From Dehalococcoidia bacterium (GTDB taxonomy: Bacteria > Chloroflexota > Dehalococcoidia > Lucifugimonadales > Lucifugimonadaceae), in contig JAPKBN010000005.1 of assembly GCA_026421215.1 (NCBI GenBank), positions 1-64,000 on the forward strand: a stretch of 64,000 nt of DNA. Reading direction: 5' to 3'. The notes under the pieces are model-generated. The model made no database searches and was not told the DNA's origin. It saw only the letters and a list, made by a program, of their open reading frames with translations. Below are positions 1 to 64,000 of this stretch, one piece after another. A program made the position numbers and the translations under genes. How positions within the stretch are numbered: the first letter of the stretch is position 1; each line of letters begins with the position of its first letter.

Positions 1-1
1 C

Positions 2-676
2 GGCGGCGACACGATCGCCGAGCATTTCCTGACACTGCTCGCCCAGAACGCACCGTCAGAACTGGCACGTCGAGCTCTCGATTCGTCCCTGATCCTTTAT
101 GCCGAGCACGAGTTCAACGCATCAACCTTTACGGCCCGTATCGTCACCAGCACGCTGGCCGACCAGCACTCCGCGATCGTAGCCGGGATAGGCGCCCTAC
201 GTGGACCACTTCACGGCGGCGCAAACGAGGCTGCGATGGAACTTCAGTCAGCTCACGCATCCCCCGATGCAGCGGAAGAGGCGGTGATGGGGATGTTGGG
301 ACGGCGTGAACTTGTGATGGGTTTCGGGCACCGTGTTTACCGCGATTTCGACCCGCGATCGGCTGTGATTCAGGAGTGGGCTCAACTGCTGTCTGAAGAC
401 CGGGAAAGCATGCAACTTTACGACACGGCGCTGCGGATCGACCAGGTAATGAAACGTGAGAAGAACATGTTCACGAATCTGGACTTCTATTCCGCCGTGG
501 CCTACCACCACATGGGAATCCCGACCGATATGTTCACCCCGGTGTTCGTAATCGCCCGGGCATCCGGCTGGTCCGCACACGTGTTCGAGCAACGAGCAAA
601 CAACCGCCTCATCCGGCCAGCCGGCGAATACACCGGCCCGATGGAACGACCGTACGTGCCGATCGCGGACAGGTAG
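2..676 (+). CDS. prpC: Citrate synthase / 2-methylcitrate synthase, C-terminal part (5' truncated by window)
   Basis: Frame 2 is open from base 2: GGDTIAEHFLTLLAQNAPSELARRALDSSLILYAEHEFNASTFTARIVTSTLADQHSAIVAGIGALRGPLHGGANEAAMELQ... joins the 236-676 ORF; citrate synthase signatures and PrpC-like C-terminus (ANNRLIRPAGEYTGP); PrpD encoded nearby. Confidence 0.85.
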   Translation, partial: GGDTIAEHFLTLLAQNAPSELARRALDSSLILYAEHEFNASTFTARIVTSTLADQHSAIVAGIGALRGPLHGGANEAAMELQSAHASPDAAEEAVMGMLGRRELVMGFGHRVYRDFDPRSAVIQEWAQLLSEDRESMQLYDTALRIDQVMKREKNMFTNLDFYSAVAYHHMGIPTDMFTPVFVIARASGWSAHVFEQRANNRLIRPAGEYTGPMERPYVPIADR

Positions 677-759
677 GCGCAAAACGCAATGCAAGGTTGA
701 GAGAGAGTTGGTTCCAACTGGGACGGCGCACTCCTTCAACAAGTTATCCTTCGCCGGTA

Positions 760-1134
760 GTTCCCAGTGATACGCCAGGTCCTCCCAGGCGGAATTGGTC
801 GTTTCTATCAACTCGATCTTTCGTGCGCGTCGCAAGCCTTTATCTTCTTCTCCCACTCGATGGCAATAGAAGGTTCATCTGTTGAATCGAACCACACAAG
901 ACGATCCACTTCGCATCGGTCGAGAAATGTGGCGCTGGGAGCGGCCCGATCCTAGATCAGGCGACGCACCAGGTCATTGGTCACGCCTTCGTACAGCACC
1001 CATGTGCGGCTGGAGAGGATCTAGACGTAGTATTCACGGTCGGTAATGACGTTACCCTGTGAATTCACCCAGATGGACAGCGACCGGCGAGGTTCTTCAT
1101 CACCCGACTGCGTCGGTGTTCCTCAAAATGACAT
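760..1134 (-). pseudogene. Degenerate GIY-YIG endonuclease-like gene
   Basis: Minus-strand conceptual translation SIWVNSQGNVITDREYYV*ILSSRTWVLYEGVTNDLVRRLI*DRAAPSATFLDRCEVDRLVWFDSTDEPSIAIEWEKKIKA then a frameshift into RRARKIELIETTNSAWEDLAYHW; matches the YhbQ/GIY-YIG pattern, with in-frame TGA (about 1125), TAG (1023), TAG (954). Confidence 0.75.
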
Positions 1135-1185
1135 GTTTAGCCATGAAATCGAATCTGCTTTATCGGATTGTGACGGCGGTGGCCT

Positions 1186-1782
1186 TTGCCTGATCACCAG
1201 TTAAAAGCCGTTCTATTTGATCTGGATAAGACGTTGGCCGATTGGCCGTCGTTTCTCCAGCACATTGGCCTCATTCTCCGCAATGCCGGTGAGGACACAA
1301 CTCCCGGTCCAGGAGATCAAGGCGGCACGTTTCCACGCGGGTTCCAGTGGTTCGAAAACTGGATGCGCCGGACGCAGGCGCCCGGGTACAAACCGGAGCT
1401 GCGTCTTCTGGACACGCTGGCAAAGCTTGCAGACGAGGGTATCCTCTGGGGCATCGTCACAAATGGAACCAAATGGCAGCACATCAAGCTCCTCAACATG
1501 GGGATTCAGCCGGAGCCTGAGTGCCTGGTGATCTCTAAGGAATTCGGTCATAAAAAACCGGACCCGGAAATATTTACCGAAGCACTACGACGTTTGGGTG
1601 GACCACAACCGTCCGAAACCCTGTTCGTGGGCGACAATCCCCGCATGGACGTCCACGGCGCCAGCAATGCAGGACTTGTCACAGCCTGGATGCGTCGCGG
1701 TCGTAAGTGGAAATGGGGATCGCCAGAACCGGATTTCACAATAGATCACGTAGACGAAGTGCCGACAATACTCGGCCTGTGA
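1186..1782 (+). CDS. HAD superfamily hydrolase
   Basis: DxDxT motif (FDLDKTLADW), ..VTNG.., GHKKPDPEIF, FVGDNPRMDVHGASNAGL. Confidence 0.85.
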   Translation: MPDHQLKAVLFDLDKTLADWPSFLQHIGLILRNAGEDTTPGPGDQGGTFPRGFQWFENWMRRTQAPGYKPELRLLDTLAKLADEGILWGIVTNGTKWQHIKLLNMGIQPEPECLVISKEFGHKKPDPEIFTEALRRLGGPQPSETLFVGDNPRMDVHGASNAGLVTAWMRRGRKWKWGSPEPDFTIDHVDEVPTILGL

Positions 1783-1894
1783 TCAAAAATACAGCACGTC
1801 ACATATCGATAGTAGTAAGCACCTACCTATTTAGCATTACGAACCTAACCCAAAATCAACGTCACTTTGCGTCCGTCCCTTCCAAGGAGTCGAA

Positions 1895-3334
1895 TTGTCT
1901 GCCTCTATATCCAACGTCCGGTCTGATCCAGACCAGCTTCTTGCCGATATCGCCGACTACGTACTGGACTACTTGGTAGACAGCGCGGAGGCGATAAGCA
2001 CGGCCAGGTACGACCTGTTCGATACGATCGGATGTGGCCTACTCGCGCTGAACTACCCGGAGTGCACCAAGCACCTCGGCCCACACGTCCTCGAGACCAC
2101 AGTTCCGAACGGTTCCCGTGTGCCGGGCACCGAGTTCGTGCTCGACCCTGTAAAGGGAGCGTTCGACATCGGGTGCATGATCCGTTGGCTCGACTTCAAC
2201 GACACCTGGCTCGCTGCTGAATGGGGCCACCCTTCGGACAACCTGGGCGGGATCCTGGCCGTGACTGACTGGTTATCCCGTACACGAGTTGCGGCCGGAT
2301 CAGATCCCTTCACGGTGCGCGACGTCCTTACGGCTATGGTCAAGGCGCACGAAATTCAGGGCGTACTGGCGCTCGACAATAGCTTCAACCGGGTCGGAAT
2401 CGACCATGTACTACTTGTGAAGGTCGCTACGGCAGGAGTAGTCACGGGACTGCTCGGCGGAAATCGAAATCAGGTGATCAACGCTCTCTCAAACGCCTGG
2501 CTCGACGCCACGCTACGCACATACCGGCACACCCCGAACACCGGTTCTCGAAAGTCGTGGGCAGCTGGTGATGCAACGAGCCGCGGCGTTCGGATGGCGC
2601 TCATGGCGATGACGGGCGAGATGGGCTATCCGACCGCTCTGTCGGCGCCCGGCTGGGGGTTTTACGACCGGTGGTTCGACGGCAAGCCCTTCTCTATGCA
2701 ACGACCACTCGGATCGTACGTGATGGAAAACGTGCTGTTCAAGATCGCCTTCCCGGCCGAGTTCCACGGCCAGACTGCGGTCGAAGCGGCTTTTGTGCTT
2801 CACCCGCAAGTTCAGGACCGACTGGACGAGATCGACACGATCACGATCACGACCCAGGAATCGGCAGCAAGGATCATCGACAAGTCAGGCCCGCTGGACA
2901 ACCCGGCCGATCGTGATCACTGCATCCAGTACATGACGGCGATCGGCCTGATCTTCGGCGAACTAAACGCCGATCACTACGAAAATGAGGCCGCCGCCGA
3001 CCCGAGGGTGGATGCCTTAAGGGGTGTGATGACGGTCGTGGAGGACCCCAGATACACATCGGAGTATCTCGACCCAGACAAACGCTCGATAGCGAATGCC
3101 ATACAAGTCACGTTCAAGGATGGTTCATCCACGGACAAGGTTGCTGTTGAGTACCCGCTCGGACACCGACGCCGCCGAAATGAGGCGATCCCGCGGTTAA
3201 TCGACAAACTGCGTTACAACCTTGGAACGCGCTTGCCTTCGGAACATGTTGAGCGCGCCGTGGCGCTCGCGGAAGATGCCACGCAGCTTGAGTCGATGCC
3301 GGTCCCGGAGTTCATGGAGTTGTTCCTGGCGTAG
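1895..3334 (+). CDS. prpD: MmgE/PrpD family, 2-methylcitrate dehydratase
   Basis: [27 protein letters not shown] is the PrpD signature; TTG start with AAGGAG upstream. Confidence 0.88.
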
Positions 3335-3442
3335 ACGTCGTAAGTACCGTTTACCCCAGGTAAGTCTTCTTGCTCATCCTTCAACGGAAGGACAGGCTCT
3401 CAGCCATCTCCCACTGGGTGAGGAGCATTTCTTCAAGACGCG

Positions 3443-3482
3443 AAGAGGCCCGGGAGTGTTCCCGGGCCTCTTCAATTTGTTC
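3443..3482. terminator. Rho-independent bidirectional terminator between convergent genes
   Basis: Perfect 13-bp stem AAGAGGCCCGGGA-gtgt-TCCCGGGCCTCTT followed by TCAATTTGTTCT. Confidence 0.8.
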
Positions 3483-3497
3483 TAGTCGTTCAGCCCA

Positions 3498-4550
3498 TTA
3501 TGACAGAGGGAGTCCGACCTTCTCGCCGAGGTCGAGGGCGTGCGCCACTGCGTCCGTCCACTCCATGTATTTCACACCTGTCGTGAAGTCGGTGTGGGTC
3601 ACGGGCTCGATTCCTCGGATCGCGTTGATGAACTCTTCCTCAACACGCCAGCCGCCGACCTTGTCCTCAGGGATATCTACCGTGCTCATCTGAGCGTCAT
3701 CCCTGCGTCCGCTGTAGAGCGCCAGTGAGCCGCCCTCGTTCACCAGCCGAATCGTGCCCTCGGTCCCATGAATCCAGACATCTGACGCCGGCCCGAAACC
3801 TGAAACATTGGAAACCTGCATGTGGAGCTGGCCGCCGGCTTCAAGTTCCGTGACGGTATCGATATGATCTGGAATATTCCCGGTCGAGTGGCGTCGTCCG
3901 TCGGCGTCAGACTTGTACTTGACCACCGTGTGGCCGACCGCGGTCACGGAGGCGTAGTCGCCTACCCAGCGCATCATGGCCTCGGCCCAGATGCCCATGT
4001 TCATAATGTTGTTTCCGGAATAGTCACGACGCTCTCGCCAGTGCAGTTCCGAGTCCCAGTTCGGAAAGGTGCCGGTGCCAATCCGAGCGTCCACGCCGAT
4101 AAGATCTCCGACGTAGCCATCGGAAATCATGTCCACAATCTGCTGGTCAAATGCCAGTGTGTGCGGCGCGGGCACGATCTGGGCTACGAGGTCGGGGCGC
4201 TCTTTCGAAGCGTCCAGCATCGCGTGGGCTTCAGAAGAGTTCGCCGCCATTCGGGCCTCGACAAGTACGTGCTTGTCAGACTCGAGCGCTGCGATCGTTA
4301 AAAGCGAGTGCATGTAGGGCCACGTGCCGATGCAAACGGCATCGATCGACTCATCGTCGATGATGTCCATCCAGCTCTCGACCGGGTTCGGGATATCGAA
4401 CTCATCAGCAAAACGTGCCGATGAGGCCATGCTGCGGTTCGCAACTGCTACCACCTCAACGCCCTCAATTGCCGCCAGTTTGGGAGCATGGTGAAGCCGA
4501 GTATTGCCGCCAGCGCCAATCAATCCAACTCTGATCGTGTCCAATGTCAC
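3498..4550 (-). CDS. Gfo/Idh/MocA family oxidoreductase
   Basis: N-terminal VGLIGAGGNTRLHHAPKLAAIEGVEVVAVANR Rossmann motif; GTG start after AAGGAGACCC. Confidence 0.85.
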   Translation of the reverse strand: MTLDTIRVGLIGAGGNTRLHHAPKLAAIEGVEVVAVANRSMASSARFADEFDIPNPVESWMDIIDDESIDAVCIGTWPYMHSLLTIAALESDKHVLVEARMAANSSEAHAMLDASKERPDLVAQIVPAPHTLAFDQQIVDMISDGYVGDLIGVDARIGTGTFPNWDSELHWRERRDYSGNNIMNMGIWAEAMMRWVGDYASVTAVGHTVVKYKSDADGRRHSTGNIPDHIDTVTELEAGGQLHMQVSNVSGFGPASDVWIHGTEGTIRLVNEGGSLALYSGRRDDAQMSTVDIPEDKVGGWRVEEEFINAIRGIEPVTHTDFTTGVKYMEWTDAVAHALDLGEKVGLPLS

Positions 4551-4769
4551 GGTAGGGTCTCCTTCATAATCACAGGGTTGTCGTCGTCGACGGGTTGACG
4601 ACAGTCCTTTCGCCAACCCCAATAATTCCTTGAGACGCTCCAGCGTAAGAGTCCAGACGTGGCGTGTCGAGTCCGATAACCGTAGTACGAATAGAGGTCA
4701 TGGGCACCCGGGCACCCGTGCTAGCCTGAATGTCCCTAAATATCTCACCCAACAAGGAGCCGAATCTAC

Positions 4770-5096
4770 GTGCCCGACGAGCTGTCCCTGAGAGACGTTT
4801 CAATCGATGCCGAGCACGTTGTGATCGAGTGGGGAGACGGCATGACCTGCCGCTACCCGTTCCGCTATCTGAGGCTCCAGTGCGGATGCGCCGGCTGTGT
4901 GGAAGAGATGACGGGTCGCCAGATCCTAGCGCCGTCAACCGTTCCAGACAACATTCTGATCGTCGATCACATGCCGGTCGGACGCTACGCCATGGCGTTC
5001 ATGTTCACGGACGGACACAGCACTGGGATCTACCCTCTAAAAGACCTGCGAAAGATGTCACAGTTCGATGCGGTACTGTGCGAGGGCGGGAGTTAA
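4770..5096 (+). CDS. DUF971 (gamma-butyrobetaine hydroxylase-like N-terminal domain) protein
   Basis: 108 aa; DGMTCRYPFRYLRLQCGCAGCVEEMTGR...YAMAFMFTDGHSTGIYPLKDLR. Confidence 0.75.
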   Translation: MPDELSLRDVSIDAEHVVIEWGDGMTCRYPFRYLRLQCGCAGCVEEMTGRQILAPSTVPDNILIVDHMPVGRYAMAFMFTDGHSTGIYPLKDLRKMSQFDAVLCEGGS

Positions 5097-5130
5097 GGTG
5101 ATTTGGCCGGAAGGCTAGAGGTGAACCCTT

Positions 5131-5170
5131 AACCTCACTCGTCCCAGCCCTCTCCCACCGGGAGAGGAGG
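5131..5170. repeat. Intergenic palindromic repeat (CCTCACTCGTCCCAGCCCTCTCCCACCGGGAGAGG type)
   Basis: CCTCTCCC-acc-GGGAGAGG hairpin at 5149-5167; related GC-rich elements at 6331-6390 and 57335-57384. Confidence 0.5.
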
Positions 5171-5206
5171 TCACGATTAGGGTTGCAAACCCTGGGAGAC
5201 GGGATC

Positions 5207-6271
5207 CTACCTGCCCATTAGCGCGACCGTGGTCGCGACTACGTCTTCGGGAGATGGGACGAAGGCGTCTTCCAGCGGCTTGCTGTACGGTACCGGCGTG
5301 TGAGGTCCGGTCACACGCTTGATCGGCGCGTCCAGGCTGTCGAATGCTTTATCAGCGACCAGAGCCGCTATGTCCGTCGCCATGTTGCATCGAGGTGTGT
5401 CCTCGTCAACGATCACAATCCGGTTGGTCTTGGTGACCGACTCCAGAACGATGTCTTCGTCGATCGGCGACAAGCTCAGCATGTCGACAATCTCGGCGTC
5501 GATTCCCTGTTCCGCCAGTAGCTCTGCCGCAACTCGGCACACTTCGGTGGTGTAGGACATGCCGACAAGTGTCACATCCGAGCCTCGGCGGACATATCGA
5601 CCCTTACCCAGCTCGATGGTATACGACTCATCAGGTACGAAGCTGCTCATGTTGATCAGTTTCTTGTGGTTACAAACAATAACGGGATCATCGTCTCTTA
5701 TGGCTGCCGCCAGAAGCCCTCGACATGTGTAGGCGTCGGACGGCACAACGCACTTCAGCCCGGGGATATGGGCGACTATCGAGTAGAAGTTCTGGGAGTG
5801 CTGCGCCGAGTAACCGGCGGCCACGCCTGAGCGGGCGAACAGTGTGAGCGGGACCTTCCCCTGTCCGCCAAACATGTAACGATTTTTAGCAGCGTTAGAT
5901 AACAACTGGTCCCATGCCACGGTGATGAAGTCGAAGTACATCAGATCGACTACCGGCCGAGAGCCCGTGAGGGCCGCGCCGATCGCAGCGCCGACGAACC
6001 CGGCCTCGGATATGGGAGTGTCCCTGATTCGCTCAGCGCCGAACTCCTGAATCAGGCCCTTGGTGGCGGCGAACGCACCTCCCCAGGAGTCAATGATTCC
6101 GAGGTGCTCACGCCCTGCTCCTCCCGCTACGTCCTCGCCCATGATGAACACATCCGGGTCACGACGTAGCTCGTCGAAGAGCGTCTTGTTGAACGCTTCC
6201 CGATAGCGAATTTCACTCCCGGGTACGTCGAACCCAGGGCCGAGTGGGCTAGATTTCGTATCTGTTGCCAT
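5207..6271 (-). CDS. 2-oxoacid (pyruvate/acetoin/branched-chain) dehydrogenase E1 beta subunit
   Basis: REAFNKTLFDELRRDPDVFIMGEDVAGGAG..., DLMYFDFITVAWDQLLSNAAKNRYMFGGQ; transketolase C-terminal domain. Confidence 0.9.
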   Translation of the reverse strand: MATDTKSSPLGPGFDVPGSEIRYREAFNKTLFDELRRDPDVFIMGEDVAGGAGREHLGIIDSWGGAFAATKGLIQEFGAERIRDTPISEAGFVGAAIGAALTGSRPVVDLMYFDFITVAWDQLLSNAAKNRYMFGGQGKVPLTLFARSGVAAGYSAQHSQNFYSIVAHIPGLKCVVPSDAYTCRGLLAAAIRDDDPVIVCNHKKLINMSSFVPDESYTIELGKGRYVRRGSDVTLVGMSYTTEVCRVAAELLAEQGIDAEIVDMLSLSPIDEDIVLESVTKTNRIVIVDEDTPRCNMATDIAALVADKAFDSLDAPIKRVTGPHTPVPYSKPLEDAFVPSPEDVVATTVALMGR

Positions 6272-6330
6272 GTGGTTGGGTCTTTCTTACTGGAGTTGGA
6301 AGCGGTACATGCGTTTACTATGAGAAAGCC

Positions 6331-6390
6331 TTCTCCCTCATCCTTGATGCGGTCGGGCCTCTCCCCCTGGGCGAAGGGGACTCTCTCTTT
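6331..6390. repeat. Diverged copy of the intergenic C-rich repeat
   Basis: CTTCTCCCTCATCCTTGATGCGGTCGGGCCTCTCCCCCTGGGCGAAGGGGACTC between the E1 alpha and E1 beta genes. Confidence 0.35.
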
Positions 6391-6463
6391 ACGGTCTTTG
6401 CATGCAATCAGGCCATTCTCACCATCAGAGAATCCAAATATCGTCCAGGTGAGCCAGACCTGG

Positions 6464-7456
6464 TCACCTCAGTCCCCGGACCGAGTTTGAATAGTTCGTG
6501 TACACATCGGTGTATAGCTCATCGATCGGCGGGAGAGGACTCTCCTCCGCAAATGCGACCGCATCCTGGATCTCCTGATCGATCTCGTTCCGGATGCGCT
6601 CCAGCTCCACCTCATCCATCAGATCTTGCTCGATGACGCGACGCTCGAAGTTCGGTAAAGGGTCACGGGCCTTCCACAACTCTTCCTCTTCGGGTAGTCG
6701 GTACGTGTGGGGATCATCTGCATGATAGTGGCCGTGGTATCGATAAGTCTTCAACTCGAGGAACGTTGGACCCTCTCCGGCTCGTGCTCTTGCGATTGCC
6801 TCCCCCGCCGCGTCGTATACGGCGAACACGTCCATCCCATCAACCACGACGCCTGGCATTGAGTACCCGGCCGCACGATCTGCGATGTCCGGAACGGATA
6901 CCGCGTACTCCACTGGTGTGGACTCCGCGTAGTGGTTGTTCTCGCATACGAAGATCACCGGCAACTTCCACACGGAAGCGAGATTCATGCTCTCGTGGAT
7001 GGTGCCTTCTCCAGTCGCGCCGTCTCCAAAAAAACTGACGCCGACGGTGCCATTTCCCTTGAGTTTGGCGCTGAGCGCCGCGCCCACGGCCAACGGTATG
7101 CCGGCCCCAACGATGCCGTTTGCCCCGAGCATTCCTTTTGCGAAATCCGCGATGTGCATCGAACCGCCCTTACCTTTGCAAAGACCGGTGTACTTGCCGA
7201 ATATCTCAGCCATCATCCCCGCCGTATCGACCCCTTTTGCGATGCAGTGGCCGTGGCCTCGGTGGGTACTGCCTATCCAGTCGGCATCAGTGAGATGCGC
7301 GCAGATCCCGGTTGGTCCGGCCTCTTCGCCATCAGATGTGTGGGCGACACCCATCGATTTACCCAGCACGGTTTGCTCCAACAACACCTCTTCAAACCGC
7401 CGGATGCGGTACATGGTGGTGTAGATCCAGCGCAACTTTTCTGGAGTTATCTCCAT
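6464..7456 (-). CDS. 2-oxoacid dehydrogenase E1 alpha subunit
   Basis: MEITPEKLRWIYTTMYRIRRFEEVLLEQ...; ThDP motif GDGATGEGTIHESMNLASVWKLPVIFVCENN. Confidence 0.9.
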   Translation of the reverse strand: MEITPEKLRWIYTTMYRIRRFEEVLLEQTVLGKSMGVAHTSDGEEAGPTGICAHLTDADWIGSTHRGHGHCIAKGVDTAGMMAEIFGKYTGLCKGKGGSMHIADFAKGMLGANGIVGAGIPLAVGAALSAKLKGNGTVGVSFFGDGATGEGTIHESMNLASVWKLPVIFVCENNHYAESTPVEYAVSVPDIADRAAGYSMPGVVVDGMDVFAVYDAAGEAIARARAGEGPTFLELKTYRYHGHYHADDPHTYRLPEEEELWKARDPLPNFERRVIEQDLMDEVELERIRNEIDQEIQDAVAFAEESPLPPIDELYTDVYTNYSNSVRGLR

Positions 7457-7865
7457 CTCAGTCTCCGCCCGTATCGACCACCACAACAGATCAGGGAGGG
7501 TCAGTACGGGCACTGCTTGGTGTCCGGGAACTCGTGAGGAGTTCGAGATTTGTATGTATACGGGTCGCGCACTCAATCAGGACGAATGTGAGACGCGATG
7601 CGGCGCATCCTAGCATCGGGAGCGTGATGACGAACCCGAGGTTCCCGCTTGTACGGCTGTGCCATCCACCCCCATACGATGACCCGGATAGTTGGCAGGG
7701 CCGATGCACGCGATACAAAGGAGCTTACGAACTATAGAATCCGGCGATTATGGACCTCTTAAGGCTCAATACCACCCTCAGAAGCACCGCCAGACGCTTC
7801 CTAGATGGGAAACTGGGATATCGCCGCAACTCGTGAACTTCACAACAACAAGGGGCCACACCTGA

Positions 7866-8228
7866 ATGGGACGTATCTACATAGACGTTGAGGAAAGCCC
7901 AAATTGCGCTTACCACCCGATGCAGACGTTTGAGACTCGGGCGTCTGAACGTGAAGTGGATGAACTGTGGATATCCGGAGTACCTGGAAAGAACGGCGGG
8001 CACTTGATCGTCGGGTGGTCCAGTGACGAGGATGGAAGTCCGTGCCCGTTGACACTGGTACAGGTCACGGATTCCGGAGCCGCCGTATCGCTCCTCGTGG
8101 CGGGGGGCGATTGGGGGCTTCGGATCAAGCCGGAAGACTCCGGCGTCTGGTCACTTTCGGCTGCAGATCAATGGGGAGAACCGTTCATGCTGCTGGATCC
8201 AGAGGCAGCGATCTGCGATATCGAATGA
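7866..8228 (+). CDS. Hypothetical protein (120 aa)
   Basis: Isolated ORF with normal composition, followed by a terminator; no family recognised. Confidence 0.5.
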   Translation: MGRIYIDVEESPNCAYHPMQTFETRASEREVDELWISGVPGKNGGHLIVGWSSDEDGSPCPLTLVQVTDSGAAVSLLVAGGDWGLRIKPEDSGVWSLSAADQWGEPFMLLDPEAAICDIE

Positions 8229-8257
8229 GAACCGGCGCCTGCCCCGAAGTCAGACGC

Positions 8258-8298
8258 AAGAACGCCTCGGTCGTGCCGGGGCGTTTTGATTTTTGATT
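8258..8298 (+). terminator. Rho-independent terminator
   Basis: AACGCCTCGGTCGTGCCGGGGCGTT followed by TTGATTTTTGATT. Confidence 0.65.
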
Positions 8299-8310
8299 CC
8301 GAGGCGATGG

Positions 8311-8514
8311 TCAGGGTTGTGAATCACGCGGCGTGAACATCGAGCCACCTTCAGAAATGGATCCGATGGTTCGTTTCTTGCCAAATACCCGGCCGATCGG
8401 ATTCTTACTTCCCGCCGCAGCGACCGCTATCGCACCGGCTATTCCCGCGGCCGCCAGGCCGACGAAGCTGCGCCGTGTCACGCCTTTTGGTTGCGGTTTG
8501 GTCCGCTCTTGCAA
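8311..8514 (-). CDS. Small Tat-signal protein (67 aa)
   Basis: TRRSFVGLAAAGIAGAIAVAAAGS twin-arginine motif and hydrophobic core, short mature tail. Confidence 0.55.
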   Translation of the reverse strand: MQERTKPQPKGVTRRSFVGLAAAGIAGAIAVAAAGSKNPIGRVFGKKRTIGSISEGGSMFTPRDSQP

Positions 8515-8882
8515 CTACTTCACCTTGCTATGTGTATGCGGCTGTATGGAACTCCCCTGAGCATTCTTGCTTAGACGCCCTTAAGATGCCTCAGGAGAGG
8601 GAAGAAACGGGGGATAATCTGGATGATTGATCCACGAACGAGATTATAGGATCGAGGAGATGTCACCCGCAAGGATTCGAGTTGTATCGCCCCATCAGTT
8701 CCCGGTAATTAATCCGGTGTGTCTCAGAAAGAGATCCCCGAATATTGGGTGCATAAGCGGTAATTGTCTCTTGACCGCAAATCACGCAAATGATAGTTTT
8801 CACAGGTCGTTTGGCGAGGCGTAAATTCCGTCTCGATTCAAACGTATGTTTTGCACCGTCACCAACCCACCCGATCAGCTGA

Positions 8883-9218
8883 TTGCGCCGGGTGAACCAA
8901 CAGGATGGACCGCCGAAACCGATGCCGGACCCCGCCCCGCTTCTACAAGAGCATTGGTCGGCTAACGGAGCTGCCCTAAAGCTTCTGTGGATCAACCTCC
9001 TGTTGATGACCACGGCCGCTGTATCGCTAGGGTTCGCACATGCGATCATCCCATCGGCCGTCGATAGTGGCACTTTCTCCCGAACGGCGTCTCGCTTTCG
9101 TCCTTTTCTCTACGTGATCGGAACGATCGCGATTGTCATCGCCCTCGCCAATGCCTTCTTCATTATTGATATCAGCCGCGGCTGGATCGAAGACATTTAC
9201 CCGAGGTGGTATCAGTAA
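8883..9218 (+). CDS. Small membrane protein, about 2 TM, upstream of the ACIII locus
   Basis: Two hydrophobic segments (LLWINLLLMTTAAVSLGFAHAII; FLYVIGTIAIVIALANAFFIID); same strand, directly before actA. Confidence 0.6.
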   Translation: MRRVNQQDGPPKPMPDPAPLLQEHWSANGAALKLLWINLLLMTTAAVSLGFAHAIIPSAVDSGTFSRTASRFRPFLYVIGTIAIVIALANAFFIIDISRGWIEDIYPRWYQ

Positions 9219-9315
9219 CGCCAGGGGTGTTGCTAAAAACGCGTAATTAACGACCGGCCGCTTAACCGGCCAGCCTTCTTAAGAGTCGCAGCGTGCTGCG
9301 AGTGGTGAAAAGACA

Positions 9316-10059
9316 CTGAACCAGCAACCTAATACGGAAACCGGCCGGCCCGCATGGGTCAAGGTCCTGATCCCTGTGCTCGCGCTCGGTGGTCTTGGGG
9401 TCACCGCCGTTATGGGGTTCGTGATGGTATTCATCATTACGGCGTGGTTCGGTAATCCGTTGCCGGTTTTAGGTTTCGACCAGAGTCCTGAGCAGCCAAT
9501 TGCATTCCCCCACACGGCGCACGCTGGCAGCGAGCCTCTTCTAAATACAGACGGCAGCCCGAAGTTGGACGCCGATGGCAACCAGCTCACTGGTATCGGC
9601 CTGGACTGCACCTTCTGCCATCGCACGGTCACGAGCACCAACGCCGCCGGCATCCCTCCGGTGGAAACATGTGTCACCTGCCACCGAGTCATCGGTGCAA
9701 CCGACAGTGAGCCGCTGACTTTGCTGAGGACCATCGGATTGGGAGAAGATCCCGGGCCGATCCAATGGAAGCGGGTTCACCGCTTGCCCGACCACGTCCG
9801 CTTCGTACATGAGCCGCACATACGGTTTCTGACGGCGGCGGGGAACACTGATGTAATCGCTAACCGGGACGAGGCAGCGATCCTCGCCGGTACGCAGATG
9901 GACGGCTCCGTCGTGGCGGCCGTCACCTGTTCTACCTGCCACGGTGACATCAAATCACAGGAACAGGTTGCGCAAGTAGAACCGTTGAAGATGGGACAGT
10001 GCGTCGACTGCCATCGGAAAAACAACGCACCAACCGACTGCACAACCTGTCACTTTTAA
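9316..10059 (+). CDS. actA: ACIII pentaheme cytochrome c subunit
   Basis: Five CXXCH motifs (CTFCH, CVTCH, CSTCH, CVDCH, CTTCH) after an N-terminal TM; frame is open upstream of the 9376 start, so an upstream (CTG?) start is likely. Confidence 0.8.
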   Translation: MNQQPNTETGRPAWVKVLIPVLALGGLGVTAVMGFVMVFIITAWFGNPLPVLGFDQSPEQPIAFPHTAHAGSEPLLNTDGSPKLDADGNQLTGIGLDCTFCHRTVTSTNAAGIPPVETCVTCHRVIGATDSEPLTLLRTIGLGEDPGPIQWKRVHRLPDHVRFVHEPHIRFLTAAGNTDVIANRDEAAILAGTQMDGSVVAAVTCSTCHGDIKSQEQVAQVEPLKMGQCVDCHRKNNAPTDCTTCHF

Positions 10060-10146
10060 AAAGAACTATTGGACCGTGTCTGCAGGGTTTTCTGCGGCAC
10101 GAAAATTTCGGAACTTATACAAGGAAGAGATGGCGACCCGAATCCC

Positions 10147-12456
10147 ATGAAGCTCTCCAGACGGGAATTCATGACCCTCGCGGGCGGCTCCACTGTTGGA
10201 GCTGTCATTTTTACCGCGTGCGGTGTCCCTGCGGATGAACTACTTGTCGAAGCTCCGCTCGATCTGCCTGAAGACCTTGTAACTGGCATTGACAGCTGGT
10301 TTGCGACGACGGATGACTCCGGACTCGGAGTCATCGTCCGTGTCATGGAAGGCCGGGCGAAGAAAATCGCCGGAAACCCTGATTACCCGATCAACGTCGG
10401 CAAGCACGCCGTGCACTCAGACTTTGCGTTGCAGGCGCTTTACCATCCGGATCGGGTGGAGGGACCAATGCGGCGCCGGTCAGCCGGCCAGCCCCTTGTT
10501 CCAATCTCATGGGACGAGGCCAGTGACCTTCTGGCACAGTGGATGACCGACGCAGACGGCAACCTTGCCGTCGTCACAAACCCGATTCGTGGCGGAGACG
10601 CCAGGATTGCCGGAGACGTGGCATCGGCCTTCAACGGCCGGCTGATGTTCTTTGACCCGCTTGAACAGGGTGTTCTTCACCAGGCGGTCAAGACGGTGTT
10701 CAACCAGAACCGCATTCCAGAATTTGATATCGCCAACGCGCACACCGTGCTTTCATTTGGTTGTGATTGGCTAGGGACCTGGCTCTCGCCGGTTCGCTAC
10801 AGCACGAAGTACGGTGACTTCCGGGGTGGAGATCATCGCGGCTTCATGATGCACGCCGAATCGCGCATGTCGATCACCGCCGCTGCGGCCGACCAATGGC
10901 TGACGGTCAAACCTGGATATGAGGGTGACCTCGCCATCAGCATCGCCAGCGTCATCGTCAAAGAAAAGCTGGTCCCAGACGCCAACATATCTGCTTATAC
11001 CGCCAACATTCCTCAAGGCGAACTCGACAACTGGGCGCCCGAACTTGTCGCCGACAGGATCGGTGTGTCTGTTGAGCGCATCAACGATGCGGCGCGCAAG
11101 TTCGCAGGCGAAGGCCCGAGCATCGCATTTGGTGGTGGTTCGGCCGGAGCACAGACAAACGGTGTGTTCAACCTGACCGCTGTCTACGCACTGAACATCC
11201 TCGCCGGAACTGTCGGCAAAGCGGGTGGGATTCAGTTCAACCCTGCCGGATCACAGGATCTGCCGGACTCAGCCACCGGCGCATCATTTGAAGTCTGGGA
11301 GGAGGAACTCTCCCAATGGCGCGCAGGCAATGTTAAGACCGTGATATTGCGGGGCGCTGACCTGGTCCACGGCCTGCCTCGATCCGTAGACGCCGGCGGG
11401 GCTTTGGATAACGTTGACAACGTTGTCGCTTTCACCAGTGTTCTGGACGAAAGTTCCACACACGCCAACCTGATCCTCCCAGAAAACTCCTACCTGGAGA
11501 ACTGGGGGCTCGACGTGCCGGAACCGGCGCCCGGGTACGAGGTGGTCGGCATTCGGCAGCCCGTCGTCAACGCTCCGTTGGACGGTGAGACAAAAGCACG
11601 GCTGTACGACAGTCGTAACTTTCTCGACACCCTGATACAGGCAGCTGGATCACGGGTACCAGTGAACAGCGTAAAAGAGTTCGTCGAGGACACGGTCGCA
11701 GATATCTTCTCCGCCGGCCGTGGATCCGTAACTGCCGGAGACGCCCGGCTGTTCATGAACGGCGTTTTGCAGCGCGGTGGCTGGTGGGACGTGAACGCCA
11801 CGGAAACCACCGGTTCACCGTCGAACATCTCATCACCGATCGCCAAAGCGGCGGGACCGGGACTATCCGAAATTGAAGTGGGCGTAGAAGGACACGTGTT
11901 CACACTCGTGCCCTTCGCCCACCAGTCTCTTCTTGACGGCCGGAACGCCTCAACACCATGGGCTCAGGCCACTCCAGACCCGATCACCACGGTGGCATGG
12001 TCAACGTGGGCGGAGATTAATTTCGACAAAGCCAAAGAGATGGGCATCAGCGAAGGCCAGTGGATCAAGGTTCGTACCACGGTCGGTGAAATAACCGTCC
12101 AGGCGTACCCGCATCCAGGGATTTCGCCTGACGTAATTGCCATCCCGATCGGCCAAGGCCACAAGGAAGAAATCGGCGGACGGTACGCCGAAGACCGAGG
12201 CGAGAATGTTTTAAACATCCTTGTCGACAAGAAAGAATCAGAGACCGGCGCTCTAGCATGGGCTGCAACGCGGGCCGTTGTGAGCAAATCCGGTGGCAAG
12301 AAAGAATTCCCGAAGTTCGAGGGCGACGCGAAGGACATTATTCGTCCCGCCGAACACGGGGTTCCGATCCTTATCGTCGAGCCGGGTCAAACCGCGCACG
12401 AGGCCGAGGAACACAACCACGAACTTCATCTCCGTTTCATCTCGAACGACGAGTAG
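10147..12456 (+). CDS. actB1: ACIII molybdopterin-oxidoreductase-like subunit with Tat signal
   Basis: MKLSRREFMTLAGGSTVGAVIFTACG Tat/lipobox-like N-terminus; MopB-family fold signatures; followed by 4Fe-4S and NrfD genes. Confidence 0.8.
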   Translation: MKLSRREFMTLAGGSTVGAVIFTACGVPADELLVEAPLDLPEDLVTGIDSWFATTDDSGLGVIVRVMEGRAKKIAGNPDYPINVGKHAVHSDFALQALYHPDRVEGPMRRRSAGQPLVPISWDEASDLLAQWMTDADGNLAVVTNPIRGGDARIAGDVASAFNGRLMFFDPLEQGVLHQAVKTVFNQNRIPEFDIANAHTVLSFGCDWLGTWLSPVRYSTKYGDFRGGDHRGFMMHAESRMSITAAAADQWLTVKPGYEGDLAISIASVIVKEKLVPDANISAYTANIPQGELDNWAPELVADRIGVSVERINDAARKFAGEGPSIAFGGGSAGAQTNGVFNLTAVYALNILAGTVGKAGGIQFNPAGSQDLPDSATGASFEVWEEELSQWRAGNVKTVILRGADLVHGLPRSVDAGGALDNVDNVVAFTSVLDESSTHANLILPENSYLENWGLDVPEPAPGYEVVGIRQPVVNAPLDGETKARLYDSRNFLDTLIQAAGSRVPVNSVKEFVEDTVADIFSAGRGSVTAGDARLFMNGVLQRGGWWDVNATETTGSPSNISSPIAKAAGPGLSEIEVGVEGHVFTLVPFAHQSLLDGRNASTPWAQATPDPITTVAWSTWAEINFDKAKEMGISEGQWIKVRTTVGEITVQAYPHPGISPDVIAIPIGQGHKEEIGGRYAEDRGENVLNILVDKKESETGALAWAATRAVVSKSGGKKEFPKFEGDAKDIIRPAEHGVPILIVEPGQTAHEAEEHNHELHLRFISNDE

Positions 12457-12475
12457 CTGAGGGTTTCGAACTTAA

Positions 12476-13216
12476 ATGGTTACAGCTGCAGAGAGGGTTT
12501 CCAGCCACAAATGGGGCATGGTCGTTGACGTCGACCGTTGCACCGGATGTCAGGCGTGCGTCATGGCATGCCAGGCTGAAAACAACATTCCCCTTTCAAC
12601 GGAAGACATATACAGGCAGAAGCGAACCTTCGCTTGGATTCGGGTAGAACGCTACTGGTATGGCGACTTCCCGGATGTGAAGGCGCGGTTTATCCCGATA
12701 ATGTGCCAGCATTGCGAAAACGCGCCGTGCGAGCCCGTATGTCCGGTGTTTGCCACTTACCACAACACTGAAGGCATGAACGTCCAGATCTACAACCGCT
12801 GTGTCGGCACTCGATACTGCGCAAACGGTTGTCCTTACAACGTCCGGTTCTTCAACTACTGGGAGCCCGTCTGGCCGGTTTCGCTACGTAACCAGTTGAA
12901 CCCGGATGTCACGGTGAGAAGTCGTGGAATCATGGAGAAGTGCAGTTTCTGTGTGCAGCGGATTCGACGCGGCGTCCGAGAGGCCGCTCGCGATGGCCAT
13001 GATCTCCAGGACGGGGACATCGGAACGGCTTGCACTGACGCTTGCCCGACCAACGCTCTTGTATTTGGCGATTACAACGACGAAAACAGCCGTGTTTCTA
13101 TCATGGCAAAAGACGACCGCAAATACACGCTACTGGACGCCCTGAATACCGACCCCAATGTCCTTTACCTGGCGCAGGTAGACGCTACCGGAGGAGCAAT
13201 CGGTGGCCACGACTAG
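12476..13216 (+). CDS. actB2: ACIII 4Fe-4S ferredoxin-type subunit
   Basis: CTGCQACVMAC, CQHCENAPCEPVC, CVGTRYCANGCPYN, CSFC...CTDACP clusters. Confidence 0.88.
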   Translation: MVTAAERVSSHKWGMVVDVDRCTGCQACVMACQAENNIPLSTEDIYRQKRTFAWIRVERYWYGDFPDVKARFIPIMCQHCENAPCEPVCPVFATYHNTEGMNVQIYNRCVGTRYCANGCPYNVRFFNYWEPVWPVSLRNQLNPDVTVRSRGIMEKCSFCVQRIRRGVREAARDGHDLQDGDIGTACTDACPTNALVFGDYNDENSRVSIMAKDDRKYTLLDALNTDPNVLYLAQVDATGGAIGGHD

Positions 13217-14621
13217 CCTGATAACGGACGCTCCGGATGACCGACCGTCCAACATAGAATCCACGGCTCTTCTCGCCGGCGAAGGCAGGACAGCTGCCGG
13301 AACTGGCCTGAAGCGATTCATGTGGCTGCTCGCTGCACTGTCTGTAATCGGCTTTGTTGGAATTGTCTTCCGCTTCATCAACGACGATGGCAGGCAGGAT
13401 TGGGGTTTCTACGCCGCAACACTCGCGTGGATGCTGACCATCTTCGGCGGCGCGCCGATGGTGGCTATCGCCCCCGCGCTCGCCAAGGCCAACTGGGTAA
13501 GGCCAGTGGCGCGTATCGCGTCGCTTGGCGCTATCGTTACGGCGATCATTGCCCTGTTGATGATCCCGTTGTTGTTCAAGTTCCCGGCGCTGACCCAATT
13601 CTCGGAAGTCCTCGGCGACGACGTGCGACGCAGGTCGATATGGTTTGACTCCCGTGATTACGCACCGCATTTCTGGAATGTCCTAATCCTGTTGACGCTG
13701 GCCCTTGTTGGGATAGCGATGGCGTACGTGATGGCTATCCCGGATTTCGCTGCAATACGAGACCACGGCACTGGATGGAAACAGCGCTGGGGCAAGAAGC
13801 TGGCACGCGGGTTCTACGGCCGTCCGCAGCAGTGGGAATGGCTGAAGATGCGTATAGGCATCACGGGCGCTCTCTACTTTGCGATGCTCCTGTACACGAA
13901 CTTCACATTCAGTCTCGATTTCGCCGTGAGCCTGGTTCCCGGTTGGAAGGACTCGCTCTTCCCCTTCTACCACACGATAAGTACCTTCCAGGCAGGCATC
14001 GCCTTCACCATCATCGGTGTCTGGGCAGCACGTCGCTGGGGAGGGATGAACAAGTACGTAGGCCATGAACAGATGTGGTCCCTTGGCAAGTTCATGCTCG
14101 CCACGACACTGTTGTGGTTCTACTTCTTTTACTCCAGTTTCATCGTCTTCTGGTACGGAAGATCTGAGTCTGACTCGGCCACTATCAAGTTGCTCGTGTC
14201 CGGTCCCTACATCTACCTGTTCTGGACGGTCTTCTTTCTAGTGTTCATCATTCCGTGGTGGATCATGATCTGGAACAAGGTCAGGGACAGCGTGTGGGGA
14301 CCGCCAATTGCGGCCTTTATCATCCTGATTGGACTGTTCCTGGATCGCATCAGGATCTATGTAGCGTCCTGGAGCGCGGTTCCGGACGATCTCGAACTTG
14401 CAACAACCAGCATCTTGCAAGATATGCCAGATACCATGTGGCCGGACGTGTTTGATGTGTTCATCATGGTCGGGCTCCCGGCGCTCGGCCTTCTTTCAAT
14501 CCTGTTGGTGACCCGGCTGGTTCCGCTGGTGTCCCTCTGGGAAATCCAACAGTCACGCCTGATAACCAAACCAGTACGGTTCCTACGGAGCCACGTCCAG
14601 TTGGTGGGTAAACCCGACTAA
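13203..14621 (+). CDS. NrfD/PsrC-like polytopic membrane subunit of ACIII (ActF/ActC-like)
   Basis: About 10 hydrophobic segments; overlaps the end of the Fe-S gene; paralog of the next gene. Confidence 0.75.
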   Translation: MATTSLITDAPDDRPSNIESTALLAGEGRTAAGTGLKRFMWLLAALSVIGFVGIVFRFINDDGRQDWGFYAATLAWMLTIFGGAPMVAIAPALAKANWVRPVARIASLGAIVTAIIALLMIPLLFKFPALTQFSEVLGDDVRRRSIWFDSRDYAPHFWNVLILLTLALVGIAMAYVMAIPDFAAIRDHGTGWKQRWGKKLARGFYGRPQQWEWLKMRIGITGALYFAMLLYTNFTFSLDFAVSLVPGWKDSLFPFYHTISTFQAGIAFTIIGVWAARRWGGMNKYVGHEQMWSLGKFMLATTLLWFYFFYSSFIVFWYGRSESDSATIKLLVSGPYIYLFWTVFFLVFIIPWWIMIWNKVRDSVWGPPIAAFIILIGLFLDRIRIYVASWSAVPDDLELATTSILQDMPDTMWPDVFDVFIMVGLPALGLLSILLVTRLVPLVSLWEIQQSRLITKPVRFLRSHVQLVGKPD

Positions 14622-16000
14622 TGCAACAGCGACGCATACTCGACGAATTCACCGTAAACCACGAGCTTCTGCGCGGGAATCTGGCGACGCCCAAGTGGTG
14701 GCTGCCTACGGTTCTTGGCCTCCTCGTGGTGGTGCTATTCGGCTTCACCCTGATGGGAATCATGTTCAACCGTGGCCTTGGTGTCACCGGTTTGAGCAGG
14801 CCCGTCTACTGGGGATTGTTTATTACCACCTTCGTGTTCTGGGTTGGTATTAGCCACGCCGGGATCATGATCTCGGCAATTCTCCGGCTGACTCAGGCGG
14901 AGTGGCGCAGACCTGTGACACGCGCGGCGGAACTCCTTACGGTGTTCTCGCTGTTGACAGCTTTGTTCTTCCCCCTCATCCACGCCGGACGACCGTGGAG
15001 AATCTTTTACTGGATTACACCGTACGACTTCGCACGCGGCATCTTCCCGAACGCCCGCTCTCCGCTGGTGTGGGACCCGTTTGCGATCGGCACCTACCTC
15101 ACGGGTAGCACGTTGTTCCTGTATGTTGCGCTCCTCCCAGATCTTGGCGTGTTGCGTGACCGGACGACCGGTTGGAAGCGCTCCTTCTACACGGTTGCAT
15201 CGCTCGGATGGCGCGGTAATCCGCGGCAGTGGCGTCTCCAGACCGTAGCTGGAATCCTCCTATCGGCTCTGATGCTTCCGATCTTCGTATCGGTCCACAG
15301 CATTGTGTCGTGGGACTTCGCCGTCACACCCGCAGTTGAAGGCTGGCACTCCACTGTGTTTGCCCCATACTTCGTCGTCGGCGCGGTCCACTCCGGTGTG
15401 TCTGCTGTTGTGACGATGATGGCGCTCATGCGCTGGCTCTGGGGCTGGGACAACTACATCCGCCCGGAACACTTTGATGCGCTTGCAAGACTGCTCATCG
15501 TCGTGGCCTGTGCGTGGTTGGCTTTGACATTTGCCGAGCTCATCTTCGGTGTCTACAGCCTGGAGGCTCCTGAACGGGCGCTTCGGGAAATGCAAATGTT
15601 CGAGTGGCCCTGGAACCTCTTATTCATAATTTTCTTCTTAACGGGCTTCGCTATACCTGTGCCGTTGTGGTTCTTTAAACGTGTCCGGAACAACATAGCG
15701 ATGATGTTCTGGACGTCCATCCTGGTGAACATTGGGATGTGGCTTGAACGTTTCTTGATCATTGTCCCGGGACTCTCAAGGAAACAACCGTTCGTATTCA
15801 CGTGGGACTCGTATCAGGTCAGCCCTCTGGAATGGGGTCTCCTGTTGTGGTCGTTCGCATGGGTGATGATGTTGATGCTGTTGTTCTCCAAGTTTTTCCC
15901 GTTGATACCGCTCTTCGAGACCAAAGAAAGCCAGGTTTTCACGACTGATGTCCAGATCGGGCGCGTGACCATGCCGGCTGTAATCAGGGAATTGGATTAG
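14621..16000 (+). CDS. actC: NrfD-like membrane subunit of ACIII
   Basis: FWVGISHAGIMISAILRLTQAEWRRPVTRAAELLTVFSLLTALFFPLIHAGRPW is ActC/NrfD-like. Confidence 0.85.
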   Translation: MQQRRILDEFTVNHELLRGNLATPKWWLPTVLGLLVVVLFGFTLMGIMFNRGLGVTGLSRPVYWGLFITTFVFWVGISHAGIMISAILRLTQAEWRRPVTRAAELLTVFSLLTALFFPLIHAGRPWRIFYWITPYDFARGIFPNARSPLVWDPFAIGTYLTGSTLFLYVALLPDLGVLRDRTTGWKRSFYTVASLGWRGNPRQWRLQTVAGILLSALMLPIFVSVHSIVSWDFAVTPAVEGWHSTVFAPYFVVGAVHSGVSAVVTMMALMRWLWGWDNYIRPEHFDALARLLIVVACAWLALTFAELIFGVYSLEAPERALREMQMFEWPWNLLFIIFFLTGFAIPVPLWFFKRVRNNIAMMFWTSILVNIGMWLERFLIIVPGLSRKQPFVFTWDSYQVSPLEWGLLLWSFAWVMMLMLLFSKFFPLIPLFETKESQVFTTDVQIGRVTMPAVIRELD

Positions 16001-16010
16001 GTAACGCACG

Positions 16011-16520
16011 ATGGCAGCTTCAAACAGCGTTCTAGGGCTGTACGACACACCAAATGCAGGCGCCGATGCCATGGACGGACTCAAGTCCGCCGGGTTTGAG
16101 CTTGGCACTTTTGACGTGCTCACCGGCACGCCGTATCCGGAGGGCGCGTTCGGCGAATACGTCCCACAGCACAGGCTATTCCGGTTCCCCTTCTTCGGGG
16201 CGATGGTGGGCATCACTCTGGCCATCTTGTTTACGGCCGGCACACAGCTCGCATATCCGGTAATCACCGGTGGTAAGCCGATCCTGGCCGTATTCGCCAT
16301 GCTAATCATTGCTTACGAACTAACTATGCTTGGCGCGGTGGTAGCGACCGTGGTCGGCATCATATTTGAGTCACGTCTACCGAACCTCAACCTTGGCGCG
16401 TACGACACACGAATCACCGAGGGTTACATCGGTGTCGTGGTTGAGTGCGAGGACGACCGATTGGAAGAGGCACGCGGAGTGCTACAGACAGCCGGCGCTC
16501 TGGAGATCAAAACGGCTTGA
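16011..16520 (+). CDS. actD: DUF3341 membrane protein of ACIII
   Basis: VLGLYDTPNAGADAMDGLKSAGF..., FGAMVGITLAILFTAGTQLAYPVITGGKPI. Confidence 0.85.
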   Translation: MAASNSVLGLYDTPNAGADAMDGLKSAGFELGTFDVLTGTPYPEGAFGEYVPQHRLFRFPFFGAMVGITLAILFTAGTQLAYPVITGGKPILAVFAMLIIAYELTMLGAVVATVVGIIFESRLPNLNLGAYDTRITEGYIGVVVECEDDRLEEARGVLQTAGALEIKTA

Positions 16521-17113
16521 GTCTTCGAACGACAGAAATCTCGCGCAACGTCCGATCCCGCTTCGCGGGCCGTCGTCTGATCATCGCGGTCGCATCGTTT
16601 GCCCTTCTGGCGACCGCATGTGTGCAGGAAAGCGGCGCGTACCCGATCGAGACCTTTACGGAGATGCACTACTCGCAGGCGTATCGCTCGCAGGAGATTC
16701 CACGCCTGAGTGGTGTCGAGTCTGCGGTGGCGTATAACGGCGAGGGCAACACCCAGGACGTTTCGGTCATGCTCCCGGCGTGGGAGGCTCACGCGTACGA
16801 CGCCAAAGCCGGAGCCGAGTTATACAGGATTAACTGCTCCGCATGCCATGGACAGGCAGGCCTCGGAGACGGACCGGCCGCAGCGCACATCACATCGCCA
16901 AATTCGGCATGGGCCACAGACAACGGATCTTCATATAACGGACCGCCAAACCTACAGGTATCGCGTACCCGAATAAATGAAGATGCAATGTTCGGCATCA
17001 TCAGCAACGGAATCCTTGTAATGCCAAGGTTTGGTCCGATTCTTTCGGAAGCCGATATCTGGGACGTGGTGCGGTACGTCTCCGACACATCAGGAACCGG
17101 ACTGGGACAGTAA
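16517..17113 (+). CDS. actE: Monoheme cytochrome c lipoprotein of ACIII
   Basis: Lipobox LLATAC; NCSACHGQAGLGDGPAA; M-containing C-terminal heme ligand region; TTG start overlaps the actD stop. Confidence 0.82.
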   Translation: MSLRTTEISRNVRSRFAGRRLIIAVASFALLATACVQESGAYPIETFTEMHYSQAYRSQEIPRLSGVESAVAYNGEGNTQDVSVMLPAWEAHAYDAKAGAELYRINCSACHGQAGLGDGPAAAHITSPNSAWATDNGSSYNGPPNLQVSRTRINEDAMFGIISNGILVMPRFGPILSEADIWDVVRYVSDTSGTGLGQ

Positions 17114-17247
17114 GTCCTGAGGCAGCACGGTCTTAAACACGATTCATAAGGCCCGGAAATCACCAACCAGCGATACCATGGAACCATGGGACTCGTAACG
17201 GAATTAATCAGACCCTCGGAGCACAGTGCCGGGAAGCGGTAAGCAAA

Positions 17248-17871
17248 TTGAGCTACGCCGTCATAATCCGCACCATCTCGATAGTCGCCCTGTTGTTAGC
17301 GGTAACTTTTCCGTTGTTCGACAGTGCGTTGGCGCACGCCCAATCGGGCGACACGACCGGCAAAGACGTGTTGCCTGCTATCACGATAGGACCCGATCAG
17401 GACCGTGATTTTGAGAAGCGCGCTCAGAGCCTGGAAAAACAGCTGATCTGCCCTATCTGTCCCGGCGAGACACTCGATCAGTCCTTCGTCCAGATTAGCC
17501 AGGATATGAAGCGCATTCTTAGGGAGAAACTTCAGGCGGGTCAAGACGAAGGCCAGATAAAGGAGTTCTTCGCCGCTCGCTATGGCACAAGCGTTCTGGC
17601 AGCGCCGCCCCGGACCGGATTCAACCTTGTGACATGGATCGTCCCGCCCATCGGCATCGCTCTGGGAGTCGTCGGGCTGTTTTTCGTGATGCGACAGATG
17701 CGCCGTGGCAGCGTAAATCCAGTCGCGGCGGGAGTTGGAGGTATGATCTCCGGCGACTCCGTGGATGGCGAACTGGACGACTATCTAGCCGAGGTAGATC
17801 GCGATCTGGCGACAGATGATTCCCTTGATGGCGACCAGTGTGACGATAACGACAGGAGCTCTGAAGCCTAG
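17248..17871 (+). CDS. ccmH: Cytochrome c maturation protein CcmH
   Basis: LICPICPGETLDQSFVQISQDMKRILREKLQAGQDEGQIKEFFAARYGTSVLAAPP (CcmH CxxC domain). Confidence 0.85.
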   Translation: MSYAVIIRTISIVALLLAVTFPLFDSALAHAQSGDTTGKDVLPAITIGPDQDRDFEKRAQSLEKQLICPICPGETLDQSFVQISQDMKRILREKLQAGQDEGQIKEFFAARYGTSVLAAPPRTGFNLVTWIVPPIGIALGVVGLFFVMRQMRRGSVNPVAAGVGGMISGDSVDGELDDYLAEVDRDLATDDSLDGDQCDDNDRSSEA

Positions 17872-19917
17872 ATGGCAGATCTCGGCACAATGTCTATGTT
17901 GCTTGCGTTGGCGCTGGCGACCTACGCGGGAGTTGGTTCGGTAGCGGGCGTCAAGCTTGGCTCCGGCGACCTCGTGATGAGCGCACGGCGCAGCGCCTAC
18001 GTGGCCGGCCTCGCACTGACCGTAGCGGTCGGCGCGCTGGTCTACGCATTCGTCACACATGACTTCTCGATTGAGTACGTACGAGGTCATAGCGACAGGG
18101 CGCAGAGCCAGGCGTTCACGTGGGTAGCGATGTACGCCGGTAACGAAGGCTCTCTCCTCTACATCACAGCCATCTTCACCGTGATGTCTATGGTCGCAAT
18201 ATACGTAACTCCCCGGCGTCTCGAGCCGTCACGCCCGTACATAATCGCCATTCTGATGGGGATCAGCGTTTTCTTCCTCACCGTTCTAGTGACGCTCGCC
18301 GACCCGTTCGCTCCTGCCCTTTTCGATGATGGCCGTGGCATCGGCGTTAACCCACTCCTGCGACACCCGGGCATGTTCATACACCCGCCACTCCAGATGG
18401 CGGGCCTTGTAGGCGTCGCTATCCCGTTCGCGTTTGTCGGTGGGGCGATGATCGCCGGTCAGACGCGTGACCAGTGGCTGGACGCCGCCCGGGTCAGCGC
18501 AATCGCCGTCTGGGCGACACTAAGCGCGGGCCTGCTTATAGGCGCATGGTGGGCTTATACGATTCTCGGCTGGGGTGGCTACTGGAGCTGGGACCCGATT
18601 GAGAACGTGGCCGTCATGCCGTGGCTGGTGCTCACCGCGTTTATCCACTCAGTGATGGTCCAGAAGCGACGTGGCATGTTCAGGATGTGGAACATCGCCC
18701 TGCTCTCGATGGCGTTTGTGCTGTCGCAGTTTGGGCTATTCATCAACCGTGGCGGCCCGATCGTATCGGTCCACTCATTCGGGGCTTCGACCATCGGAAG
18801 CGTGTTTCTGGGCTTCATGCTGTTCAGCCTGTTATTTGCGCTCGTTGTGTTCCTCTGGCGCTACCCGATGCTCAGAAGTGATCGGCCCCTTGAATCGTTT
18901 TTATCCCGTGAAGCAAGTTTCCTTGTAAACAACTTCCTGTTCCTCGGGGTGACATTCGTGACTCTCTGGGGCGTCCTGTTCCCGTTGTTTTCTGAGTTCG
19001 CAAACAACGAGACGGTCACCGTTTCGGCCCCTTGGTACAACCAGATAAACGGCCCGATCCTCCTCGCTATCGTCATTCTGATGGGCGTCGGGCCGCTGTT
19101 GCCCTGGCGTCGTACCACCCTGACAAGCGCGCAGCGATGGCTCAGCATCCCTATCGGCATCAGCCTCGCGACGATGGCTCTGCTCTGGATATCGGGCGTA
19201 CACGAGTTGTGGGCGATTGTCGGGTTTGGAGCACTCGCCATGGTCATGTCGGCGGTGCTTGAGGAGTGGTATCGCGGCACGATGGCGCAACGCCGGGCCG
19301 GTCATAACTTTGCGATCGGGTGGTGGCGCATGGTGAGCGGAAACCGGCCTCGACACGGCGGTTATATCGTGCACATCGCGATAATCGCCCTTGGCATCGG
19401 AATCATCGGCACGAACTTCTTTCACCAGAGAGCCGATGTAGTGCTCGCCCCGGGGGAAAGCTTCAGCCTAGACGAATATCGGGTCGAATACATCAGCACG
19501 GAGAAGGAACAGCGCGTAGACCGGATTTCAGAATGGGCAAACGTCAACGTATATAAAGACAACAAACAAATCGCCAGCCTCGCGCCGTGGCGCGCCTTCT
19601 ACCCGGTGTTCAATATGGCTTCCGTTCGCGCCTCCGTACACAACGTCCCCCTCGTGGATATCCCAGGGCTGCCATCATATCTGGACCCAGGTCTGGAAGA
19701 TCTGTACCTAGTCCCAAGCGAGTTCCTTGAAGATGGCCGCGTAGTACTGCGTATCAGCATCAATCCGGCGGCATGGTGGCTCTGGGTGTCGGGTCCGATA
19801 TTTGTCATTGGGACGATGATCGCCCTGTGGCCGGCTCCTCTTCTGGAGCGTCGTACTGTGCCAGCACGTACCCGAACCTCGTCTATGCCTCGGGCCGGCA
19901 ATTCCGTAGGTGTGTGA
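17872..19917 (+). CDS. ccmF: Heme lyase CcmF/NrfE family
   Basis: WWAYTILGWGGYWSWDPIENVAVMPWL WWD-domain, GNEGSLL, 10+ TM. Confidence 0.9.
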   Translation: MADLGTMSMLLALALATYAGVGSVAGVKLGSGDLVMSARRSAYVAGLALTVAVGALVYAFVTHDFSIEYVRGHSDRAQSQAFTWVAMYAGNEGSLLYITAIFTVMSMVAIYVTPRRLEPSRPYIIAILMGISVFFLTVLVTLADPFAPALFDDGRGIGVNPLLRHPGMFIHPPLQMAGLVGVAIPFAFVGGAMIAGQTRDQWLDAARVSAIAVWATLSAGLLIGAWWAYTILGWGGYWSWDPIENVAVMPWLVLTAFIHSVMVQKRRGMFRMWNIALLSMAFVLSQFGLFINRGGPIVSVHSFGASTIGSVFLGFMLFSLLFALVVFLWRYPMLRSDRPLESFLSREASFLVNNFLFLGVTFVTLWGVLFPLFSEFANNETVTVSAPWYNQINGPILLAIVILMGVGPLLPWRRTTLTSAQRWLSIPIGISLATMALLWISGVHELWAIVGFGALAMVMSAVLEEWYRGTMAQRRAGHNFAIGWWRMVSGNRPRHGGYIVHIAIIALGIGIIGTNFFHQRADVVLAPGESFSLDEYRVEYISTEKEQRVDRISEWANVNVYKDNKQIASLAPWRAFYPVFNMASVRASVHNVPLVDIPGLPSYLDPGLEDLYLVPSEFLEDGRVVLRISINPAAWWLWVSGPIFVIGTMIALWPAPLLERRTVPARTRTSSMPRAGNSVGV

Positions 19918-19940
19918 ATCTTGTTTCGAAACAAAGTGTC

Positions 19941-20345
19941 ATGCCGATAGCTCTTGGGGCCATAGTGGCCCTTATATCGCTGATCGTAATCGCCATCCCA
20001 TTCATACGTCGATCCGGCGCAGTGCTATCCGCGCGGTACACCGGCGAGGTTGAACGGCTGACGAGGCTCAGGTCTGATCTTTACGATCAGATCGGTCAGT
20101 TACAGACCGACTATGGAACGAATACGGTCACGGATGAGGATTATCAGCACCAACTCCTTGAACTGAGGATAGGGGCCGCTGAAACGATAAGACTCCTCGA
20201 CCAGCTTGGATATGAAGACGAACCTCAGGACGCCCCGGCGGCGCTGAAACGAGAAGTACTCGAGGAAGAGATCGCAGCGCTCAGACAGGTCGATTCCGGA
20301 CGGAATATTGGGACCGGTCGAGATTCGGAGTCCGGCGGCGCCTGA
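19941..20345 (+). CDS. CcmI/CycH-like N-terminal TM plus coiled-coil protein
   Basis: One TM then RLTRLRSDLYDQIGQLQTDYGTNTVTDEDYQHQLLELRIGAAETIRLLDQL; position between ccmF and ccmG. Confidence 0.55.
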   Translation: MPIALGAIVALISLIVIAIPFIRRSGAVLSARYTGEVERLTRLRSDLYDQIGQLQTDYGTNTVTDEDYQHQLLELRIGAAETIRLLDQLGYEDEPQDAPAALKREVLEEEIAALRQVDSGRNIGTGRDSESGGA

Positions 20346-20365
20346 AAGGCAGAGTTGAGGAGCAA

Positions 20366-21643
20366 GTGATAACTGCCCAATTGATATCTTCAAGAAGGCA
20401 CAGGGCCTACATAAAGGTCCTGGCTATCGCGGCGCTATTTGCCGTTATCGCCCTGTTTAGCAACAACGTCCTTGCGCAACGCCCTACTCCGGAACGCGTG
20501 GCAGGAGCGGTTCATAACGGCACTGCCGGCGCCGAAGTTCCGGATGGCTTCGAAATTGCTCTCCTCGGCTTCAGGGACGGCAATTTTGTTAATCAGCAGG
20601 TCACGACCGTTAGCCCGGACTTTCCATTGTTCGAGTTCACGAATCTGATGCAGGATGAGGACATTCAGTATCGACTCGCGTGGGAGTACGGCGGTGTCAC
20701 GGATCAGATCTCCCTCGTCGATGAAGCCGATCCACAGAATATGCCGGTCGTCATTTATGAGACGACAGACTCGCTGGAAAATATCAGAGTAGGTGCACAC
20801 GCGACCATCATTCCGACGGTGGTCGGATCTGATCGCCTTATGGGTGCCCTGGACCTGGTTACGATTCGGAATGACGGCGATCGCACATTCGTTCCGGACC
20901 CTTCGAACCCGAATTTCACCGGACTGAACATGCTGAGGTTCAGCCTTCCCAGGGGATATGAAGAGCTGGCGGTAGATAGTGTCCTGCCGCAAGGCCAGTT
21001 ACTTGAGATAGATACAGGATTCGCTATGACGAACCCGGTCCCTCCGGGCGAGCACGAAATTCTATACAGCTATGCCATCAACTACTCCGGCACCAAACTT
21101 GAGTTCACTAGAACGCTTGCGTTTGGAGTTGATGAACTCCGTGTGCTGATCCCACCGGAGCTTGGCAATGTCGTGGCGGAAGGCATGAAACCCACTAAGA
21201 CAACCGAGCTCGGCGAAACAGTCTACAAGGAGTATTCGGGGACTGGCTATGAGCCGGGCTTCAAGATGAATTTTGCGATCGTTGATATGCCTCAACCAGG
21301 GTTGTTCAAACGCATGAACGAGTCGATCCCCGGCGGCAACGCCGTCATGTTCGGCTCTGTAATTGTTGTTGTGGCAGTGATGATGGGATTGGTCGTGTAT
21401 GTTCTGGTCACCAGTCGCCGTCGCGGCCTGATACTGTCGGTATCACCGTCCGAGCGAATGGAGATTCTCCAGCAGATCGTGGAGCTGGACGAGCGGCTTG
21501 AGATGGGCGATATCGACGCCGATGAACACCGGGTAAGTCGGGATGCGCTTACCGTACGCGCTCTTGCCGGGATGGTCACCGAAGCGCCTCCATCCGAAGA
21601 CCGGGATGAGCCTGCCGAGAAGGACGATTCCTATCCCGGGTAA
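20366..21643 (+). CDS. Membrane-anchored exported protein of unknown function in the ccm block (425 aa)
   Basis: N-terminal signal peptide, extracytoplasmic domain, C-terminal TM (VIVVVAVMMGLVVYVLV) and cytosolic helical tail resembling the CcmI-like coiled coil. Confidence 0.65.
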   Translation: MITAQLISSRRHRAYIKVLAIAALFAVIALFSNNVLAQRPTPERVAGAVHNGTAGAEVPDGFEIALLGFRDGNFVNQQVTTVSPDFPLFEFTNLMQDEDIQYRLAWEYGGVTDQISLVDEADPQNMPVVIYETTDSLENIRVGAHATIIPTVVGSDRLMGALDLVTIRNDGDRTFVPDPSNPNFTGLNMLRFSLPRGYEELAVDSVLPQGQLLEIDTGFAMTNPVPPGEHEILYSYAINYSGTKLEFTRTLAFGVDELRVLIPPELGNVVAEGMKPTKTTELGETVYKEYSGTGYEPGFKMNFAIVDMPQPGLFKRMNESIPGGNAVMFGSVIVVVAVMMGLVVYVLVTSRRRGLILSVSPSERMEILQQIVELDERLEMGDIDADEHRVSRDALTVRALAGMVTEAPPSEDRDEPAEKDDSYPG

Positions 21644-21778
21644 GTACGGGTCGCCGTCGCAACAGAGATGTTACTTTGAGGCTCGAATCGAAGGCGCTAA
21701 CGGCGTTTGGAGCGTATGTGAGGTCATAGAATTGCAGTGCGACCAACCCACCTGTTCTGAGCCTCGGCCAACCTCTGA

Positions 21779-22366
21779 ATGACACAACGAAAAATCATCG
21801 GCTTCGCAGTCTTAGTACCCACAACGCTGATCGGATTACTGCTGATCTGGGCGGTCATTCAGAACGACGGCAATCCCGGCGGACTGGCCGTCAATCAGAC
21901 GCTCGGCGAGCGAAACGTATCTGCTCAAGAAAGAGCCAGCTTTGAGCTCCCGTCTATAGACGGCGACGGCATGGTGCGACTATCTGACTTCCTAGGGAAG
22001 GTCGTGCTTGTTGATTTCTGGTCCTCATGGTGTCCACCCTGCCGACAGGAAAGTCCCGCTTTGGAAGCCGCTTACGAGGATTTTCGTGATCTCGGAGTCG
22101 AGTTCGTTGGCATCGCCATATGGGATGTCGAAAGCGAGACTCGCAAGTTCAGGGACGCCTTTGAACTCAAGTACCCGATAGTGTCCGACTCAAACGGCAG
22201 GGTCGCCGTGGAATGGGGTGTAGTTGGAATCCCAGAGAAGTTCTTTGTGGACCGCGATGGTCTAGTCGTGAAGAAGTACGCCGGTCCGATGACGCGCGAC
22301 AAGCTCGGGTTGGAGCTTCGGGAAGTCCTAGAGATGAGCCCGGTACCGGCGGCGGCCCTGCCGTAG
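21779..22366 (+). CDS. TlpA/ResA/CcmG-like thioredoxin-fold protein
   Basis: N-terminal TM; VDFWSSWCPPCRQESPALEAAYEDF. Confidence 0.88.
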   Translation: MTQRKIIGFAVLVPTTLIGLLLIWAVIQNDGNPGGLAVNQTLGERNVSAQERASFELPSIDGDGMVRLSDFLGKVVLVDFWSSWCPPCRQESPALEAAYEDFRDLGVEFVGIAIWDVESETRKFRDAFELKYPIVSDSNGRVAVEWGVVGIPEKFFVDRDGLVVKKYAGPMTRDKLGLELREVLEMSPVPAAALP

Positions 22367-22501
22367 GAGTGTTCATTGACAGTACATTCAGCCAAAACAT
22401 AACGCTTCCGTGGAACCTTTGTTCTCCCGCCCACTTGATGCGTATGGTGCCCTTCCTCCCGTAGAGGGGCACCCGGCCCTATTATGAGCAATGCGATGCA
22501 C

Positions 22502-23302
22502 TTAGTTCATGTATGACCCGCCGTTGAGGTTGATGCTCTGGCCAGTGATGTTCTTGGATCTGTCAGAGGCCAGGAAAGCAGCAAGTTTGCCGACGTCCTC
22601 GGGTGTCTGTTCCCTGCCGAGTGGAGTCGATGCTTCCAGTCGTTGGTCGAACACCTGTCGGCCGGTTAGCACGGTCTCTCCGGATTTGATCCGGTCACGT
22701 TCTGCGATCTTCTCCCACAACGGGGTCCACAGCAGTCCTGGGCATATGCAGTTCACGTTGATGTTGAACTCCGCCAGTTTGAGCGCAAAGCCCTGGCTAA
22801 CGTTGATCGCAGCGGCCTTCGAGGCCGAGTAGTGGGCGAATCCACCGGTCCCGCGTCGCCCCGCTCCCGAAGCAATGTTGATGATCCGACCGGATCGACG
22901 CTCCGTCAGGTGGTCCTGAAAGCTGGATGTCGTGTTGACAATTCCGATCACGTTGACGTCGTAAGTCGCCTCCCAGTCTTCGGGGCTCGGACTGCTGCGC
23001 TCCCACCAACCGGGCGCGCCTCCGACCCCTGCGTTGTTGACCAGGATATCGATGCGGCCAAGATCAGTTATTGCGGTCGAGGCCAGCGCGTCCGTAGACT
23101 CTCGCTCAGTGACATCGGCCTGCACGGCAAGCGCGTTCTTGCCAAACGACCGGATCTCATCTGCGACAGCCTCTGCCGCGACAATGTCAATGTCCGAGAC
23201 TACGATGTCGGCCCCGCGCTGAGCTAAAACAAGTGCAATTCCCTGCCCGATGCCGCTCCCTGCCCCGGTGACGACTGCAATTCGATCATCCAGTTCTGGC
23301 AC
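22502..23302 (-). CDS. SDR family oxidoreductase
   Basis: VVTGAGSGIGQGIA, NNAGV, YSASKAA; GTG start. Confidence 0.85.
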   Translation of the reverse strand: MPELDDRIAVVTGAGSGIGQGIALVLAQRGADIVVSDIDIVAAEAVADEIRSFGKNALAVQADVTERESTDALASTAITDLGRIDILVNNAGVGGAPGWWERSSPSPEDWEATYDVNVIGIVNTTSSFQDHLTERRSGRIINIASGAGRRGTGGFAHYSASKAAAINVSQGFALKLAEFNINVNCICPGLLWTPLWEKIAERDRIKSGETVLTGRQVFDQRLEASTPLGREQTPEDVGKLAAFLASDRSKNITGQSINLNGGSYMN

Positions 23303-23345
23303 TAATATCTCCCAATTCTGCCAGCCAAATAAAAGCCCTCTGGGT

Positions 23346-24149
23346 TCAGTTGAGAAACGCTCCGCCATCTACATTGAGTGACTGTCCGGTAATGTTGCGG
23401 GCATCCTCCGATACGAGGAATACGATGGCGTCACCGATGTCTTCAGGAGTCTGTTCCCTGCCGAGCGGCATCAAGTCCTGCACGGTGCGATCAAACACCT
23501 GCCGGGGCGTCAGGCCTTCGTAGTCCGGGTTTGCGAGTGCGTACCTAGTGCCTACCTGCTCCCACATCGTCGTCCATAAGAGGCCCGGGCACACAGCGTT
23601 TACGTTGATATTGTCCCGGCCGAGTTCGTTGGCGAGCGACTGCGTATAGTTGATGACCGCCGCCTTCGTGGCGGAGTAGTGCGGGAGCGATGGACGGCCC
23701 TGCCGACCTGCAATCGACGCCAGGTTGACGATCTTCCCGAATCCCGCCGATTTCATGTGCGGTATCACGGCGTCGGTCACTATCGCCATACCCTTTACGT
23801 TCACGCCAAAGGTAAAAGCCCAGTCTTCTACCCGGGAGGTCTCATGCTCGTACCATCCGGGCGCGCCGGCCACCCCGGCGTTGTTGACCAGCACATTGAT
23901 CTTGCCAAACTGACTGATCGTTTCCGACACCATCCGGCTCACGGCTTCCGGGTCGGTAATGTTCGCCGGGATCCCCACAGAGCGAACACCCATCGCTGCG
24001 ATCTCGGTCGCGGTACGCTGGCAGGCGTCGGCGTCGATGTCTGATACAACTATGTCCGCGCCTACCTCGGCCATCTTTATCCCGATAGCGCGCCCAATGC
24101 CCGTCGCACCGCCGGTCACGATGGCTACGCGTCCGGTGAGATCCCCCAT
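23346..24149 (-). CDS. SDR family oxidoreductase (tandem paralog)
   Basis: VTGGATGIGRAIG, NNAGV, YSATKAA; C-terminus near-identical in pattern to its neighbour. Confidence 0.85.
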   Translation of the reverse strand: MGDLTGRVAIVTGGATGIGRAIGIKMAEVGADIVVSDIDADACQRTATEIAAMGVRSVGIPANITDPEAVSRMVSETISQFGKINVLVNNAGVAGAPGWYEHETSRVEDWAFTFGVNVKGMAIVTDAVIPHMKSAGFGKIVNLASIAGRQGRPSLPHYSATKAAVINYTQSLANELGRDNINVNAVCPGLLWTTMWEQVGTRYALANPDYEGLTPRQVFDRTVQDLMPLGREQTPEDIGDAIVFLVSEDARNITGQSLNVDGGAFLN

Positions 24150-24289
24150 CCTATCCCGACTCTGTTCCCCGTTTTGTTCCAAGTCAATCTCCAGTTTATG
24201 GTTCCACACGGGCGCCCAGATTATACTTCCGATCCAATTTCTAAAGATTCCGGTTTCGCAACAAACCCCGGATTGGTGATTTCAAAACA

Positions 24290-24658
24290 TTGGCTATTTC
24301 ACGTTCAAAGGCACTTGAGCACGCGTACAAAGTCCTGGAACAGCCCCGCGCTCACATGCGGTTGACGCTGAGCCAGACCAAATCAGGTTTGTCGCTCTAT
24401 TACGATGGTCGCGTCATGACGCGGGTATTCGTAAACCGCAGTGGTCTTTCGGCGGCGGCGGCGATGGGCGAGGCGTTGCGGGTCCGGGTGCCGAAACTGG
24501 GTGAGAGCGTCGATGCACGCGTGTCGTCCGGGGTGGTGTTCAGAGTCCTGGCACTATCCGCGCTCGACTATCGCAACGAGTTGTCGTTTCAACTTGCCAC
24601 CCGCTTAATCGCCGAGGCCAGAGATATGCAAGGAACACGCGGCACCTCGGAAGCGTAA
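24290..24658 (+). CDS. Hypothetical protein (122 aa)
   Basis: Uninterrupted ORF, plausible composition; no family recognised. Confidence 0.4.
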   Translation: MAISRSKALEHAYKVLEQPRAHMRLTLSQTKSGLSLYYDGRVMTRVFVNRSGLSAAAAMGEALRVRVPKLGESVDARVSSGVVFRVLALSALDYRNELSFQLATRLIAEARDMQGTRGTSEA

Positions 24659-24772
24659 GTCCTCAAATTGATTTCACCGGGCGGGGTTGCGTTGCAGAGG
24701 TTCGTTGCGACTTGGCGGGGGCATTTCTAGAATTCACTGTGCATTCGATTCATTACCTGTACGTAAGAGCAC

Positions 24773-25168
24773 ATGCAACTTCAAGATCTTCCGACCGGAC
24801 ACGAGTTCCCCCCCGAGTCTCTGATCATCACTGAGACCGAGGCTGCTGCGTATGCGGCGGCGGTGGGAGATACATCCGCACAACCAGCTGACCGTGTTCC
24901 ATCTATGGCGGTCGTCGCCGCAGGATTGTCGCGCTTCATCAAACACCTTGGGCTGGCGGATGGCACCGTTGAGGTGGTCCATGCATCGCAAGAGGTATCG
25001 TTCAACCGGCCCATAACCCCGGGAGAGAATCTCGAGATACGGGCAACTTTGAAATCAAACGCCGAGCGCAGAGAAAGCCGCTTCGCCACGGTAGAGATGC
25101 TGTTCATTGACGAGTCCGGGAAAGTGGTCGCGAGCGCGAGCAGCCTGGTACTGGTGAATACGACATGA
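24773..25168 (+). CDS. MaoC-like / FAS1-type hydratase subunit (HadA-like)
   Basis: VVHASQEVSFNRPITPGENLEIRATLKSNAERRES; 4-bp overlap with the next MaoC gene. Confidence 0.72.
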   Translation: MQLQDLPTGHEFPPESLIITETEAAAYAAAVGDTSAQPADRVPSMAVVAAGLSRFIKHLGLADGTVEVVHASQEVSFNRPITPGENLEIRATLKSNAERRESRFATVEMLFIDESGKVVASASSLVLVNTT

Positions 25169-25569
25169 CGATCCGCCCCGGAGACATGCTGGATTCCGTG
25201 GACCGTACGGTGACGCAGGCGCAAGTTGAAGCGTACGCGGACGCCGCTGGAGACCACAACCCAATCCATTTGGATGCAGCGTTCGCGGCCAAAACGCCGT
25301 TCGGCAAACGTATCGCACACGGTATGCTTACTCTTGCGATGGTGTCAGAAATGCTCACTTCCGCGTATCCAAATAATTGGGCGTCCGGGGGGCGTCTTAA
25401 AGTACGATTTCGCTCGCCGGTTTTTCTGGGCGAGACTATACACGTAACCGGTGAGGTCAAAAAAGTGACGGCGTCGGACGGCGTGCGGTCGGTGGAAATC
25501 GCCGTCGGCGTCAAGAAAGACGACGGCGAAGACGTGATTACAGGGCAGGCGTTCGTCCAGCTGGACTGA
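25165..25569 (+). CDS. MaoC-like (R)-hydratase (HadB-like)
   Basis: YADAAGDHNPIHLDAAFAAKTPFGKRIAHGMLTLAMVSEML hydratase-2 motif. Confidence 0.85.
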   Translation: MTIRPGDMLDSVDRTVTQAQVEAYADAAGDHNPIHLDAAFAAKTPFGKRIAHGMLTLAMVSEMLTSAYPNNWASGGRLKVRFRSPVFLGETIHVTGEVKKVTASDGVRSVEIAVGVKKDDGEDVITGQAFVQLD

Positions 25570-25634
25570 CCTTTATGCAATGCCGCGTAAGCGGTCCGAA
25601 GTTCCGGAAGTTTGCCGGTTTTTAGGTAGAGTTT

Positions 25635-26660
25635 TTGAAGGCCCAAGAAACACAAAAATTAATCTCGATTGCGGTTGACGCGATGGGCGGCGATAACGCC
25701 CCCTCGGAGATCGTGCTTGGAGCTGTTCAGGCCGCACGCGAGGGTGGTGTTTCTATCATCCTGGTCGGCGATCCCGAGTCTGTTCAAGCCGAACTTGCCA
25801 AACACGATGTGGACGGACTTCCAGTCTCCACCGAGCCGTCTGAAGGCGTAGTGGAGGAGGGCGAGGCCCCTGCAACGGCGTACATGAGCAAACGGAACGC
25901 CTCGATCTTCCGTGCCGCCAGCGCAGTCCGTCACGGGCGGGCAAATGCGCTTGTGAGCATGGGATCAACGGGCGCTACGATCGCGGCGGCGACCGTGGTT
26001 TTCGGCACGTTCAAGGGGATTGAACGCGCCGCTCTCGGGGGGCCGATTTACGGCCTTGCGCCAGGCACGATCATCATGGATATCGGCACAAACCTGGATT
26101 GCAAGCCCCAGCAGCTTGCCGACTACGCAGCACTGGGCGCCGTGTTCTCCAGAATAGTTTTCGGCGCCGAGAACCCTCGTGTTGCACTGTTGAGCGTTGG
26201 CACTGAGGCAGGCAAAGGCAATACACAAGTGAAGGAAGCCACCACGCTTCTAGAGACCAGCGGCCTGAATTTTATTGGCAATATCGAAGCCAACGACATC
26301 CCGTACGGCAGAGCCGAGGTGGTTGTGTGCGACGGTTTTGTTGGAAACGTCGTGATGAAATTGACGGAGGGGATCGGCGAGACGATGTCAGCGGATATCC
26401 GGGCAATGATGGCCGGCCGAGTACCCGACGTCGAGATCGAAGAGATCTGCCAACGAATATATGAAACGACAAATCTCCCGGAAGCACACGGCGGAGGCCC
26501 TCTCTTCGGTGTGAAGGGCGTGGCCGTCGTCGGTCACGGAAAGGCCATGGCGCCGGCCGTCTCACGCGCTATCCAGACCGCCAGAACGACCGTAGCCTTA
26601 AATTACGTAGAGCAGGCCGAGGCGGAGTTGAACAGACTCCGCGGGGCGGTCGGCACATAG
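25635..26660 (+). CDS. plsX: Phosphate acyltransferase PlsX
   Basis: AVDAMGGDNAPSEIVLGAVQAA; DGFVGNVVMKLTEG. Confidence 0.93.
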   Translation: MKAQETQKLISIAVDAMGGDNAPSEIVLGAVQAAREGGVSIILVGDPESVQAELAKHDVDGLPVSTEPSEGVVEEGEAPATAYMSKRNASIFRAASAVRHGRANALVSMGSTGATIAAATVVFGTFKGIERAALGGPIYGLAPGTIIMDIGTNLDCKPQQLADYAALGAVFSRIVFGAENPRVALLSVGTEAGKGNTQVKEATTLLETSGLNFIGNIEANDIPYGRAEVVVCDGFVGNVVMKLTEGIGETMSADIRAMMAGRVPDVEIEEICQRIYETTNLPEAHGGGPLFGVKGVAVVGHGKAMAPAVSRAIQTARTTVALNYVEQAEAELNRLRGAVGT

Positions 26661-26680
26661 CATCAGAACTGGACGCTCCG

Positions 26681-27436
26681 TTGTCTGAAGAGTCGCGCAG
26701 CACGCTAATAACCGGCGCATCCCGGGGAATCGGGCGGGCAATCGCCTTCCGACTAGCCCGGCAAGGCCACCGCATCGCCGTGAACTACAACACCCATCCG
26801 GGGGACGCGGAGGAAGTGGTGGAGACCATCAAATCCGAAGGCGGAGAGGCGATCGCCGTACAGGGCAGCGTTGCAGAGCGCGAACAGGTGGACGCCATGT
26901 TCGCCGTTACGGAAGAAGCGTTTGGTCCCGTCCAGATCCTGGTGAACAACGCAGGGATCATCGACGACGCCCTTATTCTCCGGATGAAGGACCAGGCTTG
27001 GGACCGTGTGATCCAGACCAATCTGAACGGGACCTACTATTGCTGCCATCGCGCCGTCCCTGGGATGGTGAAGGCACGCTGGGGCCGCATAATCAACATC
27101 TCGTCTGTCGTTGGTATCAGCGGCAACATCGGCCAGGCTAACTACTCGGCTTCGAAGGGCGCTATTCACTCGTTGACCTACTCGCTGGCGAAGGAACTCT
27201 CTTCGCGAAACATCACCGTAAACGCCATCGCTCCGGGATATATCGAAACGGCCACGGTCGACGGACTGCCCCAGAAAACTAAAGACACGATCATGACCTG
27301 GATTCCGATGCGCCGATTCGGTGTTCCAGATGAGGTCGCCGTCGCCGCCGAATTCCTGGCCAAAGACGCGGCCCGTTACACAACCGGAATCATTCTTCGA
27401 ACCGATGGTGGCATGGCCATTTCCGGTTCCAACTAA
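26681..27436 (+). CDS. fabG: 3-oxoacyl-[ACP] reductase
   Basis: TGASRGIGRAIAFRLA, NNAGIIDDALILRMKDQAWDRVIQTNLNGTY, NYSASKGAIHSLTYSLAKELSSRNITVNAIAPGYIET. Confidence 0.88.
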   Translation: MSEESRSTLITGASRGIGRAIAFRLARQGHRIAVNYNTHPGDAEEVVETIKSEGGEAIAVQGSVAEREQVDAMFAVTEEAFGPVQILVNNAGIIDDALILRMKDQAWDRVIQTNLNGTYYCCHRAVPGMVKARWGRIINISSVVGISGNIGQANYSASKGAIHSLTYSLAKELSSRNITVNAIAPGYIETATVDGLPQKTKDTIMTWIPMRRFGVPDEVAVAAEFLAKDAARYTTGIILRTDGGMAISGSN

Positions 27437-27494
27437 CGGCCCCTTGTACGGGCCAGTTATGCAGTCCACCGCCAGGACAAGGAGCGCTAGGTAG

Positions 27495-28262
27495 ATGGCA
27501 TCAAATTCTGGTGACCTTTCTGGCAAGGTAGCGCTCGTTACGGGCGGCTCGCGCGGTATCGGACTGGCCATCGCGCTGGAGCTCGCCACACGTGGCGCCG
27601 ACATAGCCTTCAACTATTTCCGAAACCATAAAGCCGCACACGAGGCTGAAGAGGCGATATCAGCGCTTGGTGTCCGTTGCCTCCGTGCCCGTGCCCACCT
27701 TGGTGACTCTGAGGCCATAAATGGTTTATTTGAAAAAGTTTCGGTGGAGTACGGCCGGTTGGACATCCTGGTCAATAACGCCGCTTCCGGCGTCATGCGC
27801 CCGGCGTCAGAGCTTGAGGATCGACACTGGGAATGGACGCTGGACATCAATGCCAAAGCGCCGTGGAAGTGCGCTATCTCGGCGGCGAAGTTAATGACGG
27901 ACGGCGGGACGATAGTCAATCTCACCAGCCCGGGGTCGACATCCGTCCTTCCCGACTACTTCATCGTCGGTGTCTCGAAGGCCGCGCTGGAGTCACTTAC
28001 ACGATATCTTGCTGTGGAACTTGCGCCGAAAAACATCGCCGTAAACGCCGTCTCCGCAAGCTTTATTCAGACCGACGCTGTGACCGCATTCCCTGAAGGC
28101 TCGGTGGCATACGAAATGGCACAGCGCCTTACCCCAGCAGGCCGTGTGGTCGTGCCGGAGGACGTGGCCCGTGTGGTGGCATTCCTGTGTAGTGAGGACG
28201 CCCGGATGATCCGAGGGCAGATTCTTCTAGTCGACGGCGGCGAGATGCTGGTCCGGCGATAG
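27495..28262 (+). CDS. SDR, FabL-like enoyl-[ACP] reductase (III)
   Basis: VVGVSKAALESLTRYLAVELAPKNIAVNAVSASFIQTDAVTAFPE...TPAGRVV.PEDVARVVAFLCSEDARMIRGQILLVDGG resembles FabL. Confidence 0.65.
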   Translation: MASNSGDLSGKVALVTGGSRGIGLAIALELATRGADIAFNYFRNHKAAHEAEEAISALGVRCLRARAHLGDSEAINGLFEKVSVEYGRLDILVNNAASGVMRPASELEDRHWEWTLDINAKAPWKCAISAAKLMTDGGTIVNLTSPGSTSVLPDYFIVGVSKAALESLTRYLAVELAPKNIAVNAVSASFIQTDAVTAFPEGSVAYEMAQRLTPAGRVVVPEDVARVVAFLCSEDARMIRGQILLVDGGEMLVRR

Positions 28263-28271
28263 TCAGCCAGG

Positions 28272-29264
28272 CTAGTGGAGCCAGCGACGTAATCGTCGCC
28301 GAACCGGCCCGTACCGCCGCCTTGTCACATATTTTGAGACGAACCACACCACCTCTGGCGCTCCGACCAAGACGACCCGTCTCAGTGCCCTCATCTCTTT
28401 GGTCGTCTTCTGCGTGTTTTCAAACTTAGGAGCGAAGCTGTCCAGCATCGCCCAGTCGCCCACAACCTGATCGCTCGGGCCGGCCGGGGTCAGAACGATG
28501 CCGCCAGCCTCTTTCACAAGTAGTGTCCCGGCAGCGAGGTCCCACGAGAACACTGCGCCGGTCAGGGCGTATTGCAGGACGCCTCGGGCGACCATCGCGA
28601 GCTCGTAAACGGCGCTGCCGGTGGTCCGGGGTTCTCCCAAATTTCCGCGGAGTCTCCGGTCCACCTTGAACATGAATCGGAGACTGCCGGGGATCGTAGA
28701 GAGCCAGCCCCTTTTCGGTCGATGCGGTTCATCGCCTGACGGCTTCTTCACGGCGAGCTTCCGATCTCCGATCCATGCGCCACCGCCCTTCCGAGCATGC
28801 ATGATCTCGAAACCGCCTTCTGTAGGCCAAGGGGTCCAGACGGCCGCTGCGACAGGTTCTCCCCGGTGCAATACGCCTATCGAAACCGCGTAAACCGGAT
28901 GGCCGTTCACGTAATTGGTCGTTCCGTCTATCGGATCTACAACCCAGATAAAATCGCGGGCGGCAGGCTCATCCTTTGGAGCGTCCTCCTCGCCGAGAAT
29001 CATGTGCTCCGGGAAGCGTTTTTCCACCATCTCGGTGATAAGCGCCTGGCTCGCCCGGTCTACGTCCGTAACCGGATTTGCGCCGTTGCCGTCCTTGGAT
29101 TCAACATCCAGATCGCCTCCGAATCGCTCAGAGACCAGTTTCCCGGCCGTTTCCACGACTTCTATCGCGTAAAGCTCGATTTCCGTGAGCGTTGCATCAT
29201 CCGGGACCGTTTCCGCAGCGTTTTTGCCGTCGCCAGGGCTTGGAGAATCTTGAGTTACCGTCAA
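28272..29264 (-). CDS. Inositol monophosphatase family protein
   Basis: ILGEEDA...WVVDPIDGTTNYVNGHPVYAVSIGV, FSWDLAAGTLLVKEAGG. Confidence 0.9.
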   Translation of the reverse strand: MTVTQDSPSPGDGKNAAETVPDDATLTEIELYAIEVVETAGKLVSERFGGDLDVESKDGNGANPVTDVDRASQALITEMVEKRFPEHMILGEEDAPKDEPAARDFIWVVDPIDGTTNYVNGHPVYAVSIGVLHRGEPVAAAVWTPWPTEGGFEIMHARKGGGAWIGDRKLAVKKPSGDEPHRPKRGWLSTIPGSLRFMFKVDRRLRGNLGEPRTTGSAVYELAMVARGVLQYALTGAVFSWDLAAGTLLVKEAGGIVLTPAGPSDQVVGDWAMLDSFAPKFENTQKTTKEMRALRRVVLVGAPEVVWFVSKYVTRRRYGPVRRRLRRWLH

Positions 29265-29895
29265 ACTTGTTGATCACCGTTCTCGTATTGATGTGTGTAG
29301 AGCAATTAATCCGATGGGAGCGAATCGCATCGTCGGAAAGCCGTGTCTTGATTCTACGATTGGCCGGACGGACATCCTGGCTTGGTTTAGAATTTAACAT
29401 TCCAAGATTCAGCCGCCGGTGATGAACATGTTCGTGCACCACTGATTGTCTGGGATTCTATGATTCCCAGCCTCTGACCAGAAAATTTGAACCCCGGATA
29501 CGGTTGCGGCCAACGGTATTCACCCGGCTGCAATTTACATCAGGCAGCTCGATGGCATCCAACTTCACCCGTGTGTATCACACGAGATAACGATCTCCGC
29601 AGCCGCATGTACTCAGCATGTTCATGTTGGTCTGTGTCTCGATGCCGTGAGTACGGGGCCGACCACACCAGTGCAAAGCTGACCGGGAACCTAGGCATAC
29701 TGGCAGAAGATAAGCAGCGCTATAGCACAGGTACCTGCGTAAAATGACTGCGGCAAGCACGCTGGCTATATATCCGGCGACTCCGCCCAGAGTCTGTTCT
29801 GTACACACCCACCGATAGAAGACCAAATCGCACGACTATGACAGATGGAGAGTGAAATGCGCGGCCTGCCACAAGACGTCCGGTTCCAGAACTAA

Positions 29896-30468
29896 ATGGC
29901 ATTTTTGTTCAAGCGAGGACCGTCCTCTCCAAAATCTGACTGGGACGCCATCAAGACAGTAATCACCGCCGAGGCCCGGCTACAGTCGGTCGGTGAAATA
30001 CTCCCCGGCCGCAGGGCCGGCGTGCTGTTCCGGCCGTCTTAGCAGGGCAAGTACCCGTTCATCGACGGACTTGAGGGCAAGTTACGCGGCGTACTTAACG
30101 AAGGTCCCGGCGCTACAAAGACCTCCCACGATGTCCAGGTCGATGAACACGGAACACAGTGGGTGGTCCTCGAGGACGGTAATTTCGAACATTTGACCAA
30201 CTCCGTCTTCACGATCGGCAATGCCCTCTCGATAGAGGCGGACCCGGGCATCATGATAGCCGCCGTGTGGAGCACACATTACGCCGGGTCGGCCGCCTAC
30301 TGGCTCTACACATATCAGCGTAAAACGTTCTACCCGTTCATACCACGCGGCTCAGACGATCGAGATCATCCGGCTGAGTTGAACCTCGCTAAGTTGCTGA
30401 GTCGCCAGGGTATGGTCGTTGAGCGCTCCACGGAACACTGGTACCCGTTGTGGGACATACCGTTCTAG
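29896..30468 (+). pseudogene. PspA-associated protein PspAB-like, interrupted by one in-frame TAG
   Basis: ATG 29896 opens MAFLFKRGPSSPKSDWDAIKTVITAEARLQSVGEILPGRRAGVLFRPS*QGKYPFIDG...QWVVLEDGNFEHL...YQRKTFYPFIPRGSDDRDHPAELNLAKLL...WYPLWDIPF, one frame throughout, TAG at 30040-30042. Confidence 0.72.
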
Positions 30469-30540
30469 AGCAGCACATTCGTCGGCGTATCGACCGGGCC
30501 AACTCACAGGAACGTTTCCCTATGAACCGATCTCAGAAGG

Positions 30541-31191
30541 GTGTATCGGATACCTGAATTGAAATTTCCGTCTCTGATCACAGCGGACGGCGAAGACTCA
30601 GCCGTGTTTGGCCGGGTGCTTCGTGACGTTCACCCAGAGGTGCGGATTCTCGCGCCCGACGCCGACCTGCAGCCGGATATAGGCGGTCTGCTTGTATTTG
30701 GCGAGTCTGTGTTCGGCGCTATGGCTGAATCACCGCCGCCCGCCCTTCTGGCCGCTGTGGAGGCGGACATCCCGGTTCTCGGCGTTGGATGGGGCATGCA
30801 CGCCTTGAACGTCGCCTTGGGGGGCAAGCCACCGGTCCGGTTGGTTGATTCGATCGTCGTCGGTCAACGCCCCGGTCGCCGGGGTCGAATCGTCGAGCTC
30901 GGTAAAATGCGCACCTTCCTCACCCTGGGCGGCAAGGTGGCAGCGACCATTGGCGCGGGTGGCCCGGTGGCGACGCCCGGTCCTGGTGAGTTCGCGATAC
31001 GTGAGGCGGAGAAAGCGTCCGGGCTAATGGCGAGCGCTTACGACATCGAAACTGGCGCCATAGAGGCAATCGAGATGCCCGGTTACCACTGGATTATCGG
31101 CGTCGCATGGCCACTCCATCAGCTGGACCTTCTGCCTGCCCGATTCGACAACATCGTGGCTTCATTTGTAGAGCGTTCAACGAACGCCTGA
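30541..31191 (+). CDS. Class I glutamine amidotransferase-fold protein lacking the catalytic triad
   Basis: PVLGVGWGMHALNVALGG aligns to PILGICRGMQLLNVALGG; WIIGVAWPLHQLD in place of WVVGVQWHPE. Confidence 0.7.
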   Translation: MYRIPELKFPSLITADGEDSAVFGRVLRDVHPEVRILAPDADLQPDIGGLLVFGESVFGAMAESPPPALLAAVEADIPVLGVGWGMHALNVALGGKPPVRLVDSIVVGQRPGRRGRIVELGKMRTFLTLGGKVAATIGAGGPVATPGPGEFAIREAEKASGLMASAYDIETGAIEAIEMPGYHWIIGVAWPLHQLDLLPARFDNIVASFVERSTNA

Positions 31192-31313
31192 TCCGCAGTT
31201 TTCGGGATCGGCCGAAATCAACAAGGAGATTTTCCCCGAAAACCCCCAACACTTCGCGTGTGCGCGAGCGCGCGGCGTTGCCAGTACGAACAACTCACTG
31301 GTAATAATCATCT

Positions 31314-31342
31314 TTGCTTGGGAGCGCGTGAAAGGGTAAAAT
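31314..31342 (+). promoter_or_regulatory. Sigma-70-like promoter of gyrA
   Basis: TTGCTT - 17 nt - TAAAAT. Confidence 0.55.
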
Positions 31343-31474
31343 TAGGGGCGTCTTATTCGTGTTCAGCGCATCGTGCGATTTTTGTGCGGAACACGCCCCG
31401 ATTTACGCAGGCTATTCTCGCGGTATCGACGTCCGTGTAAGGCCCGCACCCCCCCCTGATTCAGGAGACCCGCC

Positions 31475-34099
31475 GTGGTAGGCCAGGACATCGGTGAAGT
31501 CCGCCCAATAAATATCAATGACGAGATGCGTAATTCTTATTTGGATTACGCCATGTCTGTCATTGTTTCCCGGGCGTTGCCAGATATTCGTGATGGGTTA
31601 AAGCCCGTTCAGCGGCGCATCTTGTACGCGATGTACGACATGGGCATCCGCCCGACGTCCTCGTATAAGAAGAGCGCCCGCATTACCGGCGAGGTGCTGG
31701 GCAAGTACCATCCGCATGGTGACACGGCCGTGTACGACGCCATGGTCCGTATGGCACAACCGTTCTCCCTGAGGGCGATGCTTGTCGACGGACAGGGCAA
31801 CTTCGGAAGTGTGGACGGCGACCCTCCAGCCGCCATGCGCTACACCGAAGCTCGACTGTCGCACATCGCAATGACGCTTCTGGGCGATATCGATCGCGAG
31901 ACCGTCGATTGGATCGACAACTTTGACACTTCTCTGAAAGAACCGACGGTCTTGCCGTCGATTCTCCCGAACCTGCTCGTAAACGGCGCAGCGGGTATCG
32001 CAGTTGGTATGGCGACGAACATCCCGCCCCACAACGTGGGCGAGCTCTGTGACGCCATCGCACACCTGATCCGGCATCCCGACGCATCGTTGGATGATCT
32101 GATGGAGTTCGTTAAGGGTCCGGACTTCCCAACCGGCGCCCACATCTACGGTAACGAGGGCATACGGAACGCCTACGCCACCGGCCGCGGCCGGATCATG
32201 ATGCAGGCATCTCATGAGATCGAAGAGGTTAAGCGCAACAACCGGCAGCATCTTCTCTTCACGGAAATCCCATACCAGGTCAACAAATCCACCCTTGTCG
32301 CCAAGATTGCTGACCTGATCAAAAGTAAGACACTGGAAGGCGTCTCTGAGGTCCGGGACGAATCTGATCGCAAGGGCATGAGGGTTGTTCTGGACCTGCG
32401 TCGTGGCGCATCCGTGAGCGTGATCCTCAATGTCCTGTACAAACACACCTCGCTGAGAACCAGCTTCTCGGCGAACATGCTTGCCATCGTGGACGGCATG
32501 CCTCGGGTGTTCACCCTGAGAGAGGCGCTTCGTTACTTCATCGAGTTCCGAAGAGAGGTCGTCGTACGCCGCGCCGAGTTCGATCTCCGCAAGGCACGTG
32601 CCCGTCTGCACATCCTTGAAGGACTGCGCACCGCCCTGGACAACCTTGATGCTGTTATCGCACTGATCCGCGCGTCTGCGGACGTCGAGTCCGCACGCAC
32701 AGAGTTGATGACGCAGTTCAACCTGTCACAGGTGCAGGCCCAGGCTATCCTGGACATGCAGCTCCGTCGACTGGCCGCTCTCGAACGAGAAAAGATCGAG
32801 AACGAGTACCAGGAACTGATGGCGGTTGTGGCCGAGTTAGAAGATCTTCTCGCAAATCCAGACAAGGTCTACGCCGTAGTCCGCAAGGAGACGCTCGATC
32901 TCAAGCGCAGGCATGCCGACGAACGACGCACGGTCGTTCACCCGGAAGAGCTTGGCGAGTGGCGTCGTGAGGACGCCGAGCCGCACGAGACCGTAGTAAT
33001 CACGCTAAGCGCAAACGGTTATCTGAAGCGCATCCCCCTCGCCACCTACCGGTCACAGCACCGCGGCGGTAAGGGCGTCAAGGGCCAGCGAATGACGAAA
33101 GAGGACGACGTTACTCCGCACCTCAGGGTCGCGGACACGCATGACTTCCTCTTGATGTTCACCGATCGCGGTCGCGTCTTCGCTAGCCGGGCGTTTGAGC
33201 TGGCCGCAGATGCGTCAAGAACGTCACGTGGTACCCCCGTGGCCAACATCATCAATCTAGAACCGCGTGAGCACGTCAATGCGGTCGTGACCGTGTCAGA
33301 TCTCAGGGAAGACAAGTACCTGGTAATGGCGACCATTGCCGGGCAGGTCAAGCGTATGCACCTGCCCGAGATCGCGAACATCAGGAGGGGTGGGCTTAAC
33401 GCCTTCAACCTGAAGCCGGGTGACGAGTTGCAGTCCGTGATCCTCGCCACCCCTGAAGAAGACGTCATCATGGTGTCTGAACAGGGAATGGCGATCCGCT
33501 TCCCAAGCACCGATATCCGGGCGCGTCAGCGCGCTGCGGGTGGTATGCGGGGCATGACGCTGCAGAACAACGACAAGATTGTCTCGGCAGACGTGGTCAG
33601 CCCCGCCGGTTCGCTTCTTGTGGTTACCCGGCGCGGTTATGGAAAACTTTCGGAGATGCGTCGATACCGCCAGCAGAAACGGGGTGGCAAGGGTCTCATA
33701 ACCCTCAAGATCGCTCGCAAGAATGGTCGAGTAGCCGCCGCTCAGGTGGTCGACCGTGAGGTCGACGGGGATGATACGGTCCTCATCTTGACGGAGAAGG
33801 CGCAGGTCATCCGGGTCCACTTGAACGAGGTGCGGGAGACCGGTCGCATCACCCAGGGTGTGATCATGGCTGTGCCGGATACCGGCGATGCTGTTAGCGC
33901 TATCCGTGCCATGAAAACACGAGAGGCTCCAGCAGATCTCTTGAGTGAAGAAGAGATTGCAGCGTCAGGGACAGAAGAAGCGCCGCAAAACGGAACGGTC
34001 ACCGGTGAATTAGTCGAAGGTTCTGAAGACACGGCCTCTGACGAATCTACGCCAGAGGCACCAGAGGACGAAGCGCCGGAGACCGAAGAAGAAGATTAG
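31475..34099 (+). CDS. gyrA: DNA gyrase subunit A
   Basis: [56 protein letters not shown] start. Confidence 0.97.
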
Positions 34100-34103
34100 G
34101 TTT

Positions 34104-34136
34104 CAGGGCGGGCCGCCACAACGGCGACCCGCCCTG
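34104..34136 (+). terminator. GC-rich hairpin after gyrA
   Basis: CAGGGCGGG...CCCGCCCTG perfect 9-bp arms, 4 nt before the next ATG; no U-tract. Confidence 0.5.
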
Positions 34137-34140
34137 ACCA

Positions 34141-35607
34141 ATGCCCATGCTTGAGCGCGTCGCCGTTGTATCCATTGCACCGATCCTGCCGGGGGTGGTC
34201 CACGGAGGCTCCCAGCGTATTCTGGACGGGGTTTTACGAGGACTCGCCGACGCCGGCGCAGAGGTTCGTGTTGTCTGCTCATGGCGGCCTGAAAACGACG
34301 GTGGATTCGAACTAGCCCCCAGTATCAAGGTCGAGCCCCTTCTTCGACTGACCGGCTATTTCCCCGATCCGTGGGAGGTGCCGCCCTACCAGATACTTCA
34401 GAGCTCTGAAGCCATCGCCCCTGTGTTCGATTGGGCAGAGACCGTCTACCTCCATGCCGACACCTTCTACCTGCGGAACCTGATCCCAGAAGGCCGCAGG
34501 GTGGTCCGGTCCTTCCACGATTTTCATTACGAGACCGCTCTCATATCGGCGTTCGGGTTCGACGCCGATATCACTATCGTACCCTCCGATTATTTGAAGC
34601 AATGTATCGACGCGACGGTCGGCGCTACCCCGGGAAGATTTAGCGAGCCGGTGGTGGTGGTGCCGAATGGCATCGATCTGCAAACTTACCGCCCCCGTCC
34701 CGGTGTCACTCCCCGAGGTGTACGGGAACGCGCCGAAAGCGATCTCGTGCTGCTGTGGCCGCACAGGCCCGACCCGCGCAAAGGAATCGCTGAGGCTATC
34801 GAGATAACCGGCGAACTGGCACGAATGCTGCCGGATCGGAATGTAAGGCTTCTCGTACCGCGGCACGTTGATGCGACAAGTTCCACAGAGACGCGTGAGT
34901 TTTACGACAATGCGATACAGCTTGCGACCGCTGGGGGTGTGATGGACTGTCTGGAGTTCACACCCTGGTGGAGTGGCGATGAAACGGCGGACGCGTACAG
35001 CTTTGCCGACGTGACCCTGTGCCCGGGAAACTTCATAGAGTCGTTCAGTCTCGTGGCCTACGAGTCCCTCGCATGCGGGACGCCGGTGATCGCAGCACGC
35101 GTTGGTGCTCTGCGAGATCTGCGAATTCCCGGCGTCTACACATTCGATTGGAATTTGCCTGATGGTGCGCGAATTGAGTCCCCGTCACTGAATTGCGAGG
35201 GCGTCAATGGAGTACTAATTAGCGCTCTTGGTAATGGCATCGACACCGATACTGTTCGAACTATCTTGAAAGAACATTTCTCTTTCGAAGAAATGCAACG
35301 CGGTTACATAGCCGCGATAACGGGGGACATACCCGGTGCGCCAGAACCATCGCCAGAGTCGACTTCAACCGTCAGATACGCCATCGCCCCGTGGTGTATG
35401 GCGCGCAGCCCCTGGGTATACAACGACTACGAGTACCGGTGGACCCGCAGAGACAAACTGGCCGAGTTTCTTACAATCGGTGAACACCATATGCTGGGTG
35501 AAAGAGTGGGAGGAAGGCGCTTTACACTTGAAGTGGCGATGGAATTCGGAGTGACGCCTGACCAGGTCAAACAGGGGCTACAGGACGGCATAATTATCCG
35601 CGTTTAA
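34141..35607 (+). CDS. Glycosyltransferase (GT4-like)
   Basis: HGGSQRILDGVLRGLADAGAEVRVV, VVVPNGIDLQTYRP, SFSLVAYESLACGTPVIAARVGALRDL. Confidence 0.85.
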   Translation: MPMLERVAVVSIAPILPGVVHGGSQRILDGVLRGLADAGAEVRVVCSWRPENDGGFELAPSIKVEPLLRLTGYFPDPWEVPPYQILQSSEAIAPVFDWAETVYLHADTFYLRNLIPEGRRVVRSFHDFHYETALISAFGFDADITIVPSDYLKQCIDATVGATPGRFSEPVVVVPNGIDLQTYRPRPGVTPRGVRERAESDLVLLWPHRPDPRKGIAEAIEITGELARMLPDRNVRLLVPRHVDATSSTETREFYDNAIQLATAGGVMDCLEFTPWWSGDETADAYSFADVTLCPGNFIESFSLVAYESLACGTPVIAARVGALRDLRIPGVYTFDWNLPDGARIESPSLNCEGVNGVLISALGNGIDTDTVRTILKEHFSFEEMQRGYIAAITGDIPGAPEPSPESTSTVRYAIAPWCMARSPWVYNDYEYRWTRRDKLAEFLTIGEHHMLGERVGGRRFTLEVAMEFGVTPDQVKQGLQDGIIIRV

Positions 35608-35747
35608 CATTGCGACGGAGCTAATCTCGAACTCTTTCGGGCCGTTCACCCGCTCCGGTCAACGCGCCCTATAATCCGGCTGCACGGCCTCGGCCGACGA
35701 TCAGTCAAAATTATCGACGCGTTCATGGACTACTGGGGAGGACGACG

Positions 35748-36245
35748 CTGGCCAGCGAAATTCCGGTCACACAATCCGAGTTCAGAAACGCCTGGGGACG
35801 ATTTGCCACCGGCGTGACGATAATCACATCAGCCGAGCCAGACGGCGGCACCCACGGCATGACCGCGAACGGCGTTCTATCCGTCTCGCTTGATCCGCCC
35901 CTCGCGCTAGTTTGCGTGGACAAATCCCGCAACACGCACCGTTACATAAACGATAACGGCTGGTTTGGAATCAGTATCGTGCGAAAAGATCAGGCGAACA
36001 TCGCCATGTACTACGTCCGCGACGTAGCGGACCGCACCGGTGATGTGGAAGTTCCGCTGGAACAACGCGACGAAGGACCGCCCGTGATCGCCGGGGCACT
36101 AGCTGCAATGTCATGCAAGGTTGTCGCTGCACACGACGCCGGCGATCACACCATTTTCGTTGGTGAAGCCGTTCAGCTAACGACCAACGATGGCGATCCC
36201 CTGCTCTACTACACGGGCAAATTCGGGAAGATCGAGCTGGACTAG
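35748..36245 (+). CDS. Flavin reductase-like (FMN-binding) protein
   Basis: FRNAWGRFATGVTIITSAEPDGGTHGMTANGVLSVSLDPPLALVCVDKSRNTH; N-terminal motif lies upstream of the 35814 start, implying CTG at 35748. Confidence 0.82.
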   Translation: MASEIPVTQSEFRNAWGRFATGVTIITSAEPDGGTHGMTANGVLSVSLDPPLALVCVDKSRNTHRYINDNGWFGISIVRKDQANIAMYYVRDVADRTGDVEVPLEQRDEGPPVIAGALAAMSCKVVAAHDAGDHTIFVGEAVQLTTNDGDPLLYYTGKFGKIELD

Positions 36246-36645
36246 ACGGAGCTCAACCACAGCGAGATCTCCAGGCACGGTCTAGATAAATCCGCGGAGT
36301 TCCGTAGCCTTTGCCGACGTGCCAACAGCGACCGCGTTTGCAGCCGACCATTGCATGATCTGGCGTTCCTTGACCATGTCGGCGGCACGAAGGTACGCGC
36401 TGCTAATGAATGAGTACAGATTTTCATTGACCAACTCAAGCGTCCAGCGGAAACGTTGTATGTTCTGCGGCCATTGAAATAGGCATGCGAGGTCTCGGGC
36501 ATGGTAAGTTCGGTCGCCGGCATCATGTTCATCCCTGGGACGGGATCACCCGGGTCACGGTCAAAAATGGGCGATCCAGGCTATGTACCTGAGAATTGGA
36601 TGCCCCAACCTACGAATAGACACGCCATTTGCATGCCTGAATTCG

Positions 36646-36675
36646 TTGACCGGGAGCCGGTCGCGCTCGTAGAAT
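36646..36675 (+). promoter_or_regulatory. Sigma-70-like promoter of the rplU operon
   Basis: TTGACC - 18 nt - TAGAAT, 20 nt before the rplU ATG. Confidence 0.55.
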
Positions 36676-36695
36676 TGAAGGGTTAGGCTGGTGTA

Positions 36696-37016
36696 ATGAC
36701 TGATTACGCAATCATAAAAACGGGTGGGAAGCAGTACCGGGTCCGAGAAGGTGACACGGTGAACGTCGAAAAACTCGAAGGCGAGATTGGCGACAGTGTC
36801 AATTTTAGCGACGTACTGATGACCTCACTCGATGGATCGCTCCAAGTCGGCAACCCTGTTGTCGAGAACGCTGCTGTATCCGCTGAGATCGCGGAACATG
36901 GGCGCGGCGAGAAACTTACGGTATTCAAGTACAAGAACAAGACCCGGTCCCGCGTTAAGAAGGGCCATCGTCAGCCGTACACCTCGTTGCTAATAAAAGG
37001 CATCTCAATCAAGTAG
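36696..37016 (+). CDS. rplU: 50S ribosomal protein L21
   Basis: YAIIKTGGKQYRVREGDTVNVEKL...YKNKTRSRVKKGHRQPYTSLLIKGI. Confidence 0.96.
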   Translation: MTDYAIIKTGGKQYRVREGDTVNVEKLEGEIGDSVNFSDVLMTSLDGSLQVGNPVVENAAVSAEIAEHGRGEKLTVFKYKNKTRSRVKKGHRQPYTSLLIKGISIK

Positions 37017-37100
37017 CCCGCACCTGGCAATTGCTGGGATAACCCGGATTCATTTACGGGGGAGGGTTAGAGAACCTCCACACTGAAGGAGGAGAATTTA

Positions 37101-37370
37101 ATGGCACATAAGAAGGGTGGCGGCACGTCTCGCAACGGCCGCGATTCAAACTCACAGCGACTTGGCGTGAAACGGTTCGGTGGTCAGTATGTGACCGCTG
37201 GAACGATTCTTGTACGCCAGAGAGGCACACCGATCCGCCCCGGAACGAACGTAGGCGTTGGTAAAGACCATACGCTGTACGCACTGGTTGACGGCCAGGT
37301 TGCTTACGAACACGATACAAAAACAAGGAAGCGTGCGGCGGTCTACCCGGTAGCGGTAACAACCTCCTAA
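37101..37370 (+). CDS. rpmA: 50S ribosomal protein L27
   Basis: [43 protein letters not shown]. Confidence 0.97.
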
Positions 37371-37405
37371 CCCTTTCTTAATGACATGGGGCGACAACGC
37401 CAGAC

Positions 37406-37858
37406 ATGAAGACAGAAATACATCCCGTTTACCACTCCGATACACAGGTCACCTGTGCCTGCGGCAATACTTGGACCACCGGATCAACGTCTGCCAGTAT
37501 CACCGTAGAACTGTGCAGCAACTGCCACCCGTTCTACACAGGTGAGCAGCGCATCGTTGACACGGAGGGTCGTGTTGAACGCCTGATGCGACGGTTCAAC
37601 CTTGGAAGTGCGGAGGAAGCAGCGAAGTTGGCCGAGGAAACGGCCGAACGCTCAGCCGCAGCCGAGGCGGAAGCCGACGCAGCAGCAGAAGCCGAGCGCG
37701 AATCAGCCAGGGCTGCAGCGCAGGCTTCGATGCTGGCCGGGGAAGCAGCGCCGACTGATGACGTTCCGGACGAGGCGGAGTCCGAAGATGCAGAAGCCTC
37801 CGAGAATGAGGATTCTGCTAACGGAGACTCTGAAGAATCCAAAGCAGACGCCGACTAA
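37406..37858 (+). CDS. rpmE: 50S ribosomal protein L31 with long acidic/Ala-rich C-terminal extension
   Basis: [28 protein letters not shown]...[31 protein letters not shown] plus about 80 aa low-complexity tail. Confidence 0.93.
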
Positions 37859-37912
37859 CCCCGGTTTCCTGAACAGGTTTCGGCACCCATCGGGTACCAA
37901 GAAACGATTAGC

Positions 37913-37941
37913 ACGAGCCTGCACCTTATGTGCAGGCTCGT
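37913..37941 (+). terminator. Perfect 12-bp hairpin between rpmE and the DUF1385 gene
   Basis: ACGAGCCTGCAC-cttat-GTGCAGGCTCGT. Confidence 0.6.
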
Positions 37942-37993
37942 TGCGTAAGAGCGATGGACCAGGCAGCGAAGCACGAACTGGAGGAAGCGACCA

Positions 37994-38974
37994 ATGGCCG
38001 AATCGCCTCCCAAGGGCGCTCTATACGGCGGACAGGCCATTATCGAAGGCGTCATGATTCGTGGGGCAAGCGACGCCGTCGTTGCCGTACGCAAGCCGGA
38101 CGGCGAGATCATGGTCCAGCCGCTCCCTCAAAGTAAATTATGGCTAAGCCGCTGGCGTCGCATCCTCTTTTTACGCGGTATAGCGGTGCTCGCCGAAACG
38201 CTGACGCTTGGCATGAAGGCGCTCGCCGTTTCCGCCAACGCCGCCATTCCTCAGGAAGATGAGGCGAAAGACGGCGAGCTGACGGGAGAACAGACGTTGG
38301 GCGGGCTGGCACTTGGCGGAATGATCGCTTTATCCCTCACGCTCGCGATCGTTATCTTCTTCATCATTCCCCTGTTCCTTTCACGTGGCCTTGAGTCGTT
38401 CGGCTGGAACTACTGGGCTGCGAACGCCGGAGAGGGCGGGATCAGGATCCTGCTTTTCCTTGGGTACATCTGGCTGATCGGCAGGATGTCTGACATCCAA
38501 CGCCTGTACGGCTATCACGGTGCAGAACACATGGCAGTCCATGCCCACGAGAACGGCGATCCGTTGACTCCGGAGGGTTTACGACTTCACCCGACTGCTC
38601 ACTCGCGATGTGGGACGGCGTTCCTGCTGACCGTGGTGCTGGTATCGATCGTCGCCTTCATGTTCTTCCCACGCGATCCGTTGTGGATCCACTTCGCATC
38701 CCGGATAGTGCTGATACCGGTGGTCGCGGCCGTGAGTTACGAAATCATTCGCTTCAATGGACGACACTCGCACTGGTGGTGGGTTCAGGTTGTGGCTTGG
38801 CCCAGCCTCCTACTTCAGAATTTGACCACGAAACAGCCCGACGACGGCCAGTGTGAGGTAGCCATCGCATCCATCCAGGCCGCGATAGCGCTGGATAACG
38901 GGGCGGCGGTCTTTACGGGGACGCCAGTTCCATTGGACCCTGAGCAAACGTGCGGGGCCAGTACGGCCGAATAA
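37994..38974 (+). CDS. DUF1385 membrane protein
   Basis: YGGQAIIEGVMIRGASDAVVAVRKPDG, YHGAEHMAVHAHE, HPTAHSRCGTAFLL. Confidence 0.9.
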   Translation: MAESPPKGALYGGQAIIEGVMIRGASDAVVAVRKPDGEIMVQPLPQSKLWLSRWRRILFLRGIAVLAETLTLGMKALAVSANAAIPQEDEAKDGELTGEQTLGGLALGGMIALSLTLAIVIFFIIPLFLSRGLESFGWNYWAANAGEGGIRILLFLGYIWLIGRMSDIQRLYGYHGAEHMAVHAHENGDPLTPEGLRLHPTAHSRCGTAFLLTVVLVSIVAFMFFPRDPLWIHFASRIVLIPVVAAVSYEIIRFNGRHSHWWWVQVVAWPSLLLQNLTTKQPDDGQCEVAIASIQAAIALDNGAAVFTGTPVPLDPEQTCGASTAE

Positions 38975-39021
38975 TTCGGCGGCACCATGTCTCGCTTCCT
39001 GCTCTTTCAATTATTGAGCCT

Positions 39022-39657
39022 CTATGGGGCTCGACGGGAGCGTAGCTCTGACCACACGTCGTCCGGGGCTACTTCTGTCGCCGATAGCAACACCAGGGTG
39101 TGATAGAGCATATCGGCCGTTTCAGACGCGATCCTATCGCGGCCCCCTCTCACTCCTGCGATGGCCGTCTCACCAGCCTCCTCGACTACCTTCTGGGCAA
39201 TCCTATCGACACCGTCTCTAAGCAGTTCGGACGTGTATGAACTCTCGGTCGGGTTGGCCTTACGGTCCTCGATCACCGCGAATAGCCGGGCGATCTCCCC
39301 AGGGCCCAACCGCTCTACTAATTTCGCCTGCGCCAACGCGCCGGCATCCAGATCAGTGTGGAAACAGCTGGCCTCGCCGGTGTGGCACGCGGGCCCAACC
39401 GGTTCCGCCTGGACGACTACGGCGTCGCCATCGCAATCCACTGACACGGAGCGGACCTTCAGGTAGTTCCCTGAAGTCTTTCCCTTGTGCCACAGTTCCT
39501 GTCGGCTCCGGCTGTAGAACCAGACGTCCGGGCCTTCAATGGTCCGCCGCAATGCTTCAGCGTTCATATAGGCCAGCGTAAGCACACAGCCATCACCCGC
39601 GTCCTGAACGATCGCCGGGATGAGCCCCCTATCGTCAAAGGTCAGAGTCGCCGCCAT
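39022..39657 (-). CDS. hisIE: Bifunctional phosphoribosyl-AMP cyclohydrolase / phosphoribosyl-ATP pyrophosphatase
   Basis: [38 protein letters not shown]...[13 protein letters not shown]-terminal [11 protein letters not shown]...[15 protein letters not shown]. Confidence 0.94.
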
Positions 39658-39852
39658 ATTGTGTTCCCTCAGCAAGCGCAGCCTGGATTATTACGGCTTG
39701 AAAGTCGTGATTAGAAATATCAGATCAAAGTATTGGGCCAGGCATCCAATGAACAGAAACTGCTATCGAAATAATCCAGGCAATGCCTATGTTGGGCTAA
39801 ACGCCCATTTCACCAGAGCACTATCCCGAAAAATCCGACCGCCCCGTGCATG

Positions 39853-40581
39853 TTATGCCCGATCGAACAGCTCTACGAGGTCCATCAGGCTGGTGATCTC
39901 TTTCGTCGGCTTAGCGTCATCGGGGCCGCGTCGTGCATCGGTCCTGTTGATCCAGATCGTCGACGCGCCAACTTCCGAGCCACCCCGTATATCGTCGTAC
40001 AGATGGTCGCCCACGTACCAGGACTTGCTCGGGGCGACATCCATCGCCGCAAACATGTGTTTAAACGCCCCTGGGTGCGGCTTGTACACGGCGGCGGATT
40101 CCGAGGACTCAATGATCTCGAATTTGGAGGTTAAACCACACTCGTCAAGCATCGGACGTAGGAACGCGTCGTCGGCGTTTGAGAAAACGCCTAGAGGGAC
40201 ACGGCCACTAAGTTCCGAGAGCGCGTGCACCGTCTCAGGGAACGGGTCCCGATGTGACATGTGGGTTACGGACCGGCGGGCTGCGTTAACGGCATTGCCA
40301 GGGATCTTGTCCTGCTCAAACACCTTCTCAAAACACTCGCGCCACGCCGTCTCGTAGCTCTTGAAGTGCGGCGAACTCTCTGGATCCTCCATGTTCGTGC
40401 GCCATTTCCGGAAGCCAACTTCAAACTTCTTCCAACGCGTCCACAGATCTGCGCCGGTAATATCCAAACCCTGCTCTTCGGCGATCTGCTGGAATGCGCG
40501 CTTCCAAGCGTTAGTGTCGTTCAAGAACAACGTGTCGTACACGTCGAACATGATGGCATCGGGCTTCTGGAGTGATTTCAT
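39853..40581 (-). CDS. HAD family hydrolase
   Basis: MFDVYDTLFLND, GVFSNADDAFL, WYVGDHLYDDIRGGSEVGA. Confidence 0.85.
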   Translation of the reverse strand: MKSLQKPDAIMFDVYDTLFLNDTNAWKRAFQQIAEEQGLDITGADLWTRWKKFEVGFRKWRTNMEDPESSPHFKSYETAWRECFEKVFEQDKIPGNAVNAARRSVTHMSHRDPFPETVHALSELSGRVPLGVFSNADDAFLRPMLDECGLTSKFEIIESSESAAVYKPHPGAFKHMFAAMDVAPSKSWYVGDHLYDDIRGGSEVGASTIWINRTDARRGPDDAKPTKEITSLMDLVELFDRA

Positions 40582-40665
40582 GTTGAGACTGAGGGTCCTT
40601 TTATGGGGCGTAAGGGAACGATGCCTAACGGAGTGCGCCGATATGCATCGCTGTGTTGATTAAAT

Positions 40666-41484
40666 CTACTCTGAAGTGGTCGGTAAACGCATGGGAAGGC
40701 CGCGGTCTGATAGATACTGTTTGGCCTCCGCCACCGAGTATTCTCCGAAGTGGAAAATACTCGCCGCCAGAACGGCGTCGGAATGTCCCTCGTAGAGAGC
40801 GTCGTACATGTGGTCCAGATTTCCTGCGCCGCCGCTTGCGATCACCGGAATACTGACCGTATCGGATATGGCCCGGAGAAGTTCCAGATCGTACCCGCCT
40901 TTCTGGCCGTCAGTGTCCATGCTGGTGATGAGAATCTCTCCAGCGCCCAACTCCGCTCCGTGCTGCGCCCACTTGACGGCGTCCTGTGCGGTCGGATTTC
41001 GTCCACCGTGAGTGAACACAAGCCACGGGGACTCTGCGACGAGGTCCGGGCGGTTCTCAGGAGTGACATCGCCAGGCGTATCGACGCGTTTGGCGTCGAT
41101 GGCGAGAACTATGCACTGTGCTCCGAACTCGGCGGAAGCTTCCCGGATCAGCTCCGGCCGGTTGATGGCAGCCGTGTTCATAGAAACTTTGTCTGCACCC
41201 GCTTCCAGCATCCGTCGAACATCTTCGACCGATCGTATCCCGCCTCCGACCGTAAGGGGAATAAATACCTCGGACGAAACGCGTCTAACTACTTCCACCA
41301 TAGTGTCCCGGTCATCGGAACTGGCGGTTATGTCTAGAAATACCAGTTCATCGGCACCGGCTTCGTTGTAAAAACGGGCCATCTCGGCGGGATCACCAGC
41401 GTCGCGCAGATTTACAAAGCTGACGCCTTTGACGACCCGTCCGCGGTCGATATCCAGGCACGGGATGATTCGGTGGGCAAGCAT
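40666..41484 (-). CDS. hisF: Imidazole glycerol phosphate synthase subunit HisF
   Basis: [51 protein letters not shown]. Confidence 0.96.
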
Positions 41485-41490
41485 CTCTGC

Positions 41491-42060
41491 CTACTTTTCG
41501 ACCAGGACCAGATACCTTGATTTGCCGATGACACGCCGGGCTTTGATCGGCAACTTAATCTTATCGATCAGCTTCTCGACGTCTTCCAAAGCCATCCGTT
41601 CTTTCAGTGGTGGCCCGATGGTCATCTCCTCTTTCTTCCACTCCATGATGACGATCCATCCGCCTTTCTTGACGATCCGTTTCACGTCACGCATCAGGCG
41701 TGTGGGAGAAGAGGTCTCGTGCAGTACGTTGGAAAGTAGTGCGATATCAACGGACGAGTCATCGAGCGGGATTTTTGCTTCCGTGGACAACACCGTTTCG
41801 ATGTTGTTTACGCGTACTACTTCAGCCTGTTTTACGACAATGTCCAGCATTCCCTGCTGCACATCTATGGCATGGACCTTTCCGTCGTACAGGTACTTGG
41901 CAAGTGGGACGCTGAAATAGCCCGGGCCCGAGCCAATGTCAGCGACCGTCATATCGGTCCGGAGCGGTAACTCGGCGATGAGGAGATTCGGGTCAACGGC
42001 ACCGGGGTCCGACTTCGATAGCAGGACGTCAGCGCGTTCGACCGGGAACTTTGTCGGCAT
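41491..42060 (-). CDS. Class I SAM-dependent methyltransferase
   Basis: VADIGSGPGYFSVPLAKYL...AIDVQQGMLD...DIALLSNVLHE. Confidence 0.85.
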   Translation of the reverse strand: MPTKFPVERADVLLSKSDPGAVDPNLLIAELPLRTDMTVADIGSGPGYFSVPLAKYLYDGKVHAIDVQQGMLDIVVKQAEVVRVNNIETVLSTEAKIPLDDSSVDIALLSNVLHETSSPTRLMRDVKRIVKKGGWIVIMEWKKEEMTIGPPLKERMALEDVEKLIDKIKLPIKARRVIGKSRYLVLVEK

Positions 42061-42085
42061 AAATGTATCTGTCTCTATTCACTGA

Positions 42086-42811
42086 TCAGGAATGCGCCTG
42101 GATCGCGGAGACGGCCTCCGCCAGATCAAGAGCGCCGGTATAGATGGCCTGGCCAAGCACCGCCCCATCGACTCCAAGTTCTTTGAGCCTGAGTAGGTCA
42201 TCGATCGAAGAGATGCCGCCAGCTATAAGGATACGACAGGTAGTGTTGTCCAGTATCTCAGCCGCGGCAGCAAAGTTAGGGTGCCCCATGGTGGCATCTC
42301 GATTGATATCTGTGTACTGGATGCGTGAAACGCCCAGATCGGCCATATTTCGCACCATGTCCAGCGCCCGAATACCCGCAGAGGTGGTCCACCCGCGCGT
42401 GGCTACGACGCCATCACGGGCGTCTATCCCGACGACCACACACTCGGTCCCTAGGTCGGCGATAGCGGCTTGGACCTCGTCCGGCGTTTCGACCGCGGCC
42501 GTTCCAAACACCACACGCGCCACGCCGTCCTCAACCAGCGCAGCGGCTGTTCGGGCGTCCCTTATGCCACCAGAAACCTGTAGAGGGATCGTCGCAGCGG
42601 CGGCCATCTCTGCGACCACTCCGGCGTTGGTACGCGTGCCGTCACGCGCTCCGTCCAGGTCAACGATGTTCACGCGGGTCGCACCCGCGGTCTCAAAACG
42701 CCGCAATACAGACAAGGGATCGTCATCGAACACGGTTTCACGAGCATAGTCACCCTGGTGGAGGCGAACACACTTGCCGCTTCTCAGGTCGATCGCGGGG
42801 ATCACATCCAT
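42086..42811 (-). CDS. hisA: ProFAR isomerase HisA
   Basis: VIPAIDLRSGKCVRLHQGDYARETVFDDDPLSVLRRFETAGA. Confidence 0.95.
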   Translation of the reverse strand: MDVIPAIDLRSGKCVRLHQGDYARETVFDDDPLSVLRRFETAGATRVNIVDLDGARDGTRTNAGVVAEMAAAATIPLQVSGGIRDARTAAALVEDGVARVVFGTAAVETPDEVQAAIADLGTECVVVGIDARDGVVATRGWTTSAGIRALDMVRNMADLGVSRIQYTDINRDATMGHPNFAAAAEILDNTTCRILIAGGISSIDDLLRLKELGVDGAVLGQAIYTGALDLAEAVSAIQAHS

Positions 42812-42845
42812 GAAACGACGCTTTTCTGGAAAATTAACATGTGAA

Positions 42846-43532
42846 TCAGACCACCCGTGACGCAGCAGTGTCAGCTACGTGGCGTACGAAGTTTGTATAT
42901 ATCTGGAGACCACGATCCGCGCTCTTCTCCGGGTGGAACTGGGTGGCGATGAGCTCGCCTTTCACCACGGCGGCGCAAACAGGTCCGCCGTACTCAGTCG
43001 TGGCGGCGTTATCGGCAGGATTTGACGGCAGGCAGTGGAAGCTGTGGACGAAATAAAAATATGACCCATCAGGTATCCCCCTGAACACCGGGTGTCTGTC
43101 TTCGTCTTCGGCGGTGAAGTTCACCGAGTTCCAGCCCATGTGGGGCACCTTAAGTATCCGACCGTCTCCGACCGATTGATCGACATCGAACCTGGTTACT
43201 CGCCCGTCGATAAGCCCAAGACCCGGCAGCTTCCCCTCGTCTGAGTCAGGGAAAAGGAGTTGCATACCCAAGCACACAGACATCAGTGGCCTTCCAGAAA
43301 GTGCAAATTCACGGATGGGCTCTATGAGGTTCAACTCTCCAAGTGCACGCATAGCTGCGTCCGCGGCACCAACGCCGGGCAACAATGCTCCGTCGGCGTT
43401 TAGGAGGGCTTCTGCGGAACCTGTCACCTCGACATCGGCCCCACAGAGCTCAAGCGCCTTGCTGACACTGTGAATGTTCGCCGCTCTGTGATTTATCACC
43501 ACGATGCGAGGCTTGGATTGTTGTTGGCTCAA
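42846..43532 (-). CDS. hisH: Imidazole glycerol phosphate synthase glutaminase subunit HisH
   Basis: LLPGVGAADAAMRAL, MSVCLGMQLLFPDSDEG, MGWNSV, ATQFHPEKSADRGLQI. Confidence 0.95.
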   Translation of the reverse strand: MSQQQSKPRIVVINHRAANIHSVSKALELCGADVEVTGSAEALLNADGALLPGVGAADAAMRALGELNLIEPIREFALSGRPLMSVCLGMQLLFPDSDEGKLPGLGLIDGRVTRFDVDQSVGDGRILKVPHMGWNSVNFTAEDEDRHPVFRGIPDGSYFYFVHSFHCLPSNPADNAATTEYGGPVCAAVVKGELIATQFHPEKSADRGLQIYTNFVRHVADTAASRVV

Positions 43533-43698
43533 AAGTAGGTTCTCGGTTTTATTTCTCGGTTACACACTTGAGTGTGCGGACACAAAATTTACGGGTCCAT
43601 GCGTGGCACTTATATTCTATGACCATCGCCCCGAACCGCCACGCTTTTTGACCGGTCTGGAACTCAAAGCTAGAATAAGTGGTAGAAATCACGTGAGT

Positions 43699-44112
43699 AT
43701 GCACCCGAACCCGAATCTCTCGAATCGGGACGCCTATCGCCCGGAGGTCCAGTTGGTAAGCACTTCCAAGCCAGCAATCCCTGCAAATACGATCTACATC
43801 ACCGAGAAGGCAGCTTCCAAAGTAAAGCAGTACGCTGTCCGAGACGATATGGAGACATTCGGCCTGAAGGTCGCCGTAAAAGGCGGCGGTTGTTCCGGGC
43901 TTGAGTACGTACTGGATATCGTCGAAGGACCACAGGATGACGACAAAATAATCGAGCATCACGGGTTAGAACTTTACGTCCCGAAGAAGAGTTACATTTT
44001 CCTGGCCGGGACCGAGCTCGATTTTTCGGACGGATTGAACGGAAAAGGGTTTGTGTTCACGAACCCTAACGCAACCCGCACATGCGGCTGCGGCGACTCG
44101 TTCTCCGCTTAG
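43699..44112 (+). CDS. HesB/IscA family iron-sulfur assembly protein
   Basis: LKVAVKGGGCSGLEYVLDIV...KGFVFTNPNATRTCGCGDSFSA. Confidence 0.93.
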   Translation: MHPNPNLSNRDAYRPEVQLVSTSKPAIPANTIYITEKAASKVKQYAVRDDMETFGLKVAVKGGGCSGLEYVLDIVEGPQDDDKIIEHHGLELYVPKKSYIFLAGTELDFSDGLNGKGFVFTNPNATRTCGCGDSFSA

Positions 44113-44120
44113 GAAGTAAC

Positions 44121-45104
44121 GTGCCCTCGAGTCTCGACAACTTCGACGCTGGGTACGACGCGCTGTCCACCGGCGTCGCCATCCTTGATCGGTCACACAT
44201 GGGGCGTGTGGTCGCGTCCGGCAGCGATGCTCTTGATTTGATCAATCGATTTTCCACCAACGAAACTACTGGGTTGGCCGATGGCGATGTTGTAGTCACG
44301 GTCCTCACGTCCCAGATCGGACGCGTACTGGAACTGATCACCGTTGTACGCCGCTCCGCGACCGAGAGCATCCTCATGACGGGACTGAACGCCGAAGACA
44401 CGGTCATCCAATGGTTGGATCGTTACAACTTCGGCGAGGACTGCGATTTCGACGTTTCGACAGCGACGTCAGCGCAGATGACGATTTCAGGCCCGAAAGC
44501 AACGGACCTGGGGATTAACCTTCCCGAACCGGGCCGTTATACAACCGCAGAGATCGATGGGGTTGAGGTCCACATCGTGGCGATCTCAGGGCCGTCACTG
44601 GCGTCATACGAGGTGCTGATAGATGAGAAGTCTCAGGCCAGCACGGTCTGGGACGGACTTCTCGCCAGAGGCGGCGTTCCCACAAGCGAAGATGCCTTCG
44701 ACGTGCTCCGAGTGGAGAAGGGATTATCCGCCCGCAGCAGCGAGATTTCGAACGAAGCGAACCCTCTTGAAGCGGGGCTTCTGCCTTATGTCGATTTCGA
44801 CAAAGGCTGTTACATGGGGCAGGAAATAATCGCGCGTCTGGACACGTACGACAAGTTACAGCGACGGCTTGTCGGGTTGTTGTCGGAGTCAGGTACAGCG
44901 CTGTCCGTCGATTCGTCACTTAAAGCCGGAGACCGGGAAGTTGGACGCATCACGTCCGCGGTCACTTCACGTTCGCTCGGCCGACCGATTGCGATGGCAT
45001 ATGTCCGCAAGGCGCATACCGGGCCCGGGACCGTATTGGAGAGCGTCAACGGTCCCGTTGAGGTCGTAGAACTGCCCTTCGCGGCAGAGGTCATCCCCGG
45101 TTAA
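44121..45104 (+). CDS. YgfZ/GcvT-like folate-binding protein
   Basis: GKGCYMGQEIIARLDTYDKLQRRLVGLL-type motif (here DKGCYMGQEIIARLDTYDKLQRRLVGLL); GTG start 8 nt after iscA. Confidence 0.88.
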   Translation: MPSSLDNFDAGYDALSTGVAILDRSHMGRVVASGSDALDLINRFSTNETTGLADGDVVVTVLTSQIGRVLELITVVRRSATESILMTGLNAEDTVIQWLDRYNFGEDCDFDVSTATSAQMTISGPKATDLGINLPEPGRYTTAEIDGVEVHIVAISGPSLASYEVLIDEKSQASTVWDGLLARGGVPTSEDAFDVLRVEKGLSARSSEISNEANPLEAGLLPYVDFDKGCYMGQEIIARLDTYDKLQRRLVGLLSESGTALSVDSSLKAGDREVGRITSAVTSRSLGRPIAMAYVRKAHTGPGTVLESVNGPVEVVELPFAAEVIPG

Positions 45105-45116
45105 CGAGAAGCAAGG

Positions 45117-45980
45117 TCAGACCAGCGGCCAAGGGACGTTGTAATACTCGTCCAGCATTGGGAAAACTGCGTCCTCAAGGATCGTGTCTATTCGATCTCG
45201 AAGCCCGTCGATGTCGCCCTCGGACAGCACTGATTTGAGCTCGGCCAGCAGCGCTGCATGCGGCTCCGGATCCGCATCTGGCTCGGTATCCTGAGTTGAG
45301 TCCGGGGCCAATCTAGGTCTAAGCCGTTTCAGGCTATCTACCAGTCCGGCGTTAAACGGCTGGCCACAAAACTCGAACATCACCGTTCGGACCCGTGCAT
45401 ACGGGTTGAATGTAAGACCGTGATCGATCGCCCACACCTTGCCGTCCGCGTCCTTCAGACAGGCGCCGCCCTTCCGATCAGCGTTATTAACGATGACGTC
45501 AAATCCGGCGATCGACTCGAACTGCCCGGATTGCTCATCACGCATCGTGAAATAAGTCTCTTCCGCATCGGCATGGATAAACATCTGCACGCTCCCCTCC
45601 CCGTGCGGCCCGTCTCGTATGACCGTCGGTGGGATCGCCGGCCAACCCAGTATTCGGCTGAGGAGGTACGACGCCCGTTCGCGATTGTGCAACCCACGGG
45701 GGAAGTCCCTCAGTGGACGTTCGCCGGACTGCGGCTTGTACACGCCGAGGAGAGGTACGTCCCCGCCGAGGTTTGTCTCAAAACGCACGATGAACACATA
45801 GTTTGAACCATCCGGATGCAACCCGGTCTCGACGATTTCGGCCGTCTGTAATAGATCAAGAATGTCGTCTTCAGAACGGCCATCCAGAACCGGGCCTCTG
45901 TCCGAATTGAAGGCGTCTTGCAGCGTCATCCGTATGCCTAAATCCCCACAATAAAGGGAGTCACGCTCCTGCGGACTCAC
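45117..45980 (-). CDS. SCO1664 family protein (PI3/4-kinase-like fold)
   Basis: VFIVRF...LLGVYKPQSGERPLRDFPRGLHNRERASYLLSRILGWPAIPPTVIRDGPHGEGSVQMFI...NNADRKGGACL...AIDHGLTF. Confidence 0.82.
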   Translation of the reverse strand: MSPQERDSLYCGDLGIRMTLQDAFNSDRGPVLDGRSEDDILDLLQTAEIVETGLHPDGSNYVFIVRFETNLGGDVPLLGVYKPQSGERPLRDFPRGLHNRERASYLLSRILGWPAIPPTVIRDGPHGEGSVQMFIHADAEETYFTMRDEQSGQFESIAGFDVIVNNADRKGGACLKDADGKVWAIDHGLTFNPYARVRTVMFEFCGQPFNAGLVDSLKRLRPRLAPDSTQDTEPDADPEPHAALLAELKSVLSEGDIDGLRDRIDTILEDAVFPMLDEYYNVPWPLV

Positions 45981-46531
45981 TCCACCGGGACTCCCGTCTT
46001 ACTGTGCCCATTTGACCTAGGACATACGTGTCCGTCCGGTTCTATGGGACTATGGCAGTACGGGCACCAGGGGCGGCCGGCGGCCACGATTTTCTGTCCA
46101 TCTTCCGCCAGTACCCTGGCATGTGAACGCCTGAAGCTGAACTGGACCGCCACCTGTTCTTCCGCCTGTGTTGCTTCAGGGCCGTCATCGTCGTCCCTGT
46201 CGCCAAGATCCGTCGCTTCCATCGTAAAGACGTCGGTGGACGTGTCGTATCGCACCCGCATGTCGCCGACCTTGAATTCGACGTTCACAGGTTCCCCGGT
46301 GTGGGCGTACTCCGGCACGAAAGCAGATGGGGCATCAGGCGGTTTCTGATCTTCAGAAAGCTGACCTATCGCCAGCGCCAGTTGAAGGAGCTGATCTTTT
46401 TCCATCCAGACGATGGCCTGCCCTCGCGAACTACGAGCGGTGATATTAAAGGTCCGTTGCCCCGGTTCGCCGATGGTATCGGCCGCTATCGAATCTACAA
46501 GTCCGAGGTCAACACGTTGATCTTCAGCCAA
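45977..46531 (-). CDS. DUF3090 family protein with C-terminal zinc ribbon
   Basis: GEPGQRTFNITARSSRGQAIVWMEKDQLLQLALAI...FSFRRSHARVLAEDGQKIVAAGRPWCPYCHSPIEPDGHVCPRSNGH. Confidence 0.85.
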   Translation of the reverse strand: MAEDQRVDLGLVDSIAADTIGEPGQRTFNITARSSRGQAIVWMEKDQLLQLALAIGQLSEDQKPPDAPSAFVPEYAHTGEPVNVEFKVGDMRVRYDTSTDVFTMEATDLGDRDDDDGPEATQAEEQVAVQFSFRRSHARVLAEDGQKIVAAGRPWCPYCHSPIEPDGHVCPRSNGHSKTGVPVE

Positions 46532-46673
46532 AGTTCATCCCGTCGGATAGGGCCCGTAATCCTCGGACCCGGATTAAGTTTCCAGTTCGTTCACAGGTTT
46601 AAGCCATTCTAGGTAAAGCCCCACGAGCCTGAAAGGGCTCAATTCGCTCCTTGCGGGAGTCCCGCCGGAGGCT

Positions 46674-47621
46674 TCAACCTCGCAAAAGCGGCAGTAAGCC
46701 TTCGCCGGCCGTCGCAATCTGATCATCAATCTGATCGAACGGCGTTACCCAGCTCAACAGAATATGTCCCGCTCCCGCTTCCCGAAATTCGTTGATACGT
46801 TCTGCGGCCTCCTCGGGTGGGCCGAGTAGAACGTATCGCTCGGCAAGATTCTCGTAACTCCCGGAATAACGATACGCATCGGACAGCCCTTTGGCTGCCG
46901 TAGCTAACGCCTCCTCGTGGGAGGACCCAAACGCAGTCATCAAATGGAGTCCGTAACCAAAATCGGCCTCGTCGCCGCGCCCCGCCTTCTCAAGCATCTC
47001 CCGCACTTTTCCAGCGTCTCTCGCGTACTGCGAAGGCGTAAACAGGTACGGCAGCCACCCGTTTCCGGCGCGTACCGCACGTTCCATCGCCGGCTCGCCT
47101 CGTCCACCCACCCAGATCGGTGGTCCGCCAGGGCTATGCGTAGGGGGCGAGAGGGTGAAACCATCGAAATTAAAGCGCCTCCCATGATGGCTGGCGTCAG
47201 GTCCGGCCCATATAGCGCGCGCCACTTCGATTGTCTCGTCTGTACGAGTGCCGCGCTGATTGAGTGGGATGTCCATCGCCTCAAACTCCGCCGGAAATTC
47301 GCCTGCGACACCTATCCCAAGGATCAGTCGTCCGCCGGATGCGAGGTCCACGACCGCCGCCTCTTTGGCCAACAAGACCGGATGGTGTAGCGGTGCGATG
47401 ACAATGGAGCTGAGCAGTGATACGCGCTCGGTCGCTCCTGCGGCGACGGCGAGTGCGGAAAGAGCGACCTGGGTCGGCCCGATGGGGTCGTCACGCATGA
47501 TGTGTTCGCCTGCGCCCACGAAGTCAAAGCCGTAGTCCTCCGACTGCTTCGCGTGGCGAGCAGTGTCTGCTACATCGCTCAGGTTTACGCCGATTTTCAG
47601 GTCGTTATCTGGCACGTTCAT
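46674..47621 (-). CDS. LLM class flavin/F420-dependent oxidoreductase
   Basis: SEDYGFDFVGAGEHIM, VDLASGGRLILGIGVAGEFPAEFEAMDIPLNQRGTRTDE, GPPIWVGGRGEPAMERA. Confidence 0.85.
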   Translation of the reverse strand: MNVPDNDLKIGVNLSDVADTARHAKQSEDYGFDFVGAGEHIMRDDPIGPTQVALSALAVAAGATERVSLLSSIVIAPLHHPVLLAKEAAVVDLASGGRLILGIGVAGEFPAEFEAMDIPLNQRGTRTDETIEVARAIWAGPDASHHGRRFNFDGFTLSPPTHSPGGPPIWVGGRGEPAMERAVRAGNGWLPYLFTPSQYARDAGKVREMLEKAGRGDEADFGYGLHLMTAFGSSHEEALATAAKGLSDAYRYSGSYENLAERYVLLGPPEEAAERINEFREAGAGHILLSWVTPFDQIDDQIATAGEGLLPLLRG

Positions 47622-48087
47622 GGCTCCTTTTTGCCAATCGCCTCTTTTTCGATTTGACGCCTTCGGGTTTTACTGAAGGCACAGGCTCACCGGCATCCCC
47701 AAGAAAGTAATAGACCGTGTTTGGGCCGACGGATGCAAATCGTTTGCCGATCTCTCGCGCCCGTCGCTCGTACGGCAAGGGATCCAGTGAGCGCAGATAG
47801 TCGTAAAACGAGCCAAACTCCTTACCAATTCGCACGAACTCCGAAGCGTTCGCGACCGTCGCACGTAATTTGCGTTTGTTCCTGATGATTCCCGGGTCCT
47901 GCTGGAGGTGATCGATCAACAGATCCGGCATCTCGGCAACAGTCCCCGGATCAAAGGCGTAGAACACTTCTCTAAACCGGGGCCATCGGAGCGCGACGGG
48001 ATCGCCAGAGAATCCCGATATAAAGATCTTTCGAGTCAGATTATCCAGGTACTCGGCGTCGCTATGTACGGCAGGCGTTTCAGTCAC
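47605..48087 (-). CDS. DNA-3-methyladenine glycosylase I (Tag)-like HhH protein
   Basis: LTRKIFISGFSGDPVALRWPRFREVFYAFDPGTVAEM...DPGIIRNKRKLRATVANA...FASVGPNTVYYFLGDAGEPV; likely GTG start at 48087. Confidence 0.65.
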   Translation of the reverse strand: MTETPAVHSDAEYLDNLTRKIFISGFSGDPVALRWPRFREVFYAFDPGTVAEMPDLLIDHLQQDPGIIRNKRKLRATVANASEFVRIGKEFGSFYDYLRSLDPLPYERRAREIGKRFASVGPNTVYYFLGDAGEPVPSVKPEGVKSKKRRLAKRSHERAR

Positions 48088-48246
48088 ACCAAGATGGTGC
48101 CATACGTAACGGTGCCGTGGGGTGTTTGGGGAGGTGATCATGCGGGTCACCATTGACGGCCTCCAGCGCATGGGATGTCCTTCCGTATAGACGTCAACTC
48201 CAACCATCATCATCCGCAGCAAATAATCGTTTCGTTACGAATTCCG

Positions 48247-48275
48247 TTGCGGTGCGGCGGGACGGGTGCTAGCCT
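48247..48275 (+). promoter_or_regulatory. Possible promoter of the T-box/cimA transcript
   Basis: TTGCGG - 17 nt - TAGCCT. Confidence 0.35.
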
Positions 48276-48327
48276 GAACTGAAGCGTGGTGCTACGTACC
48301 GATCAAAACATGGTCTGCGCGCCGCAT

Positions 48328-48608
48328 GGAGACGAGTAGTTCGGTCCCGGGAACTCGAGCGTGCCCGGTGTGGTGTGAGCAGGTAAGGTCCGGCCGAACA
48401 AACATCCCTCCGTAGCTTCTGCACGAACGGCGGACTGGCTGATTGGTCAGAGCCAAGTATACGTAGACGGGATAGTGGCCCGTTATCTATCACGGGGCCA
48501 TGTTTGTGCCTCTACCAAGCGGCTCGTCCGGCAATTACTAGGCGGGAATTAGGGTGGTACCGCGGGCCTGATTTTTAGCCTGTCCCTTTCTGGGGCGGGT
48601 ATTTTTAT
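48328..48608 (+). promoter_or_regulatory. T-box leader (tRNA-sensing riboswitch) upstream of citramalate synthase
   Basis: GACGAGTAGT start of stem I (48331), GGTGTGGTGTGAGCAGG stem I distal motif, GACGGG..CCCGTTATC stem, canonical T-box AGGGTGGTACCGCGGG (48551-48566), then terminator. Confidence 0.88.
48579..48606 (+). terminator. T-box-controlled intrinsic terminator
   Basis: CCTGTCCC-tttct-GGGGCGGG followed by TATTTTT. Confidence 0.8.
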
Positions 48609-48677
48609 GCCCGTCAATTATTCGAGCGTCCAACCGGTAACCACGCATGGTTGGTCATTCCTACAAGAAGAGATCAG

Positions 48678-50300
48678 ATGGCCGAACAGATACAGATATA
48701 CGACACCACTCTTCGGGATGGGACTCAGCAAGAAGGCATCTCGCTCTCGGTCGACGACAAGCTTGCGATCGCTGAACGCCTGGACTCGCTTGGCGTCCAC
48801 ATCATCGAAGGCGGTTTCGCGGGCTCCAACCCGAAAGACGACGAGTTTTTCCAACGCGCGCAAACCCTGGACCTCAAGAACGCCGTTATAGCCTCTTTCG
48901 GCAGTACCCGTCGGGCAGGCGGCAAGGTGCAGGATGATGGCGCTATCGTTGCGTTGCTACGTGCCGAGACGCCGATTGTGACCATCGTCGGCAAGGCGTC
49001 GGCGTGGCAGGTAACCAACATCCTCGGCACTTCCGTCGAAGAGAACCTGCACATGATCGCGGACTCCGTATCTCACCTCACCGCACAGGGACGTCGCGCC
49101 ATCTACGACGCGGAACACTTTTTCGACGGCTACAAGTTCGACGCTGATTACGCATTACAAACCCTCCGCGTGGCTGCTGAAGCGGGCGCAGAAACGGTAG
49201 TCCTTTGTGACACCAACGGCGGTACATTGCCCCATGAGGCAGTAAAGATCGTTACCGCCGCTTGTGAATTCGCCGCTGAAATGGGTGTCCGCATCGGCAT
49301 CCACGCCCACAACGACACCGATACAGCGGTGGCCGTCTCCATGGCCGCATGGCAGGCGGGAGCGACCCAGATTCAGGGCTGTATCAACGGATACGGTGAG
49401 CGAACTGGTAACGCCAACCTGACCAGCATCATCGCCAACATGAAGCTAAAGATGGGTATCGATGTGATCTCCGACGAGCAGCTCGCCACGCTCACAGACA
49501 CCTCACTGTTCATCGCCGAAACGCTGAACATGGCCCCACACGCCTTCCAGCCATACGTCGGAGCCAGTGCGTTTGCCCACAAGGGTGGCCTTCATGCGGC
49601 GGCCGTTAACAAGCAGCGACAGTCTTATGAACACGTAGACCCTGGCACCGTTGGAAACCTGAACGCGATAGTCGTTTCTGAGTTGTCCGGGCGCGGGAAT
49701 GTACTACGCCGCATACGTGACCTCGGCCTCGCGAAAGATCTAACCGACGGAGACATCCAAGAGATCGTCCATGAGTTAAAGCACCTTGAGAATCGCGGAT
49801 TCTCATACGAGGGTGCAAGCGCGTCTTTTGAGCTGTTGATCCGTCGACATTTGCCGAACTACGAGGCTCCGTTTGAGCTGATCGATTTCATGGTCCTTAT
49901 TGAGAACCGACGGACAGCACGCGTCTCAGAAGCCACTGGTTCCGGAGGCATCCTGTCTGAAGCGACGGTGAAGGTGCGGGTTGGCGAGGATATCCAACAC
50001 ACGGCGGCCGAGGGCAACGGTCCGGTCAACGCCCAGGACCACGCTATGCGCAAGGCACTGCTCCAGTCTTACCCGGATCTGGAATGTGTCCGTTTGACCG
50101 ACTACAAGGTGCGTGTCGTCGCCGACGGGACCGGCACCGGGGCCGTCGTCAGGGTCGTTATCGAATCGTCGGACGGACACGATACATGGAGCACCGTAGG
50201 TTCTTCTGAAAATATTCTTGAGGCGAGTTGGCTCGCGCTTGCGGACAGTATGGAGTACTGGCTCGTGTGCCGTCGGCCGAGCGTGCCCGGAGCTTCCTGA
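48678..50300 (+). CDS. cimA: (R)-citramalate synthase
   Basis: IYDTTLRDGTQQEGISLSVDDKLAIAERLDSLGVHIIEGGFAGSNPKDDEFF; HAHNDTDTAVAVSMAAWQAGATQIQGCINGYGERTGNANL; C-terminal LeuA_dimer-like domain. Confidence 0.9.
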   Translation: MAEQIQIYDTTLRDGTQQEGISLSVDDKLAIAERLDSLGVHIIEGGFAGSNPKDDEFFQRAQTLDLKNAVIASFGSTRRAGGKVQDDGAIVALLRAETPIVTIVGKASAWQVTNILGTSVEENLHMIADSVSHLTAQGRRAIYDAEHFFDGYKFDADYALQTLRVAAEAGAETVVLCDTNGGTLPHEAVKIVTAACEFAAEMGVRIGIHAHNDTDTAVAVSMAAWQAGATQIQGCINGYGERTGNANLTSIIANMKLKMGIDVISDEQLATLTDTSLFIAETLNMAPHAFQPYVGASAFAHKGGLHAAAVNKQRQSYEHVDPGTVGNLNAIVVSELSGRGNVLRRIRDLGLAKDLTDGDIQEIVHELKHLENRGFSYEGASASFELLIRRHLPNYEAPFELIDFMVLIENRRTARVSEATGSGGILSEATVKVRVGEDIQHTAAEGNGPVNAQDHAMRKALLQSYPDLECVRLTDYKVRVVADGTGTGAVVRVVIESSDGHDTWSTVGSSENILEASWLALADSMEYWLVCRRPSVPGAS

Positions 50301-50347
50301 CGTGTTCCGGACATTGATGAACCCGTAATCTTGAGTGAGTAGATCGG

Positions 50348-50383
50348 CGCACTATGGCGATCCTTGAGGATTGCCATAGTGCG
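50348..50383 (+). terminator. Strong hairpin downstream of cimA
   Basis: CGCACTATGGCGATCC-ttga-GGATTGCCATAGTGCG, one G-U wobble, no U-tract. Confidence 0.5.
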
Positions 50384-50469
50384 GTAGAAATTCGGCTTAG
50401 GCTCCATTTTCCGTCCTCTAGGGGAAATCATGCTTGCAAGACACGGGTATATGATGCGCGAGTCACGAT

Positions 50470-51549
50470 ATGCAGATAAAACACACTACCGTTTACAGCG
50501 TCCCTGGACGATATGCTGGGTGGCCGGCCAATTACGGGATATGGAGCTGGGAAGATGAGATCGTCACTGGTTTCACCCTTGGCGTTCACAACGATAAGGG
50601 CGGGTTTCACGCCCGTGATACCGGGCAGCCCTACACCACCATGCAGTCAAGGAGTTTGGACGGTGGGCTGACCTGGGACAGCATCCAGGCTCCACTACAA
50701 GCGCCCGGTAATATGGGGATCTCCGCCGACGAGCACATGGCGGCTCCACAAGGTCCTGTAGCGGATCGCGTCGGCGCTCCTGTTGCACATCCGGGCGGTA
50801 TCGATTTCACTCATCCGGACTTCGCAATGCTGTGCGCACGTACCGGGCTGAAGGCGGGCGCCGAGTCCTGGTTCTACACATCCATCGACAGGTGCCAGAC
50901 CTGGGAAGGACCGTTCACGCTCCCGATGTTCGGTCAACTGGGAATCGCCGCACGGACAGATTATCTGGTGGATGGGCGAGGGGAGGCCACGCTGTTCCTT
51001 ACGGCTGCCAAGTCGGACGGTGAAGAAGGCCGCGTATTTGGCGCTAGGACGGTGGACGGCGGCCTGTCCTTCAAGTTTGTATCGTGGTTGCGACCAGACC
51101 CGCCGGGGTTCGACATCATGCCGTCATCGCTTCGGCTGGACGATGGTGGAATGATCACCGCCCTTCGGACCCGAAACGCTTCAGGTGGCGGCGATGCGAT
51201 CGATTTGATGCGAAGCGACGATAACGGGATAACGTGGCGTCATATCACCACACCCGTATCCGACACCGGGACCGGCGGCAATCCACCCGCTATGATCCGC
51301 CTGTCCGATGGTCGAATCTGCCTTACCTATGGATATCGCGACGCCCCGTCGGGGATTCGGTCCGTTTTAAGCGACGATCAGGGCGGGTCCTGGAGTCCCG
51401 AGATCGTGCTCCGTGATGACGGAGGAAATCACGATATCGGCTACCCAAGGTCTGTCCAACGCGACGACGGAAGTGTCGTAACCGTGTACTACTACAACGA
51501 TTCTCCCGACAAAGAGCGTTACATCTCAGCAACTATCTGGAAGCCTTAA
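50470..51549 (+). CDS. Sialidase-like (BNR/Asp-box beta-propeller) protein
   Basis: Repeated Asp-box motifs: SLDGGLTW, SIDRCQTW, TVDGGLSF, SDDNGITW, SDDQGGSW. Confidence 0.82.
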   Translation: MQIKHTTVYSVPGRYAGWPANYGIWSWEDEIVTGFTLGVHNDKGGFHARDTGQPYTTMQSRSLDGGLTWDSIQAPLQAPGNMGISADEHMAAPQGPVADRVGAPVAHPGGIDFTHPDFAMLCARTGLKAGAESWFYTSIDRCQTWEGPFTLPMFGQLGIAARTDYLVDGRGEATLFLTAAKSDGEEGRVFGARTVDGGLSFKFVSWLRPDPPGFDIMPSSLRLDDGGMITALRTRNASGGGDAIDLMRSDDNGITWRHITTPVSDTGTGGNPPAMIRLSDGRICLTYGYRDAPSGIRSVLSDDQGGSWSPEIVLRDDGGNHDIGYPRSVQRDDGSVVTVYYYNDSPDKERYISATIWKP

Positions 51550-51611
51550 CATTCGCTCGCCGACCTGCCAGTGGTTAACCGGCACGAGCCTATGAGGAGA
51601 GATCAAGCCCT

Positions 51612-52769
51612 ATGAAGATCATTGATATCGAAACCTTCGTGATTCACCCGCCCCGCGGTAAGAACATGCTGTTCGTCAAACTCACAACGGACAACGGCAT
51701 CGTAGGGTGGGGTGAGGCGTACACGCAGAGCGACCGTGACACGGCGGCGATCGCCCACATCGAGCAGCTAGGCCGATATCTGGAGGGCCGAGATCCGTTC
51801 AACATCCGGCACTGGATGAACATAGCTTACGAGGACTTCGCTACGAAACGCGGCGGAATGGACCTCTGGTGTGCTTTGAGCGGCATAGAGATAGCAATGT
51901 GGGACATCGTTGGCAAGGCGGTCGACCAGCCCGTTTACAATTTGCTGGGGGGTCCGGTACGGCCAGCGATTCGCCTGTACGCAAACGCCTGGTACGGCGG
52001 AGCGAAAACGCTGGAAGAGTGGGCGCTGGCGGCTACTGAAACGGTGAAAAAGGGCTTCACCGCGCTCAAGTTCGACCCGCTTTCCGGACCGTGGCGCGCC
52101 TATCCGAACTTCGAGGACCTCGAACAGGCCGCTGCGGTCGTCGGTGCCGTCCGTGATGCGGTTGGCGGCAAGGTCGAGTTGCTGATCGAGATACACAGGC
52201 GGCTGGCGCCCATGAACTCGATACGATTCGCCCACATGATCGAACGCTACCGACCGTACTGGTTCGAAGAACCAAACCCTTCGGAGCACGTTCCTGCACT
52301 CAAAGAGGTCCGCGACGCGACCGACATCCCGATCGTCACCGGAGAAGCTCTTTACACCCGCGAGGAGTTCCGGGATGTGATCGACCAGCGGGCCGTCGAT
52401 ATCCTCAACCCTGACATTTGCATCTGCGGCGGCATCCTTGAACTGGTGCAGATCGCAGACATGGCCGCTCCCCACTATATCGCTGTATCGCCACACGGTA
52501 ATAACAGCACAGCCGTGGGTCTCGCTGCGGCGTTGCAGGCGTCTGCGGTGATGCCGAACTTCCTGATCTACGAATACTTCGTACACAACCAGGAGATCTG
52601 CGACGACATCTCGGTAAAGCCATTGGTGCCGTCAGGAAGTTATATGGAGCTCCCGACAGACCCAGGAATTGGCATCGAGCTCGACGAGAGCAAGTTCGCC
52701 AAATACGCCGGTGACCAGTACCCGAAACGCAACCTGCGAACGCTTGAAGACGAGAGGAACTGGCACTAG
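51612..52769 (+). CDS. Enolase superfamily, mandelate racemase/muconate lactonizing enzyme family
   Basis: DNGIVGWGEAYTQS, GGMDLWCALSGIEIAMWDIVGKAVDQPVYNLLGG, WFEEPNPSEH, IVTGEALYTREEF, NPDICICGGI. Confidence 0.92.
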   Translation: MKIIDIETFVIHPPRGKNMLFVKLTTDNGIVGWGEAYTQSDRDTAAIAHIEQLGRYLEGRDPFNIRHWMNIAYEDFATKRGGMDLWCALSGIEIAMWDIVGKAVDQPVYNLLGGPVRPAIRLYANAWYGGAKTLEEWALAATETVKKGFTALKFDPLSGPWRAYPNFEDLEQAAAVVGAVRDAVGGKVELLIEIHRRLAPMNSIRFAHMIERYRPYWFEEPNPSEHVPALKEVRDATDIPIVTGEALYTREEFRDVIDQRAVDILNPDICICGGILELVQIADMAAPHYIAVSPHGNNSTAVGLAAALQASAVMPNFLIYEYFVHNQEICDDISVKPLVPSGSYMELPTDPGIGIELDESKFAKYAGDQYPKRNLRTLEDERNWH

Positions 52770-53000
52770 AGAGTCAAGTTAACTACACATAAAATGAAAC
52801 CCTGTGTACCGGCGTACGCATTCATCCTGACAACTGATGAGTATCCATTGTCCTCAATCAGCGAGTAGGTGAAAGTTGGATCGGCGCTGGAAAAATCACC
52901 TGCCTGTATTCCCAATTGCGCGTGCCGCGTTTCCGGAAGGAGAACGACGGGCGGAGCAATCCGAGGTCCTACAGGGTTGTCGCGACAGCAGTCGATCATC

Positions 53001-55355
53001 CTACCTTGGCGTCAACTCCTGGATCGTCTCCGCACGCGCCTTGATCTCATCCCAGTCCCAGAGCTGTGGGACGTAGCCCACTGCGCCCCAGATCGGCGCC
53101 TGGTCTGCGTAGTGCGGGCTGCCCGGGTGGCCGGAAGCGCCCAGCGGGGAGACCCACTTGGACTTGCTCCAGTCGGACGGATCGTGGATGTATCGGTTCA
53201 CCGATAGCCCCGTGATGATGTACTTGTTGCCCTGCGAGAAGCTCCCCGCCTGGGGCGTGTCAATACCGCCGCCCATTGGGATCTCTGGCGGGTCGAGCAC
53301 GCCGTCTATATCCGGGAACGACGCCGACAACGGGTGTAACGGCTTCGTGTGATGGACCTTGCCCCAGACCCAACCCGACATGTCTGATCCAAGCAGTCCA
53401 GTCAGTTCATCTACCGCCCCCGCCAGCGCGTCTGAGATGATCTCGTCCCAGGTCCTGTCCTCCGGGAGGAACTCGTCATCGTCTGACCTCAAACTCTCCC
53501 AGACGTGAGAAACCAGCTCGCCCCAGTGGGACGGACCACCACGACCGGTTCCGGCCAGTACCTCGTCCACCATCGGGCCGAACAGGTGGGCGGCGATCTC
53601 CCACTGGATCTGTGACATCACCTCAGCGGCGATGAGGGGTTCAACGTCGTCACGCCCCATCTCGCCGTTCCAACTCGCCAGTAAAGACTGGGCCTCAACA
53701 GCACGGGCATCGTCAAAATTAAGCGATGCGACCCTTTGCGCGACCCATGTCGCCGGGATCGAAATGCGATCACTATGAATGGCGCCCATCGACTCCACAT
53801 TCATCTCGCCCTTAGGCACAGCCATGATCCGATCGGTGATTCGGCGGGCCCGCCATTCGTTCGCGAAGAAGTGGTTGATGTGATACGGGTACTCGTCCGT
53901 GGTCACCTTCTGGTTGCAGGTCACTGCGTACCCGACTTCGGGGTTCCGAATGTGCGGCAACTCCTCCCACGGAATCTCTCGCTCCCATTCGTACAGCCCT
54001 GAAGCAGCGTCCACCGGCGCCCATGTATTTGCGACATCACGGATGGGAATTCGACCTCTCAATCGATAACCAAAGTTACCCTTCGTGTCGCAGTACATGT
54101 AGTTGTTGACCGGCTCGGTCCACTCTTTGACCGCCTGCTCCAGCTCGTCAGCATCGCCAGCCCTCAGGATGTCAAGCACGGAGTCCATCCACTTGGTCGG
54201 CCCGTTCGTTCCGGTGTGGCTGAACGCGAGTCCAATGCCGCTCCGAGGGTCTCCTGCGACTATCCGGCCATGCCGGGTAACGACGACCTCGATCGTGAGT
54301 TCTTCTTGGCCCTTGCAGTTCACAACCTCGGTGCGCACATCCGCCGGGTACCAGCCGCCCCGGTATTCGTATTCAAGTCCGCCCGCCGCCTCGCGGAAAC
54401 GCTCAATGAACAGGTCTTGGTAGTCGGCGTTGCCGTGCGTCATTCCGAAACCTACATGCTCCGTGTGGCTGAAGTGAGGCGCCCCGGGAACGCCGGGGAC
54501 GGAGTAACCGGACACCGACCAATCGGGGCATGCCATGTGTATCTGGTAGTAGACGCTGGGCGTATCCAGCCCACGGTGGGAGTCGCCTGCCACGAGCGGC
54601 TGTCCGGATTCGGTCCACTTGCCGCTAACTGCCCAGGCGTTGCTGCCGTTGTCGATCTCGCCGATCTGATTGAGCATCTGCCACGACTCGGCCAACTCTT
54701 CGTACGGGTCGTACCGGGCGCCGGTGTACTCGACTCCCGGGGGTGTCGTGACGAGGTGGTCCAGCGGATAGCCCCGGAACAGCGCCGCCGCACGCTCAGG
54801 GCCAAGCGCGTTTGTGATTCGAGCGCGCCACAGTTTCATGTCGAAGGTACCCATCAACATGTTGCGCACCTTGTACACGGCGAACGAGTGCCAGGGTTCC
54901 CACCGTTCTGGTTCATCGCCAAGAAGCTTGTACTCGATTGGCAGTGTCTTCGTAGTGTCGATGAAGGCGTTGATGCCTTCCGTCAGCGCCTCCACCATTG
55001 CCTGTGCGTCCGGCCGCGTCGCCGCCAGGTCCGCCTTAGCGGCACGTTCAAGGCTGAGCCGCCGCATCAGTCTGTCCTCTTTGAGCGCCCGAGGACCGGC
55101 CCATTCCGCCCAGCGGCCTAGCGACCTGCGACGGTCGTACTCCATGTGCCAGAGCCGATCCTGCGCCGTCACAAACCCCTGACCAAAGAACGCGTCGTGC
55201 TCCGATTCCGCTGTCACGTGGGGGATGCCCCATTCGTCACGGAAGATAGTGATCGGGCCATCAAGTCCGGCAAACGATTGCGACGATGTGACGTCGGGAA
55301 GTGCGGCCTTGAGATCAGCATCGGTTATGGAGCCTGGCATGTGCGTTCCTGTCAT
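53001..55355 (-). CDS. Penicillin acylase family Ntn hydrolase
   Basis: IFRDEWGIPHVTAESEHDAFFGQGFVTAQDRLWHMEYDRR; IDNGSNAWAVSGKWTESGQPLVAGDSH nucleophile region. Confidence 0.92.
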   Translation of the reverse strand: MTGTHMPGSITDADLKAALPDVTSSQSFAGLDGPITIFRDEWGIPHVTAESEHDAFFGQGFVTAQDRLWHMEYDRRRSLGRWAEWAGPRALKEDRLMRRLSLERAAKADLAATRPDAQAMVEALTEGINAFIDTTKTLPIEYKLLGDEPERWEPWHSFAVYKVRNMLMGTFDMKLWRARITNALGPERAAALFRGYPLDHLVTTPPGVEYTGARYDPYEELAESWQMLNQIGEIDNGSNAWAVSGKWTESGQPLVAGDSHRGLDTPSVYYQIHMACPDWSVSGYSVPGVPGAPHFSHTEHVGFGMTHGNADYQDLFIERFREAAGGLEYEYRGGWYPADVRTEVVNCKGQEELTIEVVVTRHGRIVAGDPRSGIGLAFSHTGTNGPTKWMDSVLDILRAGDADELEQAVKEWTEPVNNYMYCDTKGNFGYRLRGRIPIRDVANTWAPVDAASGLYEWEREIPWEELPHIRNPEVGYAVTCNQKVTTDEYPYHINHFFANEWRARRITDRIMAVPKGEMNVESMGAIHSDRISIPATWVAQRVASLNFDDARAVEAQSLLASWNGEMGRDDVEPLIAAEVMSQIQWEIAAHLFGPMVDEVLAGTGRGGPSHWGELVSHVWESLRSDDDEFLPEDRTWDEIISDALAGAVDELTGLLGSDMSGWVWGKVHHTKPLHPLSASFPDIDGVLDPPEIPMGGGIDTPQAGSFSQGNKYIITGLSVNRYIHDPSDWSKSKWVSPLGASGHPGSPHYADQAPIWGAVGYVPQLWDWDEIKARAETIQELTPR

Positions 55356-55473
55356 GTACGGGTGTAAAGGCGAGGATCACTGTAGCTGAGCGGGGCTATT
55401 CGGCAAAGGATCGCCGTCGTGTACTTCGCGTTCCTCCTAATTTAAGAGGGGGTTCGAGGGTGGTGGTTACGTC

Positions 55474-55797
55474 CTACGCGTCCACCAATTTATCGTCATT
55501 CATCAGCTCACTGATCTCGAGCCAGGTGTCCGTCGTGTACTGGTCGCGCTGCTTGATGAAGTCACCATAGCCAGCAGGGTTTTGGTTCCCAGCGCGCATC
55601 GGGGATTCGATGTTCTCCGCGGTCCATGTCATCTGCACACGCTGTTTCTGGCCCGGCGTTGTCCCTCCGTTGAACGAAACGTGGAACGGCTCGCGCAATC
55701 CGGCGTCCACCAGCATGTTTCCGGCCCGTTGGAGGATCGAGGCGACGAGCCTCTCTTTACCGGGCAGCGTCACGTAAGTCCTGCGTAGTTCGTACAT
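55474..55797 (-). CDS. NIPSNAP/dimeric alpha-beta barrel-like protein (107 aa), copy 2
   Basis: MYELRRTYVTLPGKERLVASILQRAGNMLVDAGLREPFHVSFNGGTTPGQKQ; tandem paralog. Confidence 0.65.
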   Translation of the reverse strand: MYELRRTYVTLPGKERLVASILQRAGNMLVDAGLREPFHVSFNGGTTPGQKQRVQMTWTAENIESPMRAGNQNPAGYGDFIKQRDQYTTDTWLEISELMNDDKLVDA

Positions 55798-55845
55798 ATT
55801 GGCTCCTGTAATTAATTTGCTTGTTGGGTTATTGGGTCGAGCGCT

Positions 55846-56169
55846 CTAGGCGTCCATTAGTTTGGCGTCGTTCATCAGTTCGCTAAATTCGATCCATGTA
55901 TCGGTCGTCAGCTCGTTTCGCGCCGACATCATCTTCGTGTACTCAGCAGGATTCTCCCTGCCACCCCGGTACGTGGACTCGATCTTTTCAGCTGTCCACG
56001 TCATGTGCACAAGTTGTTTATCACCCGGGCAGGTGCCGCCATTGAACGACACGTGAAACGGGTCCCGGACACCGGCGTCGACCAGGATCTGCCCCATGCG
56101 CTGAAGCATTGAGGCGACGAGCCTCTCTTTCCCGGGCAAGGTCACGTAAGTCCTTCGTAATTCGTACAT
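55846..56169 (-). CDS. NIPSNAP/dimeric alpha-beta barrel-like protein (107 aa), copy 1
   Basis: MYELRRTYVTLPGKERLVASMLQRMGQILVDAGVRDPFHVSFNGGTCPGDKQ; tandem paralog. Confidence 0.65.
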   Translation of the reverse strand: MYELRRTYVTLPGKERLVASMLQRMGQILVDAGVRDPFHVSFNGGTCPGDKQLVHMTWTAEKIESTYRGGRENPAEYTKMMSARNELTTDTWIEFSELMNDAKLMDA

Positions 56170-56378
56170 CGTTTCTCCGAAATTGTGTGCCAGCCGGTAG
56201 CTGTCGATTTCTAGGAAAGTTCGTGAGAACTATTTCACAGGGCGAATTAAACACGATTCCAGGCCGAAGCGCGTTACCCTTTCGCCGGATTTCTTATGCG
56301 GTCCGGTCCTTAGACGCGCTAAGATATCGTCCACAGCTATGCTCCAGTCGGTAATTGCCCGAACGAGAGGATTCCTAG

Positions 56379-57167
56379 ATGGCCAGCCCCGCCCAAACGA
56401 AGAACCTCACGGTCACACGCCACGCGGACATCATGGGCCGCCACCCCGGGGGCAGTCGTTGGGCAGAGGTTCCTATAGAGGATGGGCGCAACCGCGTAGT
56501 CTGGATATCTGGCCCGCCCGGGACGCCTTCGGACCCGCACATCCATCCCGATTTCAACGAGTACTGGGTGATCCTGGACGGCGTGACTCGGTACCAGATC
56601 GGGCAGTACGAGCCGATCGATGCCGAGTGGGGCGACATCATGATCGCGCCGGCCGGTTACGCACACGATATTCATCCCATTGAAGGCGAGCAAGCGATCC
56701 GTCTTGGCGTCACACACCCGGACAGTAACCACGACATCAAAGGCGTCCCGCCAAGCCGGCTGATTCCGGCGGATGTGGGGTTATCTTCGCCGAACCTTAT
56801 TCACACATCCATGAAAAAACTTCTGGAAAAGCACGGAACCGACTCAAACTGGAAAGAATTGGCGGTCCTGGACGCACGCAACCGGGCATTAATCACTCAT
56901 GAGCTGCCGGGAACGATTAATCGACGCTACTGGCACCCAGATATGGACAAGTGGTGGGCGGTGATCGCCGGCGAGATCGAGTTCAGCATCTCTGACCAGG
57001 AGCCTGTCACGGCCGGACCTGGCGATCTGGTGTTCGTTCCCGGGGGCACGTCACACAACCTCATGACAATCGGCGACAAAGCGTCGCTCAGGATCACTAT
57101 GACGGCCCCCGACATCCTCCACCATTACACAGACGATCCAGATACGCCCGCAGCGCCTAACGGGTGA
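56379..57167 (+). CDS. Bicupin protein
   Basis: Two cupin motifs: PHIHPDFNEYWVILDG and YWHPDMDKWWAVIAGEIEF...GDLVFVPGGTSHN. Confidence 0.82.
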   Translation: MASPAQTKNLTVTRHADIMGRHPGGSRWAEVPIEDGRNRVVWISGPPGTPSDPHIHPDFNEYWVILDGVTRYQIGQYEPIDAEWGDIMIAPAGYAHDIHPIEGEQAIRLGVTHPDSNHDIKGVPPSRLIPADVGLSSPNLIHTSMKKLLEKHGTDSNWKELAVLDARNRALITHELPGTINRRYWHPDMDKWWAVIAGEIEFSISDQEPVTAGPGDLVFVPGGTSHNLMTIGDKASLRITMTAPDILHHYTDDPDTPAAPNG

Positions 57168-57182
57168 TTGCTCTAGCGTCAT

Positions 57183-57203
57183 GGGGCCGAGTGGGCCCCT
57201 TCT
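57183..57203 (+). terminator. Hairpin after the bicupin gene
   Basis: GGGGCC-gagtg-GGCCCC followed by TTCT. Confidence 0.45.
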
Positions 57204-57334
57204 AACGTAGGAGAGGCGGGGTATTAGTGCAGCGCATCCATCGTTGGAGGCCAGCGACTGTCCGCTACAGGTCGTGAAGTCATGAAATCGATCTGGCTGC
57301 TGGTAAGCGACCCGTTGTGGAAGGCCTTGAACCT

Positions 57335-57384
57335 TCCCTCACCCCAGCCCCCTCCCATCTGGAGAAAGGGCAAAGGTGGGGGGC
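57335..57384. repeat. Copy of the intergenic C-rich palindromic repeat
   Basis: CTTCCCTCACCCCAGCCCCCTCCCATCTGGAGAAAGGGCAAAGGTGGGGGGC. Confidence 0.5.
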
Positions 57385-57496
57385 ACCGAACTCGGCGGAT
57401 GATCAAGTCACCGCGGGCTTGCCGCCGAGTAGGTGAATACTTCTTCCGGTCATCCGACGAGTTCGTTATCCATCGAACACTCTATGTGGCTGGACC

Positions 57497-59164
57497 TTAA
57501 AGAGCTCCGTCAATCACCATGTCCAGGAGGGCCGGTTTACCTGATGCCAGTGCCCGATCAAGCGCGGGCTTGATCTCCTCAGGCTTCGTGATCCGCTCTC
57601 CGTGAACGCCCATGCTGTTAGCAATCGCCGCCACGTCGAACGGCGTCGGGAAGTCCATATACAGATAGCTGCTTCCGGCCTCTTCCTCCTGGAGGACATC
57701 GTTCTTGTATATGTCCATATTTACCTTAAGTACGCGATACATGCCGTTGTTGCAGATCACAAAAACGCATGGGATCTCGTCGTTCGCTGCTGTCCACAGT
57801 CCTTGAATCGTCATCATCGAGCTGCCATCGCCAATGATGCCGATCACCGGGCGATCCGGATTGGCACACTTGGCGCCCATCGTTGCCCCGATGCCCCATC
57901 CGATCGCTCCACCACGTCCACCGATCAAGTCGCCTGGCTCACTAGCCTGGATGTAGTGACGCAATGCCCCTTTGGAACTAACCGAGTCGTCCAGCACGAC
58001 CGCATCGTCCGGCAACGCATCAGCTAGCGCCGACATCATGCGAGCGGGCGTCATGAGATCGTTGTCCCACAGTTCCTCCACCCCCGCCTCGTAAGCCATC
58101 CGTTCCGCATTGCGGGCATCCGCCACCGCCACCCTGCGATCATCTATCGCTGTCTTCTGAGCCTCGGTGAGTCCAGCCGAGATCGCCTTGCCCAGTGCCA
58201 CGAGCGCCAGTTTCGGGCTTGCTAGAATTCCTATATCGGTCGGCTCAGACCGCCCCACGGCTCCCGGACGTGGGTCGATGTGGATCAGCTTTGTCGACTC
58301 CTGTAGCTGAACGTCCGTGAAATAGAAGAGATCGGAGAAGATATCCGCCCCAACGGCCAACACGGCGTCCGCCCGACTAATGACCTCCCGGTGCTCTGAA
58401 CGTCGCAATGCCATTGCACCCATGAACTGAGGATGCGTCGTCGGGAAGCCTACGTTGCCGCCGGGCGCCTGATAGACGGGCAGGCCCAGGAGTTCGGCGA
58501 TCTCTACCGCCTCACGCACTGCGTTCGCCTCACCAACGCGGTCGCCGATGAGCATGATTCCTCGCTCGCTCCTCGACAGTAATTCGGCGGCCTGCGCTAT
58601 ACCGGCCGGGTCCGGCCCGCCGGCGTCATAGACCTGGTTGGACGGAATGATGTTCATCTCCGCCTCTCCGTCCAGGGCATTTGAAGTAAGGCCCACATAG
58701 ACCGGGCCCCTGGGGTGCGTATTGGCCTCATTGAAGGCACGTCGCATCACGCTTGGTATCTGGTCCGGATGGGTAAGTTCGACACTCCACTTGGTAACGG
58801 ATCTGACCATCTCGGCGAGGTCCGTTTTGCGTTCTGCCAGCTTCCGGGTGTCGTAGTTCGCTGAGACAACGACCATGGGTGTGCCGGTCGTGAAGGCGTC
58901 CTGCATCAGGCTGATACCGTTGGCTAGGCCGCTGTCGATGTGAAGGCTCACGAATGCCGCACGTCCGGTAGCACGTGCGTAGGCATCGCCCATTCCCACG
59001 GCGACTCCTTCTTGCAGCGCGAGGATGTATTTAAACTCCGGATAATCCTCTAGGGCGTCGATTATCGGCCCCTCGCTGGTACCCGGGTTGCCAAAGATGT
59101 ACTCGACCCCTTCAGCCTTGAGCATCTCCAGTAGCGCTTTTTTGCCGGTCATCTTTGTGGGCAT
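57497..59164 (-). CDS. Thiamine pyrophosphate-dependent enzyme (benzoylformate decarboxylase / acetolactate synthase-like)
   Basis: EGVEYIFGNPGTSEGPIIDALEDYPEFKYILALQEGVAVGMGDAYARATGRAAFVSLH; IGDGSSMMTIQGLWTAANDEIPCVFVICNN. Confidence 0.9.
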   Translation of the reverse strand: MPTKMTGKKALLEMLKAEGVEYIFGNPGTSEGPIIDALEDYPEFKYILALQEGVAVGMGDAYARATGRAAFVSLHIDSGLANGISLMQDAFTTGTPMVVVSANYDTRKLAERKTDLAEMVRSVTKWSVELTHPDQIPSVMRRAFNEANTHPRGPVYVGLTSNALDGEAEMNIIPSNQVYDAGGPDPAGIAQAAELLSRSERGIMLIGDRVGEANAVREAVEIAELLGLPVYQAPGGNVGFPTTHPQFMGAMALRRSEHREVISRADAVLAVGADIFSDLFYFTDVQLQESTKLIHIDPRPGAVGRSEPTDIGILASPKLALVALGKAISAGLTEAQKTAIDDRRVAVADARNAERMAYEAGVEELWDNDLMTPARMMSALADALPDDAVVLDDSVSSKGALRHYIQASEPGDLIGGRGGAIGWGIGATMGAKCANPDRPVIGIIGDGSSMMTIQGLWTAANDEIPCVFVICNNGMYRVLKVNMDIYKNDVLQEEEAGSSYLYMDFPTPFDVAAIANSMGVHGERITKPEEIKPALDRALASGKPALLDMVIDGAL

Positions 59165-59388
59165 TTCGGGCTCCGTATATCTGGTGTCGAGCGGCGTTGA
59201 ATTAAATCCCGGCTGCTCACGAAATAAAGTCAGGCGAGCGCATGATACGACGGTCGTCCACTTTCACCACACCCGTCCTTCCACGTGGCCTCCCTTGTTC
59301 CCAACGTGTTCATAGAAACGGGAGTAGACTCGCGCCGTCACACAGGCAGCCGTAAACGTTGATTCATCTGAATTTGAGGAGTGCCCGC

Positions 59389-61383
59389 TTGGCCGTAACG
59401 CAGTTTGAGATCACCAACCGCCGACCACTTGCCGACGGTCAGGCGTTTGGCGACATTGGGGGTTACGAAGAAGTGGTTGGGATCCTGCGTTACGCGGTAG
59501 ACCCCGGCCACGAGGCCAACTCACGAATCACCGATATCAACCTAGCCCCGCGCAATTCCGACGGACTGGTCGAGTTCGCAGCCGACGTTCACATCATGCG
59601 GCCCGTTGACGCGTCCAAAGGGCGTCGAAAGATCGTCTACGACGTTCTGAATCGTGGCAACAAGGTCATGCTCGGCACTTTCAACAGCGCCTCACCGGCG
59701 GCCGTAGTGGCCGGTCAGGTTCCACCGACAGAAGTCGGAAATGGCTTCTTGATGCGGCACGGCTACACGTCCGTCTGGTGTGGCTGGTCGCCGGATGCGC
59801 CCCGCCTCGCAGGGCGGATGAAGCTTTACGCGCCCGACGCGATCGACCGCGGGATGCCGATCACGGGACGGATCTTCTCCCAGTTCCAGCCGATGAGTCG
59901 TGTACGCCATTTGAGACTGGCCGACCGATTTCACACCCCTCACGCCGCGGCCGACACGCTGGAACCAGATGCGCTGCTCACTGTTCGCGATCAACCGGAC
60001 CTTGAGCCGAGAGTGATTCCACGAGACCAGTGGAGTTTTGCACTGGAAGACCACGGCGTGCCCGCCGAGGACGCCAATTTTGTCTACATGGCTGCCGGGT
60101 TCGAGCCGGGCAAGATGTACCAGCTCACCTATACAACCATCGGGGCGCCGGTTGTTGGACTCGGCTATCTAGCGATGCGGGACGCCGTGTCGTTCCTGAA
60201 GTACGGATCTGCCAAAGACGGCAACCCGACCGCAGGCGAGATCGATCACGCCATTGCTTTCGGTGTCTCCCAGAGCGCCCGATATCTGCGGCATTACCTG
60301 TATATGGACTTGAACCAGGACGAGCAGGGTCGTGACGTTTTCGAGGGTGTATTCCCGCATGTCGGCGGCGGCATGCGGGGAGAGTTCAACCAGCGATTCG
60401 GGCAGCCGTCAAAGGATCTGCCATCCGTGATCGCGCAAATGTTCCCGTTCACGGCCTCCACCTCCACCGACCCGGTCACTGAAGAATCCGGCGGTGTGAT
60501 GGACCGGATAACTGAGCGCGGCGCCAACATCAGGACCTTCTTCAGCAATACCGGAGCCGAGTACTGGCGAGGTGACGCATCTCTGATCCACATCGATCCG
60601 GCAGGTCGCAAGGACATCGAGGATCACCCGTCGACGCGGACATATCACTTTTCGGCGACGATGCACGGTCCCGGCATTTGGCCGCCCACAGACACGCAGG
60701 CAACTGACGGCATGCGTGGCCAGAATCTGCTGAACTCGGTCGACTACAGGCCCTTCATGCGGGCATTACTGGTTCGATTGGATGAGTGGATCACCGACGA
60801 CACGCCTCCACCGCCGAGCAAACACCCGCGTGTGGACGATGGAACTGCGGTTCCAGCGGCCTCGCTGGCAAGGGCGTTTGAAGGGATTCCAGTCAAGTTC
60901 CCGGCGCACGTTCCGGTTCCGGTACGCCTCGATTTTGGGACCGACCAGAACCAGGAACGCACTCTCAATTTGCCGCCAATCCCATCAGAGGTTTACGGGT
61001 CGCTGGTTTCGGACGTCAATGAGGACGGAAATGAGATCGCCGGGATCACACACCCGGACGTGTCGGTTCCGCTGGCGACTTCAACTCCCTGGAACCTGCG
61101 TCACCCGGACGTTGGTGCACCGGACCAGATCATGGGCCTCACCGGCGGACCACGTGGCTCCACCCTCCCTTTCGCCCCGAACGCTAACGAGCGGGCGGCC
61201 GCAGATGACAGGCGACCGTCAATTGCGGAGCGGTACACATCAAAGGACCAATACCTGAGGCTTGTTCAAGAGAAGGCAGAAGAACTGGTTTCAGATCGTT
61301 ATATGCTGCACGAGGACATCGAACGAGTGGTCGCGCAGGCCGGCGTCCGCTGGGACTGGTTCACAAGCAGGCACGGGGAATAG
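59389..61383 (+). CDS. Alpha/beta hydrolase domain-containing protein (Abhydrolase_10-like), copy 1
   Basis: FEITNRRPLADGQAFGDIGGYEEVVGILRYAVDPGHEANSRITDINLAPRNSDGLVEFAAD; GVSQSARYLRHYLYMDLNQDE; TTG start after GAGGAG. Confidence 0.8.
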   Translation: MAVTQFEITNRRPLADGQAFGDIGGYEEVVGILRYAVDPGHEANSRITDINLAPRNSDGLVEFAADVHIMRPVDASKGRRKIVYDVLNRGNKVMLGTFNSASPAAVVAGQVPPTEVGNGFLMRHGYTSVWCGWSPDAPRLAGRMKLYAPDAIDRGMPITGRIFSQFQPMSRVRHLRLADRFHTPHAAADTLEPDALLTVRDQPDLEPRVIPRDQWSFALEDHGVPAEDANFVYMAAGFEPGKMYQLTYTTIGAPVVGLGYLAMRDAVSFLKYGSAKDGNPTAGEIDHAIAFGVSQSARYLRHYLYMDLNQDEQGRDVFEGVFPHVGGGMRGEFNQRFGQPSKDLPSVIAQMFPFTASTSTDPVTEESGGVMDRITERGANIRTFFSNTGAEYWRGDASLIHIDPAGRKDIEDHPSTRTYHFSATMHGPGIWPPTDTQATDGMRGQNLLNSVDYRPFMRALLVRLDEWITDDTPPPPSKHPRVDDGTAVPAASLARAFEGIPVKFPAHVPVPVRLDFGTDQNQERTLNLPPIPSEVYGSLVSDVNEDGNEIAGITHPDVSVPLATSTPWNLRHPDVGAPDQIMGLTGGPRGSTLPFAPNANERAAADDRRPSIAERYTSKDQYLRLVQEKAEELVSDRYMLHEDIERVVAQAGVRWDWFTSRHGE

Positions 61384-61655
61384 AAACACACCGCCTCAGC
61401 AACCCAATACGAGGTCTACATGTGAGACCGTTGCGCAAATGGCGCACATACAGTCCTCTGCATCAGGTCACTCTGAAGAGCTTGCGACGAACAACCTTAC
61501 CGCTGAATAGCTGAATCTCCGTTCGACCTTCTGGTGCTCTACCAGCGACGGTACCTTTGGCCTCCGGCTCAGGATGACAAATCATTCTGACGGGTGTGAG
61601 CGGCGCCACGAGGCATATTGTGGCGCCGCTCTCCCAAACCAAAAGGACACACCAA

Positions 61656-63659
61656 ATGCCAGTAACCGGGTTCAAAATCACGCTCAGACGACCTATCGCA
61701 GATGGACAAGAGTTCGGCAACGTCGGCTCATACGAAGAGATCAAGGGCATCCTTACATTCGCCGTCGATCCTGAACACCCGGCCAATGAGCGGATCGCAG
61801 ACATAAAGTTGGCGCCTAGAAACGCCGACGGGCTGGTCGAGTTCGAATCTGATCTAGCGATCGTTGCGCCGATAGACCCGTCACGCGGAAACAATCGGAT
61901 GCTGCTTGATGTTGTCAATCGCGGTAACCGCGTGTCGGTGCCTATGTTCAACCTCGGCGCCCGGCCACTTTTTGGCGGCGTCCATCCCGAAGATCCCAAC
62001 CCGGAAGTCGACCCTGGAAACGGCTTCCTGATGCGGCACGGTTACTCGATCATCTCCTGCGGATGGCAGAACGACCTGCCACCGTTCGAGGGCTTGATCG
62101 GCATGCGATCGAAGGACGCCACCAATCTGGACGGCACGCCCATCACGGGACGCATCTGGTCGCAACTCCAACGCGGCGTCGACGTCTCGAGCATGATGCT
62201 ATCCGACCGCGACCATCGGCCCTACCCGGCAGTCGATATGTACGAACAAAGCGCCACCCTGACTGTTCGGGACATGCCGGACCTAGCGCCGGAGGCGATC
62301 GCCCGAGACGGCTGGAGGTTTGGTCGGATCGACGACTCAGGAAACTACATCGCCGATCCCAACTACGTGTCGCTGGACGGTGGTTTTGAGAAAGGCCGGC
62401 TCTACCAAGTCACTTACACCACATCTGGAGCACGGGTACTTGGCCTCGGGTTCGCGGCTCTGCGTGATTGCACAAGCTGGATTAAACACGGTCTGGAAAG
62501 CGACAAAAATCCGCTGGCCAAGCATATAGAGCACGCCTTTTCATACGGTATCTCGCAGACCGGCCGATTGATGCGAACCTTCATATACGACGATCTGAAC
62601 CAGGACGAAGAGGGCCGCGAAGCACTGGACGGCATCATCTCGAACGTGGCCGGAGGAATGCGGGGCGAGTTCAATCAGAGATTTGGACAGAACTCCAAGG
62701 ACCGCAACAATATGTTGGCCCACATGTTCCCGTTCACAGATCAACCGGAGACCGACCCCGAAACGGAAGAGACAGGGTCGTTAATGGGCCGTTTCGAGGC
62801 CCGTGGCTCCAGTGCCCGGGTGTTCTACACCAACTCGTCTGCGGAGTACCACCGCGGGGACGCATCGCTGCTGCACACAGACCCAGACGGTAGGCGTGAC
62901 ATAAAGCATGGCGAGAACGTTCGGATTTACCACTTTGGAGGAACGCAACATGGCCTTGGTGTGTGGCCTCCGACCGACCGGAACGAGATGATGGACGAGG
63001 CTGGCCAGAACTCGCTAAATCAGATCGACTACTCGCCGGCCCTGCGTGGAGCACTGGTGAATCTTGACCGTTGGGTCACCGAGGCCGTGCCCGCTCCTGC
63101 AAGCAGACATCCACGGCTGGACGATGGCACTGCCGTGCCGCCGGAAGAGCTCGGCCCGATCTTCGCCCGAATCCCAGGCGCGCACGTCCCGGACCGTTAC
63201 GCCCTGCCGCGCCGACTAGACTTCGGCGCCGACCCGGATCTGAACCAAACTCATACACTCCCGGCAATTCCGGGCAAGGTATTTGGGTCGCTGGTCTCTG
63301 CAGTGGACGCAGATGGCAACGAGATCGCCGGAATTCGAATGCCCGATGTCACGGTTCCGCTAGCCACGCACACCGGCTGGAACCTACGCCATCCCGACAA
63401 CGGTGGCGAACGCCAGTTATTCGTCTTCATGGGCGCAACAATTCCGTTCGCTGTAACACGTGCAGCCCGGGAAGTGACAGGTGATCCACGCCCCTCAATC
63501 GAAGAACGCTACCCGTCACGCGACGCGTACCTATCGCAAATCCGTACCGCCGCGACAGCAGTAGTAAATGAAGGCTACGTCCTGACCGAAGACATAGAGG
63601 CTCTGGTCTCCCACGCCGGAGATCGCTGGGACTATTACACGAACGGTCATAGCGGTTAA
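61656..63659 (+). CDS. Alpha/beta hydrolase domain-containing protein (Abhydrolase_10-like), copy 2
   Basis: MPVTGFKITLRRPIADGQEFGNVGSYEEIKGILTFAVDPEHPANERIADIKLAPRNADGLVEFESD; GISQTGRLMRTFIYDDLNQDE. Confidence 0.8.
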   Translation: MPVTGFKITLRRPIADGQEFGNVGSYEEIKGILTFAVDPEHPANERIADIKLAPRNADGLVEFESDLAIVAPIDPSRGNNRMLLDVVNRGNRVSVPMFNLGARPLFGGVHPEDPNPEVDPGNGFLMRHGYSIISCGWQNDLPPFEGLIGMRSKDATNLDGTPITGRIWSQLQRGVDVSSMMLSDRDHRPYPAVDMYEQSATLTVRDMPDLAPEAIARDGWRFGRIDDSGNYIADPNYVSLDGGFEKGRLYQVTYTTSGARVLGLGFAALRDCTSWIKHGLESDKNPLAKHIEHAFSYGISQTGRLMRTFIYDDLNQDEEGREALDGIISNVAGGMRGEFNQRFGQNSKDRNNMLAHMFPFTDQPETDPETEETGSLMGRFEARGSSARVFYTNSSAEYHRGDASLLHTDPDGRRDIKHGENVRIYHFGGTQHGLGVWPPTDRNEMMDEAGQNSLNQIDYSPALRGALVNLDRWVTEAVPAPASRHPRLDDGTAVPPEELGPIFARIPGAHVPDRYALPRRLDFGADPDLNQTHTLPAIPGKVFGSLVSAVDADGNEIAGIRMPDVTVPLATHTGWNLRHPDNGGERQLFVFMGATIPFAVTRAAREVTGDPRPSIEERYPSRDAYLSQIRTAATAVVNEGYVLTEDIEALVSHAGDRWDYYTNGHSG

Positions 63660-63916
63660 GGGAGATATCTCCCTCAAGTGCCGATACGGTTCAGATGGAT
63701 CGACATCTATATCGGTGGGCCGAGATTGCGAAGTGACCACCGGTGCTCCGGTCTCATCAGGTATCGGGGTGCCCCTCGGCCCGAATGTCGCGTGCTTCGT
63801 TATCGTCTCCTCTCCCACTAGGCCACGTTTAGTACGTGAAAGGTCTGTTTAGGCGTACTCTGTGGTCGGAAATCGCAGCCATTTCGTAACACCCTCGACA
63901 TGATTAGGAACGCTAA

Positions 63917-64000
63917 ATGCCGGTAAATCGTTTCGATGTCAATTTCAGTCGTCTCATTGCCCATGGAAAGTCGTGGGGAGATGTCGGTCCGTATGAAGAA
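63917..64000 (+). CDS. Alpha/beta hydrolase domain-containing protein, copy 3 (3' truncated by window)
   Basis: MPVNRFDVNFSRLIAHGKSWGDVGPYEE... matches the N-termini of copies 1 and 2; absent from the ORF track because it runs off the edge. Confidence 0.75.
   Translation, partial: MPVNRFDVNFSRLIAHGKSWGDVGPYEE

Follow-up and report, generated by a model that had tools for sequence, protein, structure and literature searches.

Which amino acid, if any, governs the citramalate synthase gene cimA in the window, the 64,000-nucleotide stretch of Dehalococcoidia DNA analysed here? The initial annotation proposed a full-length T-box at 48328-48608, with a T-box core, a terminator and an ATC (Ile) triplet at 48404-48406, directly upstream of cimA. 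All of these parts are found at those places; as for the span, the element is complete but its 5' end lies about 15 bases earlier, the RF00230 alignment running from 48313. We are highly confident that the window holds a complete, full-length, terminator-type (transcriptional) T-box specific for tRNA-Ile(GAU), predicted to control cimA. Its parts are the following.

48313-48606, + strand: whole T-box leader, from Stem I to the terminator U tract (RF00230 alignment, and terminator beyond the alignment)
48326-48413, + strand: Stem I, closed by AUGGAG (48326-48331) and CUCCGU (48408-48413) (Rfam alignment; covariation)
48335-48338, + strand: AGUA belonging to the S-turn (loop E) motif in the specifier loop (sequence; unchanged, as AGTA, across 29 leaders)
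48339-48344, + strand: 5' arm of the Stem I helix above the specifier loop, GUUCGG, pairing with CCGAAC at 48394-48399 (covariation)
48363-48384, + strand: distal Stem I hairpin GCCCG...CAGGU with apical motif GGUGUGAG (conserved and covarying in 29 leaders)
48404-48406, + strand: specifier codon AUC, isoleucine (bulge position rule; invariant in 29 leaders; register of the ileS T-box)
48551-48566, + strand: T-box core AGGGTGGTACCGCGGG, in RNA AGGGUGGUACCGCGGG (sequence; antiterminator fold)
48551-48587, + strand: antiterminator, helices AGGG/CCCU and GCGGG/CCUGU (fold; pairing over 28 distinct leaders)
48579-48606, + strand: intrinsic terminator CCUGUCCC-UUUCU-GGGGCGGG, then UAUUUUU (folding; covariation)
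48678-50300, + strand: cimA, (R)-citramalate synthase, 540 aa (TIGR00977)

The covariance-model check suggested by the initial annotation gave a full-length alignment: in a lenient Rfam scan (601-base), RF00230 aligned to 48313-48590 over model positions 1-219 of 219, with 51.8 bits and an E-value of 1.9e-10, and a whole-genome RF00230 scan matched the element again (E 1.8e-10). The Rfam scan of the window at the gathering threshold returned no match, since 51.8 bits fall short of the curated cut-off of 93 bits. Among the other T-boxes of the same genome, the valS and ilvB leaders exceed 93 bits, and those of trpS and ileS stay below, like that of cimA. With two of four other T-boxes also under the cut-off, the low score is a trait of the lineage and not of the cimA element; the leader is GC-richer than the RF00230 family and diverged from it. 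From its end, about 70 nt lead to the cimA ATG at 48678. The promoter scan found no sigma-70-like promoter upstream of the leader. Over the terminator, a match to anti-hemB (16.5 bits, E 0.31) was dismissed as chance.

The 3' half of the leader offers two alternative folds. The antiterminator, AGGG-(UGGUACC)-GCGGG...CCUGUCCCU, folds as expected when this 3' part is taken in isolation; its bulge UGGUACC occupies 48555-48561, and the U of UGGU is the predicted partner of tRNA base 73. When the downstream arm is included, the full 3' end folds instead as a nine-pair terminator (-24.6 kcal/mol, z -2.5), encoded as CCTGTCCC-TTTCT-GGGGCGGG at 48579-48599 and followed by TATTTTT. The arm CCUGUCCC (48579-48586) is common to both structures, which are therefore mutually exclusive. 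As for the 5' half, the minimum-energy fold of the full Stem I alone is not the canonical one (z +0.8); the fold of the trimmed element recovers both helices flanking the specifier loop.

Comparison with relatives supports these structures. Across 29 aligned cimA leaders, 93.6% of the cells in 15 Stem I pairs are standard pairs, and the pairing falls to about 50% when the partner is shifted by one column. Cells with a double change number 54, against 18.0 +/- 4.1 in shuffles, and the covariation score is 0.397 against 0.177. In the helix above the specifier loop, five of the six pairs show changes on both sides. The terminator and antiterminator vary little in sequence across cimA leaders: 96.9% of terminator cells are paired, with compensatory change in two pairs, as are 96.8% of antiterminator cells (28 distinct leaders). 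In one genome (G085), AGGG/CCCU became AGAG/CUCU in step, and the terminator arm changed along with it. Between Stem I and the T-box sequence, the cimA leaders of G004, G067, G088 and G090 (L119, L163, L155, L180) carry palindrome-like or foreign-looking inserts (CCCTCTCC...GGAGAGGG and similar), which suggests that the central part of the T-box can accommodate insertions.

A set of 100 related genomes supplied 68 cimA genes; we searched upstream of each for a T-box core within 550 nt, and found one in 42. Recurrence before the same gene in so many relatives argues that the window element is not a chance match. Of the 26 genes with no clear core, 23 belong to four genera with reduced genomes (mostly 0.7-1.5 Mb) and AT-rich cimA upstream regions. 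These genera (g5, g6, g7 and g9) lost their T-boxes before cimA and the synthetase genes; they retain at most one (for instance L006-L008 and L010-L012), always before ilvB where the downstream gene was identified. In the window's own genus the element is kept in six of seven relatives.

The specifier was the uncertain point of the initial annotation, which favoured ATC while noting overlapping triplets. By the rule of the T-box database TBDB (PMC7778990), the codon occupies positions 2-4 of the specifier bulge, numbered from its 3' end; on the 3' side of the specifier loop, AAAC-AUC-C (48400-48407), this is AUC. This triplet is identical in 29 of 29 aligned cimA leaders, the preceding base being C, A, U or G, and the competing CAA, ACA and CAU are not conserved. 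An automatic pattern finds AUC at the expected place in 35 of the 42 T-box-bearing cimA leaders; among the others, those readable by eye deviate solely in what follows the closing helix, and in the G090 leader an insertion at this place makes the specifier unreadable. Other T-boxes, which the initial annotation advised to inspect in the genome, are in register as well: at an equal distance from the closing helix, valS leaders have GUC, ilvB leaders CUC and trpS leaders UGG, in a control where the automatic pattern was readable in about half of the leaders. CUC stands in a few leaders assigned to valS, which are probably those of leuS.

Could the leader sense another tRNA, with CAU (His), ACA (Thr) or CAA (Gln) as its codon? 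In the leaders for Val, Leu and Trp, GAA stands immediately before the specifier, and the same reading would give CAU in the window. Transferred to the other cimA leaders, this register would however produce AAU, GAU, UAU and CAU, hence four different amino acids before a single gene, whereas AUC is the same in all. Counting from the 3' end of the bulge brings all T-box classes into agreement, and in this genome the ileS leader shares the GAAC-AUC layout and register of cimA. A shifted register is thus extremely unlikely, and the aligned leaders point to AUC (Ile) as the specifier; the non-branched-chain codon that might have emerged from the alignment did not. The isoleucine reading would still mislead if the enzyme were 2-isopropylmalate synthase and the element part of leucine synthesis: CimA and LeuA are homologous, and leuA models also match the protein. 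Their scores lie far below their own cut-offs, whereas TIGR00977 reaches 670.8 bits against a cut-off of 450 (NCBIfam), a surplus of 220 bits. A bona fide leuA stands in the ilv-leu operon on contig C96 (747 bits against 532), and the specifier is Ile rather than Leu. We consider the leucine assignment very improbable; from its family match, the window gene is predicted to be a citramalate synthase, as first proposed.

It might also be asked whether a recognisable structure has outlived its response to tRNA. The low score of 51.8 bits could be taken for decay, and such decay does occur nearby: in the congener G006, cimA is intact but the T-box core preceding it is visibly broken. Against this, the specifier, AGUA, distal loop, UGGUACC bulge, antiterminator helices and terminator are all intact in the window, and divergence elsewhere is compensatory within the genus and the family. 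We judge a decayed relic to be very unlikely and retain the isoleucine-specific T-box. In G006 itself (C229, upstream of 10628, L118) the core is degenerate (GGTGGC-CCACCGG) and Stem I damaged; terminator and cimA frame are intact despite the broken core.

The bulge UGGT had been taken to predict A73, fitting tRNA-Ile. This agrees with the tRNA-Ile(GAU) of three congeneric species (G001, G003, G004), which ends in A73-CCA. The draft genome of the window (92% complete) gave 40 tRNA matches, none with a GAU anticodon; the gene was probably lost from the draft assembly along with the rRNA operon. In most T-boxes the base following the specifier is a purine; here it is a C, likewise in most cimA leaders compared.

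We infer tRNA binding, antitermination in vivo and a metabolic effect along the following lines. Transcription would start upstream of about 48313. With charged tRNA-Ile, the arm CCUGUCCC would pair with GGGGCGGG, and the resulting terminator would keep cimA from being transcribed. When isoleucine is scarce, uncharged tRNA-Ile would bind at two places, the AUC of Stem I through its GAU anticodon and the UGGU bulge through its A73-CCA end; these contacts would stabilise the antiterminator and let cimA be read. Isoleucine shortage is thus the condition that most likely opens cimA. On the way from pyruvate to isoleucine, the first dedicated intermediate is the product of citramalate synthase; the switch would therefore convert a shortage of the amino acid into flux into the citramalate route.

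The draft genome (2.37 Mb, 127 contigs) contains five T-boxes: on C96, C54, C7, C121 and in the window, they precede ilvB, valS, trpS, ileS and cimA, respectively. Downstream genes were named by reading their translations, with ilvB and cimA also by NCBIfam. On C96 (L307, G000:C96:1-8956), a leucine-type (CUC) T-box stands before an ilvB-ilvN-ilvC-leuA-leuC operon, where ilvN is named by position and sequence, as its NCBIfam match fell short of the strict threshold. We predict from this that leucine shortage opens the shared ilvBNC-leuAC operon, isoleucine shortage cimA and ileS, valine shortage valS, and tryptophan shortage trpS. The genome also encodes two single-domain proteins resembling threonine/serine dehydratases, none above the cut-off with the catalytic domain alone scored; a threonine route to isoleucine may coexist, so that the citramalate route may not be the only one. 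Most of the named relatives retrieved with CimA belong to the Chloroflexi, a SAR202 cluster genome among them, which suggests a SAR202-type (marine) lineage.

Seven species of a sister genus (G016, G025, G034, G041, G046, G051 and G056; loci including L262, L264, L265 and L266) possess a rebuilt cimA T-box, more unusual than the element of the window. All seven leaders have AUC in the specifier region. In the six species where Stem I could be delimited, it measures 58-61 nt and is devoid of the distal loop. The terminator lies about 50 nt farther downstream and its 5' arm is duplicated, giving the strands A (CCCGUCC), B (GGACGYG), C (CCCGUCC) and D (GGACGGG) in this order, ahead of the U tract. 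Both D and B are complementary to A as well as to C; the B:C helix is extended, with one compensatory difference in the extension between G016 and G046. The remaining T-boxes in these genomes end in ordinary terminators. Tentatively, the sister-genus switch could be a relay, in which the tRNA, by capturing A, determines the hairpin that the distant terminator strand D enters, as opposed to the single choice between antiterminator and terminator in the window. The platform may also be a plain duplicated terminator.

Altogether, the leader in the window is a sound, conserved case of a well-known type of switch, whose target may be unreported so far: an open-access literature search, with the surveys Vitreschak 2008 and Gutierrez-Preciado 2009 outside its reach, returned no report of cimA under a T-box. 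No long-standing question hinges on it. Its interest lies in the predicted wiring of branched-chain supply in an uncultured marine lineage, where the isoleucine-only entry step would answer to tRNA-Ile and the shared ilv-leu enzymes to tRNA-Leu, and in the support it lends to the view that SAR202-type Chloroflexota make isoleucine by way of cimA.

The mechanism of T-box antitermination was worked out in Bacillus subtilis. With the transcriptional antitermination T-boxes of RF00230, the window element shares a Stem I with S-turn and distal loop, a specifier, a bulge, an antiterminator competing with a terminator, and a place before an amino-acid gene; it differs by its sub-cut-off score, its higher GC content and its target, cimA being unnamed in the T-box literature searched. 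The initial annotation had hinted that a T-box before a biosynthetic gene is unusual, which does not hold, such T-boxes being common (PMC2494555, PMC12452182). T-boxes precede leuA in Geobacter and Pelobacter and, in Dehalococcoides, ileS as well as trp genes (PMC2494555), and they occur in tandem on leuA or ilvB in Bacillota (PMC12452182). Like the window element, those of Geobacter, Pelobacter and Dehalococcoides lie outside Bacillota, and they include Chloroflexota and genes of the isopropylmalate/citramalate synthase family; their target of that family is however leuA instead of cimA, and PMC2494555 mentions no cimA target. In B. subtilis, the ilv-leu operon is under a Leu-specific T-box (PMC12452182), the same arrangement as before ilvBNC-leuAC in this genome. 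In contrast, the T-box of the window reads isoleucine and is predicted to gate the isoleucine-specific entry step only, apart from the shared operon.
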